A DNA stretch of 22,344 nt from a virus, in the IMG/VR virus record IMGVR_UViG_3300044627_000222, positions 1 through 22,344 of that record. The stretch is one strand, 5' to 3'. Below, piece after piece: positions 1 to 22,344 of this stretch. A model generated the notes under the pieces. That model saw nothing but the letters and a program-made list of their open reading frames with translations. It was not told the origin of the DNA and did no database searches. The stretch's first letter is position 1, and each line of letters opens with the position of its first letter. A program made the position numbers and the translations under genes.

Positions 1-194
1 ATCTCCTCGGCAAAACCTGTGGAGTGCGGTGTTGGGTCTTTGGGATCAAGATACAAGAACGACTTGCAGATGAAGCGGCGCTCATCCTGGTAGACCAGGT
101 CTGTAAGCAATCGTGCGGATGGGTATTTTTCGTATAGTCGGCGCAGACGCGACTCGACCGTTTCGTAATCCTCAAGGCTGTATTTCTCTGCCAT
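1..194 (-). CDS. Small phage protein, N-terminal part (cut off by window edge)
   Basis: The frame is open from an ATG at 194 to the left edge, giving 64 residues that begin MAEKYSLEDYETVESRLRRL and include a run ending in PTPHSTGFAEE. A good ribosome binding site (AAAGGAAGG, 199-207 read on the minus strand) sits 4 nt upstream. The pattern (YETVE-x-R, a basic helix, a strand with FICKSF, then TGFAEE) reminds me of short actinophage proteins sometimes grouped with Erf/single-strand-annealing-like DNA proteins. That is recollection, and the diagnostic C-terminal part is missing. It is the only minus-strand gene left of the plus-strand cassette, so it probably has its own promoter and belongs to a non-structural (DNA metabolism) region. 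The call as a real gene is firm; the function is not. Confidence 0.6.
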   Translation of the reverse strand, partial: MAEKYSLEDYETVESRLRRLYEKYPSARLLTDLVYQDERRFICKSFLYLDPKDPTPHSTGFAEE

Positions 195-215
195 GGGGCC
201 TTCCTTTCAGTTTGG

Positions 216-227
216 GGGCTTTCGCCC
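216..227 (-). promoter_or_regulatory. Small GNRA-loop hairpin in the leader of the left-edge gene
   Basis: Read on the minus strand, GGGC-GAAA-GCCC forms a 4-bp GC stem closed by a GNRA tetraloop, 8 nt upstream of the ribosome binding site of the left-edge gene. No U-run follows, so it is not a terminator. It could stabilise the leader or be chance. The 195-338 interval otherwise holds no gene and must contain the divergent start signals of the flanking genes. Confidence 0.25.
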
Positions 228-290
228 TGGTGGACATAGGTTGGCACAAAGATTACGGAATTGGAAGGACCCCAGGTCGGGCGCGGCGGA

Positions 291-332
291 TTCATTACAG
301 GCGGCATTACAGGCATAATTTCAGCAAGGAGG
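291..332 (+). promoter_or_regulatory. Possible promoter with direct-repeat operator, and ribosome binding site, for the plus-strand cassette
   Basis: CATTACAGGC occurs twice in direct orientation (293-302 and 305-314, 12-bp period). A -10-like CATAAT (314-319) lies 17 nt after a weak -35-like TTCATT (291-296), so the repeats would fall within the promoter, as operator sites often do. AAGGAGG (326-332) is a near-perfect Shine-Dalgarno 6 nt before the ATG at 339. The ribosome binding site is convincing. The promoter is weak and would leave a very short leader. Confidence 0.35.
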
Positions 333-338
333 TCTTCC

Positions 339-548
339 ATGGCTTATTCACAAATCTCGATCCGACTAGGTGGCCTTGCCGTGGAATTGGGAACCGAAGC
401 CCAATATCCTGACATGGTCTCCGATCTCACCAACCGTTGTCTTTCCACATTTAAAGACGCGATGGATAAAGCAAAAGAAAACGGCGTGGACATTGCCGAC
501 ATGCGATTGATCACCAGCGATTACGGTGATGATTATGAGGATGATTAA
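339..548 (+). CDS. Small acidic phage protein of unknown function
   Basis: This 69-residue protein (MAYSQISIRLGGLAVELGTE...) is on the opposite strand to the rest of the window. The start at 339 is chosen because AAGGAGG lies 6 nt upstream; an upstream in-frame ATG at 261 has no such site. The N-terminal half is predicted strand/helix, residues about 25-50 look helical (LTNRCLSTFKDAMDKAKENG), and the C-terminus is strongly acidic (DYGDDYEDD). No signal peptide, membrane segment or known motif is visible. The stop overlaps the start of the next plus-strand reading frame (TAATG at 546-550). I do not recognise a family. Being divergently placed and apart from the late operon, an early or regulatory role is possible but is only inference. 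Confidence 0.65.
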   Translation: MAYSQISIRLGGLAVELGTEAQYPDMVSDLTNRCLSTFKDAMDKAKENGVDIADMRLITSDYGDDYEDD

Positions 549-631
549 TGTGCAAAGAATGTGGACAATGTTCTAAGGAACATTCCTACTCTGTTGATGA
601 CGCTGTGGATGCAGCAGAAGCCTCAATCTAA
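548..631 (+). CDS. 27-residue CxxCxxC microprotein, coupled to the upstream gene
   Basis: The ATG at 548 overlaps the preceding TAA (TAATG), the arrangement used throughout this phage for translational coupling. The product is MCKECGQCSKEHSYSVDDAV followed by DAAEASI. Cysteines at 2, 5 and 8 form CxxCxxC, and His12 is close by, which would suit metal binding. It ends inside the last codons of the convergent metallophosphoesterase gene (9-bp overlap at 623-631). Very short frames arise by chance, so support rests on the coupling and the Cys spacing. No codon or homology test was possible. Confidence 0.4.
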   Translation: MCKECGQCSKEHSYSVDDAVDAAEASI

Positions 632-1657
632 CCAAACTTTATAGGCAGCGGTCACTCGACCTTTTACTGGATCGATGAAGTGAAGGCGCTGCGATGGAGT
701 TGCACTTGCTGCAAGCATCACACCCGCATAACGATTGTCGGACTCTGTAGAGCCTGTTTGATAAACCGCTCCGAGTCCGTTGGCCATAGACCACTCGGCG
801 TGCGTGTGATAGTGGCCGATGTAAACATCTCTGAACTCCCAAGGGTATGAACCTGATCGCCATTTATTTGCGTGCTGAACGATCGCGCCAGGGGAAGCAA
901 AACCATTGCGGCCAACCTCATCGCCGTGGATCAAGAGCGCTCGATAGTTTCCAATCTCGATGCGTTGAATATCCTCAGGGCAGTCCTGCCACAGCAGGCG
1001 CTTTTCACCTTGTAGTAATTGATGGGCCAACTCGTAGCACATTCGGTCAAAGTTATCCGATCGCGGAACATTGTCGCGTTTCGATCCTATGCGACCGTGA
1101 TTTCCCCACTCGGGAACCACCGTGACCTTTTCATAGTTGGCCAGGGCAAATCGAACAACATCAACGCAAAGGCGAGAAACATTTACATATTGCTCGAACA
1201 AGGTGCTGTCGATCTCGAATGCTTGACTTGGAAAGTTAAACAAGCCTTCAACCATGTCACCGCCAAAAGCGATAGTTACTTCTTTTACTGGGTGATCAGC
1301 GCGTTGAATGTCTGTGATTCTTACCGCTTTCTCGGCAAATTCCATCACGCGTTTGCGCATGACCTGGGAGTTGTAACTGGAGGTGCGTTTTGCGCCTTGC
1401 CAATCGGTCATGTGCCATAAGGCAACTTCACCTTTGGCTTTGCGTTTATCAATAGCAACTGCTGGAACTGGTGCGATTTTGCCAAAAGTAAGCATGGCAT
1501 CGTAGGCTGCTTGGCGCGTGGCAAATACCAAGTCCTCATTGCGTTCTTTTGATTGTTTCAGTTGCTTCTGTAAACGAAGCATGGCCTGGCGTAGTTCTTT
1601 TACATCGTTGGACTCAACGCCCTCGGGCATCTCATCAAATTGATCTTTAAGACTCAT
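623..1657 (-). CDS. Calcineurin-like metallophosphoesterase
   Basis: This 344-residue protein belongs to the dinuclear-metal phosphoesterase fold (the superfamily of Mre11/SbcD nucleases and calcineurin). The motifs appear in order: HMTDWQ (Asp85; canonical DxH is DxQ here), GGDMVEG (Asp134), WGNHGR (Asn186-His187), LLIHGDE (His244) and GHYHTH (His282, His284). Residues 15-50 form a charged predicted coiled coil ahead of the enzyme domain. Such enzymes are common in phages and are usually supposed to act on DNA or nucleotides; the substrate here is unknown. The start overlaps the end of the upstream DUF6378-like gene by 11 nt, so the two are coupled. It is the last minus-strand gene before the convergent plus-strand cassette. 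Confidence 0.88.
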   Translation of the reverse strand: MSLKDQFDEMPEGVESNDVKELRQAMLRLQKQLKQSKERNEDLVFATRQAAYDAMLTFGKIAPVPAVAIDKRKAKGEVALWHMTDWQGAKRTSSYNSQVMRKRVMEFAEKAVRITDIQRADHPVKEVTIAFGGDMVEGLFNFPSQAFEIDSTLFEQYVNVSRLCVDVVRFALANYEKVTVVPEWGNHGRIGSKRDNVPRSDNFDRMCYELAHQLLQGEKRLLWQDCPEDIQRIEIGNYRALLIHGDEVGRNGFASPGAIVQHANKWRSGSYPWEFRDVYIGHYHTHAEWSMANGLGAVYQTGSTESDNRYAGVMLAASATPSQRLHFIDPVKGRVTAAYKVWLD

Positions 1658-1907
1658 CGAGAGCGATCCGTTTCCCGAGTTCCGAATAGCCCGCTTTGTC
1701 CTGCCAGGAGTCCTCGTGCATAGGGTTAATTGCGCAACGAATGGTCTTGAGAAAATCCATCATCAACGCTACTTGATACGGAGGAATATCCTCAATGTTA
1801 AGGATTGCGCCCCAGCCTCTACCAACGGCCGTGAAGTTATCAACAGCCTCACCATACATTTTGCCGCGTTCTTTTAACAACGCATTTATTCCTTCGGACA
1901 TCTGCAA
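1647..1907 (-). CDS. DUF6378-like small phage protein
   Basis: This 86-residue protein carries the features I associate with DUF6378: an N-terminal LLKERGKMYGEAVDNF segment (compare RG-x-x-YG-x-x-x-x-NF), then PYQVALMMDFLKTIRCAINP, and finally DSWQDKAGYSELGKRI. It is predicted to be all helical, with no membrane segment. The family is widespread in phages, often near nucleotide or DNA metabolism genes, and has no established function. The start could be 1907 or the second Met at 1901; both overlap the end of the HTH-like gene (1886). Its 3' end overlaps the metallophosphoesterase start, so three genes form a tightly coupled group downstream of the lysis terminator. Confidence 0.75.
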   Translation of the reverse strand: MQMSEGINALLKERGKMYGEAVDNFTAVGRGWGAILNIEDIPPYQVALMMDFLKTIRCAINPMHEDSWQDKAGYSELGKRIALDES

Positions 1908-2131
1908 GTGCCGTTTCTATGAAGTCGGATCGTATCCGAACTGCACTTATGCCCATCTGCACGCAAGGCTTGAACAATTAGATTAGTTGGGTAGTTCTTT
2001 GCCCACGCATCGTCTAGAGCCTTTTGATCCTCTTTGCTCAAGCCTTTATACATCTCTTGATACGCACAGTATTCTGATCCGCGCCGAATTTGTCGCTTGG
2101 ACAGGATTTCGATGAATTTGTCATTAAGCAT
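1886..2131 (-). CDS. Small putative helix-turn-helix DNA-binding protein
   Basis: This 81-residue protein starts at an ATG with a strong GAGGAGG site just upstream. The C-terminal half (KNYPTNLIVQALRADGHKCS then SDTIRLHRNGTCRCPKE) has the layout of short actinophage proteins in which two helices are followed by a conserved HR-x-G-x-C-x-C tail. That layout suggests a resolvase-type helix-turn-helix. The N-terminal half is charged and helical (LSKEDQKALDDAW). It follows the terminator at 2180-2208 as first gene of a three-gene group, so a small regulator is plausible. DNA binding is inferred from layout, not from a confirmed domain match. Confidence 0.6.
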   Translation of the reverse strand: MLNDKFIEILSKRQIRRGSEYCAYQEMYKGLSKEDQKALDDAWAKNYPTNLIVQALRADGHKCSSDTIRLHRNGTCRCPKE

Positions 2132-2179
2132 GATGCCTCCTCGAGCCTAAAGGATACCTTAACAGTTATGAAAGAGAAA

Positions 2180-2208
2180 GCACCCGACCTCGAGAGAAAG
2201 TCGGGTGC
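2180..2208 (-). terminator. Rho-independent terminator after the lysis genes
   Basis: A perfect 9-bp inverted repeat (GCACCCGAC at 2180-2188, GTCGGGTGC at 2200-2208) encloses an 11-nt loop. On the minus strand the stem is followed by the pyrimidine tract TTTCTCTTTC (2179-2170). It lies 12 nt after the stop of the holin-like gene and 49 nt before the start of the HTH-like gene, where the late transcript would be expected to end. Confidence 0.82.
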
Positions 2209-2220
2209 AATTCGCTGCGG

Positions 2221-2463
2221 TTACTTTGTTTTCTTTTTAGACTTCTTGGCGAGCGCTTTGATTTCAACATCGACTGCGTTAGCGATAAAGCCAAACGCTG
2301 GGTCCTTTGGATTAATTGCGCGGATCGCTGGGCCAGCAACTGCGGCCAATCCAGCAATCAGGATGGCTTTCAGATCGGTTTCTCCTGCGGAATAAACGGC
2401 GATGGCCGCAACCACAAAGGATCGTGCGTATGACTCAAGTGCTGCTTTTAACTGTGCGTTCAT
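2221..2463 (-). CDS. Putative holin / small membrane protein
   Basis: This 80-residue protein has two short hydrophobic stretches (SFVVAAIAVYSAG near 15-27 and ILIAGLAAVAGPAIRAI near 34-50) and a very basic C-terminus (KKSKKKTK), a common layout of small phage holins. The segment INPKDPAFGF recalls a family I have seen next to endolysins in aquatic phages. It starts on an ATGA overlap with the endolysin stop (2460-2463), with AAGGAG upstream, and is the last gene before the terminator. A holin makes timed holes in the cytoplasmic membrane so that the endolysin can reach peptidoglycan. The two-TM protein at 2959-3243 is a rival candidate for that role. Confidence 0.6.
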   Translation of the reverse strand: MNAQLKAALESYARSFVVAAIAVYSAGETDLKAILIAGLAAVAGPAIRAINPKDPAFGFIANAVDVEIKALAKKSKKKTK

Positions 2464-2975
2464 TTGGTCTCCTTGAACTTTGGTTTACCGAAGCCCACAA
2501 TTGCTACAGGCTGCGATTTGACTAGTTTGCTTCCGTTCTTTTTCTTGTAAGCGCGAACCTTTAGGCAGCATTCGCCACCGTTTCTTTGGTTGCCCTTCTT
2601 GTCAGGACTGGTATTGCCCTCGACACAGGTGATCGTTCCGTTGCCGTTGTCTTTTACAACAATGCCCACATGGGAAATACGGTCGATCCCATCTCCTGGA
2701 AAGTCAAAGAAAACAATGTCGCCTGGTAGCGGAGTTGCTTCCTCTGCGGCTTGCCATTGGCCTTTATCCAAGAACGCTTTGGCCCCTGCTTGCGTAGACA
2801 CGCAGTTTGGGATCTTTAGCGTTACCTGGTTTGCGCACCACATCACAAACGAACCGCACCAGGGCAGAAAGTTAGCCTTTGTGAATGCGCCATACTTGGT
2901 TTCGTTATCTTTTGGTCCTTCGATTGTGCCGACTTCTCCCAGCGCAACCGTTACAAACTCATCGCGTTGGCTCAT
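2460..2975 (-). CDS. CHAP-domain endolysin
   Basis: This 171-residue peptidoglycan hydrolase is built from a single CHAP (cysteine/histidine-dependent amidohydrolase/peptidase) domain. Numbered from the ATG at 2975, the catalytic Cys40 lies in LPWCGSFVMW, His102 in ISHVGIV, and the third polar residue is probably Glu119 in CVEGN. LPGDIVFF around residue 85 is the typical CHAP strand. There is no separate cell-wall-binding domain; the C-terminal 40 residues are Lys-rich. I chose the ATG at 2975 because AAGGAAGG lies 8 nt upstream; the upstream GTG at 2984 abuts the same site and cannot use it. There is no signal peptide, so export would depend on a holin. Confidence 0.88.
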   Translation of the reverse strand: MSQRDEFVTVALGEVGTIEGPKDNETKYGAFTKANFLPWCGSFVMWCANQVTLKIPNCVSTQAGAKAFLDKGQWQAAEEATPLPGDIVFFDFPGDGIDRISHVGIVVKDNGNGTITCVEGNTSPDKKGNQRNGGECCLKVRAYKKKNGSKLVKSQPVAIVGFGKPKFKETK

Positions 2976-3243
2976 CGATTTCACCTTCCTTTGGTTTAGG
3001 TTTAGATTTTAGCCCATTAGCACTCAAGATGCCTGAAAGCGTGCCAGTCAGAAACACGCAAAGAGTCGAGACTAGATCAATAAAAGCGGCATCGTTAGGG
3101 GCTTGAGCCATCGGTTGCGTCACAAAGACCAGCGCATAAAGCATCGCAAAGACCGATCCTGAAAATACCAACGCAAGCAGGATGCCAATAGTGACTATAA
3201 GTCGAGCGTGCAGTTCCTCGGGTGTGAGTCGTTTTCTAGCCAT
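2959..3243 (-). CDS. Two-TM membrane protein of the lysis cassette (holin-like)
   Basis: The likely start is the ATG at 3243, which gives 94 residues beginning MARKRLTPEELHARLIVTIG. It has GGAG 4 nt upstream and overlaps the lipoprotein gene's stop by 8 nt. The frame is open further upstream to 3372, but that part lies over the lipoprotein gene. Two hydrophobic segments are clear: about residues 15-42 (VTIGILLALVFSGSVFAMLY) and 58-77 (LVSTLCVFLTGTLSGILSA). The C-terminus is short and charged (KSKPKPKEGEIDEPTR). Both ends are probably cytoplasmic, as in class II holins. Its 3' end overlaps the endolysin start, so the two are coupled. Holin or antiholin is inferred from topology and position. 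Confidence 0.65.
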   Translation of the reverse strand: MARKRLTPEELHARLIVTIGILLALVFSGSVFAMLYALVFVTQPMAQAPNDAAFIDLVSTLCVFLTGTLSGILSANGLKSKPKPKEGEIDEPTR

Positions 3244-3424
3244 CTGTCTCCACATTTGGTAGTAGGTCCTTAGTGCATTGACCGATCGCTTCACATTGCG
3301 GCGGATTGCATTCTGCTTTGGTCCAGTTTTCATATTCTTGGCAAGGATACCTGGTCCATCCTTGATAGCCACAGCCAGTGAGACTAAGCGCGATTAAGCA
3401 GCAAGCGATAAATCTCGTCAACAC
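3236..3424 (-). CDS. Small phage lipoprotein (lipobox LTGC)
   Basis: A GTG start at 3424 (or the adjacent TTG at 3421) has GGAG 4-7 nt upstream and gives a textbook lipoprotein signal: one Arg, then FIACCLIALSLTGC. Cleavage and lipidation would fall at the Cys of LTGC. The mature part, about 45 residues, begins CGYQGWTRYPCQEYENW and has four further Cys. I recall similar GYQGWxRYPCQE lipoproteins in aquatic phages, without known function. A longer version from the GTG at 3472 is possible, with a basic N-terminal extension. The gene overlaps the 3' end of the membrane/coiled-coil gene in another frame (41 nt, or 89 nt for the longer form), which resembles Rz/Rz1 spanin pairs. Confidence 0.68.
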   Translation of the reverse strand: MLTRFIACCLIALSLTGCGYQGWTRYPCQEYENWTKAECNPPQCEAIGQCTKDLLPNVETDG

Positions 3425-3602
3425 GGTTCTCCAGCCGTTTGATTGTTTCACCTTGTCTGTTTTGCTCGTCACGAAGGCTTGCTCCGCCGTTTGGTTTTAA
3501 CTCAGATAGGTAGTGCTTGACTAAGAAGCGCACCGCGATTGCCAACGATCCCAAAAGGGTGCTGACGGCAACTCCGATGCCAAGCCATTCATTAGGTGTC
3601 AT
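3384..3602 (-). CDS. Membrane-anchored coiled-coil protein of the lysis region
   Basis: This 72-residue protein has one N-terminal hydrophobic segment (WLGIGVAVSTLLGSLAIAVR, about 6-25), a linker with ELKPNGG, and a heptad-like C-terminal helix (RLENRVDEIYRLLLNRA). The layout matches small phage proteins near lysis genes, such as XhlA-like or Rz-like subunits. No good Shine-Dalgarno is visible before the ATG at 3602. The upstream fibre gene ends at 3617, so translation probably depends on reinitiation. The final coding stretch also encodes the signal peptide of the lipoprotein in another frame. A holin accessory or spanin-like role is inference. Confidence 0.65.
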   Translation of the reverse strand: MTPNEWLGIGVAVSTLLGSLAIAVRFLVKHYLSELKPNGGASLRDEQNRQGETIKRLENRVDEIYRLLLNRA

Positions 3603-3616
3603 GTTGTAATAATAAC

Positions 3617-4231
3617 TTATGCTAAGAAATACATACCCGTGAAATAAAAGAAATCGGCTGTTTGTAATGTGTGGGGACTGTTGTGATCCATGCGGGCCAT
3701 CGTGCCATTTGACTGAGGATAGTAAAGTTCAGCGGTAAGGCTTGCGCTATTAAAGTCCATGTAAAGCAGGTAATGATCGCCGCTTGCGATGTGGTGCAGA
3801 CCGCCAGTTACAAGATTGTTTATGTTGGGCTGCAAACCTGTGGGTAGAGTAAGCGAATAATTACCTGTGCCAAAGTTTGTCACGGTTGTGCAGTTAACCC
3901 TGATTGTAAAGAAAACCATTTTGCCAACCCTGGAATACGATCCTGTGGCGGGTGTGCCTGTGTAGGCCAGTCCTGTGCCAGTCCAGGTGGATGTGAAAGC
4001 GATCTTAGGAACGCCAAGATAATCATCAGCAAAGACAACCCACTCGGTTCCGTTCCAATATTTCATTTGATCAGGCGTGTTATCAAAGATGATGTCGCCA
4101 GTTCGTGGATAGGTTGGCTCGGTTGCCACATCGGGTGCGGTAAAGCGCTGCGCCGTTTCTAACTTACGAAGTCGGCTGTCTAGATCGGCAAACATCTGCT
4201 GCAAGGCTGGCGGTTGATTTATGTAGGCCAT
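3617..4231 (-). CDS. Tail fibre / minor tail protein
   Basis: This 204-residue protein has an N-terminal helix suited to trimerisation (LQQMFADLDSRLRKLETAQR), then a YPRTGDIIFDNTPDQMKYWN motif. That motif belongs to a short module often found in phage fibres (GD-[IL]-[IY]-[FY] ... K-x-[WY]-[ND]-G-x-x-W). The remaining 130 residues are Thr/Gly/Asn-rich and predicted all beta, a likely receptor-contacting head. It starts on a TAATG overlap with the tail hub gene, with GGAG 7 nt upstream, and is the last structural gene before lysis. A host-contacting role follows from composition and position; no specific receptor can be named. Confidence 0.7.
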   Translation of the reverse strand: MAYINQPPALQQMFADLDSRLRKLETAQRFTAPDVATEPTYPRTGDIIFDNTPDQMKYWNGTEWVVFADDYLGVPKIAFTSTWTGTGLAYTGTPATGSYSRVGKMVFFTIRVNCTTVTNFGTGNYSLTLPTGLQPNINNLVTGGLHHIASGDHYLLYMDFNSASLTAELYYPQSNGTMARMDHNSPHTLQTADFFYFTGMYFLA

Positions 4232-5346
4232 TACGCTTCTCCTGAACCCTGGGTCAAAGTAAGCGTAGCGCGTTCAGGGCCATCCTCACCAGGCTGCACC
4301 GATAGACCCACGATGCGATAAATCTCGTCAAGGCCCTCGGGGAAGCGGTTGTCTTGGATCAAGATACGAGCGTCATCGCCAACTTGGTAGGTTCCATATT
4401 CAGGAATTACATACGGAGGCACAACCATTTTAATAGTTGTCGGTGGATAAGACACGGCGATCACCTGGGCCGCAACCAATTCATCAAGCACCGTCTGATC
4501 GGTAATGTCTGAGTAGTTGGCTTGGTCCTCAAGAAGCACCCATCCATCAAGTAAGAAGGATGTATTTTGCGCGGTTGAGATTAACTTGCCCTCGTTAGAA
4601 CCAGCGCCCAAAGCATAGATTGTGTTGGCCGCGATTGACCCATCCTCGGGATACTCATACTCAACCACATTGCCCGCAGGGAATTGAAAGACAATAGCCT
4701 CGGGGTCATTTGGATCATAGGCGGTTCCACTTCGAGGATAATATGTGTTGAAGGCTTTGGTTGGCAGACCAGTCACACCGTCATATTCGATGTAAATATC
4801 AAAGTCAAAACCATCGTCTTGGCGAGATAAATCCTGGATGGCGTTAAAGAGCGACTTGAGTTCGTAGTCGTAATACACGCGATCTACCAAAACGCCCGAG
4901 GTTGTTTGACCTGCGGTGTTGTAAAGAATTCCAAGGTCACCATAGGGTTCGTTTTGTGCATCCTCAATGAGGGTCTTAGCAATTACCAATTGGTCGATGC
5001 CGTCAAAGTCGCGTGTTGTGGTGATGCGGCGGCGTTCAAAGTATGAAATCCACTCGCGGGCGTTAAATGACAAGGTTTGATCGCTGCTGTTATAAGTGCG
5101 GCTCCAAATGACTCCACCCCATACCAAGATGCCGTTGCGGTCTACATAAATGCCGCACTTGCCAGGGATTGTGGAAGCGTCAATGTTGAAGGCAGCCGCG
5201 TCTAATCCTGAAAGCAAAAGACGGCCCGAGAAAGTTCCAGCCGTGTTCAACTGCTGTGTGAAGGCCACCCCAGTTAGAGGCAACTCAGCAATGATCGTGT
5301 TGGTAGGAAGGTCTACAAACAGATAGCGGTATGTTGTTGTAGGCAT
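4231..5346 (-). CDS. Minor tail protein, ReqiPepy6 Gp37-like (tail hub)
   Basis: This 371-residue protein resembles the Siphovirus ReqiPepy6 Gp37-like family, the tail-tip hub protein of many actinophages. Typical features are an N-terminal beta region (FTQQLNTAGTFSGRL; then GILVWGGVIWSRTYNSSDQT), the FNAREWISYFERRRI segment near residue 100, a middle part with DGFDFDIYIEYD, a DGWVLLED segment after it, and a C-terminal beta domain with VGDDARILI. Such proteins sit at the tail tip next to the distal tail protein and carry fibres. No lytic catalytic motif is visible. It begins 4 nt after the stop of the preceding small gene, with no clear ribosome binding site, suggesting coupling. Confidence 0.8.
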   Translation of the reverse strand: MPTTTYRYLFVDLPTNTIIAELPLTGVAFTQQLNTAGTFSGRLLLSGLDAAAFNIDASTIPGKCGIYVDRNGILVWGGVIWSRTYNSSDQTLSFNAREWISYFERRRITTTRDFDGIDQLVIAKTLIEDAQNEPYGDLGILYNTAGQTTSGVLVDRVYYDYELKSLFNAIQDLSRQDDGFDFDIYIEYDGVTGLPTKAFNTYYPRSGTAYDPNDPEAIVFQFPAGNVVEYEYPEDGSIAANTIYALGAGSNEGKLISTAQNTSFLLDGWVLLEDQANYSDITDQTVLDELVAAQVIAVSYPPTTIKMVVPPYVIPEYGTYQVGDDARILIQDNRFPEGLDEIYRIVGLSVQPGEDGPERATLTLTQGSGEA

Positions 5347-5350
5347 ACCA

Positions 5351-5578
5351 CTAGATTACCAGTACGGAGGCTTCTTCCTCTGTTAGGGGTTCTCCAGCAA
5401 CAAGTTTAGCCTTTGCGCTTGCTTTAAGTACGGTGAGGGCTTCAGCCTGTGCCGTGCGCTCTGCTTCTGCTTTAAAAAAAGCCGCCGCATCTGTTTCGCG
5501 TTGTGCTACTTCTGTTGCTGTAAGTTCGCGTTCTATCACTTCTCCTGTTGTGCAGTTTACTTCTATTGCTGTTGTCAT
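5351..5578 (-). CDS. Small helical accessory protein of the tail-fibre cassette
   Basis: This 75-residue protein starts with a short beta hairpin (IEVNCTTGEVIERELT) followed by an Ala/Glu-rich helix for most of its length and ends in EEEASVLVI. AAGGAGAG precedes the ATG at 5578. Comparable small proteins (a TGE-x-x-ER-x-L start followed by an Ala-rich helix) are common beside phage tail fibres, where a chaperone or assembly role is often guessed. No enzymatic motif or membrane segment is visible. Function is unassigned. Confidence 0.6.
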   Translation of the reverse strand: MTTAIEVNCTTGEVIERELTATEVAQRETDAAAFFKAEAERTAQAEALTVLKASAKAKLVAGEPLTEEEASVLVI

Positions 5579-5589
5579 TTATCTCTCCT

Positions 5590-6114
5590 TTATGAGTTTT
5601 TGATTCCGTAGAGTGTAAAAGTTGAGTATTCCATAATTAAAGTTCCAGTAATAGGAATAAAAGTTATTGAAGTAATTGCCGTAGTTTGGTTATACAAAGC
5701 CGCACCTATGTTCATAAACGAAGGCGCAGCATTATTTTCGCCTGTGCTATCAACAGAAGATGTTTTTTGATTACTACCTGCATAATTAGGAATATACAAT
5801 TCGGTAGCACTAAAAGTAGAAGCAGTTGCGGTATTGCCTGATACATATATATTTTCATCATTATACGGATTGTAAGAAGTACTTTGTGCTGCCGTGCCTG
5901 TGCTAGTAAGTTGTTTCCCCGTATATCTTGCTGATGTTGTATCACTATTGTAATAATATCCAAGACCATCAGTAACAGAACTACGATTAGTTCTAGCCGA
6001 GATTTTTACAACTAAGTCTGTAAATGTCGCAGGTATAGATGTGAGTGAAACACTACTTATACCACCTGAGCCAACGGTGTAAGTGCTACCAATTTGAATA
6101 TATGTATTAGCCAT
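5590..6114 (-). CDS. Receptor-binding-type beta protein, paralogue 1
   Basis: This 174-residue protein is Ser/Thr/Tyr/Asn-rich and predicted all beta. It shares a signature with the next two genes: SIPATFTDLVV near residue 27, a YNSD strand, an NYA motif (IPNYAGSN), ALYNQTTAITSITF, and the terminal YSTFTLYGIK. This repeated layout is frequent in tail-spike or fibre-head proteins of aquatic phages. The coding DNA is visibly AT-richer than the surrounding tail genes, which suggests recent exchange. It starts on a TAATG overlap with paralogue 2. It lacks coiled-coil or attachment domains of its own, so it probably docks on a fibre or decorates the tail tip (inference). Confidence 0.68.
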   Translation of the reverse strand: MANTYIQIGSTYTVGSGGISSVSLTSIPATFTDLVVKISARTNRSSVTDGLGYYYNSDTTSARYTGKQLTSTGTAAQSTSYNPYNDENIYVSGNTATASTFSATELYIPNYAGSNQKTSSVDSTGENNAAPSFMNIGAALYNQTTAITSITFIPITGTLIMEYSTFTLYGIKNS

Positions 6115-6608
6115 TATGCCGCCTTAATTCCGTATAAAGTTATATTAGTTCCAGCCGCAATAGAAGCCAATGAAAATAATATAGAAATGCTGTTAATTGC
6201 CGCAGTACTTCTATAAAGACCAATGCGGGCTTCCACATTTGAAGAGGACACGCTAGATGACCTACTTAGTATTGCTTTATTTGTTGTGGTATTTGCGTAA
6301 TTATTAATGTGCATTTGAACAACAGTATATGTTGAAGTAGATGAAGCATAAAAAGTATAGCCTGAGTCATTAGTACTGCGGTATGAGTTATAGTCTGTTC
6401 CATTGCCAACTAATGGTGTGCCTGAATAAAGAGAACTATTATCTCCGTTAAATCTGACTCTAATAAAATCGCCATTATTAGCAGAATAAAGAACATTCGC
6501 TATAACCACTAAATCTGTATAAGTAGCAGGAATTGAAGATAAAGTTATTGTTGCCGTACTTGCCCCTGTGTGAGTAACCGTTTGAATTGGTTCGTATGTA
6601 AGTGCCAT
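6114..6608 (-). CDS. Receptor-binding-type beta protein, paralogue 2
   Basis: This 164-residue protein follows the same plan as its neighbours: TLSSIPATYTDLVVIAN, an FNGD strand, HINNYANTTTNK, a GLYRSTAAINSISI strand pair, and the end motif NITLYGIK. It is predicted all beta with no signal or membrane segment. It starts one base after the stop of paralogue 3 and shares a TAATG with paralogue 1, so the three are translated as a set. The central loops differ greatly among the three while the framing strands are retained, as expected for a scaffold that varies its contact surface. Confidence 0.68.
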   Translation of the reverse strand: MALTYEPIQTVTHTGASTATITLSSIPATYTDLVVIANVLYSANNGDFIRVRFNGDNSSLYSGTPLVGNGTDYNSYRSTNDSGYTFYASSTSTYTVVQMHINNYANTTTNKAILSRSSSVSSSNVEARIGLYRSTAAINSISILFSLASIAAGTNITLYGIKAA

Positions 6609-7184
6609 TTATTTAATCCCATACAGAGCGAAAGATGAGTATTGCTGCCATTGTGAACCGTCAGACACATTAAAAGATATTGATGTGATTGCATTAGTGT
6701 TTCTCCAAGAACCAGAATACAATCCAACCGAACCACCATAGCCCGCAACGGTTCCATTTATATCGTTACCCATTAGACAGCGTGCCGTTTTATATTTATT
6801 GGTATTAGCATAATCTAATATGTCTATAATGGCTGTTGTAAAATATGTAACAGAAGTTCCAGGTTGTCCGACTCCAATACTTGTTGTACTCGCTGAACCA
6901 CCAACCTGCACTCCAGATGTAAGGTTTCCACCGCCCTGTCCAATTATTTCGTGGTTGGAGTAATTTGACCCTGAATCAGAATTGAATGTCATATTAGTTC
7001 CGCTTACTGGGTAGGTTGCTCTGTTACCACGCCAAAATCCTCTGATTTGTAAGTGCTTGTAAGTACTTGGAATACTAGAAAATGTAATTGTAGTTTGAGC
7101 AGATGAAAGAGTATAGGTTTGAATTGAGTCAAACGCGGCACTTATTGTTTGCATAGAAGAAGCAATAACCCCAAGAATAGGCAT
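6609..7184 (-). CDS. Receptor-binding-type beta protein, paralogue 3
   Basis: The ATG at 7184 overlaps the stop of the preceding fibre gene (TAATG) and gives 191 residues; the frame is open upstream to 7235, but that lies inside the fibre gene. After about 20 residues it has the shared plan: ITFSSIPSTYKHLQIRGFWR, FNSDSGSNYSNHEI, DILDYANTNKYKTARC, GLYSGSWRNTNAITSISF and YSSFALYGIK. Of the three it is nearest to the version I recall from metagenomic phages (the SSIPSTYKHLxI and DYANTNKYKT motifs). A Gly-rich loop region (GQGGGNLTSGVQVGGSAS) lies in the centre. It is probably a tail-tip receptor-binding or fibre-head domain. Confidence 0.68.
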   Translation of the reverse strand: MPILGVIASSMQTISAAFDSIQTYTLSSAQTTITFSSIPSTYKHLQIRGFWRGNRATYPVSGTNMTFNSDSGSNYSNHEIIGQGGGNLTSGVQVGGSASTTSIGVGQPGTSVTYFTTAIIDILDYANTNKYKTARCLMGNDINGTVAGYGGSVGLYSGSWRNTNAITSISFNVSDGSQWQQYSSFALYGIK

Positions 7185-7927
7185 TAGGCAATATCTCCAA
7201 ACACATACCAAAGATCCGTTCCTGCTTTTACGCAAGTTGCGGCGCTATAACGCACTCTTAGTTTAGGAGCAGCAGCAGTTGCGCCAGTTGATTGGATCGT
7301 TGTAGTGCCGCTTGTGACAGCCTGAATTGTGGTTTGACCTGCACCAATTTGTAGCACATTTATTTGTGTGCCAATTGGGAAAGCCACAGAAGCGTTAGTC
7401 GGAATAGAAAATGTGTTAGCCGAGGCGTTATCCATAGTGACAACTTGACTGTTATTAGCAAGAACCGCCGTATAAGAAGCGGTTTCGGCGTCAAAGCCTA
7501 AGTTTATCTTTGCGTCAGTTAAAGTTTTATTAGTAAAAGTTTCAGTTCCAGTTAATGAGGCAAGAGTTACAGAACCTGTTGGAAGCGTAACCGTTCCGCT
7601 GTTGCTGATGCTTGAAATAACAGGAGTGGTTAAAGTCTTATTAGTAAGCGTTTGCGCTGTTGTAAGATCAGCCGTAACAGCCGTGTCAATTGAGACTGTA
7701 ACAGTTCCACTTGTTCCGCCTCCGCTAAGACCAGTTCCAGCAGTTACACCTTCAATGTCGCCCGCGCCTTGGTAAGCCAAAGAGGTCCACGCCGTTGATC
7801 CATTTCCAATCTTAACTTTGCCTGTATCGGTCTCAAAACCCCACTCGCCAGCGGCAAGCGTTGGATTAGTTGAAGTCCATTGAGACGCTGTTCCCCTACG
7901 AACTTGAATCTGTGTTACAACTGCCAT
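7184..7927 (-). CDS. Tail fibre with Mtd-type N-terminal domain and LTNKTL repeats
   Basis: This 247-residue protein has three parts. Residues 1-50 (VTQIQVRRGTASQWTSTNP; then AAGEWGFETDTGKVKIGNG) match the N-terminal domain of phage major tropism determinants, which anchors fibres to the tail tip. The middle holds a GLSGGGTSG stretch and two copies of LTNKTL / FTNKTL, a known fibre-shaft repeat. The C-terminal 100 residues form a beta cap (VVTMDNASANTFSIP...GDIA) that is also present in the larger fibre at 8178-9218. The start at 7927 overlaps the stop of the preceding small gene. The resemblance to the Mtd domain does not imply a diversity-generating retroelement; none is visible. Confidence 0.78.
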   Translation of the reverse strand: MAVVTQIQVRRGTASQWTSTNPTLAAGEWGFETDTGKVKIGNGSTAWTSLAYQGAGDIEGVTAGTGLSGGGTSGTVTVSIDTAVTADLTTAQTLTNKTLTTPVISSISNSGTVTLPTGSVTLASLTGTETFTNKTLTDAKINLGFDAETASYTAVLANNSQVVTMDNASANTFSIPTNASVAFPIGTQINVLQIGAGQTTIQAVTSGTTTIQSTGATAAAPKLRVRYSAATCVKAGTDLWYVFGDIA

Positions 7928-8181
7928 CAGGGAGTTCCTCCGTTTACGGTCTGTGTTGAAGTCGTTGTTGGATCGCCACCATTATAAGGCGCAATGCTAT
8001 CAAACACACCTGCATCTACTTCAGTCAATGGCGGAACGCCCATGGCGGACCAGGCTGCGCCTGTGTAAACCTTTAAGCCTTCGGTTGTGTTGTAGTAGAG
8101 ATCGCCAGCCCTGAGAGTTGGCGTATTAATGTCCGTGGCTGAAACGGGAACATTGGTGGGAGTTAATGCTAGGCGACTCAT
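7927..8181 (-). CDS. Small tail-fibre-associated protein
   Basis: This 84-residue protein is dominated by the LRAGDLYYNTTEGLKVYTGA motif followed by AWSAMG, the short module seen in many phage fibres (GDLYYNT-x-x-x-L-x-V-x-x-G-x-x-W). A similar module occurs in the fibre-like protein at 3617-4231 (GDIIFDNTPDQMKYWNGTEW). It overlaps the preceding fibre by 4 nt (ATGA at 8178-8181) and shares its stop with the next start. It may be a fibre linker, or a split-off N-terminal part of the following fibre. No other domain is visible. Confidence 0.65.
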   Translation of the reverse strand: MSRLALTPTNVPVSATDINTPTLRAGDLYYNTTEGLKVYTGAAWSAMGVPPLTEVDAGVFDSIAPYNGGDPTTTSTQTVNGGTP

Positions 8182-9218
8182 GAAATGTCACCCATGATCA
8201 ACCATGTGTCGGTCGCGGTTTGAACTGCCGTGGCTGTTGAATATTGCGCTCTTAACTTAGGAGCCGTTGCGGTTGCACCCGTTGAAGCAATAGTCACGCC
8301 TCCTGCGCCTGAAATTGTTACTTGGCCCGCTCCCATTTGCGCAATGTTTATCTGAGCGCCTACTGGATAAGCCACGCTCGAATTCAAGGGAATGGTTGTG
8401 GCGATAGCGCTGGCGTTTGTTTGCGTTACAAGTTTACCGTTGTCGGCTAGAACAGTTGTGTAAGTGGTTCCTGTTTGAGCATTTATGCCTAAATTTATAA
8501 GCGGCGAAGTTAATGTTTTATTAGTAAGAGTTTGAGTTCCAGTTAAAGTGACTACTCCAGTCAAAGTATTACTTGCTGCGTCAATAGTTTTATTAGTCAA
8601 AGTTTGTGCCGTTGTTAGATCGGCAGTCACGGCTGTGTTGATAGCCAAAGTTACTGATCCGCTAGTGCCACCACCTGAAAGTCCTGTGCCAGCCACAACC
8701 GCGCTGATGTCACCTGACTCAGGAATGTTTGTGGTTACAAGAACGCGTGTGTCTGTAATGTTGGCGTTTGTGATTGCAGTTGCGCCCGCACCAACGGCTA
8801 CAGTTGCCAGGGTGATTGAGTTGGCTGGAAGCGATGGAGCCACAGGAGATCCCGCAGGGGTTCCCGCAACAACCTGAAGGACAACATTGTTTAGCGATCC
8901 TGTGTAATACGCGTCATTTACAGTTGCGCAAACAAGATCAATGCGTGGGTTAGTTGGGTTTGCGGTGTTCAAAGAAAGAACGCTGCTTGCATCGTTGTAG
9001 GTTACATAAGTTCCCATGTTGGCTTGCGTAGTTCCAACAATTGCTGCCCAACCTGATGCAACAACAACAGAAAGACCAGGAGGTGTGTTTTGCGTGACAA
9101 GTAAAGAAGCGCTGTTGATAATACCTGTGGTGGCCCAAAGCGCCTGGGTTGTAAGGCGATCGTTTTCAGCAGGGTGAGAGCCGTTCTGCAACCAACTGGG
9201 CGGGGTTCTAACTGTCAT
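8178..9218 (-). CDS. Tail fibre / baseplate-type minor tail protein
   Basis: This 346-residue protein starts at an ATG with AGGAGAATAA upstream. Residues 1-160 (RTPPSWLQNGSHPAENDRL; then GLSVVVASGWAAIVG; later NPRIDLVCATV) resemble the N-terminal part of phage baseplate or appendage proteins that attach to the distal tail. The middle carries GTGLSGGGTSG and LTNKTI / LTNKTL shaft repeats, and the end is a beta cap finishing APKLRAQYSTATAVQTATD-TWLIMGDIS. Middle and cap are paralogous to the fibre at 7184-7927. It directly follows the distal tail protein gene. Attachment through the N-terminus and host contact through the C-terminus are inferred. Confidence 0.75.
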   Translation of the reverse strand: MTVRTPPSWLQNGSHPAENDRLTTQALWATTGIINSASLLVTQNTPPGLSVVVASGWAAIVGTTQANMGTYVTYNDASSVLSLNTANPTNPRIDLVCATVNDAYYTGSLNNVVLQVVAGTPAGSPVAPSLPANSITLATVAVGAGATAITNANITDTRVLVTTNIPESGDISAVVAGTGLSGGGTSGSVTLAINTAVTADLTTAQTLTNKTIDAASNTLTGVVTLTGTQTLTNKTLTSPLINLGINAQTGTTYTTVLADNGKLVTQTNASAIATTIPLNSSVAYPVGAQINIAQMGAGQVTISGAGGVTIASTGATATAPKLRAQYSTATAVQTATDTWLIMGDIS

Positions 9219-9226
9219 TTATTCTC

Positions 9227-10090
9227 CTAAATGTAAGCCGATTGCCAAGTCACAGTTGCACCTGTCACACCCACTACTGTACTACCTGCGTTGCCTGTTA
9301 GGTAGAACAAGTTAGTACCTGGTTGCGCAGAGAACCATTGACCCGAAGCCAGCAAGTTTCGAGCAGGGTTTCCGTTTAAAGTGATTAGTTTATTGTATAA
9401 GTCTACGGTTAAGAAATCTGTGTTAGTGAGTGAACAAGTAAAGTTCAGAGCCAAGTTTTCAGTTTGGTTGCCCAAGATCGGGTTAATGATTGGGCCGTTT
9501 AACACAATGGTTGGATAGGTGTCGGTCCAGCCGTTGTTCTCAATGTTGGTCGTAATTAATACTGATCCGCCGCCATACAGTAGGTTATAAACGCGGTTAT
9601 AAGTTCTGCCTCCAGGCGGGGTGTAGTTCAGAGTTGCGGTTTGAGTGTTGGAGTCGTAATACCGAGGATCAGGGCAAAAGAAACTGACCTGGGCCACGAT
9701 GTAGCCGTAGGTGTAGTTAGGGTCCACAGAGGCACTCAAGCCTCGTACACGGGCGTTTATGACCTGTTCGCCTGCTGCATTGGACAAGATAAAGTAAAGA
9801 GGCGTTGTGCCGCTTGCCTGTGGCAAAAGGGCCAACTGAAGAGTGTTGAAATTTGTTTGAGCCGATGCCCCGCTGTTAGCCAAGATCTGAACCAGCATTG
9901 TAATGTATCGGCCGCCAAGGAAGTCACGGCCCGAGAACATACCGTCTGCGTAGCCTCTGTTGTCATCTTGAGATCGGATGCCAGGCAAACCTTCTAACCC
10001 ATCAACGCTCAAGATTTGATAAGGCGATCCTGTTCCGCCAAAGACCTGGTTGTTGAATGAGAACGAATAATTGGCTATTACTGCTGGCAT
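9227..10090 (-). CDS. Distal tail protein (Dit-like, siphovirus tail component)
   Basis: This 287-residue protein fits the siphovirus distal tail protein family. The N-terminal ring-forming beta domain includes GLEGLPGIRSQDDNRGYADG and FLGGRYITMLVQI, followed by a helix with FNTLQLALLPQA; FFCPDPRYYDS near residue 140 is a typical hinge between the two domains. The C-terminal half is a galectin-like beta region (GGSVLITTNIENNGWTDTYP). Dit forms the ring that closes the tail tube and receives hub and fibres. It sits next to the tape measure gene, as usual, and starts on a TGATG overlap with its stop. Confidence 0.85.
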   Translation of the reverse strand: MPAVIANYSFSFNNQVFGGTGSPYQILSVDGLEGLPGIRSQDDNRGYADGMFSGRDFLGGRYITMLVQILANSGASAQTNFNTLQLALLPQASGTTPLYFILSNAAGEQVINARVRGLSASVDPNYTYGYIVAQVSFFCPDPRYYDSNTQTATLNYTPPGGRTYNRVYNLLYGGGSVLITTNIENNGWTDTYPTIVLNGPIINPILGNQTENLALNFTCSLTNTDFLTVDLYNKLITLNGNPARNLLASGQWFSAQPGTNLFYLTGNAGSTVVGVTGATVTWQSAYI

Positions 10091-13050
10091 CAGGTGACCA
10101 TAGCCCCTCTTGGAGCGCCGCCGCCGCCTCCACTATTTAATGTAATTGTTCGAGCCTTAATTGAAGCAGCACCAATTGCGCCGCTTTCACCAGCAGCCAA
10201 CTTGCTAGGTGCGGTAGGAACTACAACATTTCCAAACTTGATTGCGTTCACCACGCTAGTGGTTGTTGCATAAGGATCAGAAAGATTGACTCCAGTAATA
10301 CTGATGTTGTTGTTTGTGGTTGGACCATAAGGAGTGTTGCCAACTCCACCCTTTGAGTTAGTACCACCTGTCACAAATGGTGTGTTTGTAATCTTTGCAG
10401 AAGCGGCAGATGAATAAGCGCTGCTTGCAGAAGCCAAGGCAGCAGTTGCCGCCGCTACCGCAGCCAATTGCGCTTTAAGGGCGGCTAACTTTTGCGCTGT
10501 GGTTGCAGAAATCTCATCAATTGCCTTTTGATAAGCAAGTTGAGCATCAACCAAAGCCTTCTGTAGAACCTTTTGGGCTTCGGCTAATCCTTCATTGAGT
10601 TTCTTTTGTGCTTCCTCGCGGGCCTTTTGTAATATTGCAGCAGACTCAGCAAGAGAAGCCTCAAGGCGTGCTTTGGCTTCCGCGATCGCGGTCTGTAGTT
10701 GTGTGGCCGCCTCAAGCATACGAGCATCGCGTTCAACCTTGGCTTCGGTCATAGCGCGGGCATACTCGGCGTTGGCTTCTGCCAAGGAGTTCATTAACTC
10801 CATGTCAACTTCGGCCAAAGAGTTCTTGAGATCAATTGCTACTTGATCGTAAGCCTGGCGCAATTCAGATGTGGCTAGGTTTGCTCCGTTGCTCATGGAC
10901 TTAGCCAAAGCGTCTAAGCCTGTGTCTTGGATGCCTTCGAGATCCATAAAGGTCTCGCGGATTTCTTTCTGTTGTTCAGGTGATGATTTCTTTAATTCAT
11001 CGATCATCTGATTGCCAACTTCAGGTCCAGCCTTTACAACTTGCTCAATAAAGGTCTGTGCGTAACCTTCGCCCGCAAGATAAGCAGCGCCTTGTTGTAG
11101 TTTCTTAGCCGCTTCCAGTTCCTTTTTCATTTGCTCCAGGAACCCGCCTGAAGTTTTACCCTTGAAAGCCTCGGTCAAACTGAAAGATGTACCTGATGCA
11201 AAAGCGCTACGCAAGCGATCCACAGACTGCTGGATAATTGATGCTTCTTTTTCAGCAGCCTTAACGCGCAGATCAGCAGACTTGTCAGCCGCCGCCTTTT
11301 TTAGATCCACCAGTTTTCTTTGAAGGGTTGCCTCAATGTCTGCGGTTTTCTTTGCATAGTCTTTAGCAATGTCCACCATGGCTTGGGTGTGTGCCTTCTG
11401 AGCATCAGTTACAGCGGCATCATAAGTTTTCTGTGCATCGGCTCGGCGCTCGCGGTCTGCTTCCTCGGCTTCTGCAATTGCTTCACCGTAGGCTTTGTGT
11501 AGATCAGCAACCTTCTCTTGATACTTTTCATGCGCCTCAATGGACTTTTCAATAAATGTTGTTTCAATATCAAGCATCTTTTCAGCGCGATCTTTTGCTT
11601 CCTCGGCCGCTTTCTTTGCCGCTTCTGTCACTTTTGGATCAACTACGCCAGGCTTGCCTTTTCCACCCTTAGTTGCTTTCTCTACCTTCTTGCCGTTCTT
11701 TTCAGCAGCCGCACCCATCTTGTCTAAACCAGCAGATAATTCTTTGGCTTTCTTTGACGCGGCATTGGCAAAGTCGCTGATACCGTTCAAGCCTTTATTC
11801 ATTAAGTCAAGTCCTGCTTTTGCGTACTTGCCCACTCCAGGAAGTTTAGAAAGCGCCAAAAGTAAAAGACGAAGTGGCCCTGTTGAGATTTTCATGATCG
11901 CTTCAAAGACCTGGCCAACCATAGGTATGATTGAAGCAAAAGCATTGAGAGCAACTTTGGCCACAGAAATCACGGCTTTTCTAAAGGACTCATTGCTGTT
12001 CCATAGTTTCACCATGGCAGCAACAAGAAGCCCCACGGCAATAACAATCAAGCCGATCGGGTTCAGTTTCTGAACCAAGTTGAGAATTTTCTGTTGAATA
12101 ATTGCTGCCTTTACAAACACGGTGTAAGCACCCCAAGCAGCGCCAAGCACTCCAACCGTGATGGCAAAGGCTTTGACTTCGGCTTGGTTGTTCTTAAAGA
12201 ACTCACCGATCTTAGTTAAAACAGGAATAAGTAATTCTAATATTTTTAACAAACCTCTAAAGGCTGGCATAAGCGCCTCGCCCAACGCTACCTTTGCATC
12301 CTCAATTTTGGCTTGCAGGGTTTTCATGGTGTTTGCAGTTCCATCGGCGGTGCGTGCGTAGTCACCCTGGGCAAGTGCTGTGTCTTTTAAGATCAATGAG
12401 TAAGCAGCCTGGGACTTAATCGCAACAGGCAAAGTTCCACTTGTTGTTTTAATCAAACCCATGCGCAGGGCTTCCTCTTTAAGACGAACTTCTGAAAGGG
12501 CAACGCCGAACTTCTTTAGCGGTTCTGTTTCACCTGAAAGACCTGATCGCAAAGCGGTGATGGCTTGATCGATGGATGTGTTGTTAAAGGAAGCCATGTC
12601 TGCGGCCAACTGAACAAGATTAGTTGACATCTTTTGGGCTTCGCCTTGGCCCAAACCAAACGCCTGGAATAAGTTGCCGTAAGTTCCAGCGGCTTCTAAA
12701 GCAGCCTGGTTAGAAATACCAAGGTTCTGCGCGGCGCTTGCGCCAAAGGCTTCTACTTCGGCAGCGCCTTCGCCAAAGACAACTCGTACCTTTGATAGAG
12801 ACTCTTCCATGTTGCTGGCTGCCATAATTGACTCTTTGGCAAATGCTGCAACTTGAGATGCGGCAAAAGTAGCACCAAGTGCAGCGCCCACCTTTTTCAG
12901 GTTGCCCACAAAGTTGGTCATGCCACCGCTGGCCTTTTTTACATTGTCATCTACACCCTTGATCGCGTTTTGCGCTTGGGCAAGCCCCGCTTTTAACTGA
13001 GTTACATCTGCTTGTATCTGAATGAGGATTGGCGGGATTGTTGATGCCAT
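10090..13050 (-). CDS. Tape measure protein
   Basis: This 986-residue protein is the longest in the window. Residues 1-250 match the TP901-type tape measure core (ADVTQLKAGLAQAQ; ESIMAASNMEESLSKVRVVF; NTSIDQAITALRSGLSGETE; LKKFGVALSE). Hydrophobic segments lie around 262-282 (the AFRGLLKILELLIPVLTK helix), 294-320 and 332-348 (IGLIVIAVGLLVAAMV). Residues about 475-610 and 735-880 are long Ala/Lys/Glu/Asp-rich coiled coils; the C-terminus is Gly-rich. Tape measures set tail length and leave the tube at DNA ejection. By the usual rule of about 1.5 angstrom per residue the tail would be near 150 nm. GAGGAG precedes the start. Confidence 0.93.
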   Translation of the reverse strand: MASTIPPILIQIQADVTQLKAGLAQAQNAIKGVDDNVKKASGGMTNFVGNLKKVGAALGATFAASQVAAFAKESIMAASNMEESLSKVRVVFGEGAAEVEAFGASAAQNLGISNQAALEAAGTYGNLFQAFGLGQGEAQKMSTNLVQLAADMASFNNTSIDQAITALRSGLSGETEPLKKFGVALSEVRLKEEALRMGLIKTTSGTLPVAIKSQAAYSLILKDTALAQGDYARTADGTANTMKTLQAKIEDAKVALGEALMPAFRGLLKILELLIPVLTKIGEFFKNNQAEVKAFAITVGVLGAAWGAYTVFVKAAIIQQKILNLVQKLNPIGLIVIAVGLLVAAMVKLWNSNESFRKAVISVAKVALNAFASIIPMVGQVFEAIMKISTGPLRLLLLALSKLPGVGKYAKAGLDLMNKGLNGISDFANAASKKAKELSAGLDKMGAAAEKNGKKVEKATKGGKGKPGVVDPKVTEAAKKAAEEAKDRAEKMLDIETTFIEKSIEAHEKYQEKVADLHKAYGEAIAEAEEADRERRADAQKTYDAAVTDAQKAHTQAMVDIAKDYAKKTADIEATLQRKLVDLKKAAADKSADLRVKAAEKEASIIQQSVDRLRSAFASGTSFSLTEAFKGKTSGGFLEQMKKELEAAKKLQQGAAYLAGEGYAQTFIEQVVKAGPEVGNQMIDELKKSSPEQQKEIRETFMDLEGIQDTGLDALAKSMSNGANLATSELRQAYDQVAIDLKNSLAEVDMELMNSLAEANAEYARAMTEAKVERDARMLEAATQLQTAIAEAKARLEASLAESAAILQKAREEAQKKLNEGLAEAQKVLQKALVDAQLAYQKAIDEISATTAQKLAALKAQLAAVAAATAALASASSAYSSAASAKITNTPFVTGGTNSKGGVGNTPYGPTTNNNISITGVNLSDPYATTTSVVNAIKFGNVVVPTAPSKLAAGESGAIGAASIKARTITLNSGGGGGAPRGAMVT

Positions 13051-13053
13051 CTA

Positions 13054-13488
13054 TTAACTCCTCAAATACGATGAAAATGCGCCAATGAATGTCCTACTGA
13101 GTGCGCCTGATTGTTTCAGACTTTCTGCGGCAGGTACAAGATACGGGTATTTTACTCCTGATTTCCATTCAGGAAGCCCCATTTCAACGGCGCGTGCATA
13201 AACCATCGAAGCGCCAACTTCTGCAACATAACTTTGTCCAAAGCCGATCTTGGTTTGCGAGTAAATAGAACGCCGCAAGTTACCAGTCATAACATTGGGA
13301 CCAGGACCTGTGCCTGGAATATGTCCCTGGCCTCTAGGGTGCGTTCCTGTATTTGCATTCTTTTTGGCTTGGCGTTCAACTGCGGCCGCAGCCATACCGA
13401 TCGCAAAGCGAGCGGCGTTGTTTACATCGGCTTCTGTTTTACCAAGAGCGGCCAAGACTTTAGGCAGGTTTGTGAATTCAAATGTCAC
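13054..13488 (-). CDS. HK97 gp10-like neck/tail protein
   Basis: This 144-residue protein resembles the HK97 gp10 family (head-tail joining or tail completion). Typical are the N-terminal helix with Ala-rich AARFAIGMAAAAVERQAKKN, the GNLRRSIYSQTK motif after a Gly/Pro loop, YARAVEMGLPEWK (compare YA-x-x-x-E-x-G), YPYLVPAAES and a C-terminal helix. The start is a GTG at 13488 whose last two bases begin the TGA that ends the frameshifted tail chaperone (GTGA). The two are therefore coupled, and the GTG choice is supported by that overlap. Its place between the chaperone and the tape measure, rather than beside the connector genes, is unusual. Confidence 0.75.
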   Translation of the reverse strand: MTFEFTNLPKVLAALGKTEADVNNAARFAIGMAAAAVERQAKKNANTGTHPRGQGHIPGTGPGPNVMTGNLRRSIYSQTKIGFGQSYVAEVGASMVYARAVEMGLPEWKSGVKYPYLVPAAESLKQSGALSRTFIGAFSSYLRS

Positions 13489-14029
13489 TCACGCACCTCG
13501 CTTTGCATCTTAGTTACAGTTGCTGCTATTCCCAACAACCAATCAGCGGTTCCTGCGGGTAGATCATCCACTTGCGCGGGTGTCCATCCAAAGCGATCAG
13601 CGAACTGAAAGTAGTACCACTCCTCATCGGGGTAATCTAAATCAGGTCGGCGCTCGCCACCCTCAAGCCACCACCTTAAGCGTTCGAGTTGTCGGTACCC
13701 GCTTTTGGGTCTTGCTCGTTCTCAGGTGTGTCGCCCAAGGAAGGGAACAGAAACTTCTGCGCATCCTTTGTAGCGTCAACCAAAGCATCGTAATCTTTCA
13801 TTTCTAACTCATCAAGGTTGTCGATTTTAAGAGCGGGAATCAAAAGGTCTAGAGACCATTCCTCGATCAACATCGCAATCAACGCATCGCCTAATGCAAG
13901 AGCGCGAGTTAAATCTCCGCCTTCAACATCTGCGGTTTTCAGTACACGCTTTCGATCTTTAACGCGTAATGATTTAGGGTCCTTCAAAGTCACGGTTGCG
14001 CCTGAAGGTAGTGTTAACTTTTCTGACAT
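13485..14029 (-). CDS. Tail assembly chaperone, long frameshifted form (gpGT-like)
   Basis: Codons are read from 14029 down to the AAA ending at 13703; a -1 slip at CCCAAAA (13709-13703) re-reads base 13703 and continues to the TGA at 13487-13485. The result is 109 + 72 = 181 residues. The second part begins SGYRQLERLRWWLEGGERRP and includes EEWYYFQFADRFGW and WLLGIAATVTK, the usual composition of the T domain, rich in Trp, Tyr and acidic residues. This frame contains no stop over its 72 codons and fills a stretch that otherwise holds no gene. In siphoviruses the long form recruits the tape measure during tail-tube assembly. No experimental evidence is available here. Confidence 0.85.
13676..14029 (-). 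CDS. Tail assembly chaperone, short form (gpG-like)
   Basis: This 117-residue product of the unshifted frame begins MSEKLTLPSGATVTLKDPKS and continues with LRVKDRKRVLK, then ALALGDALIAMLIEEWSLDL and a helical region ending with an acidic tail. The N-terminal strand pair and the central helices are typical of actinophage tail assembly chaperones encoded between the major tail and tape measure genes. AGGAGG precedes the ATG at 14029. It should be the abundant form, with the -1 shifted product the minor one. It acts in the cytoplasm and is absent from mature virions in well-studied relatives. Confidence 0.85.
   Translation of the reverse strand: MSEKLTLPSGATVTLKDPKSLRVKDRKRVLKTADVEGGDLTRALALGDALIAMLIEEWSLDLLIPALKIDNLDELEMKDYDALVDATKDAQKFLFPSLGDTPENEQDPKAGTDNSNA
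13703..13709 (-). promoter_or_regulatory. -1 ribosomal frameshift slippery heptamer CCCAAAA
   Basis: On the minus strand, C-CCA-AAA lies in phase with the short chaperone frame (Asp-Pro-Lys codons), matching the X-XXY-YYZ rule. It occurs 8 codons before the short-form stop, and slipping by -1 opens exactly the frame that encodes the T-like domain. I see no clear stimulatory hairpin or upstream Shine-Dalgarno, only partial complementarity in the following 30 nt. Confidence 0.82.
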
Positions 14030-14072
14030 TTTTGCCTCCTAATTGTTTGCCTTCCTAAATCATAACCTATAG

Positions 14073-14130
14073 AGAGCAGGTGGGTGGGATGGCGGGAAGG
14101 CGGTCGCCATCAACCGATCCCACCTGCTCT
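14073..14130 (-). terminator. Strong nested stem-loop after the major tail gene
   Basis: A perfect 12-bp inverted repeat (AGAGCAGGTGGG at 14073-14084, CCCACCTGCTCT at 14119-14130) encloses a second 6-bp stem (ATGGCG 14089-14094, CGCCAT 14105-14110). It fills most of the 106-nt gap between the major tail protein stop and the chaperone start. Read on the minus strand the stem is followed by ATAGGTTATG-type sequence, not a clean U-run. A partial terminator, an RNA processing site or a 3'-end stabiliser that sets the tail-tube to chaperone ratio is more likely than full termination. Confidence 0.6.
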
Positions 14131-14135
14131 TGGAC

Positions 14136-15122
14136 TTAGGCGTAGGTTCCTGATGCTTTCGCGTTCTGTAGAACCCACTTGATTGGTGCAAAACCACCTG
14201 TTGATCCAGCGTCAGTTGTGTTGCCTTGGCCGTTTAGATCAATTGAAACCTGAACGAAGTCCTCGCCGCGCTCAATAACGGCTGCTGTGTAAGCGCCCTT
14301 AGTGATTGTGGCTTGGATTTGAACTGCCGCAGCGCCAGCGCCGTATGCCCAGTTAAGAACAATGGCTGGTTGCGAGTTGTTGAGGTAACGAGTTAGTTCT
14401 GTGTCATCTTCCATGATGAATGTGATCTTGCCTGTTACTTCCAAAGGCCCCAAGAAAATGTTGTATGGGTTTTGAGTGTTGCTGATGCCGTAAACAGGTG
14501 TCACGGATCGCGCCATGTCGATGTTGCCTGTCATAGAGTTGGAAACCGCAGCGCCTCCAATGGAAACTGTGCCGCGCCAAACCTGAGTAGGCAGAATGGT
14601 TGAGAAGGTTGGAGTTGGATCTGCGACTGCGCTTGATGCCCAGCCTGTTGTCTTTGTGTCGTACTCAAGCATTCCGTCAGCGTTAAACTTCAAAGAGAAG
14701 TCTGAGAACTGGCATCCTGGATATGAGCGAACATCAGCAGAATAGAAGTCAGTCAATGTGTATGAGATTGGCTGATCATCTACGCCTGATGTAAGGCTGT
14801 TCTTTAGAGAAATTGTGTGTGTGAAAGGTGCTGATGCGCCTGTTGTAGCAACAGAACCAAGAAGTCCTGCAAGACCGTATCCAACTGTGTCGGCAAATAC
14901 TGCGCCGCCAAAGTCAAAAGTCGAGCGTGTGCGACCTTGTAGATAAGCGTAATTCACAACATTGGAACCACGAAGCCCTGTGTCGTAGAGTGGATCTACT
15001 ACATCAACAGGCTTAATGTTGTCCTTTGCTACTGGGATAAAATCTGTAGGTGCAACGATCGTACCCTTGGTTGCTTCTTTAGCGATACCCAGGTACGAGC
15101 GTACGGATTGCTGTACTGACAT
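14136..15122 (-). CDS. Major tail protein (tail tube)
   Basis: This 328-residue protein begins MSVQQSVRSYLGIAKEATKG and has the tail-tube style: an N-terminal GIAKEATKGTIVAPT-DFIPV stretch, a central GGAVFADTVGYGLAGLLGSV helix, YSADVRSYPGCQFSDFSLKF, and a C-terminal part with ITFIMEDDTELTRYLNNSQP and DLNGQGN-type strands. It polymerises into the hollow tube. The position before the tail assembly chaperone and tape measure agrees. It starts on a TAATG overlap with the small upstream gene, has AAGGAG upstream, and is followed by the nested stem-loop at 14073-14130, consistent with high expression. No added Ig-like domain is obvious at its C-terminus. Confidence 0.88.
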   Translation of the reverse strand: MSVQQSVRSYLGIAKEATKGTIVAPTDFIPVAKDNIKPVDVVDPLYDTGLRGSNVVNYAYLQGRTRSTFDFGGAVFADTVGYGLAGLLGSVATTGASAPFTHTISLKNSLTSGVDDQPISYTLTDFYSADVRSYPGCQFSDFSLKFNADGMLEYDTKTTGWASSAVADPTPTFSTILPTQVWRGTVSIGGAAVSNSMTGNIDMARSVTPVYGISNTQNPYNIFLGPLEVTGKITFIMEDDTELTRYLNNSQPAIVLNWAYGAGAAAVQIQATITKGAYTAAVIERGEDFVQVSIDLNGQGNTTDAGSTGGFAPIKWVLQNAKASGTYA

Positions 15123-15325
15123 TATTCACTCTCCTTAGAGTCGTTGTCTGACGCGGCAGACTTGGTTGGGGCTGGTGTTGGAATTGCTGCTGGCTTCGCT
15201 GCTCCTGGTGCTGCGCAATCAGGATGAGTAAAGCCTTCGGGTGCGTCAAACTCGTCACCTGGTTTTACTGTGATCCCCAGCGATGGGAACACTCGTTCAT
15301 CTGTTCCGTTGTATTTCAGTTTCAT
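15122..15325 (-). CDS. Small protein upstream of the major tail gene
   Basis: This 67-residue protein begins MKLKYNGTDERVFPSLGITV and continues KPGDEFDAPEGF, a compact beta fold of a type often found in phage structural operons (KY-x-G-x-x-x-x-x-FPSLG-x-x-x-x-PGD). The second half is a Pro/Ala-rich, then Asp/Ser/Glu-rich, disordered tail (PAAIPTPAPTKSAASDNDSK). AAGGAG precedes the ATG, and the stop overlaps the major tail protein start. It may be a minor head or tail component; the function is unknown. Confidence 0.65.
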   Translation of the reverse strand: MKLKYNGTDERVFPSLGITVKPGDEFDAPEGFTHPDCAAPGAAKPAAIPTPAPTKSAASDNDSKESE

Positions 15326-15333
15326 GTTGCTCC

Positions 15334-15822
15334 TTATGCTTGGATCATTTCAGTAACATCGAATTCTATCTCAGCAAACACCTCGGAAGCGCCCTCATTG
15401 GTAGTGGACACTTCTCCGTAGCGTGCGTTGATGATCGGTTCGGCTCCTTGCCACACTAGATTACCCGTTGGGTCGCCAAAATTGTGGTCGGAACGCAGTC
15501 GTTCTTTGATGTTGTCGATCAACACATCAAAATCATCCATTACATCCTCGGCATTGCGATGCATCGAGTGGGTATAAACCTGCAAAACTAATGTGTAATC
15601 CACGCGCTTCCAACCGCTATGAGCGCCGCCGATAGCCAGGCGTGTTTCCGTTTCAGCCGCGATGAAAATAACAACGGCCGAGCGGGTCAACTGACCAGGC
15701 TGTGAATTGATCTGATAGTTGATGCGCTTGGGAAAGGAAGTAAAGACTTGGTTCAGGTTTGTGATTTGCGGGTTGGAAATAAACGCAGCGAGCGTGTTTC
15801 TGACCCCTACGCGGCCTGCCAT
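15334..15822 (-). CDS. Tail terminator protein
   Basis: This 162-residue protein has the alpha/beta arrangement of siphovirus tail terminators: an N-terminal helix (GVRNTLAAFISNPQITNLNQ), a strand set with SAVVIFIAAETETRLAIGG, a WKRVDYTLVLQVYTHSMHRN strand, a helix with VMDDFDVLIDNIKERLRSD, and a C-terminal strand (SEVFAEIEFDVTEMI). Terminators cap the growing tail tube and join it to the neck. It lies between the connector and the major tail gene, which is the usual place, and starts on a TAATG overlap with the connector stop. Confidence 0.75.
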   Translation of the reverse strand: MAGRVGVRNTLAAFISNPQITNLNQVFTSFPKRINYQINSQPGQLTRSAVVIFIAAETETRLAIGGAHSGWKRVDYTLVLQVYTHSMHRNAEDVMDDFDVLIDNIKERLRSDHNFGDPTGNLVWQGAEPIINARYGEVSTTNEGASEVFAEIEFDVTEMIQA

Positions 15823-16709
15823 TACCTGATCCTGCGGTACTTATCGACCATGCTCAATGCCATCGAAATCTCTCCGCCGTAACGAGCCGATCCAGGGATG
15901 CTTCCCTGCGGTTGAGTTGTGATGTTCATGGTTAGAGAGTTGTCGCCACGGATCTTTATGAACGCGGTGGTAATAAGAATGCACGCTTGCTTAATTGCGT
16001 TAGGCATATTGCCGATCGCAGCGCCCGCAGCATGGGTATAAACAAGGGGTGAAACCAAAGAAATGGTTGCGTTTCCATAGGTATAAGTTGAACTTACATA
16101 GACGGTTTCGCTGCTTGCGCCGTCTGAGATACGCAGCATTTCGCCAGGGATGATGCCGATTGGATCGGCCACAACGATTGTGGAAGCCCCTGCGGTTCCT
16201 GAAACAACGGTTGTATTGGCAAAGCCAGCCACATAGGTGTACTTAGTAAAGATTTGTTGGGAGCCACCGATCCCAGGGCCAAAAGCCAAAGGTCCCGCAG
16301 AGGAATAAGTGGTTGCCATTTGTGATAGCGGGACAAGGATCTGCTGCTCTTCAAACCAGCATTGAGATGGATCAGGCAACGCCACTAAGTTGGTTGGAGA
16401 GCCGCCGTAGTAGAAACTCTCCAGCGAGATGATCGGGCTTTGGTTTGGATGTAAAGCGATGTAGCCCATGTTGTTCAGGCGGACTCGCTGTGTTTCTGTG
16501 GCTCGGTTGGCCACCACATTTTGGTTCAGGTATTCATCCATATAAGACGAAGCCCGAAGGATCACATTCTTAAGTTCGGCATCCTGGGCTGTTGCGTTGC
16601 CGCCAACTACCAGGTTGTCATAGTCGATTGAGGTGGGCGCGTTCTTGTATTCCTGAACGGTCAAGTATGACTGCTCAGAGAAAGTGTCTGTTGTTACGCC
16701 CGTTGCCAT
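15822..16709 (-). CDS. Head-tail connector / adaptor protein with beta insertion
   Basis: This 295-residue protein starts with a helical part typical of gp6-like adaptors (SYLTVQEYKNAPTSIDYDNL; LKNVILRASSYMDEYLNQNV). It continues with strands around LHPNQSPIISLESFYYGG and ends in a helical region (AIKQACILITTAFIKIRGD; MALSMVDKYRRI). Between them, about residues 165-235, is a separate beta segment (TAGASTIVVADPIGIIPGEM; LRISDGASSETVYVSSTYTY) that enlarges the protein relative to minimal adaptors. Connectors bind beneath the portal and accept the tail. The gene starts directly after the stop of the zinc-ribbon gene and overlaps the tail terminator start, supporting a neck module. Confidence 0.75.
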   Translation of the reverse strand: MATGVTTDTFSEQSYLTVQEYKNAPTSIDYDNLVVGGNATAQDAELKNVILRASSYMDEYLNQNVVANRATETQRVRLNNMGYIALHPNQSPIISLESFYYGGSPTNLVALPDPSQCWFEEQQILVPLSQMATTYSSAGPLAFGPGIGGSQQIFTKYTYVAGFANTTVVSGTAGASTIVVADPIGIIPGEMLRISDGASSETVYVSSTYTYGNATISLVSPLVYTHAAGAAIGNMPNAIKQACILITTAFIKIRGDNSLTMNITTQPQGSIPGSARYGGEISMALSMVDKYRRIR

Positions 16710-16991
16710 TTATGAATTCCCATCCGTAGGAGTATCGCTGGAATTGTTATGCCCGCACCGTGAACACAATGCAAACCAACTACCGAAGCCACATTCTACG
16801 CAAGTAAATCCTCTTTGGCCGTCTTTACTGTCATAAGGATTTAATGCCGCCTCGAAATAACCTTCAGCCTTCATTAACTTTGCGTGCTTGGCGTTGTCTA
16901 CCGTGTAAATGCCACCGCGATCGGGGCGGTAGGTTGCGTTGCCAATAACTGTTTCTTTCACACCTTTATCAGGTGCTACCCATCTTGCCAT
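16710..16991 (-). CDS. Small zinc-ribbon protein of the head module
   Basis: This 93-residue protein has an N-terminal part (VAPDKGVKETVIGNATYRPD; RGGIYTVDNAKHAKLMKAEG) resembling small phage proteins that lie between capsid and connector genes. It is followed by a zinc ribbon: Cys64 and Cys67 in FTCVECG, Cys76 and Cys79 in LCSRCG (CX2C-X8-CX2C). The tail is short, Ser/Asp-rich. AAGGAGG precedes the ATG at 16991. It directly follows the hairpin that closes the capsid gene. Without the ribbon the N-terminal half would be a standard small structural component; the ribbon is the unusual element. Function is unassigned. Confidence 0.7.
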   Translation of the reverse strand: MARWVAPDKGVKETVIGNATYRPDRGGIYTVDNAKHAKLMKAEGYFEAALNPYDSKDGQRGFTCVECGFGSWFALCSRCGHNNSSDTPTDGNS

Positions 16992-17004
16992 GCTGCCTCC
17001 TTAT

Positions 17005-17056
17005 TGAATAAAGGAAGGGTGCGCTCCTTGAGAAACGCACCCTCCCGCCTTATTCA
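17005..17056 (-). terminator. Composite hairpin after the major capsid gene
   Basis: An 8-bp inner stem (AGGGTGCG 17016-17023, CGCACCCT 17036-17043) with a 12-nt loop is flanked by an outer 7-bp stem (TGAATAA 17005-17011, TTATTCA 17050-17056). On the minus strand the inner stem is followed by TCCTTTATTC. It fills the gap between the capsid stop (17065) and the ribosome binding site of the next gene. Probably a leaky terminator or a 3'-end stabiliser that keeps capsid mRNA in excess. Confidence 0.65.
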
Positions 17057-17064
17057 GTTGTTAA

Positions 17065-18735
17065 TTACGCGTTTACAATTCCTGAAACTGCGCCGTTCCA
17101 TGCAGGAGCAGAGCAGAAGAATGTGCCACGGAAGTATGTTGAGAAGTCATAAGAGAACTGAGTTACAGGCCATTGGATACCCATGTAGTCCTGAACCATG
17201 TAGTTCGCCCAAACATCTGAAACCTCTGTGTCAGGGATTGGAAGTGTGAATGAAAGGATTGGAGCAACGCCCTGGTTGAGCCATGGGTGAACCATAAGAT
17301 CAACAGCCTTGCCTGTTACTTCATTCTGTAGACCAGTTACAACTGATCCGTAGGTTGTGCCGTCTTCGCCTGGGTTGTTGATAACCAAACGGTAGTTGGC
17401 TGTTGAGCCGCTCTTGATTGCATCAGAGAGTTGCTTACGATCGTTACCGTTAAGTAGAACAACATCAGGATCAGCCTTTACATTCTGGTACATAGAAGCG
17501 AATGCAGTCTGGAATTCTCCACCTGGGTTAGAAGTTGAGAACGCGCTGTTGATCGCGTTGTTGTAACCTGAGTTAGGTCCTAGAACAGTTGGAAGGATAC
17601 CGTCGTAACCAGTTGCGTAAGCAGATGTGTCTGCTGCTGCGCGTGATGCTGCGGCTCCTGTTGTTGTGAAGGCTGCGTTGTTACCTGTTAGGCCCTGTGT
17701 TCCTGCTGCCTGAATTGTGAAGGTACCAGTTCCCTTAAGTGTTCCCTGATACTTTAAGTTTGCAGCGCCTGTTGCAGTTCCAACATAGATGTTGTAACCA
17801 AGTGCGCCAACTACTGCTGTTGATACGGTGATTGTTAGAACATCGCCTGATGCAACTGCTGTGTTTGCTTCTGTTCCGAGAATTGACTCGCCGAAGCCGT
17901 TACCTGAGATACCAGCGTCAGCAGTCACATTTACATAGTAAGTATTGGCTGCTAGTGCTGTTTGTGATGCTGATGCAACTGGAGATGCAAGAGCAAATGT
18001 AGGTGCTGTTAGAGCGCCTGAGTATCCGCTTGCTGTTCCGCGTGCCATAAGCATCATGCGCTCTTCCATCAACATTGTTGCGTAGAGAGTTGATGTTGAT
18101 GACAACTGACGGAGATCTTGGTAACCAAGACCTGAGAAGTTAGCATCAAATGTAACGCTGTCAGATAGTGAGTATGAGTTGTAAGGCAGGATTAAATCTT
18201 GCGCAGCATAACTGATAATTGGTCCACGCTCGTAATTGATAGAACCAAAAGTTGCAGTTGAACTTTGAGTGATACCTGGCCATAGGTTGCCAACTCCACC
18301 AGTTCCTGTACCTGTGTAGCCGAGGATCTGCTTCTGACGATGGCTAGTGCCTACGCCTTTCTTGCGAGGGATACGGTTACGGAGAGGTGTTGGGCGTGGT
18401 GTGAGCAACTTAGCAGGTGCTTCAAGATCGAAGGCTGCAAAAGATGTTGAGAGTGGAGATGTAAGGGTGATGTCCTTCTGCATATCCTGCATAGCAAGGC
18501 GCTGTGCAGCAAGTGCGTTTTGAAGGCCCGCTGATACATCAGGAGATAGAGACTTGTTTGCTACAAGTGCTTCGATCTGCGCTGCTGGATCTGCAAGAGG
18601 TGCTTGTCCTGGAACTGTAGATGCGCTTGAGAGGGACTTTCCAAGTTCGGAAGTGTATTCCTCCATGCGCTCTGCGGCTTCGCGTGGACTTGCATCACCA
18701 AATAGGTCTGTGACCTTAGGTGTTGATAATGTCAT
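17065..18735 (-). CDS. Major capsid protein (HK97 fold) with inserted Ig-like domain
   Basis: This 556-residue protein is identified by position between protease/scaffold and connector, and by HK97-like elements: a helical N-terminal arm (1-90), the GPIISYAAQDLILPYNSYSL region, an axial helix region with LYATMLMEERMMLMARG, and a C-terminal part with DPDVVLLNGNDRKQLSDAI and NPGEDGTTYGSVVTG. Residues about 243-350 interrupt the core with an Ala/Thr/Gly-rich all-beta segment (NTYYVNVTADAGISGNGFGE; ALGYNIYVGTATGAANLKYQ) resembling an Ig/fibronectin-type fold, which probably projects from the capsid surface. The length exceeds the usual 300-400 residues by about that insertion. AAAGGAT precedes the start. 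An N-terminal propeptide cleaved by the upstream protease is possible. Confidence 0.85.
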   Translation of the reverse strand: MTLSTPKVTDLFGDASPREAAERMEEYTSELGKSLSSASTVPGQAPLADPAAQIEALVANKSLSPDVSAGLQNALAAQRLAMQDMQKDITLTSPLSTSFAAFDLEAPAKLLTPRPTPLRNRIPRKKGVGTSHRQKQILGYTGTGTGGVGNLWPGITQSSTATFGSINYERGPIISYAAQDLILPYNSYSLSDSVTFDANFSGLGYQDLRQLSSTSTLYATMLMEERMMLMARGTASGYSGALTAPTFALASPVASASQTALAANTYYVNVTADAGISGNGFGESILGTEANTAVASGDVLTITVSTAVVGALGYNIYVGTATGAANLKYQGTLKGTGTFTIQAAGTQGLTGNNAAFTTTGAAASRAAADTSAYATGYDGILPTVLGPNSGYNNAINSAFSTSNPGGEFQTAFASMYQNVKADPDVVLLNGNDRKQLSDAIKSGSTANYRLVINNPGEDGTTYGSVVTGLQNEVTGKAVDLMVHPWLNQGVAPILSFTLPIPDTEVSDVWANYMVQDYMGIQWPVTQFSYDFSTYFRGTFFCSAPAWNGAVSGIVNA

Positions 18736-18756
18736 TGCTTATCCTTTGAGTAGTAG

Positions 18757-20799
18757 TTAGTTGTTATCGCTGTCGGATGCTTTGGAGTAAAACTCCTCGG
18801 CTAGTTGCTTATAACCTTTAGCGAGAACGGGGTCTGTTGTTGCGTTTGCTTTCGCTTTGTAAATGGCTGCCTTTGTAAGGTTGTCATTGATCTTGGTAGA
18901 CAATGGCTTCGCTGTACGGCTTGGGCCGCCAGCCACTGCGAGAGACTTGGCAATTGCTAACTCAGACTCAAGAACTACCGACTTCTCTAGTGCGACCTCT
19001 TTTGCCGCAACTAATGAAGCGATCTCTGCTCGAAGTGACTCAGTCGCGCTCTTTACCACCTGCTCTACGATGGCTTCAACATCTGCTGCATCAACTTCCG
19101 TTGGTGCTTCAGAATTCTCTGTTACTGCCTCTTCAACTGGAGTCTCTGCTGGAGTCTCTTCGGTTGGGGCTTCCTCAACTGCCGCTTCGTCTGCTTCTGC
19201 TGACTTAGGGGTTTCACCTGGCGCATACATTTCTGCGGTGGTGACATGAGATGGCTTTGCGATGTTCGCAAAATCGTTAGTTGTTTTTAATCCGTGATCG
19301 CTGCCAGGTTGGTTGCATCCACACTCTAGGCACTTAGCAATGTCGGCAGACTTTTCTGCACCCATGTATTTATCGCACATGGCTTTGATGGTTTCATCAT
19401 CCATGCCCGCTTCTTTACAGCGTGCTTTGTATTCTTTCTCTGTTTCGCCTTTCATAGGCTTTAATTCTTTTACTTCAGGCTTTGATGCCATTTCGATTAC
19501 CTCTTCCATGGTTTCCCCTTCTGCTTTTTCCCCTTCGTACCAGGCAAAGAGGTGGTGGACTGCCGACAATAAACACTGAAGGGAATATTCCTCGCTGTGT
19601 CCACTTTCAGACATTTCTTTTGCTTCAATTTGGATCAAGTCTGCAAGCGCGGTGCGAGCAGCATCGTATGTTTTCTGATCGAACTTTAATAGATCGGCGC
19701 TGGCAAATGACTTAGATACTTCTACTAATTCAGATGCTGCGGTCATATCAAACTCCATCTCGATGGTGTCTGATTGTAACCCTTTTTTAGATTCCGCCTT
19801 GTATTTTCCGCCACGCTTTTTATACTCGCGCACCACCCAGGCGTTGGCATAAGCGGATGGGTAAACATCAAACTTTGCCTTGGCATCTCTTTTAACTTCC
19901 TCGTACAGGTCCTTATCTGCGGGTTCTCCCTTGCGAGGTTTGATTACTTGAGTGAAATCCTCTTCCTCTTTCTTTCCAATCCAATCCTCTGTTAATTCCT
20001 CGACCTGAACCAGGCTGGACTCGCCATCCACGCTTTTGGCCAAGATCAATTTGGCATTCGGATTGGCAGGGCGATCCACTAGAGATACTTCTACGATTTG
20101 ACCGTCAATGATGCGGCCGTTCACAGCCTTGTTATCACGCACAACGCGTGGAGATTTAATTCCGATGGAGAAACCCTTAAGGACTCCGTTTTCAACCTTC
20201 TTAACTGAAATGGGATCGACAACCAAAGCATGAATGTAATGTCCATCCGCTTTAACTTCGTATTCTTTAGCCACTCCTGCTGCAATTGATGAGTGTTGCT
20301 CACGGATGTTGCCGCCTGTCTTAAACCAGTCGGGCATGGCTCGATCAAGCCACGCAGCGTCACAAATCTGCTGGTCGATGTCGAGTGAGTCATCAGTTGC
20401 CTTGCCGTAAACCATAAGGGTTCCATCAGCCTGACGATCTGCTTTCTCAATACTGAAATACGAGGTTGTTAAATCCGTCATTGTTGATTTCTCCTTGTTT
20501 TCTTGTTGTCTAAGAATACCTTTAGCCCAAGACCATCCTGCATCGCCACCCCATAGTAACCAAGCGATGTAGCCAGCGCTGTCTACGCCCCAGCCTTCAC
20601 CTTTCTTGTCCACCTCGTGGCGGGCAAAATAGGAATTCATCCTTTTGATTGTGTCTAATGATAGCGCTGCTCCGTTGGATAAGTCTCTTGCTCGAGCAAC
20701 TCCGACTTCGGTTCCACCGCGACCGTGTTTCTTACGAAGTTCAAGACCGCGTTTTGCATTGCCACGCACTTGCTGCGGCGGTACAAATCCATCGGCCAT
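18757..20799 (-). CDS. Prohead protease / scaffold fusion with extra domains
   Basis: The ATG at 20799 is preferred (AAGGA 6 nt upstream; the ATG at 20805 abuts it). It gives 680 residues in at least four parts. Residues 1-100 carry a domain with MNSYFARHEVDKKGEGW and GYIAWLLWGGDAGWSWAKG. About 115-260 is an HK97-type protease (U35-like): His169 in REQHSSIA, Ser211 in GFSIGI, and VEVSLVDRPANPNAK. About 295-345 resembles DUF5872 (FDVYPSAYANAWVVREYKKR). Then follow an acidic helical part, a CLECGC motif, and a Glu/Pro/Thr linker. The C-terminal 130 residues are coiled-coil and scaffold-like (VEAIVEQVVKSATESLRAEI). It would guide capsid assembly, then degrade itself. Confidence 0.83.
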   Translation of the reverse strand: MADGFVPPQQVRGNAKRGLELRKKHGRGGTEVGVARARDLSNGAALSLDTIKRMNSYFARHEVDKKGEGWGVDSAGYIAWLLWGGDAGWSWAKGILRQQENKEKSTMTDLTTSYFSIEKADRQADGTLMVYGKATDDSLDIDQQICDAAWLDRAMPDWFKTGGNIREQHSSIAAGVAKEYEVKADGHYIHALVVDPISVKKVENGVLKGFSIGIKSPRVVRDNKAVNGRIIDGQIVEVSLVDRPANPNAKLILAKSVDGESSLVQVEELTEDWIGKKEEEDFTQVIKPRKGEPADKDLYEEVKRDAKAKFDVYPSAYANAWVVREYKKRGGKYKAESKKGLQSDTIEMEFDMTAASELVEVSKSFASADLLKFDQKTYDAARTALADLIQIEAKEMSESGHSEEYSLQCLLSAVHHLFAWYEGEKAEGETMEEVIEMASKPEVKELKPMKGETEKEYKARCKEAGMDDETIKAMCDKYMGAEKSADIAKCLECGCNQPGSDHGLKTTNDFANIAKPSHVTTAEMYAPGETPKSAEADEAAVEEAPTEETPAETPVEEAVTENSEAPTEVDAADVEAIVEQVVKSATESLRAEIASLVAAKEVALEKSVVLESELAIAKSLAVAGGPSRTAKPLSTKINDNLTKAAIYKAKANATTDPVLAKGYKQLAEEFYSKASDSDNN
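20481..20496 (-). promoter_or_regulatory. Internal ribosome binding site and ATG within the protease gene
   Basis: On the minus strand AAGGAG (20496-20491) lies 9 nt before an in-frame ATG at 20481 (MTDLTTSYFSIEKADRQADG). This start would give a 574-residue protease/scaffold without the N-terminal domain, beginning where typical HK97-type proteases begin. Both starts may be used. Confidence 0.5.
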
Positions 20800-20841
20800 G
20801 TTCATCCTTATCTTACGGTTGATTGCATTACTTTAGCAGTT

Positions 20842-21672
20842 TTACTGAGAAGGTACAGGCACAAGGCTTGCGCCTTCAGGAATATCTACTCCAAAGTCAG
20901 GAATCACAGGCAACAAGGCACAACGGCAATTTGGATGCGCGGGCGGTTGAGTGTTTCCCGAGTTAAAGGTTCCACCGATCGGCACGACTTGGTTGGCATT
21001 CTGTGCGCACAAAGGACAAGGGTCTGAAACCTCCCATTCCATTTCAGGGATCTGCATCTCCTTGTAGCGATTGATCGTTGCAGCCGACATAGCGCGGTTC
21101 TGTTCGGTGATGGCAATTGTTAAAGCCCGATGCGAGGTGGCCACATTGCGCCTGATCAACTTGGCCGCTTGGTTGGCAGAAAGACCCTGCTCCAAAGCAT
21201 CGGCGATCGAGTTGCCAATGTCATTAATGGTCGTGTTTGTTAATTCTTTCAGGGTGATACCAAAGGACTCTAGGAAGCGTTGGAAGGCCCTGGAAGGTCG
21301 AAGCAACAATGCGGCAGCCTCATCGCCTGGGTTCCATAACGCCCAGTTAATCAGATCATCATCGGCGGCTTTGTTTGCTTCTTTGGCTTTGGCAATCAAT
21401 TCATCGGCAGCGGCTTGTCCTGTTACCCAGCCCTCGGCATAAACGCGCTCAAGCACACCCATCAAAGCCATCATGTTAACTCTGACATTGAGCATGACCC
21501 AGGAACGCGCTCGCGCACGATCTTGAGAACGGTTGTCTGAAAGGTTTGGTTGCGTTCTGAGATAACTCTCGAACACGCGTTTGAATTCTGCCGTTTGTGC
21601 CAACGCTGCTCTGACTTTTACTGCACTCTTGGCCGCCATTCGCCCATCGGCTTGGAGAGGCCCCCACTTCAT
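20842..21672 (-). CDS. MuF-like minor head protein
   Basis: From the ATG at 21672 (ATGA overlap with the portal stop at 21669) this is 276 residues. The frame is open further upstream to 21729, inside the portal gene. It has a basic helical N-terminus, a long helical middle (RAFQRFLESFGITLKELTNT; ANQAAKLIRRNVATSHRALT) and the MuF/SPP1 gp7 signature: ITEQNRAMSAATINRYKEM, then DPCPLCAQNA (Cys219, Cys222) and PPAHPNCRCALLPV (His246, Cys249, Cys251). The Cys/His set could bind zinc. Such proteins attach to the portal inside the head and are thought to be ejected with DNA in some phages. No toxin domain is fused at its C-terminus. Confidence 0.85.
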   Translation of the reverse strand: MKWGPLQADGRMAAKSAVKVRAALAQTAEFKRVFESYLRTQPNLSDNRSQDRARARSWVMLNVRVNMMALMGVLERVYAEGWVTGQAAADELIAKAKEANKAADDDLINWALWNPGDEAAALLLRPSRAFQRFLESFGITLKELTNTTINDIGNSIADALEQGLSANQAAKLIRRNVATSHRALTIAITEQNRAMSAATINRYKEMQIPEMEWEVSDPCPLCAQNANQVVPIGGTFNSGNTQPPAHPNCRCALLPVIPDFGVDIPEGASLVPVPSQ

Positions 21673-22344
21673 GACAAGTAAGCCTTGGCAAGCGCTCGAG
21701 CGCTTTCTAGATCGCCTTCGTAAGCACATCGGTTTAACGCATCGCCCACAATCGGATCGAGTGTTTTGAATTCAAAGAGGCGAGCGCGTTTACCCTTGTT
21801 GGCCCACTTCATGAAAGCCTTAACTTCGTTCTTGGTTTCGTTTTCGATCTCTTCCTCTTCAAGAACAGTTGGTTCCTTGTCGGGCTTCTCGCCGATCTCG
21901 GTAACTGGTGCAACGGCTTCTGCGTTAGGCCCTGCCAAAGCGGGTGCTGTTGAAGCGGTAGATGCATCGATGATGCCATCAGGACTGAAAAGGAATGTGC
22001 TGGCCCCTGCCATCAAGATTGGCATATCGGCTTGCGGTGTATCAAGTAAAGGAAGGCCCAGTTCAGAGCGGCGTTCGTTGATTGTCTTACCACCGCTTGT
22101 TACTTCAATTTGGTTCTTGCGAGCGTTTGACTCATTGTCCAGGCGCTTTGAAGTCATCAATCTAAACTCCAACTCGCGTGGCATACCAAGGTATGTGTAC
22201 GAGATGTTTGTAAGCATCTTGCTGATCCAGTTAACCAAAGGCTGTGTTCCGATTGCCTCAGCGCTTTCCGCCCGCCCCTCCTCGAAACCAGCGCCTCCCA
22301 GCCCGCCTTTCGGTGCAAAACCGATCTCGGCTGGTTGAACGCCG
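21669..22344 (-). CDS. Portal protein, C-terminal part (cut off by window edge)
   Basis: The frame is open from the right edge to the TGA at 21669, giving 224 complete codons. The edge segment reads GVQPAEIGFAPKGGLGGAGF then EEGRAESAEAIG, a loop typical of many phage portals (IGF-x-x-KGGLGG-x-GF-x-EG-x-AE). After it comes a helical part (LVNWISKMLTNISYTYLGMP; ELEFRLMTSKRLDNESNARK) and the GGKTINERRSELGLPLLD motif common near portal C-termini. The tail is acidic (EKPDKEPTVLEEEEIENETK) and ends in a helical segment. A TTG at 22238 is not a real start, because coding continues upstream. Portal forms the DNA channel at one capsid vertex and docks the terminase, whose genes should lie just off the right edge. 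Confidence 0.86.
   Translation of the reverse strand, partial: GVQPAEIGFAPKGGLGGAGFEEGRAESAEAIGTQPLVNWISKMLTNISYTYLGMPRELEFRLMTSKRLDNESNARKNQIEVTSGGKTINERRSELGLPLLDTPQADMPILMAGASTFLFSPDGIIDASTASTAPALAGPNAEAVAPVTEIGEKPDKEPTVLEEEEIENETKNEVKAFMKWANKGKRARLFEFKTLDPIVGDALNRCAYEGDLESARALAKAYLS

Follow-up and report, generated by a model that had tools for sequence, protein, structure and literature searches.

A probable −1 frameshift and a candidate leader RNA at the tail assembly chaperone gene of a phage group known from metagenomes

Making two forms of one tail protein by a −1 slip of the ribosome is a well-known phage strategy. In phage lambda (PMC5009743), a −1 shift near the end of G adds T as a C-terminal extension, and gpG and gpGT serve as a chaperone for the tape measure and tube proteins.

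Here we describe a locus in a 22,344-base virus record, IMGVR_UViG_3300044627_000222, which was analysed over its whole length (the window). The gene, on the minus strand, very probably encodes a two-form (G and GT) tail assembly chaperone by means of a −1 slip on C_CCA_AAA. The virus itself is probably a tailed siphovirus and its host probably an actinobacterium, as suggested by a relative on a contig binned as an Actinomycetota MAG, the single match in a genome collection, and by the actinophage matches of the tape measure protein. The locus comprises the following features.

14136..15122, minus strand: tail tube protein (PF18906 Phage_tube_2, E 4e-27)
14041-14035, minus strand: Shine-Dalgarno sequence of G, TAGGAGG
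14029..13676, minus strand: G, 117 aa from an ATG start, the probable short form of the tail assembly chaperone
13709..13703, minus strand: slippery heptamer C_CCA_AAA, in phase in G and kept in relatives
13703..13485, minus strand: T, the −1 frame extension, 72 codons and TGA, supported by dN/dS and an AF2 model
13499-13494, minus strand: Shine-Dalgarno sequence of the gp10-like gene, GAGGTG
13054..13488, minus strand: HK97-gp10/Neck1-like (tail completion) gene, GTG start (PF04883 E 5e-6, phrog_5 E 6e-11)
10090..13050, minus strand: tape measure protein (phrog_1535 E 3e-30, with actinophage tape measure matches)

The first C of CCCAAAA occupies codon position 3, frame 0 reading GAC CCA AAA, and 8 codons separate the heptamer from the TAA stop of G, just as a first-pass annotation of this DNA had described. 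The −1 frame opens 4 codons 5' of the heptamer and runs for 74 codons from it, so that the 72-codon frame proposed in the same annotation is indeed present and a slip would give a fusion of 181 aa (109 + 72). Of the 27 genes examined, no other has both an in-phase X_XXY_YYZ within its final 40 codons and a −1 frame that continues beyond the stop; a heptamer occurs in one more gene, whose −1 frame stops inside the gene. Stop-free stretches of 74 codons made up 123 of 9618 (1.3%) in the non-coding same-strand frames of the genes of the window.

T also fits closely between its neighbors. Its TGA (13487..13485) shares bases with the GTG (13488..13486) of the following gene, and a 187-base gap (13489-13675) would remain without it; both the stop/start overlap and the filling of an otherwise gene-free stretch had been noted at first pass. 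The same annotation saw such 4-base overlaps as the coupling style of the whole operon. Two others exist (2460-2463 and 8178-8181), but the overlaps are mostly of a single base (for example at 4231, 6114, 7927, 10090, 15122 and 15822). The gene directly after T is the HK97-gp10/Neck1-like gene and not the tape measure gene, giving the order tube, G/T, gp10-like, tape measure. Elsewhere, gp10-like genes usually precede the tube gene. We considered whether the frameshift doses the gp10-like gene through translational coupling and set this aside as a weak possibility. Coupling is not needed, because the gp10-like gene has its own Shine-Dalgarno sequence (−11.6 kcal/mol in the window, and −5 or better in 69% of the 96 relatives measured), though stop and start lie within 11 nt (in the relatives where this was measured, the gp10-like gene starts between −11 and +9 nt relative to the T stop).

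Elsewhere in the window, positions 5590-7235 hold three tandem, paralogue-like proteins of 164-208 aa with common SIPATYTDL and LYGIK motifs. The proteins at 7184-7927 and 8178-9218 have a long, similar C-terminal part with GTGLSGGGTSG and TLTNKTL stretches, suggesting from their sequences a duplication.

To collect relatives, viral contigs were scanned with the fusion, a fusion profile, T alone, G alone and a divergent member, and one genome collection was scanned in addition. This gave 326 loci including the window, many of them overlapping fetches of the same contigs; after three truncated loci were left out, the profiles found both G and T in 323, corresponding to 153 distinct sequences. 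Only the best 80 loci of each scan were returned, so the sample is biased to closer relatives. The tube gene lies 5' of G/T in 99 of 99 relatives with enough sequence and the tape measure gene 3' in 104 of 104, with the gp10-like gene present in 120 of 120 distinct relatives where the sequence extends far enough.

Conservation of the heptamer and of the T frame, which the first-pass annotation had proposed as a check, was evident across this set. T stands in the −1 relation to G in all 153 distinct sequences, and 152 have an in-phase slippery heptamer inside the G/T overlap (CCCAAAA in 137, CCCTTTC in 9 and CCCTTTA in 6). The distance from the end of CCCAAAA to the 0-frame stop is 8 codons in 134 sequences and 5 codons in 3. 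The sole exception (L024, 3014-3555) has no in-phase heptamer in the overlap, as its G ends early at a TAG in codon 92; its CCCAAAA and T are intact, and the TAG could be a sequencing error or mark a broken chaperone gene. The overlap spans 12-17 codons in most relatives, and the heptamer is the only invariant run within it. Where CCCAAAA has been lost, CCCTTTC or CCCTTTA stands in phase inside the open overlap. In three relatives (L074, L078 and L253), a TAG immediately 5' of CCCTTTC marks the opening of the −1 frame and only 7 codons are left before the 0-frame stop, so that a slip there is confined to CCCTTTC. Selection thus keeps slipperiness, not one particular heptamer, with CCCAAAA giving way to CCCTTTC or CCCTTTA in overlaps down to 7 codons.

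Selection on T was measured on 118 distinct CCCAAAA sequences, using 1500 random pairs at 65-97% identity and the 55 codons 3' of the slip. dN/dS in the T frame was 0.088 and no sequence had a stop there, the presence of such stops having been named at first pass as evidence against the frameshift. In the other two frames dN/dS was 1.69 and 1.92, and every one of the 118 sequences had stops there. T is under purifying selection in the −1 frame only. Its conservation starts near the slip, where S, R, L, RL and W residues are nearly invariant.

The heptamer codons themselves carry a second signal. Synonymous entropy of G averages 1.16 bits over 112 degenerate codon columns, and GAC, CCA and AAA show zero synonymous variation in 119 sequences (for GAC, in the 113 that encode D there). 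The third bases of GAC and CCA precede T translation; therefore, T coding cannot explain their constancy. Zero synonymous entropy was also found at four other G columns, three of them within the overlap or adjoining the heptamer, and at these three, dual coding or the slip site itself may be the cause.

The layout, the conservation of the heptamer and the selection on the T frame together support the programmed −1 frameshift and two-form chaperone put forward by the first-pass annotation, as far as sequence comparison can speak to it. The majority of ribosomes would end at TAA and yield G. A minority would undergo a tandem −1 slip, presumably at the heptamer, with the P-site tRNA-Pro moving from CCA to CCC and the A-site tRNA-Lys from AAA to AAA, thereby adding the 72-aa T. 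On the lambda model, G would form a coat on the tape measure protein, with T recruiting the tube subunits.

It is very unlikely that T is instead a separate protein made by internal initiation, without frameshifting. A T-frame ATG, GTG or TTG within 30 codons of the heptamer does occur in 61 of 152 distinct sequences, and gene 14 of Arthrobacter phage Sonali is annotated from such an internal start. The remaining 91 have none, however, and the window is among them: its first T-frame start, 46 codons past the heptamer start, would drop over half of T. Internal initiation also sits poorly with a conservation of T that begins near the slip, and leaves the synonymous constancy of GAC-CCA-AAA unexplained. 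Entry into the −1 frame by another route, either a slip of one tRNA at a different site of the overlap or a slipping RNA polymerase, seems to us just as improbable. Other routes may exist, since Arthrobacter phage Mufasa8, a remote relative, retains both frames but has no X_XXY_YYZ, and by sequence alone the 12-17-codon overlap of most relatives leaves room for other sites. Against this, the heptamer is the one invariant run there and a lost CCCAAAA is replaced by another heptamer, and four A in a row are few for slippage by the polymerase. That the split comes from faulty sequencing or assembly, or from decay of the gene, can practically be dismissed: single cases happen, as the premature TAG of L024 illustrates, but the same −1 relation in all 153 distinct sequences, which come from many contigs, and the purifying selection on T already refute this reading. 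A −1 slip at the heptamer is thus the reading we retain.

RNA folding 3' of the heptamer was assessed in 46 diverse relatives, with synonymous swaps that preserved all T residues and the codons of each column as the reference. The stretch 7-97 nt from the heptamer start was more stable than the swaps in 36 of the 46. Stretches of 60 nt starting 7, 22 and 37 nt from the heptamer start gave z values of −5.5, −7.7 and −6.0, and one starting at 52 nt gave −4.1; control stretches, taken from other parts of G and from T at 67 nt and beyond, ranged from +1.0 to −3.9. The largest helix excess joins positions 21-30 with 38-47, which is also the top covarying helix: its pair-count covariation score was matched by 3 or 4 of 500 shuffles, and every slid version scored lower. 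Pairs of the UACC/GGUG type extend this helix in many relatives, leaving a 5-nt spacer. The corresponding candidate in the window is as follows.

13697..13658, minus strand: candidate stimulatory stem-loop, 5-nt spacer from the heptamer, indicated by folding excess and covariation in relatives
13697-13694 with 13661-13658, minus strand: stem pairs UACC/GGUG
13688-13684 with 13666-13662, minus strand: stem pairs CUCGA/UUGAG

The remark at first pass that no obvious stimulatory structure is visible holds for the window, where the pairs are present (4 + 5) with z near 0 against dinucleotide shuffles; it does not hold at the family level, given the folding excess in the 46 relatives. RNAalifold gave no consensus structure when run on the aligned 46 sequences downstream of the heptamer. 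Another hairpin, spanning 47-79 nt, was discarded, its covariation being no higher than that of its slid versions. The excess of RNA folding just 3' of the heptamer is suggestive, relatedness being only partly controlled, and the stem-loop may help the slip.

Searches of G, T and GT against Pfam and PHROG models, and of GT by tblastn in named phages, gave no match, and a sequence search of the PDB returned only SKP1 fragments (E 0.05-0.12). Matches to chaperone families are usual, not defining, and tail assembly chaperones diverge widely. The AF2 model of G has a pLDDT of 78, its last 18 residues, where the slip site lies, being mostly disordered. In BFVD its matches were weak: the best was unnamed (E 1e-3), and several were named tail assembly chaperone (best E 5e-3). 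The top PDB match, also weak, was the HK97 tail assembly chaperone 2ob9 (E 0.41, prob 0.72). T is modeled as four helices with a pLDDT of 90, and a fold search with this model gave no convincing match. The position between the tube and tape measure genes fits a tail assembly chaperone, as does, weakly, the predicted fold of G. This would provide a likely name for two dark protein families, G and T, and for genes 13 and 14 of Sonali.

A second RNA element precedes G, with the following parts.

14129..14049, minus strand: candidate leader RNA of G, indicated by covariation and conservation
14129-14119 with 14084-14074, minus strand: helix P1
14111-14105 with 14094-14088, minus strand: helix P2, 7 bp
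14101-14095, minus strand: loop GCCTTCC, complementary to GGAAGGC at 14055-14049
14064-14059, minus strand: TATGAT, between the hairpin and GGAAGGC

The P2 loop is 10 nt long and ends in GCCTTCC, and GGAAGGC, the tail, lies about 25 nt 5' of the ATG, just upstream of the G Shine-Dalgarno sequence. In the window, the 106-nt spacer between the tube gene and G has a folding energy of −37.2 kcal/mol (z −2.4); across the 113 rows measured, the median is −38 and none lies above −20. P2 is paired in 88.0% of cells across 118 distinct regions, against 62.7% (sd 1.1) in shuffled ones, and its covariation score over 54 distinct cores is 0.604 against 0.174 (sd 0.021), a value reached by 0 of 500 shuffles and with slid versions at 0.155 at most. 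The statistics of P1 are weak, since its strands are alike among relatives (pairing strands across relatives still gives helices of at least 9 in 68%); it is P2 that carries the covariation. Position by position, the loop and tail heptamers complement each other in 114-117 of 117. In the relative L150 both sides have changed, to GCCTTCT/AGAAGGC, and another (L308) has lost the tail. From this complementarity, GCCTTCC and GGAAGGC likely form a pseudoknot. In 114 of 117, TAnnnT stands 5' of the tail, a motif that would fit the actinobacterial −10 of a putative internal promoter.

A pattern scan for the leader that was blind to G found at least 119 stretches, of which 80 were listed, with 75 loci that were new, some on known contigs. 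Among the matches listed, 74 of the 75 new loci have the leader directly 5' of G, and the remaining one is cut off after seven G-like residues. Rfam 15 gave no match at gathering, its four matches (E 2.4-4.3) all lying far below; no similar sequence to the leader DNA was found in named phages, and among the literature matches listed, none describes such an RNA or a pseudoknot preceding a tail chaperone gene. We also rejected the idea of an intrinsic terminator: the leader is not a general terminator, because a terminator scan of the window found none and the longest 3' T run is only 1-2 in 41 of 117.

The leader is thus a seemingly undescribed RNA, and its position suggests what it might do: it would tune how easily ribosomes reach G, how far transcripts or ribosomes read through out of the tube gene, or how the mRNA is processed. 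Whether the chaperone gene is under two RNA controls, a frameshift signal and an undescribed leader pseudoknot that sets the chaperone (and later genes) against the abundant tube protein, we regard as evenly balanced. A functional leader would represent a cis-element not yet described and belonging to a single phage gene, and the balance of tube protein and chaperone could then be approached directly with a reporter.

Set beside gpG/gpGT of lambda, the locus would share the −1 shift near the end of G, T as a C-terminal extension and a role as chaperone for the tape measure and tube proteins. Its heptamer is CCCAAAA, and it is set apart by the gp10-like gene between T and the tape measure gene, the candidate leader RNA before G, and a lack of similarity to Pfam and PHROG chaperone families. 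CCCAAAA was tied to a frameshift or to tail assembly in none of the matches listed from the open-access PMC literature. The best PDB match of the G model, the HK97 chaperone, is distant, at 12% identity and TM 0.46/0.49. Microbacterium phage Eden (NC_048017) has a frameshifted chaperone CDS, annotated as joined from two pieces, between tube and tape measure genes, and its tape measure protein is 36% identical to that of the window over a third; its G is not recognizably homologous (hhalign finds nothing) and no gp10-like gene is annotated in that place.

Two Arthrobacter phages, Sonali and Mufasa8, were found through the gp10-like protein, which they also carry. Genes 13-15 of Sonali (MK411746) follow the same order of tube, 13, 14, gp10-like and tape measure. 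In Sonali (L249 3166-3863), an in-phase CCCTTTT comes directly after a −1-frame TAG and the −1 frame runs on into gene 14; the resulting fusion matches the profile of the relatives over the end of G and the start of T (hhalign prob 89, E 2e-6). Genes 13 and 14 are annotated there as two hypothetical proteins, with the frameshift unannotated. Mufasa8 has the same gene order around its genes 13 and 14 (L250 2122-2822). A strong GC-rich hairpin also lies 3' of the tube gene and 5' of G in both phages (L249 3083-3165 and L250 2068-2136), without the GCCTTCC/GGAAGGC complement. Here a probable frameshift of a kind already well known in phages is described in a phage group known from metagenomes only; the novel part is the leader RNA.

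Follow-up and report, generated by a model that had tools for sequence, protein, structure and literature searches.

We propose that the open reading frame at 18757-20805 on the minus strand of the analysed window (the whole stretch of 22,344 nucleotides of virus record IMGVR_UViG_3300044627_000222) is a protease-scaffold gene with two exchange slots, and that it gives rise to two overlapping products, the longer of which would take its N-terminal domain (N) to the DNA of the prohead; to this reading we assign a probability of about 0.6. Both N and the DUF5872 domain of the same protein are exchangeable cassettes outside any known protease family. The first slot, here holding N, lies exactly between the leader of the gene and the start codon of the protease, while the second, here holding DUF5872, lies just past the protease domain. 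According to the proposed mechanism, the N cassette would have been inserted in frame at the protease start codon with the internal start site preserved, so that a short protease-scaffold would be made from Met109 and a long form from Met3; the long form would co-assemble through the shared scaffold part and bring N into the prohead, where this compact, basic and helical domain may contact DNA, either before the protease frees it or as a packaged passenger. The cassettes in two slots, the internal start and the variable acidic segment at residues 346-480 are additions to an earlier sequence-only reading of this DNA, which had described one polypeptide joining an N-terminal domain, a protease, a DUF5872-like segment, a Cys-containing acidic linker and a scaffold-like part.

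The 682 codons of the frame contain no internal stop, in agreement with the single polypeptide of that reading. The frameshift that could have joined separate genes, which the reading itself had named among its refuting conditions, and an assembly artefact are both rejected, since the intact fusion occurs in dozens of independent contigs. Met3 is a likelier start than Met1, as it is preceded by an AAGGA motif with a stronger predicted Shine-Dalgarno duplex (−6.0 versus −1.4 kcal/mol) and alignments of N-bearing relatives mostly begin at window residues 2-5; the previously given end at 20799 thus coincides with the likelier start, although the frame itself extends to 20805. The position of the gene, between a Mu F-like head gene and a probable capsid gene (Table 1), is where a prohead protease and scaffold customarily lie. 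The product of the downstream gene shares 26% identity with the ‘major head protein’ of Alicyclobacillus phage MMB025, and the capsid proteins of the nearest isolates are only 25–27% identical to it.

Table 1. Features of the fused gene and its neighbours (window positions; residues counted from Met1)
Feature	Position	Strand	Description or basis
Mu F-like minor head protein gene, upstream neighbour	20842..21729	-	Pfam PF04233, E 5.6e-14
Shine-Dalgarno-like AAGGA for the long form	20805..20809	-	5 nt ahead of Met3
Whole ORF	18757..20805	-	682 aa; N domain, prohead protease, DUF5872, variable segment, Cys motif, acidic linker, C-terminal scaffold-like segment
Met3 (ATG GCC GAT), likely start codon of the long form	20797..20799	-	Shine-Dalgarno duplex; alignments of relatives
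N domain, residues 3-106, predicted five-helix fold	20488..20799	-	AlphaFold2 pLDDT 94.5, pTM 0.86; part of PHROG 2859 (E 3e-21)
WGGDAG core of N domain	20536-20553	-	WLLWGGDAGWSWA near residues 82-94
Internal Shine-Dalgarno AAGGAG, read as Lys-Glu in the long form	20491..20496	-	kept in 42/43 fused DNA clusters
Internal start codon Met109, protease start in N-less relatives	20479..20481	-	comparison with relatives
Prohead protease, assemblin/gp21 fold (predicted), residues 113-260	20026..20469	-	Foldseek, T4 gp21 (5jbl); PHROG 80 and PHROG 3270 (head maturation protease)
Candidate catalytic His171 (REQH)	20293..20295	-	12/13 aligned relatives, X (unread) in the remaining one; role assumed from motif and fold
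Candidate catalytic Ser213 (GFSIG)	20167..20169	-	13/13 aligned relatives; role assumed from motif and fold
DUF5872 domain, residues 295-340, slot 2	19786..19923	-	Pfam PF19197, E 8e-9, 36.5 bits (gathering cut-off 27.5)
Variable acidic segment, residues 346-480	19366..19770	-	sequence comparison with relatives
Cys/His motif C-x2-C-x-C-x7-H, residues 491-505, candidate metal site	19291..19335	-	KCLECGCNQPGSDHG; in 48/90 relatives
Conserved C-terminal segment at scaffold position, residues 571-682	18760..19095	-	43–99% identity in relatives; directly precedes probable major capsid gene
PHROG 13692 protein gene, downstream neighbour, probable major capsid protein by homology	17065..18735	-	PHROG 13692, E 1.8e-80

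The protease had been taken for an HK97-type enzyme, a claim which stands at the level of the fold only. The model of this region matched T4 gp21 (PDB 5jbl; Foldseek probability 1.00, E 3.7e-5, 13% identity), followed with a weaker E by herpesvirus assemblin, in a whole-protein model with a mean pLDDT of 64.7 that stays mostly at about 80 across the protease. The window protease thus appears to share with assemblin-type enzymes both the predicted fold and the conserved His and Ser. On the other hand, its scores remained below the curated thresholds of Peptidase_S78 (PF04586; 14.4 bits against a cut-off of 21) and of the HK97 prohead protease model TIGR01543 (14.4 bits against 59). Other proteases that carry N, L184 for example (118.9 bits), are recognised by the same profile. 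Residues 571-682 matched none of the scaffold family models, while their position and conservation fit a protease-then-scaffold ORF upstream of a capsid gene. From sequence comparison, the protease and this C-terminal segment stay constant among relatives.

The remaining segments, namely N, DUF5872, the Cys motif and the variable acidic segment, are variably present in relatives and differ in their order. A first scan yielded 39 related loci, and the tree comprises 111 distinct protease sequences; as the relatives were sampled partly by N, the proportions with and without it do not represent natural frequencies. Along this tree, the presence of N changes 18 times, at least 12 of them forced by well-supported branches, that of DUF5872 16 times and that of the Cys motif 15 times. 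The clearest example is given by L005, with N, and L017, without it, which are 99.6% identical across 5,776 nt beginning 1 nt ahead of the protease start, while the 52-nt leader before the ATG of N in L005 is a 92% match for the stretch of equal length ahead of the protease ATG in L017. The same pattern appeared, less cleanly, in the pairs L014/L021, L108/L095 and L118/L110, among others. Recent exchange of N is also signalled by the window and L014, whose synonymous sites differ by 18% in the N cassettes and by 68% in the proteases. Protease, scaffold and adjacent genes are shared by close relatives that lack N. No N was found elsewhere on nine contigs of N-less relatives (15–43 kb, which may be fragments), so that supply of N in trans is rejected for these contigs and N appears dispensable.

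The second break falls about 490–525 nt into the protease gene, directly past the protease domain. Among 90 relatives, this slot contained DUF5872 in 42, inserts of the KHxxHxQSSHGR type in 17, a GRFG motif in three and a DUF6582-like segment in one. The DUF5872-like segment of the sequence-only reading is well founded, its Pfam match lying above the cut-off and spanning profile positions 1–50 of 116. A Cys motif exists as well, but precedes the acidic linker instead of lying inside it; in L006-L010 it is placed ahead of the variable segment, unlike the order in the window, and in L027 and L144 DUF5872 comes ahead of N. Searches revealed no solved structural relative of DUF5872, three records of this domain in isolate phages and no isolate-phage match for the Cys motif. 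The literature searched assigns no function to DUF5872, which occurs there in the description of an algal virus genome. Another N-terminal module, ‘MPYHIG..GC.G(Y/F)PVVKD..V.GCHKT..DA..QL.ALY’, was observed ahead of N or of the protease in several unrelated head proteases (L003, L022, L037, L166, L171 and L181); isolate phages gave no match to it at the search sensitivity applied.

The N domain, with the WGGDAG core already pointed out in the sequence-only reading, was predicted with confidence as a five-helix fold. Residues 1-106 matched no Pfam or NCBIfam family, and N has neither a fold match in the PDB nor a significant sequence match among solved chains. A Pfam search of 92 N members returned nothing better than an E of about 0.003, with marginal HTH-type matches (best E about 0.01), and no significant profile or fold match to known DNA-binding families (HTH, histone-like) was obtained. 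PHROG 2859, whose function is unassigned, is a model of 740 positions of which N takes only about 110. Contrary to the earlier impression of an uncommon domain, a genome scan detected 388 relatives of N, and further matches in viral sequences were numerous. In viral contigs, portals of the lambda and HK97 types carry it C-terminally, several unrelated head proteases (S78, S49-type and others) have it on one side or the other of the protease, and protease-capsid fusions include it too; BFVD adds XkdF, ParB-like, HVA-TUDOR and Dps-annotated proteins as partners. Among isolates, N occurs in Vibrio, Roseobacter, Synechococcus, Pseudomonas and haloarchaeal viruses, and in Vibrio phages 1.122 and 1.270, HGTV-1 and CRP-811 it lies beside the head protease. 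Since N is present on unrelated proteins and also alone, its assignment as part of a protease family is rejected, in line with the earlier suspicion that the extra domains were not ordinary protease parts.

Bacterial genomes of Rhizobiales and relatives, Verrucomicrobia and Patescibacteria encode a stand-alone N protein of about 100–130 aa. In Xanthomonas (L199, L211 and other loci), a chromosomal N is followed by a Lys/Ala-rich, histone-H1-like tail of 150–200 aa, at a locus common to many species of the genus; the match of this tail to Pfam HC2 (E 2e-4) is under the curated cut-off, and the tail is low in complexity. Other stand-alone chromosomal copies lie at non-phage loci, for example beside homologues of ruvA and carB identified by eye, from which no function can be read as the neighbours differ between genera. 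In the portion of the PaBG virion proteomics covered, nothing was found for gp148, a stand-alone N protein. Purifying selection acts on N, with pS of 0.50–0.76 and pN of 0.025–0.11 in four of five relatives, and many of the residues that are near-invariant in the 92 members are basic (R24, R29, R38, R40, R55, R62, H63 and K67 in the near-invariant set). The interior of the prohead is faced by the scaffold, the prohead protease and the C-terminal regions of the portal; its repeated fusion to such parts suggests that N is repeatedly set where DNA arrives. Given the basic conserved residues and the nucleic-acid-related cellular contexts, DNA contact would be the most economical role for N. The best reading is therefore, as we infer, that N may be a nucleic-acid-binding domain brought into the prohead, and its partners (portals, unrelated head proteases, ParB-like proteins and the H1-like tail) fit the packaging or DNA-binding function that the sequence-only reading had put forward for the extra domains.

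N could also be an assembly adaptor, since portals of the lambda and HK97 types bear it C-terminally and the protease genes next to them bear it N-terminally; it would then dock the protease-scaffold to the portal or terminase and thereby make head assembly begin at the portal vertex, with no binding to DNA. CRP-811 and S-CBS1, in which N opens the gene directly downstream of the portal gene, agree with such a role. We nevertheless consider it rather unlikely, as the close N-less relatives agree in protease, scaffold and flanking genes and stand-alone N is found at the non-phage chromosomal loci mentioned above.

If the long form brings N to the prohead, its dose could be set by the second start that has been retained within the fusion. 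N-less relatives have their start at the counterpart of window Met109, in most cases behind an AAGGAG-type site. Of the 43 clusters of fused sequences (defined at 90% DNA identity), 42 retain both the in-frame internal Shine-Dalgarno and the start codon, which is ATG in 33 and GTG in nine. Where valine occupies the internal start it is encoded by GTG in all nine cases and never by the other three codons, compared with 14% of Val codons elsewhere. Likewise, the Glu at the main Shine-Dalgarno position appeared 26 times as GAG and never as GAA (GAG elsewhere, 28%), while the adjacent Ser and Thr codons vary. Synonymous resampling with the protein fixed (5,000 trials) yielded a mean of 15.2 and a maximum of 28 Shine-Dalgarno-start sites versus the 42 observed, a figure that overstates independence and is not a strict probability, since the 43 clusters are related sequences; other in-frame ATG or GTG codons had a Shine-Dalgarno in 59 of 760 cases. 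As the N cassettes of the window and L005 differ at 75% of synonymous sites (the same holding for L124), conservation of the internal start is not simply due to recent ancestry. Among 27 ORFs beginning with N, a strict Shine-Dalgarno precedes the internal start in 26 and the start of N itself in 10, and the duplex at the internal start is the stronger in 19, equal in one and weaker in seven; in the window the energies are −8.5 kcal/mol for the internal start and −6.0 for that of the long form, which suggests that the short form may be the major product.

The window family thus contains the conserved internal in-frame ribosome-binding site and start by which a nested gene is recognised. With the cassette joined in frame and the protease's own ribosome-binding site and start codon left in place inside the fusion, the gene probably yields two overlapping proteins, a short protease-scaffold initiated at Met109 and a long N-carrying form initiated at Met3. 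A second, unrelated protease family (PHROG 207), arranged as N, protease, DUF6582 and zinc ribbons, keeps an AGGAG/GGGAG-type site and ATG in 19 of 19 distinct fused sequences, and in its N-less members the start falls on that same ATG, with a comparable site. In two loci of this family (L296 and L146), the protease, DUF6582 and several zinc ribbons occur in one ORF, a parallel to the Cys motif of the window protein. No obvious internal Shine-Dalgarno was seen in the N-bearing protease-capsid fusions L166, L181 and L191, which argues that N does not generally require two products; the internal-start rule appears common, not universal.

The placement of N directly ahead of unrelated proteases, together with the retained second start, might suggest a regulatory pro-domain that restrains or times the protease, the internal start providing unrestrained enzyme. 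We regard this as improbable, because N is also found after the protease (L172 and L175) and on portals that have no protease, where such control is hard to picture. Equally hard to sustain is the idea that only the long protein is made, N being a neutral hitch-hiker and the internal site a passive leftover which a slot exactly at the start codon would inherit automatically, as the Shine-Dalgarno codons have not drifted and the Val start is always GTG in spite of the synonymous divergence of the N cassettes, and N is under purifying selection.

The arrangement proposed here, a long form loading N beside a complete short protease-scaffold, has a precedent in phage lambda, where gpC and gpNu3 combine protease and scaffold in one reading frame with a nested in-frame scaffold gene. 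In both systems protease and scaffold share the frame and a second product, predicted in the case of the window, comes from an internal in-frame start; however, the lambda start yields the scaffold alone, whereas that of the window would yield the complete protease-scaffold, leaving N unique to the long form. T4 gp21 resembles the window protein in its protease fold at the low identity given above and, to our knowledge, has neither N nor DUF5872 cassettes. T4 internal proteins pass into the prohead, where its protease processes them, and some of them exit with the DNA. The packaged head proteins of giant phages likewise enter the prohead and undergo processing by its protease, some of them leaving with the DNA (PMC10052503). 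Those packaged proteins are separate genes with propeptides, while the window passenger is a cassette on the protease-scaffold and would be packaged as such. Shuffling of protein fragments in phages has been described as domain exchange, with sequence-level signals that include a capsid assembly class (PMC10684548); a word search of the main text of that study gave no mention of proteases or portals. No description of cassette slots, of a protease start kept within a fusion or of the N domain was found in the literature searched, which was mostly non-subscription.

More tentatively, phage portals and head proteases may in general carry standard exchange slots by which unrelated phages bring interchangeable passenger domains into the capsid, with the retained start of the pre-protease slot setting a sub-stoichiometric passenger dose and with a hitherto undescribed DNA-binding domain, shared with bacterial chromosomal proteins, as one common passenger. 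If this were true, phage head genes would hold a recognisable address system for extra capsid proteins, dosed through two starts, and natural fusion points would be available for capsid protein loading. It would also provide a first testable role for a very widespread domain without a Pfam model, which carries the label ‘unknown function’ in phages and is present on bacterial chromosomes as well. For annotators, start calls on such proteases would be ambiguous by design.

Elsewhere in the window, neighbouring tail-region ORFs at 7184-9218 contain repeated ‘TAVTADLTTAQTLTNKTL’ segments, which suggests duplication. A small ORF at 1647-1907 matched the C-terminal part of PHROGs labelled phosphofructokinase, a label that is probably not its actual function, and the tape-measure protein at 10090-13050 displays a long repetitive Ala/Glu/Lys-rich stretch in its C-terminal third.
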